From Paenibacillus swuensis (GTDB lineage Bacteria; Bacillota; Bacilli; Paenibacillales; DY6), in assembly GCF_001644605.1 (NCBI RefSeq), contig NZ_CP011388.1, forward strand, positions 1,264,501 to 1,328,500: 64,000 nt of DNA, in the 5' to 3' direction. The first letter of the stretch is position 1, and the number at the start of each line of letters is the position of its first letter. The position numbers and the translations under genes were made by a program. The notes below the pieces were generated by a model. The model did no database searches and was not told the DNA's origin. It saw nothing but the letters and a program-made list of their open reading frames with translations. Shown one piece after another: positions 1 to 64,000 of this stretch.

Positions 1-918
1 GCTGCCATAAGAATAGAATGTCTCGGGCACCGACCAATTCATCGTCGATAAATCCGAAGTATACGCAATATCATACTTGCAGCCGCTTAAATCCGAATGT
101 CCTGAAGCCACCCAAGTGCTTACATTATTGAAGATGATAATATATTTATTGAGATACGTATTCCATGAAATCGACGGCGCGGCATATAACGTATTTGATT
201 CATTCCCTAGAATCGGACTCTGCAGACCTCCGATGCCCGGCTGACTCCAGCTTCCGTTGTACCACTTCTGCCACTTTCCCGGACCGTAGTCATTCACCGG
301 AGCGCGGGCCGCGTACAAGCCCGACCAGTTATCAAAGCTCTGATGATAGAACATATAATAGTAGTCGCCGTCCTGAATCAGTCCGGCATCCATACAACCA
401 TCATTGCTTAAAGAGGCGTCAACTGTGCATAGATCACCCTCGTAGGTCCAGTTTCTAAGGGTCGGATCCGTCGTACTGGCTAACCCCATTTTGACCAGAT
501 GATGGTGACCGGGATGAGCCCCGTAGTCATATTCAATATGAACGATCGCCACAAATTTATTGTCACTATCGCGTCTAAAGATGTGGTAAAGCCAATATTG
601 TGCGTCTCCGCCTGGAAATCCATTATAGGACAAGGTCTGATTGCCCGTTAAGGCCATCGTCTCCGGCGTAGTGCCCGAGAATACGCGATTGTTGTTATTG
701 TTATTCTCAATACGCCAGTACTTGCCGGTCTGTTCGTCCCAGTAATACCCTATATTTCCGTCGACATATCCGAGTTGAGAAGAATAATCGACGGCGGCAG
801 GCGACGTGGTCCACCCGAAATCCGGATTGGCGGCTGCCGGAGCTGTAGGTACACAAAGCAACAATAAGCTGACTGTAATAAAACAAACGAACCTGGACAT
901 CCATCGGGTACTGAACAT
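1..918 (-). CDS. Secreted beta-propeller glycosidase-like protein (GH43-type), 3' part cut by window edge
   Basis: An open frame runs from an ATG at 918 down to base 1 without a stop, so the C-terminus lies outside the window. GGAG stands 8 bases before the ATG. The first ~30 residues form a signal peptide (hydrophobic FVCFITVSLLLLCVPTAPAAA). The mature part is rich in Trp, Tyr and Gly, with segments such as MDAGLIQDGDYYYMFYH that recall the acidic-residue and YY strand pattern of five-bladed propeller glycosidases (GH43/GH117-like). It lies 32 bases downstream of the GH39-type gene, so it is probably the last or next gene of that operon. Inferred role: cleavage of arabinose- or xylose-containing glycan outside the cell. 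The family assignment is by pattern only. Confidence 0.6.
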   Translation of the reverse strand, partial: MFSTRWMSRFVCFITVSLLLLCVPTAPAAANPDFGWTTSPAAVDYSSQLGYVDGNIGYYWDEQTGKYWRIENNNNNNRVFSGTTPETMALTGNQTLSYNGFPGGDAQYWLYHIFRRDSDNKFVAIVHIEYDYGAHPGHHHLVKMGLASTTDPTLRNWTYEGDLCTVDASLSNDGCMDAGLIQDGDYYYMFYHQSFDNWSGLYAARAPVNDYGPGKWQKWYNGSWSQPGIGGLQSPILGNESNTLYAAPSISWNTYLNKYIIIFNNVSTWVASGHSDLSGCKYDIAYTSDLSTMNWSVPETFYSYGS

Positions 919-950
919 GAACTCATCTCCGTTCCTTGGATTCATTTCGC

Positions 951-2351
951 TTACTTCTGTTGCCTCGTGATCCGGATGGAATATACGCCGAATGGCTCGG
1001 CCGTGAGCCTAAAAATCGCATCTTCTCCCGCCATGCCGCAAGCCAGCAAATCAGGCGCAACCCATCCATCCTTCTTTATCACCTCCTTAACCGTAGTTGC
1101 ATCCAAACGTGTCATGGCAACCTGGCCGCCTTTCATCCAATCCTTCTTTATTGCAACTTCAACATCATGGGGACGGGGATCGTCGAAGTTATAATTCCAG
1201 ACAAGGATAACGTAAGCCTCTTCCTGTTCCACCGCCAGCATCCCCACATCGCCGGTATCCTCCGCGGTTCCCGCCCCCTGCACAGGCAGTTGCTCTCCTA
1301 GCATTTCTTGAAACATGGTGTAAGCATAATAATGCGGCCTGGCTTCGTTAGCTGCGCTGAAGAGTGCCCAATTATGTGACATCCGGTTCCAGTGATCATC
1401 CATGAAGGCAATCCCCTTATCACTCATCCAGCCCGAAAATTGCGAAACATCGCAACCGGTATCCTTGAGATGATAGAAGTTGGAACGATCCACGCCCATA
1501 TCCAGAAACACTTGCAGAGTGGCTATTAGATGCGCGCAGCGGAGTGTAGGATAATCCGCCAGCATCCGCTCCGTCCGCTCCCCTTCCTCCCCCCAATGGC
1601 GCATGTTCCACTCGTTCACGATCGTCTCCACATGCAGTTGGGGGTATTTCTCGATTTCGTTCAACGCTGTCCGAATCTGATGCCTCATCTCGTCCGGATA
1701 GGCCGTATAATAATGCCACGATACAAAATCCACCCGAACACCCTCATCCACACAATATTTTAGCCAGACCGCCAGAATGGGATCCTGACTGTAAGCCAGT
1801 GCGGGGCCGCCCACCCTGACCGTAGGATCAGCCGACAGAATCGCTTCCACCGTCTTGGCGTAATACATGCAGTAATCCTCAGGTGTGAACAATCCCGGGC
1901 AGCCCCCTTCTTCACCTAAATCCGGTTCGTTGAATATTTCCCAATACCTAATCGTCCAGCCCAACTCCTGATTGTAATGTTGCACCATCTTGCGAATGAG
2001 CGTCTGCCAAGCCATATAATCATTCGGATGGACAATACGCTGATCAACCACCGGGTAAAGAACATGCGGCTTCATACAAAGCGCCAGCATCGGTTCGGCT
2101 CCCGCCGCGCGGATGGAAGCAATTACGTCGTCCAGCGCCTGCCAGTCGTATACATGATCGGGGTACACTCGGAAGTATTCCTGCACGAACAACCGGATAA
2201 CCGTAGGCTCTTCTTGTCGAAACCTTGCTTCAATCCCCCCCAGTACGGGCTCCCGACGAATGCCGCCCATCCCCACACCATGCTTGCGTACAGGCAACGG
2301 ACCTTGTCCGCGTGTCCCAATCCGAAAACTGAGTTTATCCAACCCTCCCAT
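951..2351 (-). CDS. GH39-type glycoside hydrolase (beta-xylosidase-like)
   Basis: A 466-residue TIM-barrel glycosidase without a signal peptide, so probably cytoplasmic. The motif WEIFNEPD places the acid/base glutamate at about E142, and ETIVNEWN places the nucleophile at about E247, the spacing expected of clan GH-A enzymes of family 39. A small beta-domain follows after about residue 370, as in GH39 xylosidases. It follows the two ABC permease genes by 12 bases on the same strand, which suggests that it hydrolyses the imported oligosaccharide. Several purine-rich stretches overlap the start, so the exact start codon is uncertain. The substrate (xyloside, iduronide or another glycoside) cannot be read from the sequence. 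Confidence 0.8.
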   Translation of the reverse strand: MGGLDKLSFRIGTRGQGPLPVRKHGVGMGGIRREPVLGGIEARFRQEEPTVIRLFVQEYFRVYPDHVYDWQALDDVIASIRAAGAEPMLALCMKPHVLYPVVDQRIVHPNDYMAWQTLIRKMVQHYNQELGWTIRYWEIFNEPDLGEEGGCPGLFTPEDYCMYYAKTVEAILSADPTVRVGGPALAYSQDPILAVWLKYCVDEGVRVDFVSWHYYTAYPDEMRHQIRTALNEIEKYPQLHVETIVNEWNMRHWGEEGERTERMLADYPTLRCAHLIATLQVFLDMGVDRSNFYHLKDTGCDVSQFSGWMSDKGIAFMDDHWNRMSHNWALFSAANEARPHYYAYTMFQEMLGEQLPVQGAGTAEDTGDVGMLAVEQEEAYVILVWNYNFDDPRPHDVEVAIKKDWMKGGQVAMTRLDATTVKEVIKKDGWVAPDLLACGMAGEDAIFRLTAEPFGVYSIRITRQQK

Positions 2352-2363
2352 CCCCTTCCATCC

Positions 2364-3200
2364 TCATCCTTTAATCCCGGTCATTGCAATTCCTTGTACA
2401 AAATATTTTTGCATCACCGCGAAGAGAATGACCGGCAAGAGAATGATTAAACAAGAGCCTGCCATCTGCATTGCATAGTCCTGACCTGCCTGTTGCTGGA
2501 AATACTCCAATCCGACCGTCACCAGTTGCTTATCCATATCATTGATGAAAATGAACGGATTGACGAAATCATTCCAATTCCAGATGTACGTGAATAATAC
2601 CATGGTCAACAACGCCGGTTTCGCCAAGGGGAGAATAATATGGGTGTAGATTCGATAATGACCGCAACCGTCAATGATCGCGGCTTCGGACAGATCATCC
2701 GGGATGGCCATGAAGAATTGGCGTAACAGGAAGATAAAGAAAACATCGAATGCCGCCGGGAGAATAATGACCCATGATGTATCAATCAGGTGCAGGTATT
2801 TATATAAGAGATAACGCGCCACAATGGTCGTATCCGGAGGGATCATCATTGTCGCGACGAGTACCAGCATCAGAGCATTCCTTCCCGGAAATTTCAGCTT
2901 GGCGAAAGCGTAGGCGGCCGCCGTTACAAGGACGAACCTGAATACCACCAAGATAACAACGGTCACAATCGAATTCCAATACCACTTGAAGTAGTAAGGA
3001 TGTTGAAACAGCCGATCATAATTTCCCCAGTAAACAGGTTGAGGAATTAGCTGAAGCGGCTCCGAAAACACATAGGCGGAAGGTTTGAAAGAAGCGGAGA
3101 TCATGAAGATAAAAGGTACAATCATTGCGATCCCCAGCATGAACATGAAAATCGAGAAAGCGATTTTACCCCAGTCCCGATGTACTAGTAATGAACCCAT
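2364..3200 (-). CDS. Carbohydrate ABC transporter permease, MalG/YtcP type
   Basis: Integral membrane subunit of a sugar importer with about six hydrophobic segments. The cytoplasmic EAA loop that docks the ATPase is visible as EAAIIDGCGHYRIYTHIILP. The frame opens at 3218, but the ATG at 3200 (MGSLLVHRDW) has AAGGGG at the right distance, so it is preferred; the gene then overlaps the upstream permease by 16 bases, as is usual for coupled permeases. There is no ATPase gene in the cluster, so a shared MsmX-type ATPase encoded elsewhere is implied, as in other Bacillales sugar importers. Confidence 0.88.
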   Translation of the reverse strand: MGSLLVHRDWGKIAFSIFMFMLGIAMIVPFIFMISASFKPSAYVFSEPLQLIPQPVYWGNYDRLFQHPYYFKWYWNSIVTVVILVVFRFVLVTAAAYAFAKLKFPGRNALMLVLVATMMIPPDTTIVARYLLYKYLHLIDTSWVIILPAAFDVFFIFLLRQFFMAIPDDLSEAAIIDGCGHYRIYTHIILPLAKPALLTMVLFTYIWNWNDFVNPFIFINDMDKQLVTVGLEYFQQQAGQDYAMQMAGSCLIILLPVILFAVMQKYFVQGIAMTGIKG

Positions 3201-4078
3201 TTCTTCTGCCCCTTCCATAATAATATGGTTAACACGAGAATGAATCCGAACAACACCATGGCCTGGGCGGCGGCGTAGCTGTAATGGTTGTAGCTGAACG
3301 CTTCTTCATAAATGTTGAGCGCGATCACCCGGGACGATGTTCCTGGACCCCCATCCGTCAGCATGCGGACGGATGCGTAGTTTTGGAATGAATTAATCAG
3401 ACTAGTGATAACCAAAAAGAAGGTTGTAGGCGATACCCATGGAATGGTGATGTCGAAGATTTTACGCAGTCGTCCCGCTCCGTCCATCTCGGCTGCTTCG
3501 TACAATTCCGCAGGCACGCCTTGCACGGCAGCGAGAAATACGATGGTCTGGAAAGCAAGCGACTGCCATACATTAATCAACCCGATCGTTGAAAGCGAGG
3601 TTGACGAGCTGCCCATCCACATTGGGGGATTGATTCCCGCCGCGGTCAACAGCTTGTTCACCGGACCGTCAAACGGGTCCAGCAAGATCGACCAGACAAT
3701 GGCTACCGCGACGACATTGGCCACATAAGGGACCAGAATCATCGTTCGGCTGAAGCCTCGGCCAAAGAAAGATTTATTCAACCATAACGCGAGAATAAAG
3801 GAAGAGACCATAATGCCGGGCACATATACAAGCGCATACATAAAACTTCTGAGAAAAGATTTCCATACAATCGGGTCCCGAAGCATATGCGCATAATTGC
3901 CAAATCCATAGAATTGTACATCGGCAAAACGTTTGAGCACATTGTAATCCATAAAGCTGATAACTAGCGCATAGATCATCGGTACAATGCTGAACAGAAC
4001 GAATCCGAACAGAAATGGGAGGATAAATACCGCCGCGACCCGAGATTCTTGCTTCCACATTTGTTTTCCCGCTTTCAT
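3185..4078 (-). CDS. Carbohydrate ABC transporter permease, MalF/LplB type
   Basis: A 297-residue membrane protein with six predicted helices, starting after a basic N-terminus (MKAGKQMWKQESR). The EAA loop reads EAAEMDGAGRLRKIFDITIP. It is the first permease after the binding-protein gene and overlaps the second permease. AAGGAG precedes the ATG. With the downstream permease it should form the heterodimeric channel of an oligosaccharide importer. The family is clear, the sugar is not. Confidence 0.88.
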   Translation of the reverse strand: MKAGKQMWKQESRVAAVFILPFLFGFVLFSIVPMIYALVISFMDYNVLKRFADVQFYGFGNYAHMLRDPIVWKSFLRSFMYALVYVPGIMVSSFILALWLNKSFFGRGFSRTMILVPYVANVVAVAIVWSILLDPFDGPVNKLLTAAGINPPMWMGSSSTSLSTIGLINVWQSLAFQTIVFLAAVQGVPAELYEAAEMDGAGRLRKIFDITIPWVSPTTFFLVITSLINSFQNYASVRMLTDGGPGTSSRVIALNIYEEAFSYNHYSYAAAQAMVLFGFILVLTILLWKGQKKWVHY

Positions 4079-4101
4079 GATGCCGCTCCTTTCTACAACA
4101 A

Positions 4102-4126
4102 GCGGGACTATATCGCATAGTCCCGC
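4102..4126 (-). promoter_or_regulatory. Intercistronic hairpin between binding-protein and permease genes
   Basis: A perfect 10-bp stem (GCGGGACTAT / ATAGTCCCGC) with a 5-base loop lies between the lipoprotein stop and the permease ribosome binding site. No U-run follows on the minus strand, so it looks like an mRNA-stabilising or partly terminating hairpin. Such elements keep binding protein in excess over permeases in many ABC operons; that role here is inference. Confidence 0.65.
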
Positions 4127-4136
4127 CCCGGGTTCC

Positions 4137-5531
4137 TTAATTATTGTTGGCCGCTTCGGTTATGGCCTGATCGGCGCGTTTCTTAATGGTCGCGATTGTG
4201 TCGTCTAACGATTTCTCGCCTACCAGGTATAACTCCGCCTCTTGAACAATGATTTTGCTGTACTCATCGGCCGCAGGCCCTATAATCTTTTCTTGAACGT
4301 AGTTTAACTTGTTATCGAACAACGCCTTATTTAATTGTTCCGGTGTAATGTCGCCGCCGATGCCTTCGGAAATACCTTGGAACATCGAGTTCAGATCATC
4401 CTTTGTCAGATCTACGCGAGCCGGAAGCACATTCATATACTTGTAGTAATTTTCCGCTGCAAATTGCACAAATTGAAGGGCTTCCTTCGGATGCTCCGAA
4501 TTTTTGTTAATGCCGTTGCCGTCCGTTACTCCGAAGTTATTACCTTCGCCCGCTTTCATCGTAGGCACTTGAACCATGCCGGCTTTCCAATCGCGAGGAT
4601 AATTCGTCTTGTTGCTTAGCAGTCCCATATACCAAGTACCGATGAACTGCATGCCATACTTGCCGGACATGAAGCCGTCCCATGCCAACTTCTTGGTCTT
4701 GAACTCCAGCCAACTTGGCTGAATCTTGTGTTTGTTGCCGAGATCTCCAAAGAATTGAAGCGATTGCTTAAATACAGGGTCATCATAATTGGAAGTGCCG
4801 TCTTCCTTGTAACCGCGCACTCCGTCTCCTTGCTGCGTCGCCTGGAAATACATATAATTATCGTAGTCCAACATGTATGACCCATAGATTCCCTTTTCTT
4901 TATTCGTCAGTTTCTTGGCGGTTTCGATATATTCATCCCAGGTCCATGCCTCGCCTGTCGGATACGGCACCCCCGCGTCGTCAAAGATCTTCTTGTTATA
5001 GACGACCATCCACTTGGTTGCACTTGTCGGAAGCATGTAAAGTTTATCTTCGATCTTCGTTAAATATTTACCATAAATCTTCTCGGCATCGTACGATGCT
5101 TCCGACATAAGGTCATTCAGCGGCAACAGCCAGCCGTTCTCTGAGTACTTCTGCGCCAGCAACGGATTGTCCAGCACAACGATATCCGTCGTATCGCCGG
5201 TTGTCAGCGCGACGTCAATCTTCTTATAAACATCCATTCCGTCGCCCGGAACAATGTTAGGCTCTACCGTGATTCCCGTTTCCGTCTTGAAATCCTCCAA
5301 CATCTTCAGAAACTTGGGATCCTGCGCGTTCTTGGCGTCTTTGAAGATCTTTAACGTTACCGGTTCCTTCGTCGCCGTGTTCGTATCTTCCGCACTGGTG
5401 TTATTGGTGGCCTTGGACATATTCCCCGCATTGCCAGATTCATTATTCGCATTGCCGCAACCCGCCATCATGATGGTCAAACTCAGAAAAGCCGTCAGCA
5501 TCGTTACCATACCGCGCCGTTGTGTTGTCAA
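4137..5531 (-). CDS. Extracellular sugar-binding lipoprotein of ABC importer
   Basis: A family 1-type solute-binding protein of about 464 residues. A TTG start at 5531 is preferred: GGAGGGG lies 5 bases upstream, and it gives a short basic N-terminus followed by a hydrophobic helix and the lipobox TIMMAGC. The longer in-frame start at 5606 would place an implausible 25 residues before the signal. After the lipid-anchored Cys comes an Asn/Ser/Thr-rich linker, then a long bilobal body with motifs common in the family (VVYNKKIFDDAGVPYP, AWTWDEYIETAKKLT). It is followed by the two permeases and lies downstream of the YesN-type regulator, the typical layout for induced oligosaccharide uptake. Confidence 0.9.
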   Translation of the reverse strand: MTTQRRGMVTMLTAFLSLTIMMAGCGNANNESGNAGNMSKATNNTSAEDTNTATKEPVTLKIFKDAKNAQDPKFLKMLEDFKTETGITVEPNIVPGDGMDVYKKIDVALTTGDTTDIVVLDNPLLAQKYSENGWLLPLNDLMSEASYDAEKIYGKYLTKIEDKLYMLPTSATKWMVVYNKKIFDDAGVPYPTGEAWTWDEYIETAKKLTNKEKGIYGSYMLDYDNYMYFQATQQGDGVRGYKEDGTSNYDDPVFKQSLQFFGDLGNKHKIQPSWLEFKTKKLAWDGFMSGKYGMQFIGTWYMGLLSNKTNYPRDWKAGMVQVPTMKAGEGNNFGVTDGNGINKNSEHPKEALQFVQFAAENYYKYMNVLPARVDLTKDDLNSMFQGISEGIGGDITPEQLNKALFDNKLNYVQEKIIGPAADEYSKIIVQEAELYLVGEKSLDDTIATIKKRADQAITEAANNN

Positions 5532-5643
5532 ATAAACCCCTCCAACATTCTGTATTCTTCTTGATAGGTTTATTATAAAGAGCTCCCGCACTCCCCCGGA
5601 ATGCATTAACTCCCGCTGTTTGTTCCATTATTCCTTCACTTTC

Positions 5644-5673
5644 TTGTTTAAACAAAAAGACCCCCAAGGGCCT
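5644..5673 (-). terminator. Probable intrinsic terminator after response-regulator gene, with overlapping palindrome
   Basis: On the minus strand AGGCCC-TTGG-GGGTCT forms a 6-bp stem (one G-U) followed by TTTTTGTTT. The 12-bp perfect palindrome TTGTTTAAACAA (5644-5655) lies directly downstream, upstream of the lipoprotein gene. It could be an operator for that gene. Either reading separates regulator and transporter transcription. Confidence 0.55.
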
Positions 5674-5708
5674 CTGCGTTACCTTCTCTTATTTACCTAA
5701 AAGTTGCA

Positions 5709-7301
5709 CTATTCCCCTTGATGATGTTCATTCATGCCATGTCTGTATTGATTAGGAGACAGTCCTGTTATTTTTTTGAACACACGGCTGAAATATTGCT
5801 CATTGTCATAACCCACCCTCTGACCAACTTCATACACTCTATACTCACCGCCGCGTAACAAGATCTTGGCGTATTTAATTCGGATGTCGGTTATGTAATC
5901 GACGTAGTTGCTTCCCGTTTCTTTCTTGAACAAAATACTTAAATACTTGGCGGAAATCCCTAACTTATCCGCGACCGTTTCCAGCGAGAGCTCCTCTCGA
6001 TAGGAGGTATTAATCAGTTGTTTGGCTTGCATAATTAATCTCTTTCGTTCGCCAAAACCTGCAATTAAACTTACAACCGCGAGTTTCATCTGTTCCAGCC
6101 ACTCGATGTATTCTTCAATGAATGAGAGGGATTGAACACTTAAGACAGAATTGAAATCAAACATTTCCCTGGATTCGAAGTTGGACCTCAGGCGGGAATG
6201 CACCGCGAACCACACGGCGTTACAGACAATTAGCGCTTCATCCTTCTTCAACTGGGGGTTATCCCTGATTTGAGCTATGATGAAATTCAATGAAGCTGTC
6301 ACGTTCGGTGCATCATAGAGTTCAACGCCTTTCTCGAGCTTGCGAATCTCACCCGTCAAGTCCGTGAACATCTCTTTGTCTCCAATGGATTGCATTGGCG
6401 GTTTGAATACGATAATGCTTCCTTTGCGATGCAGGAATTTAGTATTCATGGCAGCCTCGGCTTGACGGTATGCATCTCCGATGCCGTCATAACTGTCATG
6501 GCAGTCGCTGATACCGATAGTTACCGCCATATTCATATATTCTCGGATCGCATCTCTCAGACGCCCGGCCATCGCAGAAGCGGACCCAGCTGAACGCGCG
6601 ACCAGGATCACAATCTCACCTTGTTGTAAGGGAATAGCGTAGCTGAAGGGAATCGGCTCCAGCATCTCCTCGACAATGTTCATCATGGTACGATGTCGTA
6701 CGGATCCATTCGAGGAAGGAACACCTTCATGCTCCGCATGCAAAAGCATACAGGTCAACTCTTCTTCAGGCAATTGAATATCCAGCCTTGCAAGTGCTTC
6801 CGTTATTTCCTCCCGGTCATACACCAAGCCGCTGACGATATTCTGGAGAATACGCTGTCTGGCGGCTCCGATGTTATCATGGATTACGCTGTCCGCCACG
6901 GAACTTCTCGCCGCGTTCGCGTTTTCCTCCAGAATTCGTTCACGCAGCCGGTTCATCAGCTCCATTAGCGATTCGGATTGAAGTTCAAGCTTGATTAGGT
7001 AGTCAGCGGCGCCTTGGCGCATTGCATCTTTCACATAGGATAAATCTCCGTAAGAGCTGATGACAACGAACTTCGCTCTTAACTTCGCTTCTTGGGCAGC
7101 GCGGATGAGTTCAATGCCGTCCAGCACAGGCATTCGAATATCCGTCAGCACAATATCCGGATCCAGCTCCCGCATCATAGCGAGGGCATGCTGTCCGTTG
7201 TCCGCTTCGCCTACAACCTGAAAACCGTGCTCCCCCCAAGGAACTATAGACTTTATACCGACGCGCGCCAGGACTTCATCATCTACGATCATGACTTTCA
7301 T
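5709..7301 (-). CDS. Response regulator, YesN/AraC type
   Basis: A 530-residue DNA-binding response regulator. The N-terminal receiver domain carries the acidic pocket DD (7-8), the phospho-acceptor D54 in VLTDIRMP, and Lys in DYLIKLE near residue 105. A long variable middle region follows. The C-terminal ~100 residues are an AraC helix-turn-helix pair ending in RVYEVGQRVGYDNEQYFSRVFKKITGLSP-type sequence. The gene starts 5 bases after the histidine-kinase stop, so the two form a two-component system. It probably activates the adjacent sugar transporter and glycosidase genes. Confidence 0.92.
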   Translation of the reverse strand: MKVMIVDDEVLARVGIKSIVPWGEHGFQVVGEADNGQHALAMMRELDPDIVLTDIRMPVLDGIELIRAAQEAKLRAKFVVISSYGDLSYVKDAMRQGAADYLIKLELQSESLMELMNRLRERILEENANAARSSVADSVIHDNIGAARQRILQNIVSGLVYDREEITEALARLDIQLPEEELTCMLLHAEHEGVPSSNGSVRHRTMMNIVEEMLEPIPFSYAIPLQQGEIVILVARSAGSASAMAGRLRDAIREYMNMAVTIGISDCHDSYDGIGDAYRQAEAAMNTKFLHRKGSIIVFKPPMQSIGDKEMFTDLTGEIRKLEKGVELYDAPNVTASLNFIIAQIRDNPQLKKDEALIVCNAVWFAVHSRLRSNFESREMFDFNSVLSVQSLSFIEEYIEWLEQMKLAVVSLIAGFGERKRLIMQAKQLINTSYREELSLETVADKLGISAKYLSILFKKETGSNYVDYITDIRIKYAKILLRGGEYRVYEVGQRVGYDNEQYFSRVFKKITGLSPNQYRHGMNEHHQGE

Positions 7302-7306
7302 GTTGG

Positions 7307-9109
7307 TCAGCCCCCTTGTTCATCGTCATCTAACGTCATCTTGGGGAAACGGGCCTCCACCCGGGTTCCGTTTCCGAGCTCACTCACAACATGCAGCCCG
7401 TACAGGTGTCCATACATCATAATCAACCGTTCGTTGACATTACTGACTCCAATACCGTTCGGGCGGCCGCTTGTCCGCCGGGTCTCTTGCGCTTTTACCA
7501 ACAATAACGATTCCAAGGTTTCCTTCGGAATACCAATCCCGTCATCTTCGACAACCATTATCAATTGATCCTTGCGCGCCTTTACCTCAATTCGCAGCAC
7601 TCCCCTTCCCTCTTTAGGTTCAATGCCATGGAAGATGGCGTTCTCCACAAGAGGCTGCAGAATGAACTTCATAGTAGCGCAATCCAATGCGGACGCATCC
7701 ACATCATAGACCACTTCAAACTTGTCTTTATATCTGATCTTCTGGATATATAAATAGTCTTCCAGATTAGATAACTCCTGTTTAACGGAGATCAGGGCGT
7801 TGGGGTGATAGACCGCATTTTTGAACAGATTCCCGAGTGCTTCCACCATCTTCTTGATATTGTCCGCGTTCTGGATAATGGCCATCCATCGAATAGTATT
7901 GAGGGTATTGTACAGAAAGTGGGGATTAATCTGCGATTGAAGCGCCGCAAGCTGCGCACTCTGCTTCTGTTCCTGCTCTCGGAGCACGGATTGAAACAGT
8001 CCATAGATTCGGTCAATCATATAATTGAAATTGGCGCTTAACAGACCGACTTCGTCAGGTGTAGTAATCTCAGTCTTCACCAGCAGATTATTTCCTTTCA
8101 CCTGCTTCATAACTTGGGTCAACTTCTTAATCGGTTTAACAATGGATGAAGAGATGAAGAACCAGAGTAAAGCCGAGAACAGGAAAGATAAGACAAAGGC
8201 GATTCCGGTAATGGTGAAAATACTCTTGCTGTCCCGAACAAGCTCGTCCACAGGGGAAGTTTCCATAACACGCCATCCGTATTTTGGAATGACACGGGAG
8301 GCAACCAGATATTCTCTGCCTTCCTCAGTCCGCATTGTATATGGCTCCGAATCAGAGCGCGCCAGCAAGGTCTGGTCGGTCTCCGTTAATGGTCCGTCAC
8401 CGCCGACATGATAGACCAATGCCCCATGATTGTCGATAATGAAAATTTCTCTGTTGCCCATAGAGCCATGTTGGTCCTCGAACATTTCGTCGAAGAATCT
8501 GTAATCAAAGCTGATATAGGCGACACCTATATTTTTCTTGAAATTCTCACTTTTGATGGAACGCGCCAAGGCTACCGTCTTAAAGTCCTCATTTACAAGG
8601 TAAGAGGATTTCGCTGTGTTGAGGGGTAACCATTGAACATGGTCATTGGCCGCGGCCTGTCTGAACCAAGCCTCATCTCTCATTGGACTTATATCAAGAG
8701 CCCCCACATGTTTGCCATACAGCAAGTTCTTCCCGTTGTCGCCGAATAGAATAATGGAAGATATGTAAGAGAAGAAAGAAGAATATAAATTGAACTCATC
8801 CAGTTGTCTGTCTACGATTCTCGCATCTTTAAAGAAATCCAATTCTGACACGTAGGAAGTCGTTAATACCTTTTTGATATCTTTATTGATATATATAAAT
8901 TCCGAAATTTCGATCATCTGCGAGAAGTTCCGTTCCAGATCGCTGCTGATATACAGGATGTTGTCCATAAAGGACCGGCTTAATTTGTCTTTCAAAATAT
9001 GAACGGACTGATAGTAAGCGCACACCGATATAATGACGGAGGGGACAATTAATACGATTAAAAAGGAAAAGAACATCTTCGCTTGAATGCTTCTGCGGAT
9101 CCATCTCAT
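7307..9109 (-). CDS. Sensor histidine kinase, YesM (HPK7) type
   Basis: A 600-residue membrane sensor. The first membrane helix spans about 12-33, an extracellular Cache-like sensor spans 40-290, the second helix spans about 298-322, and a HAMP linker reaches about 375. The His_kinase motif NPHFLYNTLNTIRW has the phospho-acceptor H397. A HATPase domain follows, with N-box VENAIFHGIEP and G-box DDGIGIP. It starts 22 bases after the PIG-L gene, so it may be transcribed with the catabolic enzymes as well as with its partner regulator. The signal is probably an oligosaccharide, directly or through the binding protein (inference). Confidence 0.92.
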   Translation of the reverse strand: MRWIRRSIQAKMFFSFLIVLIVPSVIISVCAYYQSVHILKDKLSRSFMDNILYISSDLERNFSQMIEISEFIYINKDIKKVLTTSYVSELDFFKDARIVDRQLDEFNLYSSFFSYISSIILFGDNGKNLLYGKHVGALDISPMRDEAWFRQAAANDHVQWLPLNTAKSSYLVNEDFKTVALARSIKSENFKKNIGVAYISFDYRFFDEMFEDQHGSMGNREIFIIDNHGALVYHVGGDGPLTETDQTLLARSDSEPYTMRTEEGREYLVASRVIPKYGWRVMETSPVDELVRDSKSIFTITGIAFVLSFLFSALLWFFISSSIVKPIKKLTQVMKQVKGNNLLVKTEITTPDEVGLLSANFNYMIDRIYGLFQSVLREQEQKQSAQLAALQSQINPHFLYNTLNTIRWMAIIQNADNIKKMVEALGNLFKNAVYHPNALISVKQELSNLEDYLYIQKIRYKDKFEVVYDVDASALDCATMKFILQPLVENAIFHGIEPKEGRGVLRIEVKARKDQLIMVVEDDGIGIPKETLESLLLVKAQETRRTSGRPNGIGVSNVNERLIMMYGHLYGLHVVSELGNGTRVEARFPKMTLDDDEQGG

Positions 9110-9131
9110 AGGCTCACTCTCTCACTGGAAC

Positions 9132-9833
9132 TTACGGCAAAATTCGCTCGGTGGTTCCCCTGTACCAGGCATCCAGACGCTTGAAGCCTTCGGCATACGG
9201 AACACCGGCATGGTACCCTCTAAACTTACCTACGGTATCAATAACTTCGACAAAGTCGAAGCCCGACGTCTCTTGCATCCAACCGGTCTGACTTTGATGA
9301 CACAGGAACATCTTCTTCTTCAGCTCGATCGTCTCGGTAATATCGACGAACTCCTGCGGGATAAACCCGATTCCGCCGATGTTGTCCATGTGGTAGATGA
9401 GCGGTTGTTTAGCCAGCTCCGGCAGCTCCCGGCGAATATTGCGAACACATGCGAGCGGTGCCGCCTCGAAGACGAGCTGACCTGCGTTGCGATGATCCAC
9501 GTGATAGTCATCCGGACCATGCGTCAAGATGACATCCGGTTTCGCGTACCTCATGACGTCGACCATCTGCAGACGGGCTTCGACATGAATCTCTGACATT
9601 TCATCGTCCACATCCATCCAGATCACTTCCGCTCCGATGAGCGCTGCGGATGCATGGAATTCATCCTTGCGAATGGCTGCCATGTCCGGCGGGTCGACGT
9701 CGGGATGGCCCATATTTCCATTCGTGAAGGAGACCATGAATACCTTGTCTCCCCTGAGCGCATATTTGGCAAGCGTTCCGCCGCATAGAATTTCAAGATC
9801 GTCCGGATGGGCTCCTACCGCCAATACGTTCAT
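9132..9833 (-). CDS. PIG-L/LmbE-family deacetylase
   Basis: A 233-residue zinc-dependent N-deacetylase-fold protein. The metal and catalytic motif AHPDDLE lies at about residues 8-14 and the second ligand motif HVDHRNAG lies about two-fifths into the protein. Family members remove N-acetyl groups from GlcNAc conjugates (PIG-L, MshB, BshB). It lies inside a sugar-acid catabolic run (54 bases after the amidohydrolase gene), so a sugar or glycoside de-acylation is more likely than bacillithiol synthesis. The substrate is unknown. Confidence 0.85.
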   Translation of the reverse strand: MNVLAVGAHPDDLEILCGGTLAKYALRGDKVFMVSFTNGNMGHPDVDPPDMAAIRKDEFHASAALIGAEVIWMDVDDEMSEIHVEARLQMVDVMRYAKPDVILTHGPDDYHVDHRNAGQLVFEAAPLACVRNIRRELPELAKQPLIYHMDNIGGIGFIPQEFVDITETIELKKKMFLCHQSQTGWMQETSGFDFVEVIDTVGKFRGYHAGVPYAEGFKRLDAWYRGTTERILP

Positions 9834-9887
9834 TACTGTTCCTCGCTTTCTTTCTTATGGTTTTAGATAAAGGTGCACATGGTAATG

Positions 9888-10727
9888 TCAGGCTTTCAGT
9901 TCAAGAACTTCCCTGGCATCGCGTTTAAGGATGGATTCGATTGCCTCTTGCGGGATACGCGGCAACGCTGTTCCTTCGGTCAACCCGTTGATGGCGCGGA
10001 GCGACTCCGCCGTCTGCGCGGCGGTGAAGAACGGGTAATCCGAACCGAAGAGCACCTTGTGCGGAACGCCGTATTCGATCACATTCATCATGGCGTTATA
10101 GAATTGCCACGGCCGTGAGACCAGCGCGGACAGATCAGCGTACACGTTGGGATGCTTGCGGATCAGCGCGACACATTCCCCATGCCATGGATGGCCCAAG
10201 TGGGCGATGACCATCTTCAGGTTTGGGAAAGCGCGGGCAATGGGGTCCAGCGCAGCCGGGCGGGACGCATCCAGGAAGCCTTGCGAGACGAACGACGTTC
10301 CCTGATGCCAGAGGATCGGAATTCCCAGTTCCTCCGCTTTGCCGTAAATCGGCCAGTACATCAACTGTTCCGGATAGAAATTCTGATAGATGGGGGCCAG
10401 CTTCAGCCCGACGAGCCCGAGCTCCTTTACGCTGTATTCCAGCTTGCGTACGGCTTCGGGATCGTGAGGATCCACGCTTGCGAAGCCATAGAGCTTGCCG
10501 GGATGAGCGGCAACATACTCGGCCACGTAGGCATCCGGCACGATGACGCCTGTCGCCGGACAATTAAACGCCAGAACGATGGCACCGTCCGAATGCTTGT
10601 AGTCGTTCCAATGCTCTTCAGGTGTGCGTAACAGCTCGTAACCTTCGCCCCAAGCCCGCTTGGCGTCGCTCAGAAAGCTGCCGCCAACGTGGTTCGGACC
10701 GAAGATATGGGTGTGGCAATCGAACAT
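9888..10727 (-). CDS. Amidohydrolase-2 family hydrolase (lactonase-like)
   Basis: A 279-residue TIM-barrel metal hydrolase. The N-terminal FDCHTHIFG supplies the HxH metal pair, VIAHLGHPW the central His, and LFGSDYPF the C-terminal catalytic Asp. Amidohydrolase-2 proteins include sugar-lactone hydrolases and decarboxylases. Beside a dehydrogenase, an enolase-superfamily enzyme and an aldolase, hydrolysis of a sugar lactone is a reasonable guess. It follows the enolase-superfamily gene by 14 bases with an AGGAGG-like site. Confidence 0.82.
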   Translation of the reverse strand: MFDCHTHIFGPNHVGGSFLSDAKRAWGEGYELLRTPEEHWNDYKHSDGAIVLAFNCPATGVIVPDAYVAEYVAAHPGKLYGFASVDPHDPEAVRKLEYSVKELGLVGLKLAPIYQNFYPEQLMYWPIYGKAEELGIPILWHQGTSFVSQGFLDASRPAALDPIARAFPNLKMVIAHLGHPWHGECVALIRKHPNVYADLSALVSRPWQFYNAMMNVIEYGVPHKVLFGSDYPFFTAAQTAESLRAINGLTEGTALPRIPQEAIESILKRDAREVLELKA

Positions 10728-10741
10728 CTGGACTCATCCTC

Positions 10742-11899
10742 CTATGCTGTAATCAAGACGTAATCCGTGGTGTACTTGCGAACAGCTTCTTCGTTTAATT
10801 CAACGCCAAGCCCCGGACCGCCCGGAACCTGCAGAGTGCCGTCCGCCTCCAGACGCAGGGGGTTCAGCACCAGATCGCGGCTTAGAGGGGTATCATTCGT
10901 GCAAAACTCCTGAAATACCGGATTCAGCTGATACGCATTGAGATGCAGGGAAGCGGCGGTGAGGATATCCGACGTCCATGCGTGCGGGATAAGCAGCTTG
11001 CCGGCTTGCTCAACCATCGTAACAAGCTTGCGTGTTTCGGTGAGTCCGCCTGCTCTCGTAATGTCGGGCTGGATGACGTCCACGTCGCCTTCCGTGATAA
11101 GCTGCCTGTACTCGTACAGACCGCCGAGCTGCTCGCCGCAAGCGATTCGCGCATTTACAGCATTCGACAGCTTGCGATAGCCTTCCAGGTTATCCGATTT
11201 CAACGGTTCTTCCACGAAGAAGACATTGTACCGCTCAAGCTCCTTCACGATCTGGATTGCGAGCTTCACATCCGAGGTCCACATGCCGTCAATCATGATG
11301 TCCATCTCTTGCCCGGCTTCTTCCCGGGCGGCCTCTACGAGCTTAACGGCTTTCCTCGGGTCCTCCGTCACGACGCCCCACCCGAACTTCATCGCCTTGA
11401 AACCAAGGTCGCGATATTTCCGCACCGCTTCTTTCATGCCTTCCGGCGTCGGGCGGAACAGGGTACTGGCATAAGCCGTAATCCGCTCATGATTACGGGC
11501 GCCCAACATAACGCTTACAGGCTGCCTCGCTGCTTTTCCGATAATGTCCCACAAGCAGACGTCAATGGCGCTCATCGCGTGAATGGCCGCGCCGCGGCGA
11601 CCGTGGTAGAAGGAAGCTCGGTACATATCACTCCAGATCTTGTCGTATTCCCAAGGGTTCTTGCCAATTACCGCGTGCTTCAATCCCTCGCAGAAACCCG
11701 CGATGTAGGTAGGCGCATCAATTAACGTCTTCATAATATGGGGATGCGAGTCGCAGTCGGCAATACCGGATATGCCTTCATCCGTATTCACTTTAACGAT
11801 CAATGCGTATTTGGGTCCTCTGGAATCTGTTGCTTCATCAGCCATCCCATAAGCGTAAGGACTTTCAAGCACGGATAATTCAATCGATGTAATTTTCAC
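10742..11899 (-). CDS. Mandelate racemase/muconate lactonizing enzyme (enolase superfamily), probable acid-sugar dehydratase
   Basis: A 385-residue two-domain enolase-superfamily enzyme. Barrel motifs are visible: FKAMKFGWG (catalytic Lys region), metal ligands D in MIDGMW, E in FVEEP and E in CGEQ, then QPDITRAGG and PHAW giving the Asp-His dyad of the mandelate racemase subgroup, and FQEF near the C-terminus. Many members dehydrate aldonates or uronates to 2-keto-3-deoxy acids. Its place between a Zn dehydrogenase, lactonase-type proteins and an RraA-like aldolase fits this role. The exact acid sugar cannot be told. Confidence 0.85.
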   Translation of the reverse strand: MKITSIELSVLESPYAYGMADEATDSRGPKYALIVKVNTDEGISGIADCDSHPHIMKTLIDAPTYIAGFCEGLKHAVIGKNPWEYDKIWSDMYRASFYHGRRGAAIHAMSAIDVCLWDIIGKAARQPVSVMLGARNHERITAYASTLFRPTPEGMKEAVRKYRDLGFKAMKFGWGVVTEDPRKAVKLVEAAREEAGQEMDIMIDGMWTSDVKLAIQIVKELERYNVFFVEEPLKSDNLEGYRKLSNAVNARIACGEQLGGLYEYRQLITEGDVDVIQPDITRAGGLTETRKLVTMVEQAGKLLIPHAWTSDILTAASLHLNAYQLNPVFQEFCTNDTPLSRDLVLNPLRLEADGTLQVPGGPGLGVELNEEAVRKYTTDYVLITA

Positions 11900-11966
11900 A
11901 TTCGTTCCTCCGATTATGATTTCGGTTCATGGTCTAGTTTCTGCAAAATACTCCATATCAGTTGAT

Positions 11967-12992
11967 CTATGCTTGATCTGGATATCGAATCATCGCTTTC
12001 GTGACAACTCGCTTTCCCTCAATAATCTCATTCACAGGCTCCTCGGCTTCCTCGAATAGATAGGTATCGGTAATAAGATCACGGACGTTCACCTTGCCGG
12101 CCAGAACCAGCCGAATCCCCTTCTCCCACAAGAGCGGAGCGGAAATACAGGTGACAACCGTCAGATCCTTCCTCACAATCTGATCGGTCTGCAGGTTCGG
12201 TTCCCCCGAACCGCTTAGCCCGTACAACACCACCGTGCCGCTGCTCTCCACGTATCGGAAGCAGTCGCGCGCGGCTTCGGGGCTCCCGGAGGCTTCGATC
12301 ACGATGCCGAACTCGAGCCCTGTCAGTTGCTCCGATAGCGGCCCTTCGCTCAGGAGCACGGTTTCATCGGCCCCAAGCCGCTTGCCCAGGTCCAGCCGAT
12401 CACGGCTGGTCCCGACGAGCGTTACGCGCAGGGCGCCGTACGCTTTAGCCAGCTGGACGAACAGCAGGCCGGCTGGCCCCGGTCCGAACACGAGAACATC
12501 GTGGCCGACGACGTTCGGAACACGTTCCATGGCGCCGAGCGTACAGTTCAACGGCTCCATCATGGCCCCTTCCGCGAAGCTGAGCTCCTCCGGAAGACGA
12601 TATAAATTCCCCGGTTTCACAGCGACAAACTCTCCGTACCCGCCGCTTCCCCGGGTCGTACCCAGTTCCCCGCCGTTGGGACATAAGTACTTTTTGCCGG
12701 TTAAACAGTGTTTACAACTTCCACAGGCAACGACAGGATCTACAATTACGCGGTCACCGACTTGCCACCCTGTTACTTCGGATCCGATCTCGTCAACAAT
12801 ACCTGCTATTTCATGCCCCAACACCCAAGGCGGCTTTGCAAAGTCCAATGCGCCCCGAACCATATGCACATCCGTCATGCATACGCCTTCCGCTTGCACG
12901 CGTACCAATATTTCTTGCGTTGAAATTTTCAGCTGCGGGTAATCCCGCTCCAGATGAACCTTGCCGTCTACCTTCCATACGAGCGCTCGCAT
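11967..12992 (-). CDS. Zinc-dependent medium-chain alcohol/polyol dehydrogenase
   Basis: A 341-residue MDR dehydrogenase. The catalytic zinc Cys lies in EGVCMTDVHMV, followed by GHE. The structural zinc lobe is the four-Cys cluster CGSCKHCLTGKKYLC. The Rossmann fold has GPGPAGLL, followed by TLVGTSRDRLDLGKRLGAD, which suggests NAD(P) binding. Sugar and polyol dehydrogenases such as threonine and sorbitol dehydrogenases share this layout. It is the second gene of the divergent catabolic operon, 24 bases after the RraA-like gene. Predicted first oxidation step of the sugar pathway (inference). Confidence 0.88.
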   Translation of the reverse strand: MRALVWKVDGKVHLERDYPQLKISTQEILVRVQAEGVCMTDVHMVRGALDFAKPPWVLGHEIAGIVDEIGSEVTGWQVGDRVIVDPVVACGSCKHCLTGKKYLCPNGGELGTTRGSGGYGEFVAVKPGNLYRLPEELSFAEGAMMEPLNCTLGAMERVPNVVGHDVLVFGPGPAGLLFVQLAKAYGALRVTLVGTSRDRLDLGKRLGADETVLLSEGPLSEQLTGLEFGIVIEASGSPEAARDCFRYVESSGTVVLYGLSGSGEPNLQTDQIVRKDLTVVTCISAPLLWEKGIRLVLAGKVNVRDLITDTYLFEEAEEPVNEIIEGKRVVTKAMIRYPDQA

Positions 12993-13016
12993 TGAATTCC
13001 CTCCATCATCTACAGG

Positions 13017-13688
13017 TTACAGAACACCGTACTTGTCATACACCTCGCGCAACAACTTTCCTTCAAACAACTCTCTGCGCGTGTTATTCTCTCCGCTTAC
13101 TTTCGCCAACGCTTTCTCAATTACCTCTTCCAGCACCGCATTCGGAATCACGACGATGCCGTCTCGGTCCGCGAATACGATATCTCCCGGAGATACCAGC
13201 ACGCCGCCGGCTTCTACCGGACAATCGTAATCGATAACTATGCCCCGGCCTTTAGAGTCAACAGGCTTAAAGCCGGTACAGTATACGGGGAAATCCAACT
13301 CTGTTATCTTGGCTGTATCGCGAATGAGCCCGTCTACAATCGCGCCTCGCGCTCCACGCATCTTGGATGCCGTCGAGAGCAACTCCCCCCACATGCCGTT
13401 GCGAACGGATTGGTTTGTCGCCGCGACCACAATTTCACCCGGTTTGATACTGTCGATGGATTGGATCTCCATGTCGTAAGGATTTTCCTGAATATGATAT
13501 ACATCGACGGAAAGGATCGTCTTGGCTCGGCCTACCAGGATCTCGCTGCCGATAACCAGCGGACGAATGTTCTCACGCATGGCCTGATTACGGTATCCCA
13601 GATCATCCAGACTGTCACTGATCACCGCCGCGTATAGCTGTGCCTGCATAAGCTCAAATAATTGTTCATCGTTGTGGAACAAGGTCAT
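13017..13688 (-). CDS. RraA-like/HMG-CHA aldolase family protein
   Basis: A 223-residue RraA-fold protein. The family motif GARGAIVDGLIRD lies near the middle and the C-terminal loop SPGDIVFADRDGIVVIP follows. Enzymatic members are class II pyruvate aldolases or oxaloacetate decarboxylases; RraA proper inhibits RNase E, which Bacillales lack, so an aldolase role is preferred. The ATG at 13688 is chosen because GGAGG lies 7 bases upstream; the frame is open to 13715. It is the promoter-proximal gene of the operon divergent from the IclR regulator. Confidence 0.83.
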   Translation of the reverse strand: MTLFHNDEQLFELMQAQLYAAVISDSLDDLGYRNQAMRENIRPLVIGSEILVGRAKTILSVDVYHIQENPYDMEIQSIDSIKPGEIVVAATNQSVRNGMWGELLSTASKMRGARGAIVDGLIRDTAKITELDFPVYCTGFKPVDSKGRGIVIDYDCPVEAGGVLVSPGDIVFADRDGIVVIPNAVLEEVIEKALAKVSGENNTRRELFEGKLLREVYDKYGVL

Positions 13689-13729
13689 ATTCATTCCTCC
13701 ATTTATTATAAACATCGTTTTGTATATTA

Positions 13730-13758
13730 ACTATAAAATGAATTTTCAGAGAATTCAA
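13730..13758 (-). promoter_or_regulatory. Sigma-A promoter with inverted-repeat operator, divergent region
   Basis: On the minus strand TTGAAT (13753-13758) and TATAGT (13730-13735) are separated by 17 bases. An inverted repeat, TGAATT-N7-AATTCA (13739-13757), covers the -35 box and spacer. This is where a repressor would block transcription of the RraA-ADH-enolase-amidohydrolase operon. The divergent IclR gene starts 65 bases away and is the obvious candidate to bind here. Confidence 0.6.
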
Positions 13759-13822
13759 GCTTTTATTCCTACGAAAAATAAGATATTATGAACTAAACAC
13801 TGTTTATTAATAAGGAGTACCT

Positions 13823-14638
13823 ATGGATAAAACCTCAACAGATAAAGCCTCAACGAAATATAATGTACCCGCTCTTAATAAAGCTTTGCTTATTATTGAG
13901 ACGCTTGCCGAGCAAGCCGACCCCATGGGTGTAAGCGATTTGTGCAAATTGCTGGAGATTCCCAAGACCAGCGCCTTCTTTATTTTGAACACGTTGGAAA
14001 GCCAATCTTATATACGGAAGACAGAGGACGGAAAGTATGCGCTTGGAACGAAGTTTTTGACGATCAGCGCCTCTATTTTGAACAAGATGGATATACGGGA
14101 ACTGGCTCGACCCTTCATGCGGGAGCTTAGAGATAGCAGCCACTATACCGTACACCTTGCTGTCCTTGATCATGGCGAGGCGTTGTACATCGAGAAACAG
14201 GAGAATGAAGGATTTGTGAAGTTTTCCACCTACATCGGTCAACGCCAATTACTGCATATCTCCGGTGTCGGCAAGGCATTGGCGGCTTATTTACCTCTCC
14301 CGCTTCTGGATTCCATCCTTGACGAGAAAGGCTTGCCCCGCCGAACGGATCATACGATTACGAACCCGGACGAGTTTAAGAAAGCTCTGGTGACAATCCG
14401 CTCCCAAGGCTACGCGATTGAGGACGAAGAAGGGGAGCTCGGTGTGCGCTGCCTGGCTGCGCCCATCTTCGATGCCCAGCAACAGCTTCGGGCGGCCATC
14501 AGCATTACCGCGCTCCGGAATGACTTGGGCGTACAACAGATTCCGATGATCGGAGAACTCGTAAGAAAGACGGCATTGCAGATTTCGCAAGCTTTGGGTT
14601 ATACCGACACAGAGTTTCCAATCAACATACCCGAATAA
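13823..14638 (+). CDS. IclR-family transcriptional regulator
   Basis: A 271-residue regulator. The N-terminal winged helix (ALNKALLIIETLAEQADPMG ... IPKTSAFFILNTLE) is followed by the IclR effector domain with AYLPLPLLDSILDEKGLP and DDEEGELGVRCLAAPIFD-type segments. AAGGAG lies upstream of the ATG. It is divergent from the catabolic operon and 13 bases upstream of the SMP-30 gene, so it probably controls both sides in response to a sugar acid or keto acid, the usual IclR effectors. Confidence 0.92.
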   Translation: MDKTSTDKASTKYNVPALNKALLIIETLAEQADPMGVSDLCKLLEIPKTSAFFILNTLESQSYIRKTEDGKYALGTKFLTISASILNKMDIRELARPFMRELRDSSHYTVHLAVLDHGEALYIEKQENEGFVKFSTYIGQRQLLHISGVGKALAAYLPLPLLDSILDEKGLPRRTDHTITNPDEFKKALVTIRSQGYAIEDEEGELGVRCLAAPIFDAQQQLRAAISITALRNDLGVQQIPMIGELVRKTALQISQALGYTDTEFPINIPE

Positions 14639-14651
14639 GGAGGCGAAGAAG

Positions 14652-15533
14652 ATGGTGGAGTATCAAGCAGATTTGTTATACAACGGTAGGAATGAGCTTG
14701 GTGAAGGTCCGTTATGGGACGAGCGTACCGGGCAAATCTATTGGATTGATATCAAGCGGCATGAGATCTGGTCTTATCATCTTGAAGAAGGAACTGCGAG
14801 GAATTACGATGTGGGACAGAGCATCGGTTCGTTCGGGATTCGAGAGGACGGAACGTTTGTCTGCGCCCTTCGGCAAGGTTTCTTTACTATGGATCCGGCT
14901 GACGGCCGGCTTGAACTGATTGCGGAGCTTGATTCCCCTCAGCCCGAGCATCGGTTCAATGACGGCAAGTGCGACCCGACAGGCCGCTTCTGGGCGGGCA
15001 CGATGCCGCTCCAGGATTCCAAGCCCACGGGCACGTTGTACCGATTGCGTGAAGACGGCGCCATTGAGCCTCGCCGAGACGGACTTGTCTGTTCGAACGG
15101 TCTGTGCTGGTCGGAAGACGGCGCAACGATGTATTTCATCGACTCCCCGACGCGAGTCGTGTCCGCCTTCCGCTTCGATCCGTCTAGCGGGAATCTGTCC
15201 GACGAACGGGTTGTGGTCCGCTTGCCGGAGGGCGAGGGCGTTCCCGACGGCATGACCATCGACCGGGAAGGAATGCTGTGGGTCGCTCAGTGGGACGGCT
15301 GGAAGGTATCCCGGTGGGACCCGCAGACCGGAGAACGTCTTGCTGTCGTGCATGTGCCCGCTGCCCGCGTCACTTCGTGTATCTTCGGCAGCCCCGAATT
15401 CGACGAACTGTTCATCACCACCGCGGGAATCAGCCAGGAAGATTCGGAACGCGCAGCAGAACAGCCGCTTGCGGGCGGGCTCTTCCGCGCCAAAGTGAAC
15501 GCGCAGGGCCGGCCCATTGATCGAATCCGCTAA
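14652..15533 (+). CDS. SMP-30/gluconolactonase-family lactonase
   Basis: A 293-residue six-bladed beta-propeller. Metal-site motifs are visible: NELGEGPLWD near the N-terminus, RFNDGKCDPTGRFWAGTM, VCSNGLCWSEDG and VPDGMTIDREGMLWVAQWDG. Such enzymes hydrolyse aldonolactones formed by sugar dehydrogenases. It is co-transcribed with the IclR gene (13-base gap with AAGGAGG) and faces the Zn dehydrogenase operon, which supports a dehydrogenase-lactonase-dehydratase sequence. Confidence 0.9.
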   Translation: MVEYQADLLYNGRNELGEGPLWDERTGQIYWIDIKRHEIWSYHLEEGTARNYDVGQSIGSFGIREDGTFVCALRQGFFTMDPADGRLELIAELDSPQPEHRFNDGKCDPTGRFWAGTMPLQDSKPTGTLYRLREDGAIEPRRDGLVCSNGLCWSEDGATMYFIDSPTRVVSAFRFDPSSGNLSDERVVVRLPEGEGVPDGMTIDREGMLWVAQWDGWKVSRWDPQTGERLAVVHVPAARVTSCIFGSPEFDELFITTAGISQEDSERAAEQPLAGGLFRAKVNAQGRPIDRIR

Positions 15534-15537
15534 CGAT

Positions 15538-15574
15538 AAGAACCGCAACACGTAATGTGTCCGCGGTTCTTCTT
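15538..15574 (+). terminator. Intrinsic terminator after SMP-30 gene
   Basis: AAGAACCGC and GCGGTTCTT form a 9-bp stem with a 16-base loop containing a small inner hairpin, followed by CTT and a weak T-rich tail. It begins 5 bases after the lactonase stop and ends the plus-strand IclR-SMP-30 unit before the convergent YdeI-like gene. Confidence 0.7.
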
Positions 15575-15588
15575 GCATTTCCATAAAC

Positions 15589-16182
15589 CTAATCGTTCAA
15601 TCCCTTACCGTCCAGAATCTGCTGCGTATATTTCTCAACCCTCGCCGCACGCGTTTTGGATTGTTTAGCATCTGAAATATTAAGGATATAAGCTCTCTGC
15701 CTCCCCGGCGTCAACGCTTCAAAAGCTTCCTTCAACGCAGGCATCTCCTCAAATTTCGTCTGAAGTTCCTCAGGAATCTTGAAGTCCTTGCTTTCTTTGT
15801 ACTCCACTTCCACGCCTGACTTTTCAATCTCAATAGCCTCAAGAATATAAGCTGTTATGATCGGTTCCTTCTCAATAATCTCTTGAACATTCGTGAACCG
15901 CAGCTGGCGCGCCGCTTGTACATTCTCCGTTTGTTGGATCAGCAGCCCGTGAGGATCCTTCAACAGAGCACCTTTGTGAAACAGAAGAGCGCAATAGTCC
16001 TTAAAACCATGAATCAAAACGATGTTCTTATTGTCTAACGTATAACAAGGATGCATCCATTTGATGTCTTCGGTCAGTTCACATGCCAGAGCAATCTCTC
16101 TTAACTCCTCAAATTCCGCCTTCCACTGCTTTGCCTTATTCATGAATCCATCCACTTTACGACTCTTGATACTTTTTACCAT
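15589..16182 (-). CDS. YdeI/OmpD-associated family protein (DUF1801 plus YdeI C-terminus)
   Basis: About 197 residues. The N-terminal half (WKAEFEELREIALACELTEDIKWMHPCYTLDNKNIVLIHGFKDY) matches the DUF1801 / YdhG-like fold, and the C-terminus (KEAFEALTPGRQRAYILNISDAKQSKTRAARVEKY) is the YdeI tail seen in small bacteriocin-resistance-associated proteins. ATG at 16182 is chosen because GAGGAG lies 11 bases upstream; a GTG 12 bases earlier would overlap it. Function is not established. It is monocistronic. Confidence 0.8.
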   Translation of the reverse strand: MVKSIKSRKVDGFMNKAKQWKAEFEELREIALACELTEDIKWMHPCYTLDNKNIVLIHGFKDYCALLFHKGALLKDPHGLLIQQTENVQAARQLRFTNVQEIIEKEPIITAYILEAIEIEKSGVEVEYKESKDFKIPEELQTKFEEMPALKEAFEALTPGRQRAYILNISDAKQSKTRAARVEKYTQQILDGKGLND

Positions 16183-16220
16183 GAAGGAAAACACTCCTCT
16201 ATCCTAATTGCTTATCATTT

Positions 16221-16267
16221 CAAAAGAAAAACCGAGCGAAGCAGCATAACCTCCCGCATGGCCCGGT
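16221..16267 (-). terminator. Probable intrinsic terminator after VOC gene
   Basis: Reading the minus strand, ACCGGGC and GCTCGGT pair (one G-U) around a 23-base loop and are followed by TTTTCTTTTG. It lies 8 bases after the VOC-protein stop. The loop is long, so confidence is moderate. Confidence 0.5.
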
Positions 16268-16274
16268 CTCTATG

Positions 16275-16709
16275 TTATTGGTTCAACTCGCCAGGCACAT
16301 TGATTTGGAACGTAATGCCGAACTTGTCCTTCACGATGCCGTACAGCGGACTCCAGTCCGTCTTCTGCAACGGCATGACCACCTGTCCGCCGTCGCCTAG
16401 TGCCGCGAAGATGTCTATTGCTCTGTTCTCGTCCGTAGGGTGAAGCGCAATCTGAACGGAGTCGCCGCCCGCCTGATGGGGCATGCCCGGGAACGTATCG
16501 GAGAACATGAGGTCCCCGTCTCCTACCTTCAAGTGTGCGTGCATTACAAGTTGTTTCATCTCATCTGTTAAGGGATAGTCCGGGTTCTCGGGTTGCTCAC
16601 CGAACGTCTGAAGCACTACAATTTTGGCGCCCAGCGCTTTCTCATAGAAGTAAACCGCTTCTTTCGTGTTTCCTTCAAAGTTCAGATACGGATTCAAGCT
16701 GATTGACAT
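16275..16709 (-). CDS. VOC-superfamily protein, PhnB-like
   Basis: A 144-residue protein of the PhnB-like VOC group (SISLNPYLNFEGNTKEAVYFYEKALGAK, then DTFPGMPHQ and a C-terminal YGIVKDKFGITFQIN). Despite the family name these are not linked to phosphonate breakdown; the nearby phn operon lies on the other side of a LacI unit. The start at 16709 has AGAGGAG 8 bases upstream and gives the normal N-terminus; the longer frame to 16793 adds non-family sequence. Confidence 0.85.
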   Translation of the reverse strand: MSISLNPYLNFEGNTKEAVYFYEKALGAKIVVLQTFGEQPENPDYPLTDEMKQLVMHAHLKVGDGDLMFSDTFPGMPHQAGGDSVQIALHPTDENRAIDIFAALGDGGQVVMPLQKTDWSPLYGIVKDKFGITFQINVPGELNQ

Positions 16710-16822
16710 GTGAACAGCTCCTCTAACAGCATAATTTGGACAAGCATTACCATTATACACCATACATGAGAACACTGTATTCATCTTTAACAAAAGTCAA
16801 CATTTTCAATCAAGACCGCTGA

Positions 16823-17851
16823 TTACACTTGCTTCTGTACTGTACTGCCCGCGATAAAAGATCCTTGGAGCCTCACATGTTCATACGGCAGATGCGGGTT
16901 CGCGATTCGCCAAAGCATACGGTCCGCGGCGCGATATCCGGTCTCCCGAATCAGCAGCTGCGGTCGCGAGCATAGCGGCAGGGTATCCCTCTGCTCGTTC
17001 AACAACGCCATGAACGAACACTGCTGTGGCACGGATACACCCATGCGAAGCAGTGCATGATAGACCAATTCCGCCTCATCGTCTAACCCGCACACAACAG
17101 CCGTCGGACGGTACGTACGAAACACCGTCTCGAATCGGGACAGCCATTCCTGATCGTCATCCCGGTGAATGCCGTGTTCTTCAGACCGGACAGACATTCC
17201 GGCATCCCGCATCGCTTCATGAAAAGCTTGCCACCGCAGGACAAATCCACGCTGATTATATATATCCCCGACATACATAATTCGAGTATGTCCCAGCCTG
17301 AGCAGCGTTCTTACCGCTTGATGGATTGCTTCGTAGGCATCCCAGATGACACTGTCGACCTTCGCTTCGGGCGGCGGGAAATTGAGCAAAATTCGAGGAA
17401 GAGGCAGGTTCAGCAATTGCCGCTCCATCTCATCATCGCTCATCCGGGGCGCTATGAATAAGCCTTCTGCAAGAAGTACCCCCTGTTCTTCAGCCCAGCG
17501 GCCGAATTGGGACACTTTCAATTGCGGCGGAATAACCAAGGGCTGCACCGTGTGGCCGAATTCCATGAAACGTTCATGCAGCCCTTGCAGCAACAGTCGG
17601 TTGAAGTTGAGGGATTGCTTGTTCTGAACAAGCAGGAAGCGGCGCTGAATGAGCGGATAAGGAGACACCCGCTCCAGTTGCAGCGTCTGCCGCTGGTCCT
17701 TGGTTAAGTAACCCAGCTCCCGAGCCAGCTTAAACACCTCGCTGCGGGTTTGCTCCGACATGCCCGGCTTCCCGCCCAGTGCTTTGGAAACGGTCTGAAT
17801 GGATAATCCAAGCTCATGCGCCAAATCATGCAGTGTGATCCGTTTTTTCAT
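16823..17851 (-). CDS. LacI-family transcriptional regulator
   Basis: A 342-residue repressor. Residues 1-55 form the LacI helix-turn-helix (ITLHDLAHELGLSIQTVSKALGGKPGMSEQTRSEV), followed by a periplasmic-binding-like sensor. The sensor is less conserved than usual; AVVCGLDDEAELVYHALLRMGVSVPQQ and the C-terminal RETGYRAADRMLWRI are recognisable. It is divergent from the FAD oxidoreductase gene across a 119-base region with repeated TTAAACTA sequences, and probably represses that gene and itself. Confidence 0.9.
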   Translation of the reverse strand: MKKRITLHDLAHELGLSIQTVSKALGGKPGMSEQTRSEVFKLARELGYLTKDQRQTLQLERVSPYPLIQRRFLLVQNKQSLNFNRLLLQGLHERFMEFGHTVQPLVIPPQLKVSQFGRWAEEQGVLLAEGLFIAPRMSDDEMERQLLNLPLPRILLNFPPPEAKVDSVIWDAYEAIHQAVRTLLRLGHTRIMYVGDIYNQRGFVLRWQAFHEAMRDAGMSVRSEEHGIHRDDDQEWLSRFETVFRTYRPTAVVCGLDDEAELVYHALLRMGVSVPQQCSFMALLNEQRDTLPLCSRPQLLIRETGYRAADRMLWRIANPHLPYEHVRLQGSFIAGSTVQKQV

Positions 17852-17890
17852 ACCTCTTCAATTCCTTCGTTGAACGATTTATATCCAATT

Positions 17891-17936
17891 TTAAACTAAA
17901 GTTAAACTAAAAGTAAGGTTAAATTTAAACTATACT
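17891..17936. promoter_or_regulatory. Candidate operator array between LacI regulator and FAD oxidoreductase
   Basis: TTAAACTA occurs three times in the same orientation at 17891, 17902 and 17925, that is 11 and 23 bases apart, close to one and two helical turns. The 10-bp palindrome TTAAATTTAA lies just before the last copy. A TATACT -10-like box starts at 17931 within the third copy. The region is AT-only between two genes of normal composition, and fits a multi-site repressor region. Confidence 0.45.
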
Positions 17937-17970
17937 GAGTTCAAATCCACAAGTTGAAGGAGAATATCAG

Positions 17971-19317
17971 ATGACATCTACAAGCATCATTGAAGCGGAT
18001 ATTGTTGTAGTCGGGGGAGGTCCTGCCGGAGTGAATGCCGCCATCAGCGCGGGCCGCAGCGGGGCACGAACCGTACTTATAGAGAAATACGGATTCATCG
18101 GGGGCATGTCGACCGCAGCGCTCGTCTACCCTTGGATGACGTTCCATACCGTTAACGGAAAGCAAGTCATTAAAGGGCTGGCGCAAGAGATCATTGACCG
18201 CCTTGCGGCGATGAACGCATCCCCGGGCCATGTGCGAGATACGGTCGGATTCGTGAACACCATTACGCCTTATCACCCGGAAGTGTACAAAGTATTGGCT
18301 GTCGATATGCTGAAAGAAGCAGGCGTCAAGCTGTTATTCCACAGCTTTGTTGATTCGGTAACGACATCGGACAACCGGATTGAGTCGGTGCAGCTGACCT
18401 CCAAATCCGGACGCATCGATGTGAAAGGTAAAGTGTTCATTGATACCACCGGGGACGCCGACTTGGCTTATTTATCAGGCGCACCGGTGTTGCAAGGCCG
18501 CGAAGGCGATAAGCTGACGCAGCCGATGACGATGAAATTCCGCTTGCGCGGCGTGAACCTGGATGCTGTAAAGCAATATATGATGGATCATCCGGATGAA
18601 TTTTATCACAAAACCCCTTTCTCCGAATTGAAGGAACTGCCGTTGTCCGGTGTCATGGGATATTTTAAACATTGGAAAGAAGCCGATCTCCCGATCAACC
18701 GCGATCAAGTGCTGTTCTTCATCGGACCCGAGGCGGATGAGGTGCTGGTGAATACAACGCGTGTTCAGGGACTTGACGGAACGAACGTGGAGGATTTGAC
18801 CGAGGCGGAAGAGCAAGGACGGAAGCAAGTGCTTCAGGTTGCCGCGTTTATGAAGACGCTGCCCGGTTTTGAGAAATCATCGATATCCGCAGTAGGCGCA
18901 CAGATCGGGATTCGGGAGACGCGCAGAATTCAGGGGCAATACACGTTACAAGCGGAGGATGTTGTTCAAGGACGATCATTTGAAGATGTGATTGCGCGCA
19001 GCGGGTATCCGATGGATGTTCATGATCCGAAGGAGAAAGATGTGAAAGTGGCCTGGGTTGAAGGGGACGGCGCATATGATATCCCTTACCGCTGCTTGCT
19101 GCCGCAGAATATCGAGAATTTGCTCGCTGCCGGACGGTGCATTTCAACCTCGCATGAAGCGCTGGGCACCACGCGTCTGACGCCGAGTTGCATGGCAACA
19201 GGCCAGGCCGCAGGCGCAGCCGCTGGATTATCAGTCAAGCACGGCGTGAACCCTGCCCTAGTGAACATTCAAGAGCTGCAAGAGGTGCTGACGGCCGGCG
19301 GCGCGTTACTGAACTAG
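17971..19317 (+). CDS. FAD-dependent oxidoreductase (FAD_oxidored family)
   Basis: A 448-residue flavoprotein. An N-terminal Rossmann FAD site is visible (DIVVVGGGPAGVNAAISAGRSG, then a glutamate in VLIEKYGFIGGMST), and the C-terminal GRCISTSHEALGTTRLTPSCMATGQAAG closes the FAD fold. Members are often found in polysaccharide utilisation loci, but their substrates are mostly unknown. GAAGGAG precedes the ATG. The divergent LacI gene suggests sugar-controlled expression. There is no signal peptide, so it is probably cytoplasmic. Confidence 0.87.
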   Translation: MTSTSIIEADIVVVGGGPAGVNAAISAGRSGARTVLIEKYGFIGGMSTAALVYPWMTFHTVNGKQVIKGLAQEIIDRLAAMNASPGHVRDTVGFVNTITPYHPEVYKVLAVDMLKEAGVKLLFHSFVDSVTTSDNRIESVQLTSKSGRIDVKGKVFIDTTGDADLAYLSGAPVLQGREGDKLTQPMTMKFRLRGVNLDAVKQYMMDHPDEFYHKTPFSELKELPLSGVMGYFKHWKEADLPINRDQVLFFIGPEADEVLVNTTRVQGLDGTNVEDLTEAEEQGRKQVLQVAAFMKTLPGFEKSSISAVGAQIGIRETRRIQGQYTLQAEDVVQGRSFEDVIARSGYPMDVHDPKEKDVKVAWVEGDGAYDIPYRCLLPQNIENLLAAGRCISTSHEALGTTRLTPSCMATGQAAGAAAGLSVKHGVNPALVNIQELQEVLTAGGALLN

Positions 19318-19335
19318 AAAGGGTTGAGTGTCTCT

Positions 19336-19380
19336 AAAAAAAGCCTGGACTCGTCGGTTCCCCGACTTGTCCAGGCTTTA
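19336..19380. terminator. Bidirectional intrinsic terminator between FAD oxidoreductase and phosphonate operon
   Basis: AAAGCCTGGAC and GTCCAGGCTTT form an 11-bp stem around a loop that itself can pair (CGGttccCCG). It has A-runs on the left (AAAAAAA) and TTTATATT on the right, so it can terminate from both sides. It lies between the convergent stops at 19317 and 19383 and ends the phn operon. Confidence 0.85.
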
Positions 19381-19382
19381 TA

Positions 19383-21704
19383 TTATGGTTGTACGACATT
19401 CAGATCCAAGCTGAATTGGTTACGTTCCCGGAACAGCTTGTTCTTCTCCGTGGAGTACCAGTTAACGTCCACTTTATTGCTATCCTTGTGGAAGGTTAAC
19501 ATCATTAACATACCCAATCCCCCGTTCAGGTCCATGCCCTGGGCATCCGCCAGCATCTGATGAACCCGGTTGCCGTGCACCCCTGTATCTACTCGCTTCG
19601 CAATATCCGGGTAGCCAATATGGCCGGATACGACAAGAACGACATTCTTATGACGACTGGCCACGTCATTCCAGATTTCATCGGCATTTTTCGCATCGCT
19701 GATATATTTGGATGAGGTCGCGGGCGTGTTCGCATTCGACTGCTCACCGTTCCAGTACAAGTACGAATGTGTAGTGATAATGACATTCTTGTCCGGATTC
19801 GCGGCAATCTTCTCATTCATCCATCGCAAGATGTCGGCCGTCGGTGCGAACGCGATACTGAATATCATATACTTCTTCGAGCCTGCAGTAACGTAGTAGT
19901 AAACGTTGTCCATATATCCCATTTTATAGGCGCCGCCGAAATAGGAAAGCTGCGAAAACTTGTCATACGGGAAATACTTATTATAGTTAATGGTTTCTCT
20001 GGTTAAGGACATGCGCATATCATGATTGCCCGGCATCATCATGTAGGGGACAACGCCGTCCAGAGTGTTCATGGCGTTCTGGGCAACCTGCCACTGCGTT
20101 GTACTGGTGTGTGTATCTACAATGTCCCCCAGACTCATAACTGCCTGAATGTTATATTCCTGCTTGTTCGCTTTAATCCAATTCGTCAGGTTGTAGAACG
20201 CGTTTGGATATGTCGATGCAAGGAATTGGGTATCCGGCAGGAAAACCAGACTGTGATCCCCCTTGGCTATGTTCGGTTCAATCCAATCCGCGAAGGCAGT
20301 TATGTCATTGCTATGGGACGACTTGTCCGCATAAATGCCGTTCACTGGCGCATCGAATTTCCAGCTGCCAAGGAGTCCAGCCGGGTTTACAGGTTCCGTC
20401 TGCAGGTGTGCCGCAATTTCATCCTTGCTCCGGACGGTGGACCAGACACGCACATCCGCAATGCCGCCCTTGAAGTATTGCGTATTGTTCGCACGATAAT
20501 CGCCGCCGATCTTCAACGCTTGGGCAGGAATTTCCGGCTGAAAATCCGCATTCATCCGAACAGACATCAGCTCCCCGTCCAGATAACAACGAATTTCATT
20601 GGCCGCATCATCAAACGCGAGAGCTACATGCATCCATCGATCTTGCCGCAGATCCACGCCGGTGAAGACCATATCCTGAACGACACCCGACTTCTTCCAG
20701 TACAACCTTGGTTCCCCATTCGCTGTTACCTCGAAATTCACAAAGGCCATATCATAGTTGTAATAACCCATGTCCATGAAGTTGCCCGCAATAACGCCGC
20801 CGCGATTCCCTTGCAGATCCTTCGGTAGTTTCACGCGGGCTTCGAACGTTCTTGGCGTCGACGATAACCTGTTCTTCGCGGCATATTGCACCGAGCTGTT
20901 TGCGAAGCTCGCACCGGACGGCGGATACGGATACGTAAGGAAGCCCTCCGCTGTCAAGTTCACAGGATTCGTTCTTGCCATGTCCATGAACGTCGTTGTC
21001 GGGTATATGCCCGCGGCATCCGATAACCGCCACGCATGGGACAACCCCGATTCACTTCCTGTAATGTCCGCCGCAGCATACTGGGCAATCTCCGCTGGCG
21101 TACGCAGATCGTCCCATGTACGAATTTCGGCGATTTGTCCGTTCAGCCACATGGACTTCCGATAATCGGTTCCCACGAGCATCGGAAGCGTGGAAGGCGT
21201 CTGTTCAGGAGCAATGGTTGTATATCCCGTGCGTTCAAACACCTTGACACCGTTCTTGTAGAAGAGGATGGCCTTATTCGTAACATCGCGCACAACCGAC
21301 AGCAGCATCCATTCGTTGGTGGCGACATCCACACCGGTGACGTACAGATTCGGCATATTACGCTTCACACCTTGGGCGTCAACATACTCTTCCCAGTAAC
21401 GTAACCGGTTATCGGAGGTCAGTTCAAGCGACCAGCTGTTCTGAGTGCCGTCCTTATAGTTACCGATAATGATCTGCCGTGTGTTTACAGCCGGCTTGAG
21501 CTTTACCCATGCTTCCACTGTCGTTGGAATCTTCTCTATGGCCTTATTCATGACAGCATAGCGCGTAGGCTGGAAGGTGACACTTTGACGCTCGGCAGCC
21601 GCATCCGGTGCCCCCATACTGAACGTTGTGGCCATCATTCCAATCCCCATCACCATTACCATCATCCATACCGTAAATCTGCTTAGCCTTTTATAAACCA
21701 ACAT
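19383..21704 (-). CDS. Secreted LamG-LamG-metallophosphoesterase
   Basis: About 773 residues. The start at 21704 has GAGGAGGGA just upstream and gives a signal peptide (basic LVYKRLSRF, then a Met-rich hydrophobic run ending near DAAAE). Two concanavalin A-like LamG domains follow (about 40-225 and 255-450; each has a WMLLSVVRD / WMHVALAFDD core and an IAEIRTWDDLRT / IADVRVWSTVRS strand). A calcineurin-like phosphoesterase domain follows, with metal motifs PDTQ, GDIVD, GNHD, THSY and SGHIG. It lies 46 bases after phnE on the same strand, before the shared terminator. Predicted extracellular glycan-binding phosphoesterase. A phosphonate-ester or teichoic-acid substrate is inference. Confidence 0.87.
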   Translation of the reverse strand: MLVYKRLSRFTVWMMVMVMGIGMMATTFSMGAPDAAAERQSVTFQPTRYAVMNKAIEKIPTTVEAWVKLKPAVNTRQIIIGNYKDGTQNSWSLELTSDNRLRYWEEYVDAQGVKRNMPNLYVTGVDVATNEWMLLSVVRDVTNKAILFYKNGVKVFERTGYTTIAPEQTPSTLPMLVGTDYRKSMWLNGQIAEIRTWDDLRTPAEIAQYAAADITGSESGLSHAWRLSDAAGIYPTTTFMDMARTNPVNLTAEGFLTYPYPPSGASFANSSVQYAAKNRLSSTPRTFEARVKLPKDLQGNRGGVIAGNFMDMGYYNYDMAFVNFEVTANGEPRLYWKKSGVVQDMVFTGVDLRQDRWMHVALAFDDAANEIRCYLDGELMSVRMNADFQPEIPAQALKIGGDYRANNTQYFKGGIADVRVWSTVRSKDEIAAHLQTEPVNPAGLLGSWKFDAPVNGIYADKSSHSNDITAFADWIEPNIAKGDHSLVFLPDTQFLASTYPNAFYNLTNWIKANKQEYNIQAVMSLGDIVDTHTSTTQWQVAQNAMNTLDGVVPYMMMPGNHDMRMSLTRETINYNKYFPYDKFSQLSYFGGAYKMGYMDNVYYYVTAGSKKYMIFSIAFAPTADILRWMNEKIAANPDKNVIITTHSYLYWNGEQSNANTPATSSKYISDAKNADEIWNDVASRHKNVVLVVSGHIGYPDIAKRVDTGVHGNRVHQMLADAQGMDLNGGLGMLMMLTFHKDSNKVDVNWYSTEKNKLFRERNQFSLDLNVVQP

Positions 21705-21750
21705 CTTTCCCTCCTCTTCAAAATAGAACAACAACTACCCGCTTCCTAAC

Positions 21751-22575
21751 TCACTCGTGAGCTCTCATCTTCTTCTTAATTCGTCCAGCCAGCAGCTCAA
21801 GCAGAATTGCAAAAGCCAAAATGAGATACGTAATGGCGCCAATCTCCCTCACATCGTAGTAGTAGGCGCTTGCCATGAACAGGTCGTAACCGATGCCTCC
21901 CGCCCCTGCCGCAGCGCCCATCGCTAAGGCAACGGCGAAGTTGATTTCGAACCGCATGAAGGTCCATGATATTAAATACGTAATTGATGAAGGCAGCACC
22001 GCTTGAAACACAATCTGGAGCCAATTTGCTCCGCTCGCCTTCAGCGGTTCAATTCCGTCCTGCCCCAGTTCTTCGAAGGCTTCGGAATAAGCCTTGACGA
22101 GATAGCTGATGGAGTGGAACGTCATGCCGATGACGGCGGCTACACTTCCGAGCCCGGCAGCAATCGCGAAGATCAACACCCACAACACCGTAGGTACGGC
22201 CCGAATGAATGCGACGACCGCCTTCACCGCGACAGACACCTTGGCATTCGACAAGTTGCTCGCAGCCAACAGCCCAAGGATCAGGGCGAACAGAGCGCCG
22301 AGCATCGTAGTTAAGAACGCAAGCCCCGCCGTAATCATCAATTGTCCTAAGGCGTCCGTGAACGTAAGGTGGCTGAATCGAGGCTGGAGGAACATCGTCT
22401 TCAGGATATCCGCGGTCTTCACAACGGCAGGAATCACTTCAATATCCTTATAATTGAATGTTGCAAAAGCCAACACCGTTAACCCAGCCCAAGCCAGTAA
22501 TGTGAGCCGGATGATCATCGCTTGCTTGTTATACGGCGGCTTCAAGGTTTCTAACCCGCGATCTTGAAGTTTCAT
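21751..22575 (-). CDS. phnE: Phosphonate ABC transporter permease (second PhnE)
   Basis: A 274-residue membrane protein with about six helices. The permease loop reads EAFEELGQDGIEPLKASGANWLQIVFQAVLPSSI, followed by the PhnE-type MRFEINFAVALAMGAAAGAGGIGYDL. AAGGTGATC precedes the ATG, 1 base after the upstream permease stop. With the first PhnE-like protein it probably forms a heterodimeric channel, an arrangement also known for other phn loci with two phnE genes. Confidence 0.9.
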   Translation of the reverse strand: MKLQDRGLETLKPPYNKQAMIIRLTLLAWAGLTVLAFATFNYKDIEVIPAVVKTADILKTMFLQPRFSHLTFTDALGQLMITAGLAFLTTMLGALFALILGLLAASNLSNAKVSVAVKAVVAFIRAVPTVLWVLIFAIAAGLGSVAAVIGMTFHSISYLVKAYSEAFEELGQDGIEPLKASGANWLQIVFQAVLPSSITYLISWTFMRFEINFAVALAMGAAAGAGGIGYDLFMASAYYYDVREIGAITYLILAFAILLELLAGRIKKKMRAHE

Positions 22576-22576
22576 A

Positions 22577-23362
22577 TTACATGATCACCTTTCGGATGTA
22601 GTTAGAAACCGTTTCAAATACCGCAATGGTGAGGACAAGGGCGATGACGATCAATGAGGCAGAATGAAAATCCAGACTTTTGTAATACAAGCTGAATAGA
22701 AATCCAATCCCCGTACCTGTGAGAATACCGATTAATGTCGCTTGACGGATATTGGTTTCCATCATAAACAGCACCCAACTGATGAGCTGCGGAATACAGG
22801 ATGGGATGACCGATTGAGCCATGATGGTGAGATAGCCGGCTCCCGTTGATTTCAATGCTTCAACTGAGCTGTTACTCATTTCATCGATCGTCTCGATAAA
22901 CGCGCGGGTGAGGAACCCGAAGGACCCGAAGAATAGCGCCAGGTACCCCGTCAACACGTTCTGACCGAATGAAATCAGCAGAATCATGGACCACGCAGCG
23001 ACATCAATGTTCCGGAAGACGGTTGCAACGGATCGGCTGATCACACTGAAGATCCCGCCACGTCCTGTCGTAATGGAGCCAGCCATCGCGAAGATCAGGG
23101 CGAATAAAGCTGCAACGGTTGTGGCTGCGACGGATACGAGAATAGTCTCGATCAAGCTGTCGATAATGTCTGGGAGCCGCTTCATCGCCTTGGCATCGGG
23201 GTAGAAATGGTCGAACACCCAGATCGCCGCTTGAGGAATAGATGTAAACCCTGTGACCACATCGAATTCTGTAATGACAATAGCAGCCGCCGTCATGACA
23301 AGCAGCAAGAGACAATAGAACAGCGTCCTCATCCGTTTACGTGCAAAATAATGATCAGACAT
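22577..23362 (-). CDS. phnE: Phosphonate ABC transporter permease (first PhnE)
   Basis: About 261 residues, six membrane helices. The frame is open upstream to 23476, but the ATG at 23362 (MSDHYFARKRMRTLF) overlaps the phnC stop codon by 8 bases and gives the normal PhnE N-terminus; the longer version has 38 Arg/Ser-rich residues unlike the family. Loop motif EALKSTGAGYLTIMAQSVIPSCIPQLISW and the following MMETNIRQATLIGILTGTGIG are typical. Confidence 0.9.
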   Translation of the reverse strand: MSDHYFARKRMRTLFYCLLLLVMTAAAIVITEFDVVTGFTSIPQAAIWVFDHFYPDAKAMKRLPDIIDSLIETILVSVAATTVAALFALIFAMAGSITTGRGGIFSVISRSVATVFRNIDVAAWSMILLISFGQNVLTGYLALFFGSFGFLTRAFIETIDEMSNSSVEALKSTGAGYLTIMAQSVIPSCIPQLISWVLFMMETNIRQATLIGILTGTGIGFLFSLYYKSLDFHSASLIVIALVLTIAVFETVSNYIRKVIM

Positions 23363-24161
23363 GAACAACCTCCCGCTCCCGCTTCGACTCAAGCTCTTCC
23401 TGGAGCTGATTCCACGCCGACCCGTAGATTGCGGACAATTGCGCCGGATCCTGAATCCCTTGAGGCGGACCGTCATACACGATACTGCCCTTATTCACAC
23501 CGAGAATCCGGTCTGAATACTTCAACGCCACATCCACCTGGTGCAAGTTGACGATAACGGTAATGCCCATCGTCGTACTAATATGGCGCAGATGTTCCAT
23601 AATAACCCTGGAGGCGTTCGGGTCCAAGGAAGCAATCGGTTCATCGCACAGCAGTATTCTCGGATTCTGTACAAGCGCGCGAGCAATGCCAACCCGCTGT
23701 TTCTGTCCGCCGCTCAGTTGATCACAACGCTTAAAGACCTGATCTTCCAGTCCAAGTCTCTTTAACGTATCGAAGGCTTGATGCTTCTCTTCGCTCGTAT
23801 ACAGCCCCAGAACCCCTTGCAGGGTCGACTTGTAACCAAGGCGTCCATGCAGAACATTATCGATCACCGTTAACCGGTCAACCAGGTTATAATGCTGGAA
23901 TACCATACCCATCTGTGTTCGCAGGTGCTTTAACTCGCGTTTATTGAATTTCAGGATGTTCGTGCCGTTAAATATAATCTCGCCGCTGCTCGCATCAATC
24001 ATCCGATTGATACAACGAAGCAGTGTTGACTTACCGGCCCCGGAGGGACCGATAATCGACACAAACTCTCCTTCATGAACTTGAAACTCAATATCGGTTA
24101 ATGCTCTTGGGTCCTTGCCATACTGCTTGGACACCTGTCTGAATTCCAATAACGTTGTCAT
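23355..24161 (-). CDS. phnC: Phosphonate ABC transporter ATPase PhnC
   Basis: A 268-residue ABC ATPase. Walker A is GPSGAGKST, the signature LSGGQKQRVGIARAL, Walker B ILLCDEPIASLD, and the H-loop His lies in VNLHQVD. The segment MIDASSGEIIFNGTNI after Walker A is typical of PhnC. It lies between phnD and two phnE genes, with AAGGGAGC before the ATG. Confidence 0.95.
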   Translation of the reverse strand: MTTLLEFRQVSKQYGKDPRALTDIEFQVHEGEFVSIIGPSGAGKSTLLRCINRMIDASSGEIIFNGTNILKFNKRELKHLRTQMGMVFQHYNLVDRLTVIDNVLHGRLGYKSTLQGVLGLYTSEEKHQAFDTLKRLGLEDQVFKRCDQLSGGQKQRVGIARALVQNPRILLCDEPIASLDPNASRVIMEHLRHISTTMGITVIVNLHQVDVALKYSDRILGVNKGSIVYDGPPQGIQDPAQLSAIYGSAWNQLQEELESKREREVVHV

Positions 24162-24194
24162 AATTGCTCCCTTGTAGTGATATCCATATGCCGG

Positions 24195-25256
24195 TTATTC
24201 CGATAGCTCCCGAATGGGATTAAAGAAACTGTCTTCCACAGTCAGGAATTGTTCGTTGCCGCTCTTCTGCTTGAACAGGCCTTTCTCTTCCGAGTCTTTC
24301 GCCAGGAAAATCTTCGAATTGTTCTTGACCTCATCCGATGTGAACGAATCCTTCAGCTTCTGAATATCCTCTTGATTTACGGTCCCTGCATTAATGACGA
24401 AGGGCTGGTTCAATACCGGTGTAGCCGAAATAACGGTAAACTCCTTGCCTTCCAAAGTGTTGAAAGGTTCAGCGGCTCCCTGTTTCACCTTATACACCGC
24501 CCCTGCCGTGTTCTCTTCCCCTGCGCTTAATTCCACATAGTTCGTGACACATGTATCGCAGAATGCCGCTATATCCGCCTTATCATTTAGCAGATTGACA
24601 GCAGAACCTTGGTGGGAACCTCCGTACAGCACATCGCTGAAGAATTTATCCTCGCCGCCAATCGTAAGATCATCCACTGTCAGGGACTTGTACTTGTCCA
24701 TCTGGGAGAAATGCTTGATGATTGCTGCTGAAGGCACTTTAAATCCGGACGTCGAGGAATTTGTGACGAAGGAGAACTTTTGGCCAACAATGGAATCGAT
24801 GGAATAGCCGTCCCCGCTCTTGTAACTCTCTTCCTCGCCCTTGCGCACGCTTAACCAGCTGTAATAGGCCGCATCGTCAACGGTCCCTGATTCCCCGCTT
24901 GCTATAACCAGAGGCTGCACATCCTTATTCTTGGCTCTCGCTTCGACATACCCTTGCGCTCCCATGTAAGCGATATCCGCGCTCCCGTTCGCAATCGCTT
25001 CAATCGCGATGGTGTAATCCGTCGTTGTCTTGTGTTCCACTTTCTTGCCTGTTGCCGCGGCAATCACTTTCCCGATCTCTTCACGGGCACCTTCCATCTC
25101 CGCACCGGATTCATTCGGGTACCAGGCCACGGTTATCGTATCTTTCGTCTGCACTTCTGCGGATGCCTTCTCCGTATTATTGGCTTGTTTGCCGCAACCC
25201 GCTGTTACTACCATGAGTGATAATGCGATAAGTCCAACCATTTTGTTCATATTCAA
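24195..25256 (-). CDS. phnD: Phosphonate-binding lipoprotein PhnD
   Basis: A 353-residue solute-binding protein. The lipobox VVTAGC lies about 20 residues in. The PhnD signature is visible as AWYPNESGAEMEGAREEIGKVI, then GSADIAYMGAQGYVEA and FVTNSSTSGFKVPSAAI. The TTG at 25256 (AGGGGG 6 bases upstream) or the ATG two codons later could be the start. It binds organophosphonate outside the membrane for PhnCE. Which phosphonate it binds cannot be told; the enzymes beside it point to C2 compounds. Confidence 0.93.
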   Translation of the reverse strand: MNMNKMVGLIALSLMVVTAGCGKQANNTEKASAEVQTKDTITVAWYPNESGAEMEGAREEIGKVIAAATGKKVEHKTTTDYTIAIEAIANGSADIAYMGAQGYVEARAKNKDVQPLVIASGESGTVDDAAYYSWLSVRKGEEESYKSGDGYSIDSIVGQKFSFVTNSSTSGFKVPSAAIIKHFSQMDKYKSLTVDDLTIGGEDKFFSDVLYGGSHQGSAVNLLNDKADIAAFCDTCVTNYVELSAGEENTAGAVYKVKQGAAEPFNTLEGKEFTVISATPVLNQPFVINAGTVNQEDIQKLKDSFTSDEVKNNSKIFLAKDSEEKGLFKQKSGNEQFLTVEDSFFNPIRELSE

Positions 25257-25281
25257 AAAAGCCCCCTAAGTTTTATTGTCA

Positions 25282-26421
25282 TTACATCAACGAAACTAAC
25301 ATTTGTTCGAGCTGTTCAGCTGTAATTTCAACAGGATTATTGTCCATTCTTCCCTTGGTGTACGAGAGCGACACCACCTTGCGAATTCCTTCATCCGTAA
25401 CCCCGTAGGAGCCTAACTGACCTGGTAACCCGTATGTTTCATATATTCTTTTGACCCAAAGACCGACCTCATCCACATCCGCAGCGCCATACGCGCTTAG
25501 CAGCTTGTCCGGTTCTATTAACGCGTCATAGTTATGTCTCATCACCGAAGCCAACGTCATGCTGGCGGCAATGCCGTGATCGATACCGTACAGCATCGTG
25601 AGCGGATACGAAATGGAATGACAAGCGGTCGTTCTCGTATTGCTGAAAGCTAACCCCGCCAGCACACTAGCTAAGGACAATTGCTCTCGTAACGCGAGCT
25701 GATCCGGCTGCTCCAGTAGTAAGGGGAGCGTGATCCGAATTCTCTCGATGGCTTGCAACGCGTATACACGGGTAATCGGGTTCGTATGGATGGACCAGTA
25801 CGCCTCGGTCGCATGGCACATGGCATCCAGCGCTGTAGCAATACTTAATCGCAGCGGCATCGTAACGGTCAGTTCCGGCAGAATCAACGCATCGCTTGCG
25901 TACAATCTTGCATCAGAGACCGAATATTTGCTGTTGCATTCCTCATCCCACACCGTTGCCCAGCAGGTGACCTCAGAGCCCGTACCCGATGTCGTGGGGA
26001 TACCGATCCACGGTGTATATGGATACTCTTCCCGATATCGTTCACTTGCGATGGCCTCCCTGACCTCAGCAACCGAATGAACCTTCATCCGTTGCAGCGC
26101 CGACAGAACTTTGGCTACATCCATTACGCTGCCGCCGCCTATGGCCACGATGAGTTGGTAGTCGAACGATGCGACCTGTCCCTTCAAGTTGTAGATATCG
26201 GCAACATTGGGATTGTAGAGAGTAACTTCCAGCTGTAAAATTTCTTTGTGACCCAGCATGTCCAGCACGGGCTGCAAGATGCCGTTCTTTTCCACTTCAC
26301 CGCCTCGCGTAAGTATCAATACACGACTTACATGGGCATAACTTTTCTGCAGCTTCTCTGCAAAACTTGCCGCGGAGGCTGCCCCGAAGGAGATGGCTAC
26401 CGGATTATGGTATTGGTTCAT
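25282..26421 (-). CDS. Iron-containing alcohol dehydrogenase in phosphonate operon
   Basis: A 379-residue group III Fe-ADH. NAD site IAIGGGSVMDVAKVL (reads VAIGGGS). Metal ligands are in DAMCHATEAYWS and HSISYPLTMLYGIDHG. Its start codon overlaps the phnX stop (ATGA), so the two are translationally coupled. Related enzymes include phosphonoacetaldehyde reductases. With phnX and without phnW, the likely reaction is 2-hydroxyethylphosphonate to phosphonoacetaldehyde, the alcohol oxidation direction; reducing the acetaldehyde released by PhnX is the alternative. Both are inference. Confidence 0.85.
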   Translation of the reverse strand: MNQYHNPVAISFGAASAASFAEKLQKSYAHVSRVLILTRGGEVEKNGILQPVLDMLGHKEILQLEVTLYNPNVADIYNLKGQVASFDYQLIVAIGGGSVMDVAKVLSALQRMKVHSVAEVREAIASERYREEYPYTPWIGIPTTSGTGSEVTCWATVWDEECNSKYSVSDARLYASDALILPELTVTMPLRLSIATALDAMCHATEAYWSIHTNPITRVYALQAIERIRITLPLLLEQPDQLALREQLSLASVLAGLAFSNTRTTACHSISYPLTMLYGIDHGIAASMTLASVMRHNYDALIEPDKLLSAYGAADVDEVGLWVKRIYETYGLPGQLGSYGVTDEGIRKVVSLSYTKGRMDNNPVEITAEQLEQMLVSLM

Positions 26422-27230
26422 GAAGTTGTACGCTCCAGTTTCGTTCGTTCAATCTCATCAATAACCGAGGGAAGCAAATGGATGGAGCCAATCACATAGT
26501 CTGCTCCCGCTTCCTCGAATGTTCTTCTGGCTTGATTCAGGCGTACCGCAAGTTCATCCTCAGGCAGGCTATACACCTCCTCCTCGGTTAGACCCAGCTC
26601 GCTGCTTCCACGAATTACCGCCACCGTCCATACGCCCGCATTCTTTCCTTCAAGAACATCGGACACTGTATCTCCCACCTTAATGACCGCACTCGGCGGG
26701 AAGATACCCAGTTCGTTCAAGTTCTGAAATATCATGTAGGGGTACGGACGGCCCGCTTTGACTTGATCCGAGGCAATCCAGTAATCGGGTGAATAGCCTT
26801 TCCGCTTAGCTTCAGGGACAATGGTCTCCATCATGCCGGACGTATAACCGGTTGTAGAACCTATTGCGATTCCTGCTTCTCGCAGTTGATTCACCGTCTC
26901 CAAAGCGCCGGGGATCGGGTCCGTGTACGTTTGAAGGGATTCCATGAGGATGGTCTCGAATCGGACATAGAGACGATCCACATCTTCCTTTACCGCTTCC
27001 TTGCCATACCTGTCTGCCCAGGCAACCTTGATTCTTTCCATCTGAAGAATCGCTTCAATGTGATCCCATTTCAGCATGCCCATGGGAATTCTCGCTTCCC
27101 GAGTTGTGATTCGTACACCCGCCTCCTCGAATACTTGAATAAATGCATGCATAGGTGCAAAACAACCGTAATCAATAACGGTTCCTGCCCAATCCAAAAT
27201 TACCGCCTTAATACGCTCTTGTTGCGTCAT
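26418..27230 (-). CDS. phnX: Phosphonoacetaldehyde hydrolase (phosphonatase)
   Basis: A 270-residue HAD enzyme. The nucleophile D13 lies in ILDWAGTVIDYG, and the Schiff-base lysine K54 in MGMLKWDHI, as in characterised phosphonatases. STTGYTSGMMETIVP and VKVGDTVSDVLEGKNAG supply motifs II and IV. It cleaves the C-P bond of phosphonoacetaldehyde to acetaldehyde and phosphate. ATG 27230 is chosen (AGGA upstream, normal N-terminus); the frame is open to 27296 but that would cross the promoter. First gene of the phn operon. Confidence 0.95.
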   Translation of the reverse strand: MTQQERIKAVILDWAGTVIDYGCFAPMHAFIQVFEEAGVRITTREARIPMGMLKWDHIEAILQMERIKVAWADRYGKEAVKEDVDRLYVRFETILMESLQTYTDPIPGALETVNQLREAGIAIGSTTGYTSGMMETIVPEAKRKGYSPDYWIASDQVKAGRPYPYMIFQNLNELGIFPPSAVIKVGDTVSDVLEGKNAGVWTVAVIRGSSELGLTEEEVYSLPEDELAVRLNQARRTFEEAGADYVIGSIHLLPSVIDEIERTKLERTTS

Positions 27231-27267
27231 CAGGATTCCTACTTTCTTGTTGGCTTTAATAGTTCCG

Positions 27268-27296
27268 ATTATAGAACGGAAATAGTGGTTGATCAA
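27268..27296 (-). promoter_or_regulatory. Sigma-A promoter of the phnX operon
   Basis: On the minus strand TTGATC (27291-27296) and TATAAT (27268-27273) are 17 bases apart, 38 bases upstream of the phnX start. It lies downstream of the DeoR gene terminator, so the phn operon has its own promoter. No clear operator was seen beyond AT-rich sequence just upstream. Confidence 0.75.
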
Positions 27297-27369
27297 TGCT
27301 TTTTGCGTTATTTTACTTATTCTTAATAATAATATACTGTTATATGCTTTTATTTACATCCAGAAAACA

Positions 27370-27402
27370 TAAAAAAAACGCAAGCTACATTCGGCTTGCG
27401 TT
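27370..27402 (-). terminator. Intrinsic terminator overlapping the deoR-type gene's stop codon
   Basis: AACGCAAGC and GCTTGCGTT form a 9-bp stem with an 8-base loop, followed on the minus strand by eight Ts. The upstream arm encodes the last codons of the DeoR-family gene, and the stop codon begins at the stem-loop boundary. It separates that gene from the phnX promoter. Confidence 0.85.
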
Positions 27403-28161
27403 AATAATGGAGATATTCTGTTGTTCGTAGAGGACTTGCAGCTCCTCATCCATGTAGGAGTCCGTTATAACCGCATCGATCTGATTCAATCCGCAAATGT
27501 TCAGGTACGATACCGTTTCGAATTTACTTGAATCCGCAACGACGATCTTCTGTTTAGCGCTCTTCAGCATCGCGTTGATGACTCCCGCTTCCCCCTGGCG
27601 GAAATCCGTTAGCCCCTTCTCGAGCGATATGGCATTAATACTGATAAAAGTAAGGTCACTGTTGAAGCTCATGATTTCTTCCTCAATCGAGCGTCCATAC
27701 AGAGAGAATTCCTCATGATTGAGGTAGCCTCCCGGAATAATGACGGTGAAGCCTGGTTTACTGGTCAGAATATCGGCGATACGCAGAGAATTCGTAATCA
27801 CGGTAAGCTTATCGAAGCGAGCCGCAAGGTGCTTGGCAACCTCGATATTCGTCGTACCGGCATTGAGGGATACCGCTTGATACTCTTGCACGAGCTCCAC
27901 AGCATACTTCGCCAGTTCCTGCTTCTTCTCGTTCTGCGTGAGCTTGCGTTTGAAGAATGCCTGATTCGTCGAAATCTCCTCACTCTTGGTAATAGCCCCA
28001 CCGTGAACACGCTGCAGCTTGTCCTCACGTTCCAGCCGTTCCAGATCCCTGCGGACCGTGTCCAGCGATACTTGGAGTAATGATTTTAATTCCACAACCG
28101 TAACTTGCCTCTTCGATTCCAATTCAAGCAGTATTAATCGATGCCTCTCCTGTGCAAGCAT
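27385..28161 (-). CDS. DeoR-family transcriptional regulator
   Basis: About 258 residues. The N-terminal helix-turn-helix is LAQERHRLILLELESKRQVTVVELKSLLQVSLDTVRRDLERLE, and the sensor domain carries the DeoR motif LNAGTTNIEVAKHL and later IVVADSSKF. ATG 28161 has GGAGGAGAA upstream; the frame is open to 28197. DeoR sensors usually bind phosphorylated sugars. Here the gene precedes the phn operon on the same strand, so control of phosphonate use is likely but not shown. Confidence 0.9.
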   Translation of the reverse strand: MLAQERHRLILLELESKRQVTVVELKSLLQVSLDTVRRDLERLEREDKLQRVHGGAITKSEEISTNQAFFKRKLTQNEKKQELAKYAVELVQEYQAVSLNAGTTNIEVAKHLAARFDKLTVITNSLRIADILTSKPGFTVIIPGGYLNHEEFSLYGRSIEEEIMSFNSDLTFISINAISLEKGLTDFRQGEAGVINAMLKSAKQKIVVADSSKFETVSYLNICGLNQIDAVITDSYMDEELQVLYEQQNISIINASRM

Positions 28162-28265
28162 TACCGTTCTCCTCCGTGTTTTTGCGTGAATGTGCATGCT
28201 TTATTTGCTTATCGTATCAAAAAAGCATGATTCAGTAAACAACAGATGGTTTGTTGGATGGGGAC

Positions 28266-28712
28266 CTACTTTTTGGACAAGAGCTCCTCAAGGCGTTCCA
28301 TCGTCTGTTCCCCACCCGGGACGGCGTAGATCTTCACCTTCTCAAACACTTCGGCACTCTCATCAAAAACACAGCTATACGTAAGCTTCGTCTTCCCCTC
28401 CACATCCTCCAAACGGGCCGTCGCCACAAAATGAGGAAATACCGCATGCTCAATAACAATCCGCTCCGGTTTCACAAACTCAACAAAGATGTTGGTGTTT
28501 GGATAATCCACACCGTCCGGACCATGCATGATAAATTGCCAAATCCCCCCTGGGCTCAGGTCAAACTTCTCCGTAGTCGTCGTGAATCCTTGCGGTCCCC
28601 ACCACTGCGATAGTTGCTCTTCTTTCGTCCAGGCATCATACACAACCTCACGCGATGCATCCAGTACACGGGTAATCACGATCTCGCGATCTCCTACTTG
28701 CGTTGAGTTCAT
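28266..28712 (-). CDS. SRPBCC/AHSA1-like protein
   Basis: About 148 residues with the AHSA1 START-like pattern: REIVITRVLDASREVVYDAWTKEEQLSQWWGPQGFT near the N-terminus and a C-terminal helix. ATG 28712 has GGAGG 8 bases upstream. It follows the RibD-like gene by 21 bases and the pair is probably one operon. Ligand and role are unknown; such proteins are common next to small ArsR or RibD-like genes. Confidence 0.87.
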   Translation of the reverse strand: MNSTQVGDREIVITRVLDASREVVYDAWTKEEQLSQWWGPQGFTTTTEKFDLSPGGIWQFIMHGPDGVDYPNTNIFVEFVKPERIVIEHAVFPHFVATARLEDVEGKTKLTYSCVFDESAEVFEKVKIYAVPGGEQTMERLEELLSKK

Positions 28713-28733
28713 GTTGTTTCCTCCATCCATAGA

Positions 28734-29291
28734 TTATTGTTTACGATAGATTAATTGCACAACACCTGAAGAGTAAGGTTTGGTCTCCACCAGCTGTAAC
28801 TCCACCCTCATTTTGATATCCGAAAATAACGGTTTACCTTCTCCAAGAATCACAGGGTGAACGGACAATCTGAATTCATCGATAAGCCCTAAGTCCATGA
28901 AGGTAGTGATCAAACTTGCTCCGCCATACAGCCAGATGTCTTTCCCAGGCTCACTCTTGAGTTTAGCTACTTCTTCGGCAATATGATCGTTAATGTATGT
29001 GGCATTGGGGTTGGTTTTATGCTGTGTTTTGGAGAAGACATACTTGTCTTTGTTATGCACCTGTTTCCAAAATTCCGCATCCGCATCATTCGTCTCCGGT
29101 GTATATTGGCCCCATAGGTCGTAGCTTTTTCTTCCGTACAAAATCGTATCAATGGAACCCAGAAATTCGTCGAATCCCATCTCCGGGTCCAAGATGCACC
29201 AATCGATCTCCCCGTTCTTGCCTTCAATAAAGCCATCTAATGTCACTGCTAGATCCAGGATAATTCTTCTTTGTTCCTGATTGTTTGGCAT
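28734..29291 (-). CDS. Dihydrofolate-reductase-like protein (RibD C-terminal family)
   Basis: A 185-residue RibD_C-type reductase fold: RRIILDLAVTLDGFIEGKNGEIDW at the N-terminus, TILYGRKSYDLWG, and IWLYGGASLITTFMDLGLIDEFRLSVHPVILGEGKPLF near the C-terminus. AAGGAGGAA precedes the ATG. The family binds NADPH, but substrates of the stand-alone Bacillales members are not known. Probably co-transcribed with the SRPBCC gene. Confidence 0.9.
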   Translation of the reverse strand: MPNNQEQRRIILDLAVTLDGFIEGKNGEIDWCILDPEMGFDEFLGSIDTILYGRKSYDLWGQYTPETNDADAEFWKQVHNKDKYVFSKTQHKTNPNATYINDHIAEEVAKLKSEPGKDIWLYGGASLITTFMDLGLIDEFRLSVHPVILGEGKPLFSDIKMRVELQLVETKPYSSGVVQLIYRKQ

Positions 29292-29467
29292 GGTAGTTCC
29301 TCCTTGTCCGATTCGTGTTACATGTAGTTTAACATAAACAGAATCGTTTCTCTCGAGCTTAGAATGTCGTATTGTTGCGCAACCAGTGTGAATCGCTTTC
29401 GTGATTCTGGAACGTGGTTTATACTAGGCCGAATACAACAATTCGCTATTTAGGGGAGCATGAATCG

Positions 29468-30238
29468 ATGAATAAATATGAACATTTCAAAGCGTTACAT
29501 CAAGGTGAAGAGGCATTGTTCTTAGGAGGGGCTTGGGATTTGGATTCGGCCATCGCGCTGGAACAGGCGGGTTTCGCGGCCATTGGGACGACGAGTTGGG
29601 GCATGGCCGCAACCTTAGGTTTGGCGGACGGAGAGCAGATGAGCTTAGAACATAACCTAGCTACGGTAATGTTAATTGTGAAGCACGTGAACATCCCGGT
29701 TTCGGCTGATATGGAGGCGGGTTATGCCGAAGATCCGAAGACCATTATAACCAACGTTCTTCGAATGGCGGAAACCGGCGTTGCGGGAATTAATCTGGAA
29801 GATTCGCTGAAAGGTCAGGGTGGTATGCGTGATGTGGCGAAGCATAGTCAATTGCTTACGGACATTCGAACAGCACTGGACGCGAACGGTTTTGGGGGAT
29901 TGTTTTTGAATGCACGTACTGATACGTATTTCATGAGCGAGCAGCCGTTGCATGATACAATCTCCAGAGGTAAAGCTTATGCCGACAGCGGGGCAGACGG
30001 GTTGTTCGTTCCAGGCATTCAGGAGATGGAGGAGATCCGTGCAGTGGCTTCCGCAATCGGGATTCCGCTAAACGTCCTGTCTTTACCGCATGTTACCGAT
30101 GTTCGCAAGCTACAAGAATGCGGGGTACGACGTTTCAGCTTTGGCAACGCGCTCTATGATGACCGTAGAGCAGCTCTGATGGCGCGCGCCAAGGAGCTTG
30201 CTGGGATGAGGAATACGGCGATGTTGTATTCCAAATAA
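29468..30238 (+). CDS. Isocitrate lyase/PEP mutase superfamily protein
   Basis: A 256-residue ICL/PEPM barrel. Mg-binding and active-site segments are visible: SADMEAGYAEDP, GINLEDSLKG, and FLNARTDTYF. The PEP-mutase segment EDKxxxxxNS is absent, and so is the isocitrate lyase KKCGH, so this is neither a classical mutase nor a classical lyase. Oxaloacetate-type or 2-methylisocitrate-like lyases are the nearest known activities. ATG 29468 is chosen with GGGGAG 9 bases upstream. Monocistronic. Confidence 0.85.
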   Translation: MNKYEHFKALHQGEEALFLGGAWDLDSAIALEQAGFAAIGTTSWGMAATLGLADGEQMSLEHNLATVMLIVKHVNIPVSADMEAGYAEDPKTIITNVLRMAETGVAGINLEDSLKGQGGMRDVAKHSQLLTDIRTALDANGFGGLFLNARTDTYFMSEQPLHDTISRGKAYADSGADGLFVPGIQEMEEIRAVASAIGIPLNVLSLPHVTDVRKLQECGVRRFSFGNALYDDRRAALMARAKELAGMRNTAMLYSK

Positions 30239-30252
30239 ATGAAGTTATAGAT

Positions 30253-31083
30253 TTATGGAATAGTCCGTTCAAACTTTCCATTATCGTACACATAAATCGT
30301 TTCTGTAGAAGCGTTCGACTGGGAATCTACAACGGTAGCTATCTTCAATTGTTGGGTTTGTCGGTCTAGAGTCACACTGTTCCACGATTTGTTGGATATA
30401 CCGAGCGCATTCCGAATGGTTTCACTACGCTCTAGTTTAGCCCCATTCCATCGGTAAAGGGAGACATCTGGTCCGCTCGTATGCAATCCTTCAAAGTGAA
30501 TAATTAACTCCTCATAGCCATCGTCATCCAGATGCGCTACCTGAGGGGTGCCCCAATCCTCAAACCGAACCATCTATCTTGCGTACCATCATAAACATAA
30601 TAGACCTTCCGCCCCGGCCCATTGGCAGCCAACTCAGCAGCACCGTGCACCAGTTGTTGGTTGTGGTGATCATTCGGCTGATAATTCAGGATGAAACTAG
30701 TTCCTTGCCCGTCATCATCCATACTGTATGAGAAGCAGTCTTGGTATCGATAAGCCTGGTTCTTATACGTCAGAAGCCCGACGCGTTCATGTTCAATTCC
30801 GCATAAATCTTCTTTAGGTACCTTGTATACATCCAGACTTACCACATTCCCACCGATTGATCCAAAAGGTACGCTTCGCGTCTGCTTCCAGTCCTGCTCC
30901 GGTTTTGCCTTAATTAGCGCTGTCATATTTACAGGTTTGAAAGAAAGATTTATAGATTCAGGGAATACGATTGCATGCTCTTCCTGTTTCTGCCTCTTCT
31001 ATGGTATTGTATCCATTGTTCGAACAACCCGAGAAAATTAGCAATAATGCGGCCAACATAAGAAATTTTCTAGCTTTATTCAA
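30253..31083 (-). pseudogene. Lipoprotein gene broken by two frameshifts
   Basis: A TTG at 31083 (AAGGAGGGG upstream) begins a lipoprotein signal with lipobox IFSGCSN, but the frame stops within about 45 codons. A second frame (stop-free from near the EEHAIVFPESI segment, through TALIKAKPEQDW, to 30537) and a third (MVRFEDWGTPQVAHLDDDGYEEL to 30253) continue the protein. The third contains an FG-GAP-like aspartate-rich turn (LDDDGYEEL). Rejoining the three frames gives one lipoprotein of about 275 residues. Two single-base changes are needed, so it is decayed, or the assembly has errors. No family was recognised. Confidence 0.7.
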
Positions 31084-31210
31084 AATACCCCTCCTTCTGC
31101 GGCAAAATATAAAACACCTTGGCACTTCTGCTTATCCATTATAAACCATTCTTTCAGACGTTGTTTATGGTAAAATTATTACTTAAACAGGGAGATGGAG
31201 GTAATGCCTG

Positions 31211-31804
31211 ATGTCAACGAACAATAACAAACCAACCAATGATCGCACACGTGAACAGCATGCAGACTATGAGGTTTACGCCTCTATGGAGGACGGTAAT
31301 CGCTATGAGTTAGTGGACGGTATGTTGGAGTTAATGAGTCCCGGACCGAACCTGTTACATCAAGTCATTAGCTTCCAGATTCAGAAGCGGATAGCCGATA
31401 CCTGCGAGCAAGAATATATCATCCTCGATGCGCCCTTCGACTTGATTCTATCTCCCACGGAAGTGCGTCAACCAGACTTGGCTATCATCCATCGCAGCCG
31501 CTTTCATATTCTCAGTAAGCGGGGTGTCGAGGGCCCGCCGGATGTGGTGGTAGAGATTCTCTCCCCTTCCACACTTAAGCGCGACAAGATTCATAAAAGC
31601 AGAACTTATGCCGCTTTTGGCATAGCCGAATACTGGATTGTCGATCCCCTGTCAGGGTCATTGGAACAATATGAACTGAAGGATGGTTTGTATCAGTTGA
31701 ACAATGTATTCATAGGCGATGAACCGGTACAGTCGACAAGCATGCCTTGTCTTTCGTTTACAATGGCGGCCGTGATGAAATATGTTGAAGAGTTGCCGTT
31801 ATAA
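31211..31804 (+). CDS. Uma2-family (DUF820) endonuclease-fold protein
   Basis: A 197-residue Uma2 protein. YELVDGMLELMSPGPNLLHQ is the N-terminal signature, VRQPDLAIIHRSR the central acidic strand, and PPDVVVEILSPSTLKRDKIHKSRTYAAFGIAEYWIVDP the PD-(D/E)xK core. GGAGG lies 9 bases before the ATG. Its role is unknown; the family is highly expanded in cyanobacteria and some Firmicutes. Monocistronic. The next 111 bases downstream hold no recognisable feature. Confidence 0.88.
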   Translation: MSTNNNKPTNDRTREQHADYEVYASMEDGNRYELVDGMLELMSPGPNLLHQVISFQIQKRIADTCEQEYIILDAPFDLILSPTEVRQPDLAIIHRSRFHILSKRGVEGPPDVVVEILSPSTLKRDKIHKSRTYAAFGIAEYWIVDPLSGSLEQYELKDGLYQLNNVFIGDEPVQSTSMPCLSFTMAAVMKYVEELPL

Positions 31805-31915
31805 GTTTACGTGATTTGGTGCAACGTTCCAAAGAGGATTAAAGTTTTCAGCATTTGCACTGATTACGTTTACGAGACACAGCACTAATTTCATTGGGCA
31901 AATCGCCGTGAATAA

Positions 31916-32767
31916 TCACTTGTTCCGCATTCTTTTTCTTATTTCATCCACTAGTAATACTCTTTCCGATTCTGAAGTGGCATCCGCTGACAACTTTCGT
32001 GCTGCAACAGGAGCGATCCAAGGCTCAATCTCTGCGTACCCGATGCCAGATAACTCTTCGTATTCCTCTAAGAATATCTGGATGGTCGATTCTCTGATTG
32101 TGTCTAAATAGGCTTTTAGTTCAGCAGGCAGGTACGGGGGGATGACCGCATATTGAATCAATATAATGTATTCTGCCAAGTCCGCTTCTGGGTTCCCAGT
32201 GGAAGCATCATTCCAATCGATGATGAGGGCTTCATGATCTCGTAATAAGATGTTCCCGGGGTTCGGATCTCCATGACACAGTTGCTCCTTAACGGGTAGT
32301 TGGTCCAAATGGGCGATCAGAGTTTCTATCTCTAGTTTAGTCAGTATTGTTGCTCGGCCAATATCATTTCTAAATTTCGCCCGCTGACTCGATAAATTCA
32401 CGGATTTTGTATGTATTTGATACAAAAGCCGAGCCGTGATCCGGGCGCCTAAATAATCTTCTACCAATACCGATCTGTCCTCTTGTTTACTCGGCCCTAT
32501 CGTTTTGTTTATAAAACGACTTAAAATGGACTCTCCATAAATCCGCTCAAAAACAATGCCCTGTCTCCCTTCTACAGTTACTAGGCCGAACGTCTCGGGC
32601 ACAGGCAGTCCACACTCCCAAGCACTTCGACAATGATTCCATTCTCTTTCTAATTCAGCAGCGTTTATATTAGGCTTTGCCAACTTGACTATTTTGCTGC
32701 CGTCTTCCCATTCGAATACTTCCGCACATGCGCCTTCTCCGAGCTTTCGTCCCACCGCATTCGTCAT
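31916..32767 (-). CDS. Aminoglycoside phosphotransferase (APH) family kinase
   Basis: A 283-residue kinase of the APH/choline-kinase fold. The catalytic loop reads LCHGDPNPGNILL and the metal-binding Asp lies in ALIIDWNDASTG. An N-terminal ATP lobe (KLGEGACAEVFEWEDGSKIVKLAK) is complete. AGGGGGG precedes the ATG. It lies 12 bases after the CPBP protease gene, so the two are probably co-transcribed. Substrate unknown; resistance is one possibility, metabolism another. Confidence 0.87.
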   Translation of the reverse strand: MTNAVGRKLGEGACAEVFEWEDGSKIVKLAKPNINAAELEREWNHCRSAWECGLPVPETFGLVTVEGRQGIVFERIYGESILSRFINKTIGPSKQEDRSVLVEDYLGARITARLLYQIHTKSVNLSSQRAKFRNDIGRATILTKLEIETLIAHLDQLPVKEQLCHGDPNPGNILLRDHEALIIDWNDASTGNPEADLAEYIILIQYAVIPPYLPAELKAYLDTIRESTIQIFLEEYEELSGIGYAEIEPWIAPVAARKLSADATSESERVLLVDEIRKRMRNK

Positions 32768-32779
32768 GAAAGTCCCCCC

Positions 32780-33676
32780 TTAATTTTTCACTACAAAAAC
32801 AATGATTGCAATCACTACTGGAAGCATCCATTGCATCCCAAGTTCATTGTTATCCGGACCAGCTGCGGGTTTAGTCTGTTCCCCAGTAATTCTCTCTAAC
32901 AGCCTCCAACAAATAAAAATAGCTGCCACTGATAGCATTCCCGTACCTATAATCGTCCATGGTTTCGTGCCTCCGGGCTGACTAAGGTTGGTTACGAGAT
33001 CTCCGCCTTGCAGGTAGGACCCTATAACATACGAGCAGTTCGTCATGATATGCACAGCAATTGCCGGTAGTAAAGAACCTGAGTATTTGACTATCAATGC
33101 AGAACACAACGCGGCAAAGAACAATTCACCAATTCGATAAGGATTATCGTGGAACAAGGCAAACAAGAATGCACTCATTGCACATGCGCCCCACAGTCCC
33201 AATGAGCTATAGCCGCTCAGAAGCGCCCCTCTAAATAACAATTCCTCGCACAATGGCGGGATGATGCCAATAAAGATCAATAACAGGAAGAAGGATGACA
33301 GATCTGTGGCAATAGGATAAACGGACACTTCGTACTGGTATCCCACAAAATGTGCAATCGTTTCTGTAATCTGGTGTATGAATAACAGTGGAATTTGGCT
33401 GATCACATAGAAGAGAACGCAATACACCCAGGTCTTGGCACTGACGGATCTGAGCTTGAACGTCGTATGAATCGCATATCCCCGAACGTTGGACCAAATG
33501 AGCGCTGGGAGCGCATTAAGTACGATCTGTCCGATGGCCGCATAGCATAAGAAATAAAATAATGAACTTCCCGACTTATACCCCTCAGGGTACATAAAGA
33601 AGGTCAGCACAATACCTAAAACATACGATGTAACGAAAATCCAACCCGCCTCAACCGCCCGCAGCCTTACTTCCAT
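32780..33676 (-). CDS. CPBP-family intramembrane glutamic protease
   Basis: About 298 residues with about eight hydrophobic segments. The Abi/CAAX motifs are EELLFRGALLSG (EExxxR) and FALFHDNPYRI (FxxxH), followed by a third His/Asn segment AIAVHIMTNCSY. The ATG at 33676 is chosen with GAGGTG 7 bases upstream. Members process prenylated proteins or bacteriocins and give self-immunity in some species. No bacteriocin gene was seen nearby. It heads a two-gene operon with the APH kinase. Confidence 0.88.
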   Translation of the reverse strand: MEVRLRAVEAGWIFVTSYVLGIVLTFFMYPEGYKSGSSLFYFLCYAAIGQIVLNALPALIWSNVRGYAIHTTFKLRSVSAKTWVYCVLFYVISQIPLLFIHQITETIAHFVGYQYEVSVYPIATDLSSFFLLLIFIGIIPPLCEELLFRGALLSGYSSLGLWGACAMSAFLFALFHDNPYRIGELFFAALCSALIVKYSGSLLPAIAVHIMTNCSYVIGSYLQGGDLVTNLSQPGGTKPWTIIGTGMLSVAAIFICWRLLERITGEQTKPAAGPDNNELGMQWMLPVVIAIIVFVVKN

Positions 33677-33834
33677 CCGCAATCACCTCTTTGTCATACA
33701 ATAACGTCTTTCTGTTCAAAATTTTCTTTCGTTTCCGAACCTCTTTAGGAAGATTATAACAGTTTTCTACCAATTGATTCATTCATAAATGTGCTATGCT
33801 GATTGCGAATATTGAAGCACGGAGGTTGAATAAA

Positions 33835-34848
33835 GTGAAAACTAAAATCGAAACACTAATTCATGCTTTAAGCCAACTGTTCAAGTTAAATATCATTTCG
33901 GCCGACTACCAAGCCATTCCGTTACAAGGTGGAACTGTGGGAAATGTTCAGCTGGTAATGGGCACCGCCGAAACGGTCGATGGCAAAAAATTGCCATACC
34001 GTATTGTGCTGAAAATTCAGAAGAAATGGGAGCGTTACGGCGATCTGGGTTCATGGCGCCGGGAATATGATCTTTATTCGTCTGACTTGGGATCGACATT
34101 CTCGGATGGATTCCGTTGGCCAACATGTTATCACGCAGAGATGAATGCCGAAGAGAATGAATTCCAGCTGTGGCTGGAATATATCAATGGCATAACCGGT
34201 TTAGATTTGACCGGTGATATGTATGTACAGGCTGCGATGGAGTTAGGAAGTTTTCAAGGCAAATTGTATGCGGAGCAGCCTGCTTTGTTGCAGAGCCTGA
34301 CCAATCTGAGCCAAGCGAATTTCATGAAGAATGCGTATAAGCATTACCGATCATGGCCTGTCGTCTACGATTATATACGCTCAGAGGACTGCGAAATTCC
34401 GCAGCACGTGCGGCAAATGCTCATCGACATTGATGAACACGCAGACGAGATACTCGCCCGCATCGAACAATTACCCCTCGTGCTATGCCACCGTGACTTC
34501 TGGGTGACCAACCTCATCTATACCGACGGGAAAATCGCGCTCATCGACTGGGATACATCGGGATGGGGCTACCTGGGCGAGGATCTAGCAAGCCTGATCG
34601 CAGATGAAGCGGATATTGATTACATGGTCGAGAACTACCAGAGATGTGTCCCCGCGTATTACCAAGGTTTCTCGGAATACGCGGATGTATCTCCTATCGC
34701 CGATCATTGCGTTTACGAGATGATTCTTCTAGTTTTCGGGTATAGGCTTGTGGATGGGTATCTCCACACAGAGGATGATGACAAGAAAATGAAACATGTC
34801 CTTACGCTTCAAAAAATATATGAAATGAAGTCCAACCCTACTAGTTGA
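33835..34848 (+). CDS. APH-fold phosphotransferase
   Basis: A 337-residue APH-fold protein starting at GTG 33835, GGAGG 9 bases upstream. The catalytic loop is LCHRDFWVTNLI and the metal site is IALIDWDTSGWGYLGEDLASLI. An N-terminal lobe carries GGTVGNVQLVMG and VLKIQKKW (catalytic Lys region). It is co-oriented with the next APH-like gene, 12 bases apart. Substrate unknown. Confidence 0.85.
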   Translation: MKTKIETLIHALSQLFKLNIISADYQAIPLQGGTVGNVQLVMGTAETVDGKKLPYRIVLKIQKKWERYGDLGSWRREYDLYSSDLGSTFSDGFRWPTCYHAEMNAEENEFQLWLEYINGITGLDLTGDMYVQAAMELGSFQGKLYAEQPALLQSLTNLSQANFMKNAYKHYRSWPVVYDYIRSEDCEIPQHVRQMLIDIDEHADEILARIEQLPLVLCHRDFWVTNLIYTDGKIALIDWDTSGWGYLGEDLASLIADEADIDYMVENYQRCVPAYYQGFSEYADVSPIADHCVYEMILLVFGYRLVDGYLHTEDDDKKMKHVLTLQKIYEMKSNPTS

Positions 34849-34860
34849 GGAGCTGTTTTA

Positions 34861-35778
34861 GTGGCGGACAAAGATAAACTTATTTCCGAAGTATTAGCTA
34901 TAGCAAAACAAGCTGGATTGGATGAAGTAATACCTGTGGAGCTTAGCTCTGCAGGGAATCTTATCATTCACTTGGCCCCGCATCCTATTGTTTCCCGAAT
35001 AGCCTGTGACGTAACGAAAGAAGGTACAGATTACGTATACAAGACACTTAATCGGGAGCTAAAAATAGCGCTACACCTTCATGCCAAGGGCGTACCCGTA
35101 TTATTACCATCGGAACTAGCAAATACAAGACCATACGCTGTCGGTGAGACATGGATGACATTTTGGAAATATGCTCCCCCTACACAATTACAACCTCCTT
35201 CGCCAAGTGAAGCCGTTGAACTAATAAACACACTTTCCCTTGGTATGAAAGACTTCTCCGACGAGGTTCCCCTACTTGGTGTCTGGGAGCGGACATGTCA
35301 ATCTGCTAATAGACTAATAAATCATCCCGATCAACGCGTACAAGAACTATTATGTGTTTTCAAAACAGTGGATAGACAGTTACGTCTTAAACCAACTTTA
35401 TTAATACCTTGTCATGGAGATGCGCACTCAAGAAACTTATTGCCAGGTCCGGAGGGTTGGATCTGGACAGATTTTGAAGATTTTTCACTAATGCCTAAAT
35501 ACTGGGACCTGGCTTCATTCGTAAGTAATCTTGCACTATTCAACGGAGTTCAGGAGCCAACTTTCACATATATATTGAGACAATTAGATAATGGACCCGA
35601 TTTAGAAGCTTTTGGAATTGCTATAACCGCTCGTATCCTCATGTCCACATTAGGTAATCTAGATTTTGCCCTTGCTGGTATGGGAGATTTGGAGTTTGCA
35701 ACTAAGCAGCTTAAACTTGCAGAAGATTTTATTCATCAAGTAGATTTAATTATTAAGCTACGTGTACGAGACCTGTAA
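34861..35778 (+). CDS. APH-fold phosphotransferase (second of pair)
   Basis: A 305-residue APH-fold kinase with a GTG start, GAGGAGCTG about 8 bases upstream. The catalytic loop reads IPCHGDAHSRNLL and the metal Asp lies in WIWTDFEDFSLMPKYWDLASFV. It is co-directional with the preceding APH gene but not clearly a duplicate: outside the motifs similarity is weak. Its codon choice is more AT-rich than its neighbour's, which suggests a different origin. Confidence 0.83.
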   Translation: MADKDKLISEVLAIAKQAGLDEVIPVELSSAGNLIIHLAPHPIVSRIACDVTKEGTDYVYKTLNRELKIALHLHAKGVPVLLPSELANTRPYAVGETWMTFWKYAPPTQLQPPSPSEAVELINTLSLGMKDFSDEVPLLGVWERTCQSANRLINHPDQRVQELLCVFKTVDRQLRLKPTLLIPCHGDAHSRNLLPGPEGWIWTDFEDFSLMPKYWDLASFVSNLALFNGVQEPTFTYILRQLDNGPDLEAFGIAITARILMSTLGNLDFALAGMGDLEFATKQLKLAEDFIHQVDLIIKLRVRDL

Positions 35779-35793
35779 TAAATTTTGCAGCGT

Positions 35794-36669
35794 TCATCCT
35801 GGGCAAGCTTCGATAAAACGATCCACAAGCGCAAGAGAATGGTTCCGCCTCCAGTAAACGGCGAATTCGAAATCGAAACCCGGGTCTATCAGAGGCAGAT
35901 ACACGACTTGGTTCTCGTAAAGCTTGTTCAGGCACCCGAAGACAAGGGATATGCCCATCCCGGCTGCAACTAATCCGATAGCTGACTGATCGTTAGCGGC
36001 CTCTTGGAAGATCCGGGGCGAAAACCCGGCTTCCCGGCAAACATAATGAAAGCAATTTTGCATGAGTGCATTCCCATTGATTAAAATAAATAATTCGTCC
36101 GACAGATCGGTTAATTTCACCCCTTCCTCACCCGCTAGCCGGTGTGATTTAGGAACGGCAACAGTCATCCGCTCGATGGATAAGGTCTTCCATTCATATG
36201 CTGGCAACCCGTTTTGGCCCAAAGCCTTAACGTTAAGCGCAACATCCACTTCTCCAGCGAGTAATTTCTGCTCGAGTTCGGAAGGTGTCGACTCGATCAG
36301 CACAACCTTAACATCGGGATGCATATCGCGGAATCGCTTAACGACGTCAGGCAAAATGTTATAAGACATGGTATGAACGAATCCCACAACAAGTCGGCCG
36401 CGCTCACCGCGATCCGCACGGCGCACCTCTTCAACTGCCCGATCCAAATGGGCGAATATTTGCGCCACTTCCTCGAGCAATGCTTCTCCTGCCATCGTCA
36501 GCGTCACTTTGCGGGTTGTACGATGAAACAATTGAACCCCAAGTTCCTTCTCGAGCTGTTTGACTTGAAAGCTGATCGCTTGCTGTGCCATATGCATCTT
36601 TTCCGCAGCACGAACAAAATGAAGCTCAGAGGCGACGGCCGCGAAACAACGTAGTTGCTGCAATTCCAT
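35794..36669 (-). CDS. LysR-family transcriptional regulator
   Basis: A 291-residue LysR regulator. N-terminal helix-turn-helix: LQQLRCFAAVASELHFVRAAEKMHMAQQAISFQVKQLEKELGVQLFHRTTRKV. The PBP-like effector domain begins with GRLVVGFVHTMSYNILPDVVKRFRDMHPDVKV. Divergent from the FMN reductase gene over 158 bases, the classical arrangement for LysR control of that gene. The effector is unknown. Confidence 0.93.
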   Translation of the reverse strand: MELQQLRCFAAVASELHFVRAAEKMHMAQQAISFQVKQLEKELGVQLFHRTTRKVTLTMAGEALLEEVAQIFAHLDRAVEEVRRADRGERGRLVVGFVHTMSYNILPDVVKRFRDMHPDVKVVLIESTPSELEQKLLAGEVDVALNVKALGQNGLPAYEWKTLSIERMTVAVPKSHRLAGEEGVKLTDLSDELFILINGNALMQNCFHYVCREAGFSPRIFQEAANDQSAIGLVAAGMGISLVFGCLNKLYENQVVYLPLIDPGFDFEFAVYWRRNHSLALVDRFIEACPG

Positions 36670-36730
36670 GGGCTATATCCTCCCCCGTACAATTGATTAA
36701 CTTAAATAATTATATGTATATTCATTGTAA

Positions 36731-36779
36731 GTGTACACAATTTATGTGTTGGTAGTACACCGCACCCGACCTCTATACT
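36731..36779 (+). promoter_or_regulatory. Divergent LysR/FMN-reductase regulatory region
   Basis: The perfect palindrome GTGTACAC lies at 36731-36738, and GTACAC recurs at 36755. A TATACT box (36774-36779) is a plausible -10 for the reductase gene, with TTGGTA (36749-36754) as a poorly spaced (19-base) -35. Such near-palindromes fit LysR half-sites, but binding is not shown. Confidence 0.35.
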
Positions 36780-36827
36780 GAATATGAAAAAGCAATTCGA
36801 ATTTCTATTCTGAGAGGAGTAATAACA

Positions 36828-37406
36828 ATGACAAAGATCGCCATCATTTTAGGAAGTACGCGGCCCGGACGCAACGGAGAAACCATTGCCAGCTGGGTTT
36901 ACGAAACCGCTCTTAAACGGACGGATGCCGAATTTGAGCTTGTGGACATTGCTGCATTTGATCTGCCGCTTCTGGATGAGCCAGTGCCAGCGATTATGGG
37001 CCAGTACACGAAACCACATACCTTGGCCTGGTCTTCAAAGATTGCTTCATTCGATGGTTATGTGTTTGTATCGCCAGAGTATAATCACTCGATGTCGGGT
37101 GCATTAAAGAACGCAATTGACTATTTGTACCACGAATGGGGCAATAAAGCCGCCGGTTTTGTAGGCTATGGTGGTGGCGGAGGTACACGCGGGGTGGAGC
37201 AGTTGAGGCTCGTTATGGCTGAACTTGGAATTGCCGATGTACGCGAGCAGGTCGATCTTTCACTCATGGCTGATTTTCAGGATTACCATATTTTCAAGCC
37301 TAGGGCCAACCAAGACCAGGCCATTAACGCCATGCTGGATCAGGTTATTAGTTGGAGTAATGCATTGAAACCATTGCGTGAGCGCAGTGAAATTGGAGTT
37401 CAATAA
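36828..37406 (+). CDS. NADPH-dependent FMN reductase-family protein
   Basis: A 192-residue flavodoxin-fold reductase. The FMN phosphate loop is GSTRPGRNGE, and the second FMN segment is SPEYNHSMSGALKNAIDYLYHEW. GGGGTRG follows. AGAGGAG precedes the ATG. Members reduce quinones, azo dyes or chromate. The divergent LysR suggests induction by oxidants or aromatic compounds (inference). Confidence 0.92.
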   Translation: MTKIAIILGSTRPGRNGETIASWVYETALKRTDAEFELVDIAAFDLPLLDEPVPAIMGQYTKPHTLAWSSKIASFDGYVFVSPEYNHSMSGALKNAIDYLYHEWGNKAAGFVGYGGGGGTRGVEQLRLVMAELGIADVREQVDLSLMADFQDYHIFKPRANQDQAINAMLDQVISWSNALKPLRERSEIGVQ

Positions 37407-37451
37407 AGTACACAAGAATTTTTCTGGTCATAAATCCAAGCTACACACATA

Positions 37452-37484
37452 GGAAGCCGAAACCCACTAAAGGTTTCGGCTTCC
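37452..37484. terminator. Strong inverted repeat after FMN reductase gene, probable terminator
   Basis: GGAAGCCGAAACC and GGTTTCGGCTTCC form a perfect 13-bp stem with a 7-base loop. No long T-run follows on either strand, so it may be a terminator that depends on stem strength or an mRNA-stabilising hairpin. The remaining part of this gap up to 37619 holds nothing recognisable. Confidence 0.6.
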
Positions 37485-37619
37485 ACTGTTCAGTATACAT
37501 TTCTACAGGTGCCTCCCCAATACCCTCGAAAAAACTCCATCCCGATCCAGTCCATTTTCACCGAGGAATCTACCAATTTTGATATGCACCCCATTGTCCC
37601 TAAAATATGTATAGTTTAG

Positions 37620-37647
37620 TTGACATTATGTTTATATTTGGTAATAT
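37620..37647 (+). promoter_or_regulatory. Probable sigma-A promoter of membrane protein-XRE operon
   Basis: TTGACA (37620-37625) and TAATAT (37642-37647) are 16 bases apart, about 50 bases before the GTG start of the membrane protein. A TATAAT three bases further is an alternative -10 with 19-base spacing. Confidence 0.6.
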
Positions 37648-37700
37648 AATGTATAGAATACTTTACTTTATGTATGAATTATATTACAGGAGGCTATGTC

Positions 37701-38147
37701 GTGACCTATCAAGAAAAGAAAAGCATCGTATCGTTGATCAGCACTATACTCATTTTCGGATTTTATTGTTTGTACATGTATCCGCAGTTCCCCGAATGGA
37801 AGGTGGAGTCGACGGAAACCTTTCGCTTCTGGGGTTCCTTCGTCCTCATACTCATGCTGATTTCCATAGTCGCGCATATTATAATCAGCATTATTTTTAA
37901 CATCGTCTACCGTATAACGACCAGAGAAATAGAACCCAAATTCGCGGATGAGCTGGATAAGCTCATTGAATTAAAAGCATATCGAATCTCCTTTTTCGTG
38001 TTTATTGTCGGCTTTCTTCTTGCCATGGGTTCACTGGTCATCGATCGCCCGTCGCAAGCGATGTTCATCATTCTAATCGCCTCCGGGTTTCTCTCCGATT
38101 TGACAGGCTCCGTTACGAAACTTTATCACTATAGGAAAGGAGTCTAA
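37701..38147 (+). CDS. Four-helix membrane protein paired with XRE regulator
   Basis: About 148 residues with four hydrophobic segments (LISTILIFGFYCLYMY, FWGSFVLILMLISIVAHIII, ISFFVFIVGFLLAMGSL and AMFIILIASGFLSDLTG). The GTG at 37701 has AGGAGG 7 bases upstream, whereas the frame's ATG (37674) overlaps the ribosome site. It is followed by an XRE-like regulator one base after its stop. Such pairs are common in Bacillales as accessory gene couples (DUF2178-like). The membrane protein may sense a signal and pass it to the regulator (inference). Confidence 0.75.
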   Translation: MTYQEKKSIVSLISTILIFGFYCLYMYPQFPEWKVESTETFRFWGSFVLILMLISIVAHIIISIIFNIVYRITTREIEPKFADELDKLIELKAYRISFFVFIVGFLLAMGSLVIDRPSQAMFIILIASGFLSDLTGSVTKLYHYRKGV

Positions 38148-38148
38148 T

Positions 38149-38367
38149 ATGGGAAGTACTCTCGTCAGCAACCACATACGCAAATTGCGATTCAATCATG
38201 ATGAAATGACACAGCAGCAGCTAGCTGACAGGGTGGGTGTAACCAGACAAACAATTGTCGCTCTGGAGAAGGGCAACTACTCTCCATCTCTGGAACTGGC
38301 CTTTCGTATTGCGCGCGCCTTCAATTTGCCTCTAGAAGAGGTATTCTTTTATGGAGAGAACACTTAG
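38149..38367 (+). CDS. Small XRE-family HTH regulator (YgzD-like)
   Basis: A 72-residue protein that is almost only the HTH: IRKLRFNHDEMTQQQLADRVGVTRQTIVALEKGNYSPSLELAFRIARAFNLPLEEVFFY. GGAG precedes the ATG, one base after the membrane-protein stop. Its closest pattern is the YgzD/YozG type. It probably regulates its own operon. Confidence 0.9.
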   Translation: MGSTLVSNHIRKLRFNHDEMTQQQLADRVGVTRQTIVALEKGNYSPSLELAFRIARAFNLPLEEVFFYGENT

Positions 38368-38424
38368 GAGTGAAAATTAGCATTACTTATTTACTTATTA
38401 TGAATGGAGAAGGAGATAAACCAG

Positions 38425-39165
38425 ATGAGGTCATACAACAATAACGCCAAAATTGTGGGAGCACTGTTCATCCTTGCAGCGGTTTCATCGATAATAGCTG
38501 CTTTTAATTTGTACAGACCTATCCTAGATGACCCCGACTACCTAATTCAAGGTGCTAAACATGCCAACCAGGTCATATTGGGAGCGCTCATGGAGTTAAT
38601 ACTGGTTGTTTCGGCGGTTGGAACTGCGGCTACCATGTTTCCTTTGTTACGAAAGTATAATGAAACGATAGCTCTGTGGCATCTGTGCTTCCGATTTCTT
38701 GAAGCGGTTATTATTACTATTGGTGTAATCAGCGTACTGTCCCTGGTGACGCTAAGCCGGGAGTTTGTATCAACAGGCGCCTCCGATCCTGCCACCTTTC
38801 AAGTTTCAGGTACTTTACTTATAGCCATACATGACTGGACATTTATGCTTGGCCCCCTTTTCATGCTTGGTATTAATACCATAATGTACAGTTATATATT
38901 TTATAAATCCAAGCTCGTACCGAGGTTTATATCTATCTTGGGTATAACAGGGGCGGCTCTTGTTTTTATATATGGCTTGTTGGTCATGTTCGGTGTAATT
39001 GAACAAGTATCCGCTTGGGGAGCCATTCTGGCGCTGCCTGTAGCAACCACTGAAATGATCCTCGCGGTATGGCTCATCGTGAAAGGATTCAACCAGTCAG
39101 TAGTAGCTTCCATGTCTGCAAATAACATTCCGACTGGATCACCGGTTCCCGTAACAGGCCAATAA
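38425..39165 (+). CDS. DUF4386-family membrane protein
   Basis: About 246 residues with six hydrophobic segments: ALFILAAVSSIIAAFNLYRPI at the N-terminus, GALMELILVVSAVGTAATMFPLLR, FRFLEAVIITIGVISVLSL, WTFMLGPLFMLGINTIMYSYI, and others. This matches the DUF4386 pattern. AAGGAG lies 9 bases before the ATG at 38425. Function unknown. It is followed by a terminator, so it is the last gene of the XRE-linked group or a separate gene. Confidence 0.85.
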   Translation: MRSYNNNAKIVGALFILAAVSSIIAAFNLYRPILDDPDYLIQGAKHANQVILGALMELILVVSAVGTAATMFPLLRKYNETIALWHLCFRFLEAVIITIGVISVLSLVTLSREFVSTGASDPATFQVSGTLLIAIHDWTFMLGPLFMLGINTIMYSYIFYKSKLVPRFISILGITGAALVFIYGLLVMFGVIEQVSAWGAILALPVATTEMILAVWLIVKGFNQSVVASMSANNIPTGSPVPVTGQ

Positions 39166-39201
39166 ATTATGCGCAGAGGAACTCTGTGAACTATAAACCC
39201 A

Positions 39202-39235
39202 AAGAGCAACACGCCCATCACAGCGTGTTGCTCTT
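39202..39235. terminator. Intrinsic terminator after DUF4386 gene
   Basis: AAGAGCAACACGC and GCGTGTTGCTCTT form a perfect 13-bp stem with an 8-base loop, followed by CTATAATTAATTC. It lies between convergent genes and may act from both sides. Confidence 0.75.
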
Positions 39236-39288
39236 CTATAATTAATTCTTTTTTAGGATTTATAGTTGTTAAAATACTTTTTTGATCT

Positions 39289-39957
39289 CTAATTATTTTG
39301 CCTTTTGTTAACTTCAATTGTAATAAACTCCGGTAAATAGCTGGGAGTACATCCTCTTGCTACGATTTCATCTTTGTATAGACCCGTTTTCTCACCAAGT
39401 TTAATACAACGTGCACGATTCTTTTCATCATAAACGCCGATCCAACCTGCGGTGAAATTCATAGCCCATTGAACTTCCGGTTCTTCCTTCGAAATATTAG
39501 CTTCTATTTTAGATAGCAAGTCTGAGGTGTTATCAGGCGGTGTTTGTCCAGTCCATCTCAGTCGTGCTTGGTAATACCAGAAAGTTCGCTTCTGAAGAGC
39601 AAAAAGGCTATTTTCCCATGACTCCATCAATGCAATGGTCTTCTTGTCTTTGGTGAGCTGATTCGCCAGTAACCAATCCATTAAATTATTTTGCTCATCA
39701 AAAGTGTGAATCTGCATATCCTGATCAAGCTTATTTAACACTTCTTGTGAAAGAAGTTTATTATTCATAATTAAAATTGCTAATAGTCTGGGCAAAAACT
39801 CTCCGGTTGACCAAAGGTCCATAGCTAGTTCGTGATCTTTTTTAATGTCCTTTGCGATTTTCCGTAAGTCGCCTAGCTTCGTTTTACTATGGATCTGAGG
39901 TAGAATGTCTTCTGCTTTTGAAGAACGTTTTAATTCTGTACCTGTATTTTCATTCAT
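39289..39957 (-). CDS. AlkD-like DNA alkylation repair protein
   Basis: About 222 residues, helix-rich (HEAT-like). KLGDLRKIAKDIKKDHELAMDLWSTGEFLPRLLAILIM at the N-terminus and the C-terminal WAMNFTAGWIGVYDEKNRARCIKLGEKTGLYKDEIVARGCTPSYLPEFI match proteins of the DNA-alkylation-repair (AlkD-like) group. ATG 39957 has GGAG 9 bases upstream. Whether the glycosylase residues are all kept cannot be judged here. Slightly AT-rich compared with genes to its left. Confidence 0.75.
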   Translation of the reverse strand: MNENTGTELKRSSKAEDILPQIHSKTKLGDLRKIAKDIKKDHELAMDLWSTGEFLPRLLAILIMNNKLLSQEVLNKLDQDMQIHTFDEQNNLMDWLLANQLTKDKKTIALMESWENSLFALQKRTFWYYQARLRWTGQTPPDNTSDLLSKIEANISKEEPEVQWAMNFTAGWIGVYDEKNRARCIKLGEKTGLYKDEIVARGCTPSYLPEFITIEVNKRQNN

Positions 39958-39975
39958 TTTATACAACTCCTAAAC

Positions 39976-40419
39976 TTATATCCACGTCTGAAAAGATTTA
40001 TTGACCATCTGTACATTGTTTAGTTTGGCCCAACTCTTTAAATCCGAGATACCTCGATCCTTATCCTTTGAGTACCTAAATGCCATATCCAACGGGACGA
40101 TCTTCCTCTTGTATGGTAATATCCCAATAACAGGTTTAAAGTACCCCCTGGTCATGATCACTTTAATATCTTTTGAATTGATTATTTTCCTATTTAAAAT
40201 GATTTGCTCATGGCATAGGCATAACTCCGTTGGTTTCTTAAAAATTGTTCTGTACAATGCGAGTACCAGTACAACTAAACACATAAGAATCACTATTAAT
40301 GAAGGGTAAAATAACCCCCTATGATCCCATAATCTGAATACAAGAATAGTTATAAGTGCTATCATGCCTATAAAGGTTCCAATCCTTGATGGGTTCTTAA
40401 CTGAATGCTTTATTTCCAT
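39976..40419 (-). CDS. Small membrane protein with two N-terminal helices, unknown
   Basis: About 147 residues: two hydrophobic segments (IGTFIGMIALITILVF and LIVILMCLVVLVLALY), then a hydrophilic C-terminus (FKPVIGILPYKRKIVPLDMAFRY) resembling a PH-like/DUF domain. ATG 40419 has AAGGAGG 8 bases upstream. It precedes the AlkD-like gene by 18 bases on the same strand. No family was recognised. Confidence 0.65.
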   Translation of the reverse strand: MEIKHSVKNPSRIGTFIGMIALITILVFRLWDHRGLFYPSLIVILMCLVVLVLALYRTIFKKPTELCLCHEQIILNRKIINSKDIKVIMTRGYFKPVIGILPYKRKIVPLDMAFRYSKDKDRGISDLKSWAKLNNVQMVNKSFQTWI

Positions 40420-40496
40420 CAACATTACCTCCTTTTTATACCAATAGTAACATTTTAAATGAGCAAAAACTAAATTGACGAAGAGGTGTTTTGAAA

Positions 40497-40913
40497 ATGG
40501 CATTAACGTCCTCATTCACGAGCTTCAACCTGCCTGTAACAAATGTAGAACAATCGAAAGTATTCTTCACCGGACTCGGATTCGCGCTCAACCCGCAATT
40601 TCCCGATAACGAGAATTCGGTAGCCATCGTGATCGGCGACAACCTGCAGGTCATGCTAATCAATCAAGCATTCTTTAATACGCTCACGGAGAAGGAATCC
40701 GTCGATACGAGCAAGTATGCGCAGATGACGATCGCAATGGCCTTCGAGAGCCGGGAAAAGGTCAATGAAATCGTGAATACCGCGGTCTCCTTAGGCGGGA
40801 GATTGCACGCTGAACCTGAAGATCATGGGCCCATGTATCATTGGGGCTTCGTGGATTTGGACGGCCATCTGTGGGCCATTAACTACATGAACATGGATGC
40901 GGCACAAGGTTAA
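40497..40913 (+). CDS. VOC-superfamily glyoxalase/bleomycin-resistance-like protein
   Basis: About 138 residues. SFTSFNLPVTNVEQSKVFFTGLGFALNPQFPDNE is the first betaalphabetabetabeta unit and GPMYHWGFVDLDGHLWAINYM the second, with a C-terminal His-Glu type metal pattern only in part. GAGGTG lies 8 bases before the ATG. Function not assignable beyond the superfamily. It reads towards, and overlaps by 4 bases, a small ORF on the other strand. Confidence 0.85.
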   Translation: MALTSSFTSFNLPVTNVEQSKVFFTGLGFALNPQFPDNENSVAIVIGDNLQVMLINQAFFNTLTEKESVDTSKYAQMTIAMAFESREKVNEIVNTAVSLGGRLHAEPEDHGPMYHWGFVDLDGHLWAINYMNMDAAQG

Positions 40914-41134
40914 GAATATCGGTTCAAAAAGAAAGACGCCGGGGCATCTTTAACGGCGTCTTCTTCGAATCTCGAAAATAATGGCGTATGAATGAAGTCG
41001 TGGAACAACGCGACGAGCGCAGCAATATCGAATTGCTCGAAGGCCTCCACATTCGGGACAGCAGCTGTTGATACGAAGTTAAGCCCGGCTTCAAGCATTA
41101 CAAATTGTGGTTCGTCAAATGCGGTCTCGTTCAT
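40910..41134 (-). CDS. Small ORF of unknown function
   Basis: 74 residues (MNETAFDEPQFVMLEAGLNF to FFLNRYS), with AAGGGTGG upstream and acidic, non-membrane composition. The 4-base overlap with the convergent VOC gene and the lack of any family make it uncertain. It could be the tail of a decayed gene, as the frame stays open a little upstream. From here to 41342 nothing else was recognised. Confidence 0.35.
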   Translation of the reverse strand: MNETAFDEPQFVMLEAGLNFVSTAAVPNVEAFEQFDIAALVALFHDFIHTPLFSRFEEDAVKDAPASFFLNRYS

Positions 41135-41342
41135 CGCGGCCACCCTTAACGATCTCCCCGAAGGGTGGTACCTTCATAATATGCAATGAAGCGGACCGCC
41201 TCAATTCGAATTGATAGGCAGGATTTAGTTAGCACAATCGTACTAATAAATCAATAACCAATAAATTAACCCTTGTCTATACTTTAGAAATAACTCGCAA
41301 TACCTCTCTATTTTTAACGATCGTTATTCGTTAGAGATACTC

Positions 41343-42227
41343 TTATATAATCCCGTATGATTTTAATGTTCTTAGCCTTTCTACCGTAATCCAACCCCGC
41401 CATTCTAACTCCGTACCGATAGAAAGTGCTGGCCAGTTAATCGGCCACCCTCCGTCCTCTTGTTGCTGTTCAATAAGAACTTGTATATGGTTGTTGATCT
41501 CTACATCAGGAATAAACTTCCTCGAGTAGCTTGTAGAGACAGGACACCAATCAAGTACTTTATGGACATAACCTTCCGCGAGCGGGTTACGTTCGATTGT
41601 TCCAGTTCGACTCAGCCAATCGTCAACAAATGGCCAATACTTGTCTGCCTTGTTGGTATCAGGTATATTCTCCAAGAAAGTAATCAGTTGAATTCCATCA
41701 TGGTAACCTGTTGGGTTCCCGTTATCTAAATAGTCCCAAATAAATTGTTCATTTTTTAAAAACCACTCTTCTTGGTAACAATCCGTATACACCTTCTGTT
41801 TGTATAAATACCCAAGAATTTTTCCAGTTGGATTAATTGAAGGTCGGCATTCTTCTTCTGATTTCCACCACGGCGCATGAGGATAAAGGCTGGCACTTTT
41901 AAAAACAAATGGTATTCCGCCATCTTTTAAAGTAATTTTTTGAAGGTATTTAGCTATTCCTTTGATGATATACGGATTAAAATAGCCAACTTCTTCCATA
42001 ATAGTCAATGCCAATTCGGTTGGAACTGGTTGGCTTTGGGGGCAGCGGATGTCAGGTTCAAGTGCATTCCCGAAACCGCCGTCCTGATTTTGATACGCTT
42101 TAAGAACATCGACAACCTCAACATTCGACCCGCCTTCCAAATGATACTCGTAGCGTTTACGATCCAACAAACGCGCGTTGTTGTATATAAAATCCTTAGC
42201 TCGACTAAGTACCTGTGCCTTGCCCAT
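41343..42227 (-). CDS. Terpenoid-cyclase-toroid-like protein (prenyltransferase-repeat fold), B of pair
   Basis: About 294 residues. QNQDGGFGNALEPDIR and QQQEDGGWPINW are QW-type repeats (Q-x-x-D-G-G-x-W/F) of the alpha/alpha-toroid, in a helical context. The cyclase DxDD and the lyase-type catalytic motifs are absent, so it is not a squalene-hopene cyclase. ATG 42227 has GGAGG 8 bases upstream; the first bases overlap the upstream gene's tail region. It is a diverged paralogue of the next gene (LLDRKRYEYHLEGGS/TLDQSRLDYYLHHGS). Role unknown. Confidence 0.7.
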   Translation of the reverse strand: MGKAQVLSRAKDFIYNNARLLDRKRYEYHLEGGSNVEVVDVLKAYQNQDGGFGNALEPDIRCPQSQPVPTELALTIMEEVGYFNPYIIKGIAKYLQKITLKDGGIPFVFKSASLYPHAPWWKSEEECRPSINPTGKILGYLYKQKVYTDCYQEEWFLKNEQFIWDYLDNGNPTGYHDGIQLITFLENIPDTNKADKYWPFVDDWLSRTGTIERNPLAEGYVHKVLDWCPVSTSYSRKFIPDVEINNHIQVLIEQQQEDGGWPINWPALSIGTELEWRGWITVERLRTLKSYGII

Positions 42228-42244
42228 GCTCATAACCTCCAATT

Positions 42245-43102
42245 TTACTGATCAATCATATTGTAATTGCGCAGCGCCTTCAGTACGTCAATTGTTAAGA
42301 TACTTTTCCAATTCCATAAGTTTTCTTCGGTGTCATTCCAATGGGGTGGGAAAAACCCTTCATCCGTTTGATTTTGTATTTCATACTCTAAATTTCTGAT
42401 TACGTCTTGATTGATGATATCTGCAACAGGACTGGTCGACGAAATAGCAAACCAATATGGTTTTGTGCACCATTTGGACCACTTTGCAGGGTCAGTTTCA
42501 ATCACTTTTGGAACATCTTCTTGTAATCTCTGTATTATCAACTCTTTTAAGCCATCCGGCGCAAACTTCACTAATCTCATGTAACATAAAAGCACAAAGG
42601 TATCCATAGGCCGTTTAACAAGCAACATGTTCCTTGCCGTGATATTGAGTAATTTATCCAAGAAGGTATTTGAAACTATTTCCTTGTAATGGTTTAAATA
42701 TCCAACTAACTCTGCGCTTGGATTACCCCAACTTTGGACGAGATTTACTTCTTCATGAAGCCAATTAAAGGCAGGTTGCCATAATCCTAGGTCATGGTCG
42801 AACGTTTCAACGATATATTTTAGGCCATTCTGGACCATTGGATCATTTACGGGAACATCCAAATCGGTTAGTAGCTGGAACGCAACACTTGTGCCGATTG
42901 GGGAAGAAAAATTTCGCGGCCCCTCACCCATATCTTGAAATCCACCATCTAGATTTTGGTGTGTTCTTAATACATTCAATACATTTTCTTTAGATCCGTG
43001 ATGTAAGTAGTAATCTAAACGTGATTGATCAAGTGTTCTGCCGTGTTCCTTTATGTATGATTTGGCCTTTTCAAATCTTTCATTAGACAATTTCGTAATC
43101 AT
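42245..43102 (-). CDS. Terpenoid-cyclase-toroid-like protein, A of pair
   Basis: About 285 residues with QNLDGGFQDMGEG and a C-terminal QTDEGFFPPHWND-type repeat, fitting the same toroid fold as the downstream paralogue. ATG 43102 has GGAGG 6 bases upstream. The two genes are separated by 17 bases and are likely co-translated, so they may form a heterodimer or a two-subunit complex. No lipid, glycan or signal partner was recognised beside them. Confidence 0.7.
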   Translation of the reverse strand: MITKLSNERFEKAKSYIKEHGRTLDQSRLDYYLHHGSKENVLNVLRTHQNLDGGFQDMGEGPRNFSSPIGTSVAFQLLTDLDVPVNDPMVQNGLKYIVETFDHDLGLWQPAFNWLHEEVNLVQSWGNPSAELVGYLNHYKEIVSNTFLDKLLNITARNMLLVKRPMDTFVLLCYMRLVKFAPDGLKELIIQRLQEDVPKVIETDPAKWSKWCTKPYWFAISSTSPVADIINQDVIRNLEYEIQNQTDEGFFPPHWNDTEENLWNWKSILTIDVLKALRNYNMIDQ

Positions 43103-43211
43103 TTCATACCTCCAAAGAGCGAATATTCTCATTAACTATTTCGTTGGACAGTCATCCTTTCCTTTTGATACACATCCGCAAAATTAAACCCAAAGCACAA
43201 AGAATTACTAT

Positions 43212-43225
43212 TGTATGCGTTTACA
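43212..43225. promoter_or_regulatory. cre-like CcpA site upstream of large secreted glycosidase-like gene
   Basis: TGTATGCGTTTACA; read on the minus strand it is TGTAAACGCATACA, a match to every position of the Bacillus consensus TGNAARCGNWWNCA. It lies 68 bases before the GTG start, consistent with catabolite repression. Confidence 0.65.
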
Positions 43226-43292
43226 TAGAATTTTACAATTAACTTGCCCGCCGGGCACATCCGGCCATACTTATTCTACGGGAGTTGATTTC

Positions 43293-46200
43293 GTGAGATT
43301 CAGCAGAACACGGTCAAGCATGGCATTACTCTTGGCGGTCTTGATGGCAATAGTTATTCCGCCGCCAAAATTAGGAGCGATAAGCTATCAAGGATTCTCA
43401 GCGGTTCCGGTCGAAAGCCTGCAAGATCACGGTTTCGTGAATATGGCCCGCCAAACGTACACCTATGAATCGACAGCAGGGGTTCTTCGTCCCGATATAT
43501 CGACCGTCGAAGTTGCCGCGCATTGGGATATGATTGAACATGTGGAAGGCGTCTACAACTGGGCGCTATTCGATGAAGGCATACGCAATTGGTCCAGTCA
43601 GGGTAAGAAAGTGACGTTGGCCCTTGCCACGGCTGACAATTTAGCTGACGTAACGCCGGAATGGCTGTTCGAGAAGTATAATGTCCGCCGCATTATCGAC
43701 GGCCAATGGGATGATTTCGAGCAGGGCCGTAATCGGTATACACCGTCTTCCCCAGCCCGCCTTACAGATGATCCGTCCCGGGTTCTTGCGGGCACCAGGT
43801 CGCTTGCCGTGGAATCGGATGAGGGAGGTCATCCCGGGTTTCTATCTTCAGTCTATTCAATTACGCCGCCCCTATCGTATTCCGTTCAATTTGACGTCAG
43901 GGCACTTGCCGACTCTACACTATGGGTAAAGGCCGTACCGGTCGATCCGGCTGCCGAGGCAATCGCTTATTCGTGGACGCTCGCTGCGGGCGACACCGGC
44001 ACGAAGACGGCCACCTTCCATCTTCAAGGTAAGAGCGGTGAATATAAGATTGTCTGGGGCATGGACGGCCCTGGTTCGCTCGTGCTCGACCATATCAATG
44101 CCGTTCCGCTTGCCTCGCCCAAAGTACTGCGGATTCCCGGCTTCCCTAACTATTTCGATCCCTTATTCCGGGAGAAATATGAGAAGTTGGTCAGTGCGAT
44201 GGCGGAGCGTTATGCGAACCATCCCGGCGTCAACCGCATCATCGTAGGGGGTGTCGGCCGTTGGGAAGAAGTGATGCTCGACAATGATGTGAAGGGCGCG
44301 CTCGATCCGCAGTGGCTATCACTTGGTTATAACAAGGACATGTATCTTGAACATATCCGCTGGTGCATGGAATTGTACAAGAAGTATTTTCCGGAGAAAC
44401 AGCTTTTGATCCAAATGGCCTACGGCCTGCATGAGCAGACCAACCGCAACTTCATATACCGCCGCGTGGCTCAACTGGCCGTCGAACGCGGCATCGGTAT
44501 CAAGCAGAACGGCATGAGCCAGCTCTACGATACGTGGGACGCTTATACGGATGCATCCTATATGATGAACCGCATGCGCCACAAACCCGGTATACCGACA
44601 ATTTATGAAGCAGGCTCGTCGATTGGACAGAATACGAACGAATTCTTCGGGCATCCGATTTCGTTCATCAATCGCGCCATGCTGGACGGTGTGGACGGTC
44701 TGTATATGTTCCCTTACGACGTTGTCTCCAAAGAGGTAAACCCCTATTACCACTATGCGCATGAGCAGATGGGACGGGCGGTCTTTACCAAATTGTACTC
44801 CAGACTTGGCGACTTCTCCGGCGAGCAGGCGCGGATGACCCGGTTGGTCAAGATCCGCAACATCTGGCAAGGTCTGCGCCAGTATGACGCTCCGGGCGCC
44901 ACGCCGGTGTTTACCACGCTAAACGGCGAGAAGACGGTCATGACGACATCGGGCAATTCACGCATCCTGTTTGATGTGGACGACCGCCAGCAGTATAACA
45001 CGATGTACGGCACAACGATCAGCGTCGATTATTACGATCAGGGGAATGACCGATTCAGCCTATCGCTGTATCATAACAGTGACGGCAGCTGGCAGACGCT
45101 CGGTTCCGTGAAGAAAACCGGCACCGGCCAGTGGAAGACGGCCGTCTTCCATGATACCGACTGGGCCGATTCACCGCGCAACAGCGGCAAGGATGTTCAG
45201 AACGATCTGATTATCGACGATCTGGGGGACGGCACAGAAGCGATTCGCTATGCCGAGATCAACTTCGTGCCTGCCGGGGAGTGGCGGGAGGAAGAAGCGG
45301 CTTCCAGACTGCCCGGCAGCGAAGCCGAAGTGCTCACGGACAGCCTCAGCACGGAGTTTACCGTTGCGCCGGGAACAGCCGTAAGCTCGGTGGAAATTCC
45401 GGTGTGGACAGCGAATAACGAGCCCAATAGTCTGACCGGGACAATCTATAAGAAGATCGGCGCAACGTTCAAGGCCGTGACCTCCAAGGAATACTTCTAT
45501 CCAGCAGACAAGGACTGGTTCCGTATCCCGGTACCCGGCACGCTGGAGACCGATACCTACCGGATCGTGCTAGATCGGTCAGTAGGTTCTGTCGGCTGGT
45601 ACAAGGCGGCCGACGGCAATCTGGCGTACCGAGTTAATCGGTACGCCACAGAGCAGGCCGCCCGCTCCGAACGCACCGGCAAAGTGACGGTCGAACGCAC
45701 CGACTCCCTGACTGCCGAATTCGAAAGTCTGCGGCCTTTTAACGGCGTGGACGTCGAGATCGAGGGCGTAAAGCCAGGTACGGCTTTCAACTTCAGGCTG
45801 TACAAGAAGCTCGGCACAGATCAGTGGTCGGCTGCCGGCGAAGAGCAGACCTTTACTTCCGTTCCAGGTAAGTTGGCCGGACGGATTCATTTCATGCCGC
45901 AAACCGAAGGGGTATACCGAATGGAGCTGGAAGCTCCAGCCGGCGACAAGGTGCAGGTGCGCACGATTAACGGTCAGCCGATCGTCTCTCCGCTTGCTCT
46001 TGTCCGTAAGCAAGCGGTGAAGATGGCAACACATCCGACGCCTGAGACAACCGTTCATGGGTGGACGTTCAGTGAACGGGCGGACAGCGGTTTGCAAGGC
46101 TGGACGATGCAAAGCGGCTTCAAGCAGGCTAACATTACGGAGGGCCGGCTGTATGCGGAGCTGCAATTCGGCATCAAGTCGCTGACCTCGCCGGACCAAC

Positions 46201-46961
46201 TTCGGCTATCCGCCTCAAAGGCGCAGCTGATTTCCTTCCGCCTGAAGAACGGCACCGGCTCGCCGATGGCGAAAGTATCCTGGAAGTCGGCAGGCGTCTG
46301 GAAGCCCGAACAGTCCGTGCTGGTGCCGGTTGTGGCCAATGATGCCGAATACCGCACCTATGCTTTTCCGATCGGACGCCATGCGAACTGGCAAGGAGAG
46401 ATCGACCAGCTCGTCATCGAGCCGGTTACCGGACACGGCTACAGCGGGGCGATCGAAATCGGCGATATTGCCGTCACAGAGGCCAAGACGCTCGCTTCCT
46501 GGCAGTTCGATTATACCTACGACGCTTTCTATAATCCGGCAAAACCCGGTCTATTCCCGATCGCCGGCGGCGTGATGGAAGCCCGCTTCGAGACGGGGCT
46601 CCCGCGCATCATGTCCCAGAGCTGGTCCGCCTACTTCTTCGCGGAGCCCGGCCAGAAGATCGAGCTTAAAGTGAGGAACGACACGAATATCACCGACTGG
46701 CTGCTGCGTTTCCGCTACAAGTCGAACGTACGGGAAGGCGCCGTCAATCTTTATGATCAGGCACCCTTCTCCGATGCGTTTACCGGTACAGTGCCATTCA
46801 CGATGACGGCCCGTGACGGCGGGTTTACGACCTACACGATCGACCCGGCCATTAATCCGCTGTGGAAAGGCGAGCTTCTGACCATCTATGTGGAAGCGGC
46901 GCATCCGATCGCTAAGCCGGGCAGCTTATATGTGGACTCCATTCGTATCTATCGCGATTGA
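43293..46961 (+). CDS. Very large secreted GH42/GH35-like protein
   Basis: 1222 residues from GTG 43293 (GGGAG 8 bases upstream; the earlier ATG at 43215 overlaps the cre site). A signal peptide covers RTRSSMALLLAVLMAIVIPPP. Residues about 55-115 (HWDMIEHVEGVYNWALFDEGIRNWSSQGKKVTLALATAD) look like the start of a clan GH-A-type TIM barrel of the GH42/GH35 kind. An inserted beta-sandwich (about 150-285, carbohydrate-binding-like) interrupts it before it resumes (PNYFDPLFREKYEKLVSAMAERYANHPGVNRIIVGG, then GRWEEVM and TIYEAGSS as candidate catalytic Glu sites). The second half is a series of beta-sandwich domains. Predicted extracellular glycan hydrolase; family not certain. Confidence 0.65.
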   Translation: MRFSRTRSSMALLLAVLMAIVIPPPKLGAISYQGFSAVPVESLQDHGFVNMARQTYTYESTAGVLRPDISTVEVAAHWDMIEHVEGVYNWALFDEGIRNWSSQGKKVTLALATADNLADVTPEWLFEKYNVRRIIDGQWDDFEQGRNRYTPSSPARLTDDPSRVLAGTRSLAVESDEGGHPGFLSSVYSITPPLSYSVQFDVRALADSTLWVKAVPVDPAAEAIAYSWTLAAGDTGTKTATFHLQGKSGEYKIVWGMDGPGSLVLDHINAVPLASPKVLRIPGFPNYFDPLFREKYEKLVSAMAERYANHPGVNRIIVGGVGRWEEVMLDNDVKGALDPQWLSLGYNKDMYLEHIRWCMELYKKYFPEKQLLIQMAYGLHEQTNRNFIYRRVAQLAVERGIGIKQNGMSQLYDTWDAYTDASYMMNRMRHKPGIPTIYEAGSSIGQNTNEFFGHPISFINRAMLDGVDGLYMFPYDVVSKEVNPYYHYAHEQMGRAVFTKLYSRLGDFSGEQARMTRLVKIRNIWQGLRQYDAPGATPVFTTLNGEKTVMTTSGNSRILFDVDDRQQYNTMYGTTISVDYYDQGNDRFSLSLYHNSDGSWQTLGSVKKTGTGQWKTAVFHDTDWADSPRNSGKDVQNDLIIDDLGDGTEAIRYAEINFVPAGEWREEEAASRLPGSEAEVLTDSLSTEFTVAPGTAVSSVEIPVWTANNEPNSLTGTIYKKIGATFKAVTSKEYFYPADKDWFRIPVPGTLETDTYRIVLDRSVGSVGWYKAADGNLAYRVNRYATEQAARSERTGKVTVERTDSLTAEFESLRPFNGVDVEIEGVKPGTAFNFRLYKKLGTDQWSAAGEEQTFTSVPGKLAGRIHFMPQTEGVYRMELEAPAGDKVQVRTINGQPIVSPLALVRKQAVKMATHPTPETTVHGWTFSERADSGLQGWTMQSGFKQANITEGRLYAELQFGIKSLTSPDQLRLSASKAQLISFRLKNGTGSPMAKVSWKSAGVWKPEQSVLVPVVANDAEYRTYAFPIGRHANWQGEIDQLVIEPVTGHGYSGAIEIGDIAVTEAKTLASWQFDYTYDAFYNPAKPGLFPIAGGVMEARFETGLPRIMSQSWSAYFFAEPGQKIELKVRNDTNITDWLLRFRYKSNVREGAVNLYDQAPFSDAFTGTVPFTMTARDGGFTTYTIDPAINPLWKGELLTIYVEAAHPIAKPGSLYVDSIRIYRD

Positions 46962-47022
46962 ATAAGGCGGCGCATGACGTCGAGTGACACGATATCGTTT
47001 ACTGTAGTTTCTTGAGTGAACT

Positions 47023-47050
47023 AAAGGCTGCCGTTCTTCCGGCAGCCTTT
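47023..47050 (+). terminator. Intrinsic terminator after secreted glycosidase-like gene
   Basis: AAAGGCTGCCG and CGGCAGCCTTT form an 11-bp stem with a 6-base loop, followed by GTTT. It lies 62 bases after the stop and just before the convergent small membrane protein stop. Confidence 0.75.
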
Positions 47051-47052
47051 GT

Positions 47053-47478
47053 TTATGCGCTTCCTCTAAGCCCCGAACTCTTTCTCTTCGTATATATGCC
47101 GAATATGATGAGAATAACGTAAATAACGATGGCTATCGAATCGATTAATGTCCCCGTAAGTGCCGAAATGTCATAATATGCAGTTATCCCCACAACAGTC
47201 AGGAGCCGAACCATCAGAAGCCACACGAATATCCAAGCTGCAAACCGAATGTTCGATTGCATGCTTTGCAAAGACATCATGATAAACATGATGCCAAAGA
47301 CCAGATTTTCCGCGGTGATGATGTGCCAAACATAAATGAATACGATTCGCGTATCCATCATGATCCCGTGATTCTGGAGCGACGGTAGGACAGCGGATTG
47401 CCCGTTCCAAGCGTGCGTGACGGCAAACAGCAACGCAAGAATGCCAGCAATGAAATAATAAATATTTCTAACCTTCAT
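47053..47478 (-). CDS. Small four-helix membrane protein linked to MerR
   Basis: About 141 residues. Hydrophobic segments: YYFIAGILALLFAVTHAWNG, ENLVFGIMFIMMSLQ, FAAWIFVWLLMVRLLTVVGITAYY, and IAIVIYVILIIFGIY. The ATG at 47478 overlaps the end of the MerR gene by 11 bases, so it is co-translated with it. A ribosome site for this start lies within the MerR coding end. Function unknown. Confidence 0.78.
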   Translation of the reverse strand: MKVRNIYYFIAGILALLFAVTHAWNGQSAVLPSLQNHGIMMDTRIVFIYVWHIITAENLVFGIMFIMMSLQSMQSNIRFAAWIFVWLLMVRLLTVVGITAYYDISALTGTLIDSIAIVIYVILIIFGIYTKRKSSGLRGSA

Positions 47479-47941
47479 CTTCACCACACTCCTCTTCTGA
47501 TCGTTTCGGATTTTGCTTTTGAACAGACGGATACATCGCTCTAACATACTCTTTCAGCCGCTGGTCGCTTTCATGATTAAAGTTCCGGAGCGTTTCGACT
47601 GCTATGTCGAGCAACTGACTTACCTTCTCCAGATGGGCAATTTTCTTGCTGATTTCAGCATTTTTGGCTTCTATGAATACGGCAATCTCCTGACAAACTA
47701 CAGGGTCTATATTCTCCTTCCTGTGAGTCCCGAAATTCCCCTTAATCTCATCAAGAGTAAAATCGGCATCTTGCATAATCTGAATATTCATCAAATTGAT
47801 AAGGTCGTTCTTCGTATATCTGCGATACCGGTTGTCGTCCCGGGCTGGCGATACGATTCCAATTCGGTCATAGTACCGGAGCGTATCTTTAGAAATCCCG
47901 AGAATTTGAGAAACCTCTTGTATAGAATAGTATATTTTCAT
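47468..47941 (-). CDS. MerR-family transcriptional regulator
   Basis: 157 residues. The MerR HTH is YYSIQEVSQILGISKDTLRYYDRIGIVSPARDDNRYRRYTKNDL, followed by a coiled-coil dimer region. No Cys cluster for metal sensing was seen, so it is a MerR of the drug- or signal-binding or unassigned type. It is overlapped by the membrane protein gene and probably regulates this two-gene operon. Confidence 0.9.
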   Translation of the reverse strand: MKIYYSIQEVSQILGISKDTLRYYDRIGIVSPARDDNRYRRYTKNDLINLMNIQIMQDADFTLDEIKGNFGTHRKENIDPVVCQEIAVFIEAKNAEISKKIAHLEKVSQLLDIAVETLRNFNHESDQRLKEYVRAMYPSVQKQNPKRSEEECGEDEG

Positions 47942-48067
47942 GAATCCAAAATAACATTGGAGCGAACTTCAATGTCAAGTCCTTTTTTATTGTTTAACTG
48001 GCAAAATCGTGCTGGAAGGTAAAAATACTACTCTACGAAAAGAACCCGTACCCCGCTAAACTATTTA

Positions 48068-48081
48068 TGTAATCGTTTGCA
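48068..48081. promoter_or_regulatory. cre-like CcpA site upstream of two-repeat secreted protein
   Basis: TGTAATCGTTTGCA; read on the minus strand TGCAAACGATTACA, again a full match to TGNAARCGNWWNCA. It lies between a plausible -35 (TTTATG) and -10 (CATAAT), 17 bases apart, so repression would be direct. Confidence 0.65.
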
Positions 48082-48114
48082 ATTATCATAATATGAGGAG
48101 TGTGGTATTCATTC

Positions 48115-49689
48115 ATGCACGGAAAACTGGGAATCTCCCGCAAAACAAGGGCAGGCGGCTTTCGGATCACGTATTTGACGTTGGTTCTAGTCCTGCTGGT
48201 AACCGCGAGTCTGACGGGGATCGGCTCAGCCTCGCCCCCTGTGAGAATTGAAATTAATGATACCGCGATTAATTTCCTATCATCTCCGATTCGGGAAGGA
48301 AAAGAGTTGTACGTACCGATGAATGAGTATCTTAACGCCCTGCAGGCCGTCTATGTACACAATGAATATACGTCCACCATCAAGATCAGAAAGAACGGCA
48401 GAACCGCGCAGTTCACGCTCGGCAGAACAACCGCACTGAAGAACGGCGTGCCCCATTATCTTCCCGCTCCCGTAACGGAAACCGGGGGCAAGATTATGAT
48501 TCCGTTCCAGTTCGTTACCGAAGCGCTGGGCGGGACAGTAACGGCTGACGCAGGCAAATCCGTATTCCGGGTGTCCATCGAGCATCTTCCGGACGTGCCC
48601 CCGGTTGATCCGAATGACGAGCCATACGGCGGCGGCACCGACCCGGTCTATGATTCGATCTTTACGCCGAAGATCGGAAACTGGAAGATTGAAGATGAAG
48701 TGTACACAACAGACGGAACGACCAACGGCTCCACGGTGACGCGCGAAGAAGGCGTCCTTGCCGACTTCTCCTTCGAAGTCACGGTTCGCATGCTGAACGA
48801 CAACGGCGACCCGAACAATTGGGCGGGCCTCAATTTCCGCAAAATGAACGGATCCGGTTATCCGTGGGACGACGGATATTTGCTGTATATTTCGGCAACA
48901 GGCAATGTCGTCGTGTTCAAAGCCGGTGAAGGACCGATTGCAAGCAAACCGCTGGGTAGAAACATTACCGAACAAGATTTACGCTTAAAAATTTCTATGA
49001 TCGGTCCTGATTTGAATATTTACACAGACGGCGGAACTGAGCCTTTCCTGTCCCTATCGGACAGCAGCTTCACCGAAGGCTATATCGGACTCGGCTCCAC
49101 ACAGGCCGTCGTCCAGTTCAAAGATATTGTGATCACCGAGAACCCAGAAGGCCCGGGACCTGCGCATGTCTTCACACCGAAGATCGGCGAATGGAGCATA
49201 GAGAACGAAGTCTACACGACGGACGGAGTGACGAACGGTTCCGTGGCTACGCGCGAGGAAAGCTTGCTCGGCGACTTCGCCATCGAGGCTACAATTCGCA
49301 TGACCGATGCGAAGGGAGATCTGAACAACTGGGCTGGCTTTAATTTACGCAAAGCGAACGCATCCGCCTTACCGTGGGATGACGGCTATCTCGTCATCGC
49401 AACGGGAACCGGTAATCTCCTCGTGCTGAAGCCCGGCTCCGGCGTTCTTGCCGGCAAGGAGCTTGGCACAAGCATCACAGAGCAGGATCTTCATCTGAAG
49501 GTTGCGATGGTCGGTTCCGATATGAACATTTATGTGAACGGCGGGGCCGAGCCTTTCCTTACCTTATCCGACAGCAGCTTCACGGAAGGCTATGTCGGAC
49601 TCGCATCCACGCAAGCCACGGTTCAATTCAAGGACATTGCGGTAAGCAACGACCCGAACGGCGGCAATGTTGAGCCCGCAGCGCCATAA
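48115..49689 (+). CDS. Secreted protein: copper-amine-oxidase-N-like domain plus two tandem beta-sandwich repeats
   Basis: About 524 residues (GAGGAG lies 14 bases before this ATG; a GTG 15 bases earlier is too close to that site). A signal peptide covers about residues 20-45 (YLTLVLVLLVTASLTG). A Cu_amine_oxidN1-like domain follows (YVPMNEYLNALQ ... MIPFQFVTEALGGTV). Then two copies of a ~165-residue module occur; each begins FTPKIGNWKIEDEVYTTDG / FTPKIGEWSIENEVYTTDG and ends SLSDSSFTEGYIGLGSTQA / TLSDSSFTEGYVGLASTQA. The modules resemble DUF1080/LamG-type glycan-binding beta-sandwiches. Predicted cell-surface or secreted glycan binder. Confidence 0.75.
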   Translation: MHGKLGISRKTRAGGFRITYLTLVLVLLVTASLTGIGSASPPVRIEINDTAINFLSSPIREGKELYVPMNEYLNALQAVYVHNEYTSTIKIRKNGRTAQFTLGRTTALKNGVPHYLPAPVTETGGKIMIPFQFVTEALGGTVTADAGKSVFRVSIEHLPDVPPVDPNDEPYGGGTDPVYDSIFTPKIGNWKIEDEVYTTDGTTNGSTVTREEGVLADFSFEVTVRMLNDNGDPNNWAGLNFRKMNGSGYPWDDGYLLYISATGNVVVFKAGEGPIASKPLGRNITEQDLRLKISMIGPDLNIYTDGGTEPFLSLSDSSFTEGYIGLGSTQAVVQFKDIVITENPEGPGPAHVFTPKIGEWSIENEVYTTDGVTNGSVATREESLLGDFAIEATIRMTDAKGDLNNWAGFNLRKANASALPWDDGYLVIATGTGNLLVLKPGSGVLAGKELGTSITEQDLHLKVAMVGSDMNIYVNGGAEPFLTLSDSSFTEGYVGLASTQATVQFKDIAVSNDPNGGNVEPAAP

Positions 49690-49717
49690 TGAGGAACTTT
49701 ATATCAAGGAGGCAAAC

Positions 49718-52700
49718 ATGAAAGAGATCAGGCCCGCATCCCGCTATCTTACAAGAATAATCAGCCTATTGACGATTCTGGCATTGCTCGCCGCCATCGT
49801 CCCAACCGTTACCCTCCATGCAGCGAAGGGTTCCATGAAGGTCAGCGTCGACGGTACCTTGCTTGAAGACGAAGCCGTTAAAGAAGTAAACGGTCTGACT
49901 CATGCCGATGTGTCCGTATATGCGCGCAGCCTGAACATACCGTTTACGTATGACGCGCTAATGAACCAGGTCAGTATCGGCGACGCGCAGATATTTGCCG
50001 AGCATATCGGCGGTAAATATTATGCGCCGGTCAACCAGCTTGCGGAGGCAACCCATGCTCTTGAAGTGAAGACCGATGCCAAGAAGGATCTGGTCAGCGT
50101 CATCTATGCGCCGTCGAACAAGACGATCTCGGCAGGCAACATCCTGTTCGATGCGCTGACCGAACCTTTCGAGCGCTATGGCTCCGATAATATGGTTAAT
50201 ATCGTTCCCGCTGTTCCATCAAGCGGCGTCTTCCGTGACGGCCTGTTCATTCACCCGCCGATTCCTCCCGCCGCGCAGGATCCGGAGGATGAAGCGCCGT
50301 TGCCTTATCATGCTGCCGTCTACCAGGTGGATCTGACTGCATATAGCGAGAACGATCCGCTTGTTCTCGATTTCTATACCGGCATCATCGACAATGCGAA
50401 GCCTCAGGGCATCCGCTTCTTCGTAAAAGTGAACGATACGGAAATCTTCACGATCACGAGGAAGGAAACGTCTTGGATTCATCATATTCTGGACGTTTCG
50501 GCCTTCGCCGGGCAGAGCGTCAAGCTAGAATTCGCTACAGCTCCGGACCCGGTCTCGGATTACGGCTGGGCCATCTTCGCGGAACCCCGGATTGTTCTCG
50601 CCGGAACGAATGCAGCCCCGGCTGACTGGAGCGGTCCTCCAGCAGACTGGCAGACATCCGGTGCGATTCAGACCGGTTCGGGCAAGTGGAATCTGAAGGC
50701 CGGTGAAAGTCGCGTCATCTCCGCTCCGCTTGAAGTGCTGAATGGCTATGTCGAGTTGAAAGGCACGACCGGCTCGGCTACGCCCGCACTGAAAGCATCG
50801 GGCACTCTGATCGCCGACGGCCAGGATAAATCGACACAATCATTCGACGTCGTTGCCATACCAGCGGAAGCGGGTACTTTCCGCTATATGATTCCTTTCA
50901 ACTTCGACGACGTATCCACCGGAACGACCCCATCGAGGGTGAAATTTACGCTGACCTTCACTGCGGGTTCAACCGCTGAGGTTACCAATTTTGCCATTCT
51001 GAGGAATATGGGCATTCTGAACCTGAAGGCCGCCGCACCGTCCGGCAAACGTCTGTATGCCGACCGCGCCTGGAGTTACAAGGCCGTATTTACCAATAAC
51101 GGTCTGGGCCGCATTGATTCCAACGACAAGCTGGCCGTTGAACTCGTGCAGAACGGCCGGAGTGAGATCAAGCCCATTTCTCTGCTGAACCCCGATAAAG
51201 AAATCTCTCTTAAGTGGGATCTGCCGCCTGCAAGCCCCGGCGATCAGGAGCTGGTACTCAATGTCATGAGAAATGGCGTTCGTACCGAGCTCAAGCGTAC
51301 GAGGGTCTCGATTCTGCCATCCTATAACGTGAACGAGCGGAATCCGTCCCGAATTGATACGATTGCTAATGACAAGCTGACGGTTGCCATTTACAAGAAG
51401 GACGGCAAAGCGGTGGAAGGACATTTGTACAAGAAAACGACAGGCGGACAGAAGCTGCTTGGCACGCTTCCTTTCGGCAGATTGTGGCTGGAGGGATCGG
51501 CTCAGACGCCGATCGAGGGGCTAAGCACTACGGCCAAGACCGACTCTTCCGTAACGATGAAGCTTAAGGACAAGCGCGGCGATGTTGAAGTCGTCTGGTC
51601 CGTCGTAAACGACCGCGTCCTGATGTCGCAGCGTTTCACAGCAGCAGACGACGCCAAGCTGAAAGTATTCGACGGCCCTTCCTTCCTGGCCGGTGACGGT
51701 TCCTTCGGCGGCGCCAAAGACAGCGCCATCTTCCCGGGCGTCGACTATCTTGATCAGGAGAAATCGTCGAATACGATCGCGGTGCTGCCTCCTTTCCATG
51801 AAAGATCGGTGCCGCATCCTTACAAGATTACGATTCCTGCTGCTACGATCGAGAACGACAACGATATCATGACGTTCATCTGGAATCCCATGCTCGAATG
51901 GACCCGTGGACAACTGCACCCTTCCGTCCTGTTCGACTCACCGAATCGGGAAGGCTATGAGCATTCGATCGTCGGCATGTTCGCGCCATCCATACCTTAT
52001 TGGGTGAATGAGAACAAGACCCACGCGATCAACGCATTCCCGTTGACCAAAGGCGCCGAGATTAAGCTCGATGCCGAGCTTCGCGTCTCGAGGGGCGATC
52101 ATGCGCTCGAGGGTGTGACGGATTATGTGAAAGAGAAAGGCTTGCCTGACATTCCGGAGCCTGCTCCGCGCTCGAACGAAGAGCAATTCAAGCTTACGCT
52201 TAACGGTCTGGAGAAGGAGAAACGCGGCAAGGACGGATGGATTTCATTCATCGGCTTCTCGCAAGCGAAATCCGTCGAACTTGGTCTGCTTCAGAATCTG
52301 CAGACGATGCGCAGCGTGCTGGATGAATCCGATGCGGCGCGGGCCCAAAAAATTCTGGATAACATCAACAAGCCCGCACCAAATATCGAGTGGAGCTATA
52401 CCGACTCCTACTGGCTGCGTCAGGACCGCGACGTGATCGACGATTTATATAAAATCTCAGAACGTCGAACGCAGGATTTAAAAAACAGCCAGCAGCCGAA
52501 CGGCAACTGGAATTTCGTGCCCAACCGCACGACGGCGCCATTCGGTAAGGAAGGCGATCAGACGATGGGCACGACAGCGCCTTTCGTGCTGCAGGCTATT
52601 AAATCGGCTAAGATGACAGGCAGCGAAGAAGCCTGGCAGGTAGCCTCCAAAGGGCTTGATGCCATCGCCGCCTTTACCAAACCGACCGGTGCCGGCCCCT

Positions 52701-53485
52701 GGGAGCTTCCGTTGTTCGGCGCCGAATCTTTCGCAAGCGGTCTGGCTTTGCTGGCCGCCGTGGAAGCCTATGAGTACAAGAAAGATCCGAAGCATCTCGA
52801 GTTGGTCGTTCATCTTGCTGAAACCGGGCTGCCTTTCATCTACCTGTGGCAGATTCCCGACCGGAAGCACTCCCTCTACGGCTCCGTTGCTTCTTTCTCG
52901 GCAACAAACTGGAGAGACGGCTGGTGGGGCCGCCATGTACAGTGGAACGGGCTCGTCATCTCTGACGGCTTGAAGCAGCTTGCGAAATATGATCAGTCCA
53001 TTGACTGGAACAAGCTGGCCGACGGCATCATCTGGGAGGGAACACGCCAGGCGGCAACGACGAAGCGTGAAGGACGGTTTCCCGACAATGTCGACGTCGC
53101 GCTCGACAAGCCGGTGATTCAGAACATCTGGCCTGAATGGCTGCTCGCCAATATGCAGTATGATACTGCCGCCATCTCGCCGCACTGGGCGGCAAAGGAA
53201 TTCGGCGACATCCGAGTCGTATCCGGCGTTCAGATCGACTCGGTCGAGAAGACCGATACCGGGCTGAAGGTCGGCATCACGGGCCTCCGCCGCGGCGTCA
53301 GCTATACCGCTGTTCAGACCGATACGTCATTTACTTCCTACAAAATCAACGGACAGACATTCACCCTCCATCAGGGTCTCTTGAGCGGGGAAGTGCAAGG
53401 CGTGCGCGCGGGGCGCAATATGACCGGCTACATATTTAAAGTCGCGCATTCCGCTCCGGAAGCCACACTGGAATTGCTGAAGTAA
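49718..53485 (+). CDS. Very large secreted polysaccharide-processing protein, no named family
   Basis: 1255 residues from ATG 49718 (AAGGAGG 5 bases upstream; 28 bases after the previous gene, so same operon). A signal peptide is followed by a Cu_amine_oxidN1-like domain (VSVDGTLLEDEAVKEVNGLTHAD ...). Middle region: a beta-sandwich with VYQVDLTAYSENDPLVLDF and several further beta domains. C-terminal third (about 900-1200): helical, with GDQTMGTTAPFVLQAIKSAKM, NWRDGWWGRHVQWNGLVISDGL and repeated Trp-rich segments, the look of an (alpha/alpha)6 barrel of polysaccharide lyases or unsaturated glucuronyl hydrolases. The catalytic family was not recognised. Confidence 0.65.
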   Translation: MKEIRPASRYLTRIISLLTILALLAAIVPTVTLHAAKGSMKVSVDGTLLEDEAVKEVNGLTHADVSVYARSLNIPFTYDALMNQVSIGDAQIFAEHIGGKYYAPVNQLAEATHALEVKTDAKKDLVSVIYAPSNKTISAGNILFDALTEPFERYGSDNMVNIVPAVPSSGVFRDGLFIHPPIPPAAQDPEDEAPLPYHAAVYQVDLTAYSENDPLVLDFYTGIIDNAKPQGIRFFVKVNDTEIFTITRKETSWIHHILDVSAFAGQSVKLEFATAPDPVSDYGWAIFAEPRIVLAGTNAAPADWSGPPADWQTSGAIQTGSGKWNLKAGESRVISAPLEVLNGYVELKGTTGSATPALKASGTLIADGQDKSTQSFDVVAIPAEAGTFRYMIPFNFDDVSTGTTPSRVKFTLTFTAGSTAEVTNFAILRNMGILNLKAAAPSGKRLYADRAWSYKAVFTNNGLGRIDSNDKLAVELVQNGRSEIKPISLLNPDKEISLKWDLPPASPGDQELVLNVMRNGVRTELKRTRVSILPSYNVNERNPSRIDTIANDKLTVAIYKKDGKAVEGHLYKKTTGGQKLLGTLPFGRLWLEGSAQTPIEGLSTTAKTDSSVTMKLKDKRGDVEVVWSVVNDRVLMSQRFTAADDAKLKVFDGPSFLAGDGSFGGAKDSAIFPGVDYLDQEKSSNTIAVLPPFHERSVPHPYKITIPAATIENDNDIMTFIWNPMLEWTRGQLHPSVLFDSPNREGYEHSIVGMFAPSIPYWVNENKTHAINAFPLTKGAEIKLDAELRVSRGDHALEGVTDYVKEKGLPDIPEPAPRSNEEQFKLTLNGLEKEKRGKDGWISFIGFSQAKSVELGLLQNLQTMRSVLDESDAARAQKILDNINKPAPNIEWSYTDSYWLRQDRDVIDDLYKISERRTQDLKNSQQPNGNWNFVPNRTTAPFGKEGDQTMGTTAPFVLQAIKSAKMTGSEEAWQVASKGLDAIAAFTKPTGAGPWELPLFGAESFASGLALLAAVEAYEYKKDPKHLELVVHLAETGLPFIYLWQIPDRKHSLYGSVASFSATNWRDGWWGRHVQWNGLVISDGLKQLAKYDQSIDWNKLADGIIWEGTRQAATTKREGRFPDNVDVALDKPVIQNIWPEWLLANMQYDTAAISPHWAAKEFGDIRVVSGVQIDSVEKTDTGLKVGITGLRRGVSYTAVQTDTSFTSYKINGQTFTLHQGLLSGEVQGVRAGRNMTGYIFKVAHSAPEATLELLK

Positions 53486-53522
53486 TTCGGAGAACCGAGT
53501 AGGCTGTCCTATAAGTGATATG

Positions 53523-53580
53523 CTCCTCATACGATAATCAGGCGAATAATTAACCTGGTTACCGTAGGGGAGTTTTTATT
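53523..53580 (+). terminator. Intrinsic terminator after large secreted protein gene
   Basis: A long imperfect hairpin: CTCCTCATACG with CGTAGGGGAG at the base, and TAATCAGG with CCTGGTTA (one G-U) around a loop of about 11 bases, followed by TTTTTATTT. It begins 37 bases after the stop and ends the polysaccharide operon. Confidence 0.75.
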
Positions 53581-53674
53581 TCGAATATCTCAATGAAACA
53601 AAATCCTAGTGCATCCGAAATACGTAAACTAGGCTCTTGTACAATCCGATAATTCAACATTTCCATTAAATAAA

Positions 53675-53720
53675 AAATAGAGGAGGTCAGTTCATATAAT
53701 GAACTAACCATCCTCTATTT
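53675..53720 (-). terminator. Strong inverted repeat just outside the transposon tip; terminator on minus strand
   Basis: Outer arms AAATAGAGGA / TCCTCTATTT and inner arms AGTTCAT / ATGAACT with a 3-base loop form a long hairpin. On the minus strand it is followed by a T-rich tail (ATTTTTTATTTAAT). It would stop transcription leaving the transposon towards the host genes. It lies 15 bases left of the proposed element end, so it is host sequence there, possibly part of the insertion target. Confidence 0.65.
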
Positions 53721-53734
53721 ACGTTAATAGAAAC

Positions 53735-53890
53735 TGATTCATTACAATAAAGTATTGTTCCCGATATCCTTGATATCACTAACTTTTTTGACTTCCCTTT
53801 ATCACCAAAATTACAAAAAAGTGTTGTTCTAATTGAAATTAAATAGCCGGATTGCTGAATGTTCAATTACAATAAAGTTTTGTTTTCGAA
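53735..53890. repeat. Candidate Tn7-like transposon end with three spaced TnsB-site repeats
   Basis: Three related copies in the same orientation: TTACAATAAAGTATTGTTC (53742), TTACAAAAAAGTGTTGTTC (53811) and TTACAATAAAGTTTTGTTTT (53867), starts 69 and 56 bases apart. The first and last are similar over about 55 bases. The core ACAATAAAGT resembles the TnsB site of E. coli Tn7 as I recall it, whose left end also has three separated sites. Tn7 has 9 bases between tip and ACAAT; here 9 bases back is TGATTCATT at 53735, the proposed tip, with GAAAC as the possible 5-base target duplicate. The following AT-rich stretch to 54143 holds no gene. Confidence 0.65.
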
Positions 53891-54143
53891 GATGTTGGTT
53901 TCACTGGCTTTTTCAACTAAATTATTCCACATCCAACATTTTTCACTAGTAATGATTATTACGGTCGCTGCGTTATCAATTCTACTGCAAGGGAATAGAA
54001 ACCTCGTCTGCCACTGCTTTCGACTTGATTTCAAAAAATTCACGACATGTAACGTTATTGTTTTATGTGCGTACTGAACTAACTCATAATCAAAATCGAT
54101 CCAACTCCGATTATTAATACTCTAGGCCCGTATCAGAAACGTA

Positions 54144-54193
54144 GGTATCCACAGTCTGATCGCCTTTTTCAAAGTGTCCAATCTATGGATACC
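54144..54193. repeat. Inverted repeat inside transposon end region
   Basis: GGTATCCACAG (54144-54154) and CTATGGATACC (54183-54193) pair over 11 bases with one mismatch around a 28-base loop. No T-run follows. It lies between the TnsB-type sites and the end of the ABC ATPase gene. It may be a terminator-like structure or a relic; no role is proven. Confidence 0.45.
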
Positions 54194-54234
54194 CGTTTAT
54201 GTTGCGGTACTTCTTTAACAATTCTCTCCTAGTC

Positions 54235-56082
54235 TCAATCACTAACTGGGAAAAAACCATACCTGCCTGCCCGTTCTCCCTTAGTAAAAGCTATATGGTT
54301 ACAATTTGTTAGTCCAGTAGGTAATTCTTTATTTTCAATAATAATCACTTGTTTTTCACTACTACACTTAGATAGCGATTCAAACATCTTGTCCTGCATG
54401 GATACATCAATGATATCACCTTCATCAAAGTTTCCAGACTTTATTTCATTTTCTTTAAGAGTTGTAACAGGTGAATCTAAAATAATAACCTTACTAAACG
54501 GTGCATTCTTACTAATCAAATAGTCCATTAACGATACTGAAAATGCCGCATAAAAAAATGCCCTGTAACCCTTACCATTACTCTTTCTTGGTTGGCCGTT
54601 AATAACTATGTCCTGTTCTTTTTCATCAAACAATACCTCTATATTTTCTTTATCGCTATATCCCCAACTTACAAGTGTTTTTTCAATGGTTTTCATAAGT
54701 TCTTTGATTATTTCGCTAGAAATCTTTGTATCATAATTCAATTTCCCTTGCTTCTGAGCTAATTTTTGTTCATAACTCTCTAGATCATTGAGTTTATGTA
54801 CAATTCTCGCATTAATGCTTTCTATCTTATTAGTTATATCTAAATAATTCATGTAATCATTCATTAGGCTCTTCAAAGGGACGAGCTCTGAAGAATTGAT
54901 TCCTTCAAGCACACAAATTTCTTTATCTATAGTTTCCTGCAAACCACCCATTTTAATATTAATATCCATAAGCTGTTCGTTGGTGTCACTAATGGTCGAT
55001 TCAAGACCTTCAATATAAGAAGACAGTTTCCTTCTTTCCGTCATTGATGCTGCGAACAAATCAGAAATATCATCTTTTGGGATTTCATCAACCATTTCGT
55101 TATTACATACTGGACATGCGTTAACTGTTAACTGATCTAGAAAATCACCGCCAGCATGTATGAACTCCAGTCTTTCCAGATCATTAGTATATTGTTCTTT
55201 TAAAACCGAGAATCTCTCCAATAAAAGGGAAAAGCGGTTTTTTTGATTATTCAACTCATTTTGTTCTTTTCTACATTGAGTAATGATGGATTTTTTTGTA
55301 TTTATTCTATTTTCGACCTCAGCTAACTCTGCACCATAAATCTCCATTCTTATTGAAGCGTCACTCTTCTCCAAAAGTTCAGTCTGCTGAATAAGTGATA
55401 CTTTTAGCTCACTAATTTCCTGTTCAATATATTCTATTTTTGATTCCAAGCGCGCCTTTCTAATCTCTTTTTTTTCGATTTCCTCACACTTAGCATCGTC
55501 AACTTGTGTCAATAAGTATCTAAACAGTGACTTACAATAAGATTCGTCAGTCTTAACTTTATTAAATATGGGTGACTCTTCATCACTAATAATTTTGGTT
55601 TCGTTAATTAGTGATAAGTTTGCAATTCCCCTAAAGCCCAATCCTTTCTTCTTTCCTGATTGGTTTGTAAGCAATTGCTTATTCTCAGACAAACCAATCT
55701 GCTTCAATAAAAACCTTGAAATATTATTTTCATTCTTTGCATCATGATCCGCCAATAACTTATTGTCTTTTCTAATAACAAATCCAGAAATATCCGTGTC
55801 ACTGTAATAAATGCGATTCGCGTTACTAATGCTTCTATAGATTGTTTTTGGTCTGTCGCTAACGTTATCTCTTATCTCTAAAAATACATCGTCATAGGAT
55901 TCACTTAATTTAAATGTTTTAAGTTTAGATGCTCCAAAAATATAGTCAATACAGTTAAAAATATATGATTTTCCTGTATTTGACGGCCCATTAATGACAT
56001 TTAAACCTTTTTCAAATATAACAGATGCATCCTGAACACCAATACCGGTGACCCTTAACTCTTTAATGTAGAAACCTGCCAT
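54235..56082 (-). CDS. ABC-3C system Rad50/SMC-like ATPase
   Basis: 615 residues. Walker A GPSNTGKS (32-39), an extended coiled-coil region (about 200-450) broken by a zinc-hook-like CPVC at 323-326, a C-terminal signature-like SNGKGYRAFFYAAFSVSLMDYL (501-522) and Walker B KVIILDSPVTT (D536), then VIIIENKELP. This layout fits DUF3732-type ATPases of ABC three-component conflict systems. Its ATG overlaps the stop of the middle component by one base. The ATPase is expected to sense or load on DNA and to control the effector. Confidence 0.85.
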   Translation of the reverse strand: MAGFYIKELRVTGIGVQDASVIFEKGLNVINGPSNTGKSYIFNCIDYIFGASKLKTFKLSESYDDVFLEIRDNVSDRPKTIYRSISNANRIYYSDTDISGFVIRKDNKLLADHDAKNENNISRFLLKQIGLSENKQLLTNQSGKKKGLGFRGIANLSLINETKIISDEESPIFNKVKTDESYCKSLFRYLLTQVDDAKCEEIEKKEIRKARLESKIEYIEQEISELKVSLIQQTELLEKSDASIRMEIYGAELAEVENRINTKKSIITQCRKEQNELNNQKNRFSLLLERFSVLKEQYTNDLERLEFIHAGGDFLDQLTVNACPVCNNEMVDEIPKDDISDLFAASMTERRKLSSYIEGLESTISDTNEQLMDINIKMGGLQETIDKEICVLEGINSSELVPLKSLMNDYMNYLDITNKIESINARIVHKLNDLESYEQKLAQKQGKLNYDTKISSEIIKELMKTIEKTLVSWGYSDKENIEVLFDEKEQDIVINGQPRKSNGKGYRAFFYAAFSVSLMDYLISKNAPFSKVIILDSPVTTLKENEIKSGNFDEGDIIDVSMQDKMFESLSKCSSEKQVIIIENKELPTGLTNCNHIAFTKGERAGRYGFFPVSD

Positions 56083-56567
56083 TATAGAATCGCCTCTTCA
56101 TTATAGGGAAAAATGTTAGCGAACTCGTTCCCCCATGATTTATAGTGTTTATCTATATATTCCTTAATTTGTTCGTCACTAAATTCTTTATAATACTCAA
56201 TAATTTTCTCGACCGAGTTTGATAATTGAATTGCATAATTATTATTAATAGTAGTTAAGAACCATACTGTATTAATGTTTCCACTGTACAGAAACCCTTT
56301 ATCATTATACTCGATACCAATAAGACCTTTTGTAGCCATTAAAGATAACCCTTGCTGTAATACAGTGCGCCGTGTAAAGAGCTCAATAACACGCAATGGA
56401 TAATCCGGATGAAGACTCTTCAGGTCTAACTCGGAATCACTACTGTAGGTTGTAAGATAATCTAAATAAACCAACCTATCTAAACTATAACTACTATCAC
56501 GAGCAGCTCGTAATATAAATAGTGCCCTTAATCCAAGCTCTAATGGAGTGTTGTAAATTCTGCCCAT
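56082..56567 (-). CDS. ABC-3C middle component
   Basis: A 161-residue protein. NTPLELGLRALFILRAARDSSYSLDRLVYLDYLTTYSSD recalls the middle component of ABC-three-component systems, with a winged-helix-like body (RRTVLQQGLSLMATKGLIGIEYNDKGFLYSG). It lies 3 bases after the effector and overlaps the ATPase start, the usual order. Thought to link effector and ATPase. Confidence 0.75.
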   Translation of the reverse strand: MGRIYNTPLELGLRALFILRAARDSSYSLDRLVYLDYLTTYSSDSELDLKSLHPDYPLRVIELFTRRTVLQQGLSLMATKGLIGIEYNDKGFLYSGNINTVWFLTTINNNYAIQLSNSVEKIIEYYKEFSDEQIKEYIDKHYKSWGNEFANIFPYNEEAIL

Positions 56568-56570
56568 TCC

Positions 56571-57653
56571 TCAGACCACCCAATTCATTTTTTCATCATT
56601 TACAAGGTGATGACATAGCCCCTTTTTATCTTGATTAGTTACAAAGTTCAATTCTCTATCAACAGGACTCACCGAAAGATTAACTTTTGTCGACTCATGC
56701 ATTGTCTTTATGAGTCTATCGTATCCATCAACAAAACTTGTTTTTATAAAATCGCAAATTCCAGTATGCATTTCGCTTTTTAATAAGTTAAAATGATCCT
56801 CATCGTTGAAAATTTCTCTTATAGTTCTCCTTAGCGACTCTGCACTATAAAAGTTACGACGATTATCCCTAAAGTCCTCATAAAAGGTAGGTTCATCACT
56901 TAAGTTACCCATTGTGATATTTGACTTCTTATTATCTGAATAAGCATTTAATAGCTGATTAATATACAACAGCTCATTTGCTTCTGGATCTTCAGGAGGA
57001 CTAATTAATGAGCCTCGTTTTGGTTTCATATAGCCACCAAATCGAAAGTAAAAATAGTCAGTTTGTCTGTGCTCTTCAATAATCTTCTGCATTGAATGAG
57101 TTCCGATAATTTTAAAATCAAGATCATTGATATGTTCTAATAATTCAGGAGTTAGACCTATGTTCTGGCCCTCAATTAATTTCGTTTTGCATTTATTATC
57201 CCATTCTTTGAGCAAACTCTTTTTCATCAAATCTTTATTCCCCATTAACTTCACCAATGATGGGCCTAAATCATGGACTGCAACAATATAGTAATTTTTA
57301 GGCACAGGAATGTCTTTATTGTAAGTGTAGTAACATAATTTACCTAGTTCAATCCAAAACATACTTGGCATAAGTTTCTTTCCATATCTTTTACACTGGT
57401 AATAGTCAATAGTTCCATCATCATACTCCCCAATAACATCTCTCCCATTATCTCCGGAGCCACCGATTCTATAAACATCTCTATACTTTGGTCTAGCACA
57501 TGATATTGCCCATTCATTAATGAAATCTTCATAGCTTTCCGGGGAAAAAGATTCAACTCTCTGTAGTGGAGGGATGTTGAACTCCTTTACGGAGGGATTA
57601 AATTCTGGAGACTTTTTGCTAATTCTCTCAATTGGTAAACTCGAAGTGATCAT
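56571..57653 (-). CDS. ABC-3C effector with N-terminal restriction-endonuclease-like domain
   Basis: 360 residues. Residues about 38-100 hold a PD-(D/E)xK-type nuclease pattern: YEDFINEWA (Glu), GSGDNGRDVIG (D72) and YYQCKRYGKK (Q86-x-K88). The C-terminal third (RRTIREIFNDEDHFNLLKSEMHTGICDFIKTSFVDGYDRLIKTM) fits the C-terminal domain shared by ABC-3C effectors. First gene of the operon. Expected to cut DNA when licensed by the ATPase and middle component; this is family knowledge plus inference. Confidence 0.8.
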   Translation of the reverse strand: MITSSLPIERISKKSPEFNPSVKEFNIPPLQRVESFSPESYEDFINEWAISCARPKYRDVYRIGGSGDNGRDVIGEYDDGTIDYYQCKRYGKKLMPSMFWIELGKLCYYTYNKDIPVPKNYYIVAVHDLGPSLVKLMGNKDLMKKSLLKEWDNKCKTKLIEGQNIGLTPELLEHINDLDFKIIGTHSMQKIIEEHRQTDYFYFRFGGYMKPKRGSLISPPEDPEANELLYINQLLNAYSDNKKSNITMGNLSDEPTFYEDFRDNRRNFYSAESLRRTIREIFNDEDHFNLLKSEMHTGICDFIKTSFVDGYDRLIKTMHESTKVNLSVSPVDRELNFVTNQDKKGLCHHLVNDEKMNWVV

Positions 57654-57742
57654 ACACTTCCCCCATTATGTAACATTTTTTCATTTCTGGGTTATCCATT
57701 ATTCTACAAGATAAGGCCATCTTTTATAGCGATGGTTGGTCA

Positions 57743-57910
57743 TCAAATGGAGTCTTCCTTCATTTTCGCTTCCTCCTCAAATCGAACTAACTGGCTTAAG
57801 ACAAAAGTGATTGGACGAACCATAAGTTCAGTGATTTTTTGACCATCAATTTTTTGCCCAATAGATGTTTCAAGTTCGGCAATGCCCTTTTCCATCAATC
57901 CATGAAGCAT
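57743..57910 (-). CDS. Short ORF, possible remnant
   Basis: Between the ABC-3C operon and TniQ lies a 432-base stretch without a listed gene. It contains a frame read on the minus strand, stop-free from about 57977, encoding DWIKGDRVILETTEEGMLHG and ending in FEEEAKMKEDSI. An ATG at 57910 would give 55 residues, with only a weak site upstream. Composition looks protein-like, so it may be the 3' part of a broken gene or a small ORF. The rest of the stretch holds only the terminator at 58050. Confidence 0.35.
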   Translation of the reverse strand: MLHGLMEKGIAELETSIGQKIDGQKITELMVRPITFVLSQLVRFEEEAKMKEDSI

Positions 57911-58049
57911 ACCTTCTTCAGTGGTTTCTAATATGACGCGGTCTCCTTTTATCCAATCCCTATAAGAATCTCAACAAAACACATAGGCAATGGAAATGAT
58001 TACAATTATTCTACCACCTCTATTAAAATTCACACAAGAATAAGAACAC

Positions 58050-58082
58050 AAAAAGCCAAGCAAAAAGGAATCTTTGCTCGGC
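58050..58082 (-). terminator. Intrinsic terminator after second TniQ gene
   Basis: Minus strand: GCCGAGCAAA and TTTGCTTGGC pair over 10 bases (one G-U) and are followed by TTTTTG. It lies 3 bases after the TniQ stop and ends the tnsB-tnsC-tniQ-tniQ unit. Confidence 0.75.
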
Positions 58083-58085
58083 AAT

Positions 58086-59735
58086 TCATTCTAAGTGCCT
58101 TAGTCTTTTGCCTGAACGTCTAGAAGGTGGTAAATGATTTTGTAACCAGTCATAATCGTTTCTCCAAAGCCAACGATAGACCACATCATTTATTTCTGAT
58201 AATTCAGTTCTAGTGGCTTTAGGATTTTTTCTAGTTATTTCTAAAAACAATTTCCTCTTCTTAAGAACAAGTTCATTATTGGTTAGTATTTGTTCTAACC
58301 ACTCTCTATCGTAGTTTCGTAACCACCAATAGTCGCGTCTGTTAATTTGAGCCAGTTCCGTTCGGGAAGTTGACTTATGATCTCTTAAGAATATCGTGAA
58401 ACGTTCGCGAACCACCTCCTGGGCTTTTGTAAAGTCTTCATGACCCCCGAGAAGATGCGTTAAATTGTTATCTCTCAGTTTTTTTAGAATGTACGTCCCT
58501 GACACCTTTAGTTCGCGAATTAAGTGCTTAACACCTTTTGCGATCTTGATGATTTCTTCCCACTTTTTATCCCATAAATCTCCGGTCTTTAAAATATGAT
58601 GGATTTTATAAATATCATCTCTTTTTTTATCAGGACCAACTCTAGAATATGTAAAGCCGCAATATGGACACTCAAAGACCCCAAGAGGTTTTACGTTACC
58701 TTCTCTCTTTTCTTGGATAACTCGATTAATAACTTTTTCTCGATAAAAGTTACATGCAACATTTAAACACGGCCATCTACCTGCATTAAAATCTTTCTCG
58801 ATACTGATATTTAAAAATGATGCGATCGTGTTACTCAGAAAAACCATCATTAACAAGTGGTATATCGGGTGCATATTTTTGGTATATTGATTTCTGAGTA
58901 TTTTTCTAAACCATGATTGTTTGTTATCGGATTGAGGAATATCTACATGTATCACTCTTAAAAACTCCGGACTAAAACGTTCAAAAAACTGTTCCATTAA
59001 AAAATGGTGATCTATTACTGAGGTTCTGAGCTTATTTATATGTCCTTTATTCCTTAAAGCTTGTAAATATTTTTGTTGAATTATTGTGTTATCACTGATA
59101 ATACCTCTTAAAAGAGTGTAACTCTCAACCGCAACTATAAATAAGTTTTCATCATGGTTTTGGACTGTGAGAGTTAAATTATGTCCCGACGCACAAAAAG
59201 CCGGTGTTATACAGATTTCATTGATGGTAGTAAATCCAATAGCGCTTTTACAGGTGGGACAACAAGAATGCAACATTACATTATGTTTATAACAAACTAA
59301 TACCCCAGGCAATTGATGAGCACGATGCCAATAGGGTTCACCCACTGAGTTGATATCTTCTTTCATACAAAGAGGGCATAAAAAAAGTTGAGTGTTTGAT
59401 CTAATTAAAGATCTAGTAAGCCCTGCATATTGATTTGGGGATCTTCCAGTACCAGCTCCTTTGATCATGGAACGCGTTAGATTTTCCCGTTGTTTATCTG
59501 TCAAAAAGCTATAATAATACGGATACAAAGTATGGTTATAAAGCAATTCATCGACTTCTAGATTAGTTGCGTGAGATAAGTCTTCTAGTCTAGACGGTAA
59601 ATCGTATTTATTTTGTACGTGGGGGCTACCAAACATACTATGAAGCGTACGTTTATAACCCTTCTTACCAAGATAGTGAACTTTTCTTGCGATGAGGCTG
59701 CAAACTAACTCATCAGGATACAATTTATCATTCAT
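58086..59735 (-). CDS. TniQ/TnsD-family target-selection protein, second copy
   Basis: 549 residues from ATG 59735 (GGGGGTGATC upstream). The TniQ zinc-finger region is C120-x2-C123 ... H140 ... C148-x2-H151 ... C159-x2-C162 within FLCPLCMKEDINSVGEPYWHRAHQLPGVLVCYKHNVMLHSCCPTC. A second CxxC (FECPYCGFTYSRVG) lies later. The C-terminus has two similar motifs, TSRTELAQINRRDYWWLRNYDREWL and ATRTELSEINDVVYRWLWRNDYDWL. This length and tail fit a TnsD-type protein that binds a fixed attachment site. Confidence 0.88.
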   Translation of the reverse strand: MNDKLYPDELVCSLIARKVHYLGKKGYKRTLHSMFGSPHVQNKYDLPSRLEDLSHATNLEVDELLYNHTLYPYYYSFLTDKQRENLTRSMIKGAGTGRSPNQYAGLTRSLIRSNTQLFLCPLCMKEDINSVGEPYWHRAHQLPGVLVCYKHNVMLHSCCPTCKSAIGFTTINEICITPAFCASGHNLTLTVQNHDENLFIVAVESYTLLRGIISDNTIIQQKYLQALRNKGHINKLRTSVIDHHFLMEQFFERFSPEFLRVIHVDIPQSDNKQSWFRKILRNQYTKNMHPIYHLLMMVFLSNTIASFLNISIEKDFNAGRWPCLNVACNFYREKVINRVIQEKREGNVKPLGVFECPYCGFTYSRVGPDKKRDDIYKIHHILKTGDLWDKKWEEIIKIAKGVKHLIRELKVSGTYILKKLRDNNLTHLLGGHEDFTKAQEVVRERFTIFLRDHKSTSRTELAQINRRDYWWLRNYDREWLEQILTNNELVLKKRKLFLEITRKNPKATRTELSEINDVVYRWLWRNDYDWLQNHLPPSRRSGKRLRHLE

Positions 59736-59811
59736 GTTGATCACCCCCATAGATAGCCGTAAGCCTAGCTATCTAAGGTATTATTTCAATAACCTGTACT
59801 TGAAAATGGTT

Positions 59812-61203
59812 TCATGAAGCAATTGATGCTTGCTCTATGTTTAGCTTCAATTTTTGTTGTAAATAGCTTACTACATCAGTTGAAGCGTATTTTCTCATGG
59901 CCGCCTCCCGAAGTATTCTCCACTCCGATAATACATTCCCCGATAAAATAAGAGAATCAAAAGCCCAATCAATCTTATTCTTTTGATGTTGGACTACCGT
60001 TTCCAAGTTCCTGTGCAGCAACGCTCGGCAAATTGGCAACTTGTCTAAATGTCTCTCTAATAAAGCCAACTGCCCGATGTGTCGCCCAATTCTACAGATT
60101 GTTAACCGACGAGGTTTACCTGGAGCAGAGCGTATCTCAAGGATGGCTTCATTAATGCAATGAGCAACTTGTTTGTCTCGCTTTATCCAGTCAACTCGAG
60201 GTTTGTTATTTATATTAGGACTTTTCATTCTGGTGCCCTTCCTATAGCCTGTTGTCTCATAGTTCCCGACGTTTTTATAGTCCACAAAAAAACTCTTAAC
60301 ATCGTCCCATAAGCAAAGTATCACCAACATATGCAGTAGGGGATGAAACGACCGCCGCGGCGCACGAAGGACACATGCTAGCCATGAATCAAGCCCAGAA
60401 GGTGCGGGTACACCTATAGAATTCAGCAGGTTCGACGAATAGCACCTCCTAAACAGTTGAGAAACTTTAGCCTGCTCCACTCTTCCCTTCGAGGAGCACA
60501 GCCCTAGTTGTTTAAGACGCTGCTGATATACCTGGTGAAATTTCCGGTGGTTTAAGGCGCCAGTTCTTCCGAGTTCATATAACCGCGTAATACCACACGA
60601 TAATATATGGACTTTATCATCGTGAACCTTTTCGACCTGTGCTGCAAGATCATGTCCATTCCGACAGTGAGACGGGCACAATGGCAGACTGGATTCCGTA
60701 ATCACTGTAAGTTCTTCTCCGCAAGTACTACAATTCGAAATAAGCCTGTGAAGATGCTTGGGACATACCAGCATTCCCGGCAGTTGATGATTTAAGTGCC
60801 AAAACGGTTCACCATAGACTGTATAATCGTCACGTAAACAGCCTGGACATAACTTTAAGCTCTGTTTGTGTCGGACCACACTAGCCATAATCCCTGCTGT
60901 AAGATGAACAGCACTTCCGCGATCATCGATCATAGCGATAAAAACCTTTGTCGCTTGAGCATCAGTTATAAAAAGATGAAACAAAGGATACAACGTGTGA
61001 TCTTGGATAAGCTGTTCATTCGACATGGTAAAAACCTTGTTCGCGGTAAGCATCCCAATGGAAGATGGCAAATCCACAGAGGCCTTCTTATGGCCAAACC
61101 CAAACAGTCGTTTAATCGATGGCTTTATTCTTTTGTCTCCTGTATTCGCTCTTCTCGCGAGGGCACTAACCAAAATCTCATCCGGGTATATTTCCATGAT
61201 CAC
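59812..61203 (-). CDS. tniQ: TniQ-family transposition protein, first copy
   Basis: 463 residues. EIYPDEILVSALARRANTGDKRIKPSIKRLFGFG is the family start. The zinc-finger cluster is C119-x2-C122 ... H139 ... C147-x2-H150 ... C158-x2-C161. The gene's start overlaps the tnsC stop; GTG 61203 or ATG 61197 may be used. It is shorter than the second TniQ and diverged from it, with no clear C-terminal repeat pair. It links TnsC to the target. Confidence 0.9.
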   Translation of the reverse strand: MIMEIYPDEILVSALARRANTGDKRIKPSIKRLFGFGHKKASVDLPSSIGMLTANKVFTMSNEQLIQDHTLYPLFHLFITDAQATKVFIAMIDDRGSAVHLTAGIMASVVRHKQSLKLCPGCLRDDYTVYGEPFWHLNHQLPGMLVCPKHLHRLISNCSTCGEELTVITESSLPLCPSHCRNGHDLAAQVEKVHDDKVHILSCGITRLYELGRTGALNHRKFHQVYQQRLKQLGLCSSKGRVEQAKVSQLFRRCYSSNLLNSIGVPAPSGLDSWLACVLRAPRRSFHPLLHMLVILCLWDDVKSFFVDYKNVGNYETTGYRKGTRMKSPNINNKPRVDWIKRDKQVAHCINEAILEIRSAPGKPRRLTICRIGRHIGQLALLERHLDKLPICRALLHRNLETVVQHQKNKIDWAFDSLILSGNVLSEWRILREAAMRKYASTDVVSYLQQKLKLNIEQASIAS

Positions 61204-62864
61204 TATAGCCCCAATCTACTTCTTACATCCTGAACATATCCAGCTTGCTTAATCAGCAGATAAAATGAAGTGTTTTTTGATTTTGCCTTACGGTCAATTA
61301 CAGTCATCAACCCGGTGGTTTTTTTGTTACTGGAGTTGTTAGACTTCTTTCCTTTAGATTTCTCAGGATTAGACCGCTTTGAAGAGATGCTGGCTTGATC
61401 ATTATCGTATTTGTTCATTGCTTTTGTGTACGCTGCCTTTTTCCATACGGATATATCGTCTGCACGTGTTTCTAAGGCAACCTCTTTTGCCTGATCCCCT
61501 GTGTACCCCATGTCCATTATCCAATATACGACTTCGGTAAAGGATTGCTCGTCCTTCTGCTCAATAAGTGCCTCATCTAATTCAATACCGTACTCTTTTG
61601 AGAATAACTCCCTATCTTCGTTATTGATCATTTTCTCAGGCTCGAAGCTCATGAAAATATCCAAGTACTTTTGCATCTCCGCTTTCTTTCCGCTTCGTAG
61701 TGCATCAAGAGCCGGCTGCAGAAGCCTAAACTGGTCCTGTGCAACCGAATGAATAATTTCCTCTGTTAGCCGCTCATCATCTGATCCAATTGCTCTTTTC
61801 TGCGCTTCTTTGAATACCTTAATGACCAAATCCGGAATACCCTGCGACTCATAATATAGTGCTTTTTCTATGGCAGTCGTGCATTCTACATATTTTTTAG
61901 TCCATTGATATTTCCAGATATACTTGATAAGTGTACGCCAATCGTTACTCTCTTGCTGAAGACGGTCCCAATCCACGCTTCCTTGATCCGTAATTCTCTT
62001 AATATTCCGGAACTCTTTGGTAAACAAATGACGAGCCTTTGGCGTCCCGATCAGGACAATCGGGACGCCAATTGTATTGGTGAGTGTATTAAAGAAATTA
62101 AGCATCAATGCAGCCCCGCCGGATCTAACCTCGTAAAGGTATTGAATTTCGTCGATTACAAGAACACCCAAGTGATGTTTAAGTGCGAGTGAGGACATGA
62201 TCCGGATCAACTCATCCGTTTTATAACCCATAAATGTATTGTATTCCACTTCTCCAACCAGCTCGGAGATCTCATGTATAAAGTTCAAACAAAGCTGCTT
62301 TATAGTTCCGGATACCGGACAATCAATTTTAAGCCATACTAGTTGTTTTACCTTATATTCAGTGTGCACGATCACTTGAGGGTAAAGGTTCAGTATCCTC
62401 GATATACCTGTAGACTTTCCAGCCCCGGATATACCGATGATACCTAGTCCCGAAGCGGTTGGTAACGGAATGTTATACTTCTCTTTCTCAAGATCAGCAA
62501 TATCAGGACGCTCGAATCTCATCATGCAATTACGCACTCGTCTCGTGTGATCGCCGTTAGCAATATTTCTGGAGAGGTACCCTTTCCTAATTAAGATTGA
62601 CAACTTCTCTTCGACCTCTAGATGTTTATTTAACGGGATGATAAAGGAAGATAGTCGCTCTACACAGTGCTTCCGTTTACCGGGGGATAGTTCACGTTCT
62701 CCGGAATCAAATTTTTTAACCAGCTTAATTTTCTTGGCTGTCTCTTGTAAGTCCAGTATCTCAGGCAAAGCTTCGATCAAGGGGTGGTCATCATACTCCT
62801 GAATCCCGGTTTTTTTGTAAGCAGCGAACTCAATTCTGCCCCGGAGAGGTTTCCGAACATTCAT
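61203..62864 (-). CDS. tnsC: TnsC-type AAA+ ATPase
   Basis: 553 residues. Walker A GISGAGKST (144-152), Walker B VLVIDEIQ (234-241) and a downstream sensor segment IVLIGTPKARHLFTKEFRNIKRI. The C-terminus is Lys-rich (SSKRSNPEKSKGKKSNN). Start codon overlaps the tnsB stop (ATGA). TnsC recruits the transposase to targets chosen by TniQ/TnsD and polymerises on DNA. Longer than TniB of Tn5053, closer to Tn7 TnsC. Confidence 0.93.
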   Translation of the reverse strand: MNVRKPLRGRIEFAAYKKTGIQEYDDHPLIEALPEILDLQETAKKIKLVKKFDSGERELSPGKRKHCVERLSSFIIPLNKHLEVEEKLSILIRKGYLSRNIANGDHTRRVRNCMMRFERPDIADLEKEKYNIPLPTASGLGIIGISGAGKSTGISRILNLYPQVIVHTEYKVKQLVWLKIDCPVSGTIKQLCLNFIHEISELVGEVEYNTFMGYKTDELIRIMSSLALKHHLGVLVIDEIQYLYEVRSGGAALMLNFFNTLTNTIGVPIVLIGTPKARHLFTKEFRNIKRITDQGSVDWDRLQQESNDWRTLIKYIWKYQWTKKYVECTTAIEKALYYESQGIPDLVIKVFKEAQKRAIGSDDERLTEEIIHSVAQDQFRLLQPALDALRSGKKAEMQKYLDIFMSFEPEKMINNEDRELFSKEYGIELDEALIEQKDEQSFTEVVYWIMDMGYTGDQAKEVALETRADDISVWKKAAYTKAMNKYDNDQASISSKRSNPEKSKGKKSNNSSNKKTTGLMTVIDRKAKSKNTSFYLLIKQAGYVQDVRSRLGL

Positions 62865-64000
62865 TCATCATCATCCTCTTCCATTGCTCTGAGTATTGAA
62901 TCTGTATGGTCAACTCGCGGCACATACTTATCTGACTTTTTGTCAGCCAGATACACAACCATATCACTTTTGTTTAGCTCTGACGTTTCATCCTTCTCGA
63001 GTCTCCACGCTCTCTCCTCGCGTTCTTCCTGTTTACTAATTGCTCGGTGTTCACGGACATCCTCTGGCCGGGTCCGCCTTGACTTATCTTGAGTTTCAGC
63101 CGCCGTTTTCTTCTTCGCTTGTTCAATTGTTTTATTGTTTTTATTAATCAATCTCAGTTTTTCTTCCGTGTTCTTCGACCTTCCCTTTCTCGCCTGTCGA
63201 GCTTCATATGCAACGACATCAAGATCCTCTTCCCATCGAAAATCCCTGTTACTAGGGATATACTTACTATGCTGCTCCTCAAGCTTAAAGCATTCTTCAA
63301 ATTGACCATCAGAATGTCTTAAGAAAAGATGCGATGTATCCCGAGGGTCAAAACTATACTCCACATTAAACTTTTCACCATTACGGGCGCGAAAACGCCA
63401 ACTCTCTTCTTCGGCCGTAACACACGTATAGAGATCTTTGTTGAACCTGATCCCCCCGGCTGTAAATCGCGCTCTCCTGGAGGGAAGCAAATTCATGCGG
63501 AGTTGGTCCTTACTTACATAACTCAATGTGCCGAGACTATTCTTCCTGCCCCAGTGCCATAAATCCACAGGTGTTGGGGTTACGTCGTCTTCAATCATGG
63601 CATCATTTCTACGATAACTTTGCATATAGTGCTTGTTATGGTATCTGACACACCCGATTAATATGGTCTCGAACTCATGAATATCTAGTGCACGTTTGTC
63701 CCTTGTATCCAAATCGCCACGCTCCTTCATTCGTTCTAGAATGCCGCCTGGCGTCCATTTGACGTACAAATCATCACTCAGATCGAACGCCTTCTCGACA
63801 AAAGGTTTCCAATCTGCCCGAAAAGGTGGGAGATGCTCAACTTTTACGTTGAGTGTCTTAATAAGATGTGCGGGCTTATTGCCGACATACTCACCGCGGT
63901 CAGTCGTTAATTGCTCTGGTAAACCGAAGGAGGGCCATTCTTCTTTCGTAATATCGATGCCAAAACGTTTGCAATACTCAACCTTATCTGAGGCGGCATT
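62861..64000 (-). CDS. tnsB: TnsB-type DDE transposase, N-terminal part cut by window edge
   Basis: The frame is open from 62861 to the last base of the window, about 380 visible residues. Visible: LTTDRGEYVG (second catalytic Asp of the DDE core), FVEKAFDLSDD (candidate catalytic Glu), then a Mu-transposase-like beta-barrel (DDVTPTPVDLWHWGRKNSLG and NLLPSRRARFTAGGIRFNKDLYTC). A long charged C-terminal tail ends at the tnsC overlap. The first catalytic Asp and the site-binding domains lie outside the window. Confidence 0.93.
   Translation of the reverse strand, partial: NAASDKVEYCKRFGIDITKEEWPSFGLPEQLTTDRGEYVGNKPAHLIKTLNVKVEHLPPFRADWKPFVEKAFDLSDDLYVKWTPGGILERMKERGDLDTRDKRALDIHEFETILIGCVRYHNKHYMQSYRRNDAMIEDDVTPTPVDLWHWGRKNSLGTLSYVSKDQLRMNLLPSRRARFTAGGIRFNKDLYTCVTAEEESWRFRARNGEKFNVEYSFDPRDTSHLFLRHSDGQFEECFKLEEQHSKYIPSNRDFRWEEDLDVVAYEARQARKGRSKNTEEKLRLINKNNKTIEQAKKKTAAETQDKSRRTRPEDVREHRAISKQEEREERAWRLEKDETSELNKSDMVVYLADKKSDKYVPRVDHTDSILRAMEEDDDE

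Follow-up and report, generated by a model that had tools for sequence, protein, structure and literature searches.

The window, a 64,000-nucleotide stretch of the Paenibacillus swuensis genome (contig NZ_CP011388.1), carries on its minus strand an operon with the gene order deoR-phnX-FeADH-phnD-phnC-phnE1-phnE2-LamG2MPE. The final gene encodes a protein with two laminin G (LamG) domains and a metallophosphoesterase (MPE) domain, here called LamG2MPE, while FeADH denotes an iron-containing alcohol dehydrogenase. The features of the locus, in window coordinates, are as follows.

19336..19379, minus strand: intrinsic terminator hairpin and T run behind the LamG2MPE stop codon (-30.3 kcal/mol, z -8.5)
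19383..21704, minus strand: LamG2MPE gene, 773 aa, final gene of the operon (ORF and Pfam)
19617..20246, minus strand: MPE domain, residues 487-696 (Pfam, motif positions, alignment, GpdQ match with Z 21.3)
20412..20897, minus strand: LamG domain 2 (LamG2), residues 270-431 (Pfam; structural match to 4dqa, Z 20.9)
21021..21572, minus strand: LamG domain 1 (LamG1) (alignment)
21594..21704, minus strand: putative signal peptide region, about residues 1-37, read from sequence only
21751..22575, minus strand: phnE2 permease (TIGR01097, 184 bits; cut-off 216.7 not reached)
22577..23476, minus strand: phnE1 permease (TIGR01097, 193 bits; cut-off 216.7 not reached), true start probably near 23362
23355..24161, minus strand: phnC ATPase (TIGR02315, 345.5 bits, over the cut-off of 266.1)
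24195..25256, minus strand: phnD-like binding protein (PF12974, 8.7e-36)
25282..26421, minus strand: FeADH, proposed 2-hydroxyethylphosphonate dehydrogenase (Fe-ADH; TIGR03405)
26418..27230, minus strand: phnX phosphonoacetaldehyde hydrolase, ORF listed from 27296 (TIGR01422, 362 bits; cut-off 220 passed)
27268..27296, minus strand: phnX promoter, TTGATC, 17 nt, TATAAT (conserved in the alignment of upstream regions)
27331..27352, minus strand: tandem operator common to the regulon (26.3 bits, matrix built without G125)
27385..28197, minus strand: DeoR-family regulator, first gene (assigned from sequence)

The start codon of LamG2MPE is the ATG behind GAGGAGGG, from which the 773 residues are counted. 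Inspected by eye, the N-terminus resembles a signal peptide: a Lys/Arg n-region is followed by a hydrophobic core and by an AAA-type cleavage site. Pfam assigns two Laminin_G_3 stretches (PF13385; 4.8e-37, 127.9 bits, gathering score passed) and a Metallophos domain (PF00149; 3.5e-13, 50.8 bits against a gathering score of 21.5), in line with the two LamG domains and the metallophosphoesterase proposed in an earlier sequence-only reading; a catalytic domain of the AP superfamily gave no Pfam match. LamG1 is 58-64% identical across four relatives, among them a fusion protein of P. aceris. In the structure model of LamG2MPE (pLDDT 79.5, pTM 0.56), LamG2 matches 4dqa, a putative carbohydrate-binding protein of Bacteroides ovatus (Z 20.9). 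Glycan binding by the Laminin_G_3 domains would follow from the fold, and membership of the LamG family is no proof of it.

Between the phnE2 stop and the LamG2MPE start lie 46 nt, in which a promoter and terminator scan found no promoter- or terminator-like site on the minus strand; the nearest minus-strand promoter-like match upstream ends at 23599, within coding sequence. Thus, the shared strand, the 46-base spacing and the terminator common with the phn genes, on which the sequence-only reading had built, are confirmed by the ORFs, the signal scan and the hairpin, and the separate promoter that it had named as counter-evidence is not seen in this genome. Its term "phosphonate operon" is correct, although incomplete, as phnD, FeADH, phnX and the DeoR gene also lie upstream. 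The hairpin additionally faces a convergent oxidoreductase gene and may therefore terminate both genes. While PhnC and PhnX exceed their curated cut-offs, PhnD, PhnE and FeADH stay below them, with phosphonate models nonetheless among the best matches: PhnD misses both equivalog cut-offs (TIGR03431 and TIGR01098; 88.7 versus 261.1 bits), and FeADH reaches 275.5 bits on TIGR03405 (phosphonate-associated Fe-ADH, PsrA) against a cut-off of 423.7, this still being the best model of the library. The DeoR neighbours are 81-85% identical in 6 of 12 other FeADH loci and 53-67% identical in three more.

Canonical calcineurin-like enzymes carry the metal ligands DxH, GDxxD, GNH, H and GHxH. The corresponding motifs of the MPE domain read D491TQ, GD527IVD, GN560HD, H646 and GH695IG. 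The ligand set is thus incomplete, with GDIVD, GNHD, H646 and GH695 present and two canonical ligands substituted (DTQ for DxH, GHIG for GHxH). Motif I reads D-x-Q in all 22 aligned relatives (DTQ in 21, DIQ in one). In view of the replaced ligands, the activity of the MPE domain is putative. According to the structural comparison of the model, the closest fold to the MPE domain is GpdQ (Z 21.3, rmsd 2.5, 221 residues), tied with Lmo2642 (Z 21.2) and with purple acid phosphatases and Rv0805 near, while a sequence search of solved structures with the MPE domain returned zero matches. GpdQ acts on phosphonate monoesters; a GpdQ-like fold in a model by itself says nothing on the function of the MPE domain.

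The same genome holds a second cluster about 0.5 Mb away, an aminoethylphosphonate (AEP) operon composed of phnS2-phnT2-phnU2-phnX-phnW and a DeoR gene, whose PhnX is 54% identical to that of the window. PhnW is absent from the window cluster, and the view that the window operon serves AEP alone is rejected, since PhnW is found in this other operon with its own PhnX. For comparison we took 79 regions, i.e. 78 phnX loci (window included; a sample of the above-cut-off matches in the order, not all of them) and one DeoR-FeADH locus without phnX (L059, genome G235; the pair lies at L059:4991-7267). Among the 78 loci the partner of phnX is PhnW in 66 and FeADH in 12, and no locus has both or neither. 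At E<=1e-60, 14 of the 392 genomes searched in the order have a FeADH match, and a class-level search found this genome alone (1 of 398). Because FeADH stands in for PhnW as the partner of PhnX, 2-hydroxyethylphosphonate (2-HEP) is suggested as the substrate, the simplest reading being that FeADH oxidises 2-HEP to phosphonoacetaldehyde. The catabolic genes hence suggest hydroxyethylphosphonate specifically, not phosphonates as a whole. The excerpted text of PMC9381506 describes PhpC, a phosphonoacetaldehyde reductase, as kin of Fe-alcohol dehydrogenases, and according to a section of PMC12366243 HEP oxidation would yield phosphonoacetaldehyde, PbfF having been tested and excluded for this oxidation.

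FeADH homologues are found in phosphonate biosynthesis, too: in a further genome of the same taxonomic order (G301, L062), one with 36% identity belongs to a biosynthetic cluster with genes for PEP mutase (PepM) and phosphonopyruvate decarboxylase (Ppd), adjoining N-acetylneuraminate synthase (NeuB) genes. This cluster is a possible maker of hydroxyethylphosphonate-decorated surface glycans.

Upstream of the FeADH-type phnX genes we find a tandem motif close to AAACAGCAwATAACAGCATATA, followed by a sigma-A-like promoter; the DeoR protein is assumed to be its binder. The upstream region of the unlinked LamG2MPE gene of genome G125 ranks first of 1242 against three of the four phnX promoters and third for the promoter of this genome, a ranking which disregards two members of the list of 1242, the phnX region of P. 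aceris and the gene itself. With an 11-site matrix, the G125 gene scores 28.2 bits, reached by none of 1237 control upstream regions, and the LamG gene of P. silvestris scores 19.1 bits, equalled only by the divergent gene of the same intergenic region; upstream of the G235 LamG gene this matrix gives nothing of note. When the matrix is built without G125, the two genes score 28.5 and 19.7 bits, and matches of at least 17 bits occur solely upstream of FeADH-type phnX genes and of these two LamG genes, a specificity that holds for the scanned stretches (187 sequences, 2.32 Mb with overlaps). At the same threshold the FeADH locus of G249 has no operator match. The operon-embedded LamG genes of this genome and P. 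aceris have no operator of their own, which fits the expected read-through. Gene order, lack of separating signals, operator sharing and the mutual exclusivity of PhnW and FeADH are computationally established, and the LamG2MPE gene very probably belongs to the FeADH-type phnX regulon, beyond chance neighbourhood.

A different motif, near ACAAATAAAAACAA, is repeated at AEP-type phn loci (L073:1266-1290, L071:6576, L117:10435, L129:11456) and in G125 also lies upstream of a large secreted metallophosphoesterase. It is perhaps the operator of the AEP-type DeoR.

We searched for LamG1 in 392 genomes of the order, scoring at most two candidates per genome. The matches listed come from this genome (G000), G125, G129 (Paenibacillus silvestris), G235 and G173 (P. 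aceris), and among them four of the five genomes also have FeADH. With kinship ignored, this overlap has p 5e-6 uncorrected, 1.5e-4 outside genus g27 and 0.21 within g27. P. silvestris has the LamG gene and the operator, yet no FeADH match at E<=1e-60, and the LamG2MPE gene of G235 shows neither operon linkage nor operator, its product carrying SLH anchors. MPE-domain relatives are found in 176 of the 392 genomes at E<=1e-15, most of them without a FeADH operon. A first scan of the genome contigs found no relatives, and a second one, based on the LamG1 alignment, yielded just P. aceris and P. silvestris.

Complete phnX-FeADH-phnDCEE operons, with deoR adjacent or not, occur in nine genomes (G000, G173, G213, G183, G105, G121, G196, G103, G125). 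The LamG gene follows phnE2 in two of them, G000 and P. aceris; the other seven lack it there, and three of the five LamG1 genes among the matches listed are unlinked to the operon. Adjacency to phnE2 as a general rule was accordingly rejected. The conserved synteny which the sequence-only reading had put forward thus recurs in P. aceris but is thin, and the link to phosphonate catabolism that it had drawn gains its support instead from the P. aceris operon context and from the operator at two unlinked copies. In P. aceris the operon and LamG1 (64%) are conserved, and a type I phosphodiesterase (NPP; PF01663, 1.5e-22) replaces the MPE domain; this catalytic domain has solved NPP relatives and belongs to the AP superfamily, with a fold unrelated to MPE. 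As LamG1 and position are kept and the catalyst is swapped, it can be argued that the shared task is hydrolysis of phosphodiesters or phosphonate esters on one polymer. The LamG1 tree is unresolved. In a tree of the concatenated operon proteins, rooted on G087, G000 diverges first and P. aceris second, ahead of the other operons, whose grouping is supported at 100/92, the branch adding P. aceris without G000 reaching only 87/80. It is possible that the operon originally ended in a LamG gene, which was subsequently lost or relocated.

On the same strand and within 6 kb, a phosphoesterase is present at 6 of 12 FeADH-type versus 5 of 66 PhnW-type loci (Fisher p 0.001); collapsing orthologous placements gives 5 of 11 versus 3 of 64 (p 0.001), and additionally omitting the window gives 4 of 10 versus 3 of 64 (p 0.005). 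The window had been chosen for LamG2MPE, and its omission weakens the neighbourhood statistics to p 0.005-0.02; a density estimate rested on five genomes, four of them already known to have such genes near phnX. The counts used a looser MPE pattern, as a stricter first pattern missed the enzyme of G087. They exclude a sulfatase-like match on the opposite strand of L077, 5.4 kb from phnX, and take the enzyme of the AEP locus of this genome from L073, since its catalytic domain lies outside L069. In 20 random control regions of 20 kb there were two metallophosphoesterases, both small. Large secreted metallophosphoesterases are encoded in the vicinity of phn genes in G105, G183, G249, G115, G117, G125 (AEP locus) and the AEP locus of this genome, in which 3 of 11 PF00149 matches fall in frames of at least 700 aa, two of these three flanking its two phnX operons. 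For G105, G183 and the AEP locus of this genome, an operonic arrangement was rejected, as strong terminators intervene and proximity only is left.

In G087 (L060:5895-13249), one strand holds DeoR-PhnX-FeADH, a binding-protein ABC transporter with no match to PhnD, PhnC or PhnE, and a metallophosphoesterase of 309 aa that shows no visible signal peptide, perhaps a locus for phosphonate-sugar import and intracellular cleavage.

Two other proteins were noted beside AEP operons. In this genome (C1:1836-1844 kb; L073:2826-8975), a 2049-aa protein combines NAGPA (phosphodiester glycosidase) and SLH domains with one of the purple acid phosphatase type; it lies on the same strand as the adjoining AEP operon, with a terminator between, and is another candidate for a surface enzyme that acts on phosphonate-bearing glycans. 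In G115 (L098:1-6225), a secreted protein of more than 2000 aa contains metallophosphoesterase, type I phosphodiesterase, LamG and F5/8C domains.

Taken together, LamG2MPE may represent the extracellular arm of a phosphonate-use regulon. Its LamG domains, judged by their fold, would anchor the secreted enzyme to a polymer on which the MPE domain would cut phosphonate ester (P-O-C) bonds, freeing a small phosphonate, most likely 2-HEP. By family assignment, PhnD-PhnC-PhnE1/E2 would import the freed phosphonate, FeADH, as suggested by the replacement of PhnW, would convert imported 2-HEP to phosphonoacetaldehyde, and PhnX, in its family function, would yield acetaldehyde and phosphate. A regulator, probably the operon's DeoR protein, would act on the tandem operator; LamG2MPE would be expressed here by read-through from the phnX promoter and in relatives elsewhere under its own operator copy. 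Release of esterified phosphonate by LamG2MPE, with 2-HEP as favoured product, is in our view the best explanation, to which we give an even chance. The sequence-only reading had proposed that the enzyme liberates phosphonate from glycans, exopolysaccharide or wall polymers for uptake by PhnD, an interpretation that is supported in part; the polymer may be a glycan, exopolysaccharide or teichoic acid. The wider proposal is more tentative, and we place it somewhat short of even: a dedicated phosphonoglycan-utilisation regulon with a putatively secreted, LamG-targeted phosphonate-ester phosphodiesterase, an importer, a 2-HEP dehydrogenase in place of PhnW, PhnX and one operator, in which two unrelated phosphodiesterase folds have replaced one another as catalytic domain while the targeting domain was kept.

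The main rival holds that LamG2MPE is a general phosphodiester scavenger acting on glycerophosphodiesters, teichoic acid or other phosphate diesters of wall polymers and organic matter, and that its co-expression reflects no more than a joint need for phosphonate use and phosphorus scavenging. This is a possibility to be taken seriously, if a rather doubtful one. The closest solved fold belongs to the glycerophosphodiesterase GpdQ, tied with Lmo2642 and near purple acid phosphatases, and MPE relatives are spread through genomes mostly devoid of the FeADH operon; however, the operator is the one carried by the FeADH-type phnX promoters and is seen nowhere else in the scanned stretches, and the LamG1 form is rare and overlaps the few FeADH genomes (four of five matches listed, with kinship ignored and p 0.21 within g27). 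That the gene simply hitch-hikes, having come to follow phnE2 by accident and being co-transcribed with no shared role, would agree with an adjacency in just two of nine complete operons. Such chance placement is very improbable, as it would not account for the operator upstream of unlinked genes, nor for the exchange of the catalytic domain in P. aceris with LamG1 retained.

A further alternative concerns the substrate. FeADH could reduce the acetaldehyde derived from PhnX or detoxify phosphonoacetaldehyde, with the operon serving another phosphonate, and both its score below the phosphonate Fe-ADH cut-off and its closest solved sequences, methanol and acetaldehyde/alcohol dehydrogenases, would be compatible with this. 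We regard it as unlikely, given that FeADH takes the place of PhnW at 12 of 12 loci. If it acted solely as an acetaldehyde reductase, nothing would supply PhnX with its substrate, and the enzyme could equally turn up beside PhnW, where it is seen at 0 of 66 loci.

A large part of the phosphonate in the environment is attached to polysaccharide through ester bonds. Esters of 2-HEP and methylphosphonate on marine polysaccharides feed bacteria, according to excerpts of PMC5649143, in which an alkaline-phosphatase-like releasing enzyme is merely postulated; a scheme in part of PMC8931226 assigns the release step to enzymes of the alkaline phosphatase family. In the open-access literature, with subscription journals mostly outside the search, we found no joint description of laminin G, metallophosphoesterase and phosphonate, nor any account of a phosphonate regulon that includes a LamG phosphodiesterase; one genome paper mentions an iron-containing alcohol dehydrogenase along with phosphonate and phnX. 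If the preferred reading of phosphonate-ester release is true, LamG2MPE is a genetically identified candidate for freeing phosphonates from polysaccharides before uptake, linked to the catabolic pathway through its operon, the operator and the domain swap, which makes the question bench-testable with cloned genes. If right, PhnX-FeADH would likewise be a candidate hydrolytic (non C-P lyase) route for 2-HEP.

Compared to phosphonate monoester hydrolase (PEH) and the PhoD-like alkaline phosphatases, enzymes proposed for marine phosphonoglycans, LamG2MPE has the same proposed task, hydrolysis of phosphonate-polysaccharide esters, but belongs to a different superfamily, its P. aceris counterpart being of the AP superfamily (NPP type). 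With GpdQ, Lmo2642 and purple acid phosphatases it shares the modelled fold (Z about 20-21) and the majority of the catalytic motifs, whereas its predicted secretion, its two LamG domains, DTQ for DxH, GHIG for GHxH and an identity of only 12-17% set it apart. PhpC-type phosphonoacetaldehyde reductases resemble the window FeADH in Fe-ADH class and in their location in phosphonate gene clusters, yet they run in the biosynthetic direction, while FeADH sits with PhnX in a catabolic operon. The PhnW-PhnX (phosphonatase) AEP operons, finally, have PhnX, an ABC importer and a DeoR-type regulator in common with the window operon, which differs in having an Fe-ADH in place of PhnW, a PhnCDE-type instead of a PhnSTU-type importer, and an additional, putatively secreted phosphoesterase.

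Follow-up and report, generated by a model that had tools for sequence, protein, structure and literature searches.

Three short repeats of the form TTACAA(T/A)AAAGTnTTGTT start at positions 53742, 53811 and 53867 (TTACAATAAAGTATTGTTC, TTACAAAAAAGTGTTGTTC and TTACAATAAAGTTTTGTTT, respectively) in the 64,000-nucleotide stretch of Paenibacillus swuensis DNA analysed here (the window; C1:1264501-1328500 of a 5.01 Mb genome) and raise the question of whether they mark the end of a mobile element and, if so, at which base that element begins. The original prediction took them for the left end of a Tn7-like element, and all three repeats are present as it described them. We conclude with very high confidence that a Tn7-like transposon of 26.4 kb resides at attTn7, 24 bp past the glmS stop codon, and that the repeats are the TnsB binding sites of its left end.

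Using an 18-mer of the repeat and allowing two mismatches, a search of the entire 5.01 Mb genome revealed 13 matching places, and allowing one mismatch reduced these to six. Five of the six fall in two clusters, three of them at the left end and two, on the other strand, at C1:1344598-1344666, where a third copy carries two mismatches to the 18-mer. The left-end repeats are not a chance occurrence: 4 Mb of one-strand sequence simulated with local dinucleotide frequencies yielded a single match when up to one mismatch was allowed, and even a tolerance of three mismatches gave no group of three inside 150 bp. The second cluster lies outside the window, 26.4 kb from the left end, and its three copies face inward (reading inward, TGATTCATTACAATAAAGTGTTGTTCTAAACAATAAAGTTTTGTTC...TTACAATTAAGTTTTGTTC). 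This inverted copy of the motif at the distal end supports the reading of the repeats as a transposon end. The original prediction also expected an overlapping array there, and in that respect it did not hold, as the right end has a pair of sites spaced 20 bp apart and a third site 31 bp further inward rather than the four overlapping sites of Tn7. Both tips of the element read TGATTCATTACAATAAAGTnTTGTTC, and the left tip and the right tip (C1:1344673) are identical at 25 of 26 bases. Between them (C1:1318235-1344673) a scan of the element for sites found no further arrays. The features are collected in Table 1.

Table 1. Coordinates of the element, its genes and its flanks. Positions are those of the window unless prefixed C1 (genome coordinates).
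Feature	Position	Strand	Remarks
Hairpin terminator, strong, reading in the glmS direction	53673..53720	-	-27.8 kcal/mol, z = -8.3
5-bp flank GAAAC outside left tip	53730..53734	+	right flank GATAT
Left tip, 26-bp terminal inverted repeat TGATTCATTACAATAAAGTATTGTTC	53735..53760	+	first TnsB-type site at +10
TnsB-type site L1	53742..53760	+	core at +10 from tip
TnsB-type site L2	53811..53829	+	+79 from tip
TnsB-type site L3	53867..53885	+	+135 from tip
LmuB, SMC-like ATPase, Lamassu-type/ABC-3C	54235..56082	-	PADLOC LmuB 1.3e-140
LmuC, ABC-3C middle component MC2	56082..56567	-	Pfam MC2 5.6e-41; PADLOC LmuC 8.4e-42
LmuA, ABC-3C CTD6 protein, effector	56571..57653	-	Pfam CTD6 1.2e-37; PADLOC LmuA 1.6e-94
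D2, second TnsD-like selector, 554 aa	58086..59750	-	Pfam TnsD 9.2e-58, TniQ 2e-18
D1, first TnsD-like selector, 463 aa	59812..61203	-	counterpart of relatives' ~620-aa D1
TnsC, AAA+ regulator, 553 aa	61203..62864	-	Tn7 TnsC 5.8e-82
TnsB transposase, C-terminal part	62861..64000	-	Tn7 TnsB 1.8e-89; gene continues to C1:1329565 outside window
tnsA (277 aa)	C1:1329555-1330388		outside window; Tn7 TnsA 9.4e-39
Right end	C1:1344590-1344673		outside window

From right to left the element carries a small HTH gene, cargo, a gene for a 145-aa protein, tnsA, tnsB, tnsC, D1, D2, LmuA, LmuC and LmuB, and the tns genes are transcribed towards the left tip. TnsA, TnsB and TnsC each match their counterpart among the solved Tn7 proteins, and the catalytic motifs of TnsB (D/D/E; full product 734 aa) and TnsA (E/D/K) are present. 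With a DDE TnsB and a TnsA endonuclease, TnsC together with a TniQ/TnsD selector, and inverted arrays of ~20 bp sites at both ends, the element shows these hallmarks of a Tn7-like transposon. It is not a canonical Tn7, which has four right-end sites and tnsE: there are three right-end sites here, and a comparison of the element ORFs with the tnsE region of the Tn7 record gave no match. Nor does it qualify as a CRISPR-associated transposon, since no Cas family was found among the element ORFs scanned, a set that took in only part of the small ORFs.

The right tip stands 24 bp past the glmS stop codon, glmS is transcribed towards it, and the site-dense right end faces glmS, leaving the left tip as the glmS-distal end. 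The insertion is thus at the classic attTn7 position, and the element falls in the glmS-targeting subgroup, whose members insert ~20-25 bp after the stop with the site-dense end towards the gene. From homology to Tn7 we infer TnsB binding at the three repeats, cleavage and any current mobility. TnsB would bind three sites at each end and pair the ends and, at the TG tips, would cut the 3' strands while TnsA would cut the 5' strands. A TnsD-type selector on the end of glmS would direct insertion, via TnsC, to just behind the gene. The end with the closely spaced sites would then face glmS, and 5 bp would be duplicated on insertion.

How closely the ends follow those of Tn7 was judged against an E. 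coli record (NZ_CP033762.1) measured in the same way. In that record the left sites stand at +10/+74/+130 and the right sites at +10/+30/+51/+71, in agreement with the published layout of three left and four right sites (PMC8649781), and the insertion lies 25 bp after the glmS stop and is flanked by the duplication CCCGC. The two elements share TG tips followed by the first site at a distance of 9 bases, three spaced left-end sites, the order tnsA-tnsB-tnsC-tnsD and a glmS target ~25 bp past the stop codon; in addition, the core of the Tn7 right-end site is identical to the P. swuensis core ACAATAAAGT. The 9-base distance from the TG at 53735 to ACAAT at 53744, for which the original prediction had claimed equality with Tn7, is indeed found at both ends of the Tn7 record. 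In contrast, the P. swuensis element has three right-end sites instead of four, its site tail reads TTGTTC instead of TTAAACT, it has two tnsD-like genes and no tnsE was found, its right end is separated from tnsA by 14 kb of cargo, with further cargo at the left end, and its TnsB is only 31% identical to that of Tn7. Tandem tniQ/tnsD selectors are a feature shared with the dual tniQ/tnsD Tn7-like transposons, an arrangement common enough to be documented at 1,048 loci (Faure et al., 2023, PMC10293859), and defence genes as cargo are shared with the Tn7-like transposons of Benler et al. (2021, PMC8649781); as here, inverted TnsB-site arrays set the boundary of such elements. In the literature searched we found no description of a Paenibacillales subgroup with the P. 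swuensis site sequence.

Scanning 399 genomes from the order brought up two related elements (G160 and G086, TnsB identity 62-64%), and a scan of named genomes brought up a third (Paenibacillus sediminis, L049/G399, 63%); the two ends of the G160 element lie on different contigs. All three share with the P. swuensis element the same tip, the position behind glmS and the site offsets at both ends: +10, +79/80 and +135/136 on the left (+10/+79/+135 in P. swuensis) and +10, +30 and +61 on the right (identical in P. swuensis). The 145-aa gene and tnsA-tnsB-tnsC-tnsD recur in related elements and nearly all of the cargo does not; the small HTH gene at the right end is common to P. swuensis, P. sediminis and G086, with a weaker match in G014. 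Unlike the P. swuensis element, the three relatives carry other cargo, a first TnsD of 620 aa (463 aa in P. swuensis) and a perfect 5-bp duplication directly outside the TG, namely CACAA for P. sediminis, TTCAT for G086 and CTGGA for G160. The second TnsD measures 790-810 aa in two relatives as against 554 aa in P. swuensis and was not found in G086.

These duplications bear directly on the boundary, which the original prediction placed at the TG at 53735. Since the homologous TG abuts a perfect 5-bp duplication in all three related elements, the comparison of sequences fixes the boundary there to the base. The P. swuensis copy itself lacks a 5-bp target duplication: its flanks, GAAAC on the left and GATAT on the right (+ strand), match at three of five positions, a level that by our own estimate about one pair in ten would reach by chance. 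Target duplications may disappear once an element has inserted, and we therefore tentatively read the mismatch as a change in the P. swuensis copy alone. Outside the left tip, at a distance of 14-60 bp, stands a strong terminator reading in the glmS direction, which is probably the displaced glmS terminator, and by virtue of it the left flank does look like the original sequence downstream of glmS. A search of 60 relatives, all of the same order and none of the same genus or family, produced no homologous left-flank DNA, and the protein encoded in the left flank (1272 aa) found only distant, partial matches in two of the 60.

The flank mismatch also invites a different history for this copy, namely that the two ends derive from separate events, the left end and its flank from an earlier or different insertion at attTn7 and the right end from a later insertion or from recombination. 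Besides the contrast between the differing flanks and the perfect duplications of three relatives, such a history could draw on reuse of the site. The left flank of G160 and the glmS region of G074 hold what remains of the right end of another Tn7-like family with GTGGAACC-type sites (L139 near 2700-2890 in G074; G160:C26:41229 onwards), and evidently the glmS attTn7 site has been used repeatedly by insertions. In G074 (L139), to which the G160 flank search pointed, glmS has this remnant behind it instead of a clean empty site; for the G086 flank, the search yielded no empty site adjoining glmS. Matching right ends were also seen behind glmS in two further genomes, G014 and G036: at a cut-off of 1e-100 the former yielded no tnsB match, and in the latter no close tnsB was found in the genome and no tnsB relative within 40 kb. 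The G036 right end is a relic or a non-autonomous copy; the stretch concerned (L100) starts after glmS with the same-family right-end remnant and a shortened HTH gene. Against separate origins, the tips of the P. swuensis element agree at all but one base and no additional arrays lie between them, and the mismatch would be explained equally well if one flank had undergone two point mutations or if a small deletion had occurred beyond the left tip. On balance we consider separate events possible yet less probable than a single insertion.

A boundary further to the left, at TGTACAATCC near 53639, where a TG is likewise followed by ACAAT, was rejected and is highly improbable: no site array is present there, the related elements, with their exact duplications, end at the TG that precedes the first site core by 9 bases, and the interval 53640-53734 holds the glmS-direction terminator, as host sequence would. 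The repeats are direct, short and spaced and lie in AT-rich intergenic sequence, as operators or promoter elements of an adjacent gene might; this reading is just as improbable, given the inverted copies at the other end, the Tn7-like spacing and the transposase genes between, and the comparative data exclude regulation as their main role.

Of the two selectors of the element, D1 is encoded immediately behind tnsC. It aligns with the sole TnsD of G086 and, in G160 and P. sediminis, with the first of the two TnsD proteins (~620 aa each), and its C-terminal part is similar to that of Tn7 TnsD (31% over 109 residues). It is without ~160 residues found in the middle of the relatives' proteins, including a CxxCGF zinc ribbon and their one WL-xxx-D-xx-W module, which Tn7 TnsD has as well. 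Two of these modules are present in D2, against six in both relatives that have a D2. Because of its gene position, and because G086 has one selector and sits at glmS, D1 is the more likely candidate for the glmS reader. The shortened D1 may be impaired, however, and the element may now be unable to home to glmS. We think it unlikely, though conceivable, that the two selectors are of different design and serve different targets, with the ~60-residue modules of D2, varying in number, reading a different, longer target and targeting having passed to D2 after D1 lost its module and zinc ribbon. As a separate observation, P. sediminis has a second glmS-like gene (L114, G399:C4:168666-170366) ~57 kb away, in which the match extends only as far as residue 566 out of 609, so that it seems to lack the C-terminal end on which TnsD would act.

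Adjoining the left end, LmuA, LmuB and LmuC together (54235-57653) form a complete Lamassu/ABC-3C gene set, a predicted phage-defence system. Cargo outside the window includes a second DnaN sliding-clamp gene that is apparently split into two frames (L003:3692-4516 and L003:4530-4823). A SUKH-family (SMI1/KNR4) cargo protein (L002:15091-15687) also matches the PADLOC candidate model PDC-M40A.

The element belongs to a well-known type and leaves the general picture of Tn7 unchanged. Its analysis puts a predicted Lamassu defence system among mobile cargo and provides, for a Gram-positive Tn7-like subgroup, the exact boundary, the site consensus (TTACAATAAAGTnTTGTTC) and a conserved end layout of three plus three sites, with which other copies and relics can be found by sequence alone.
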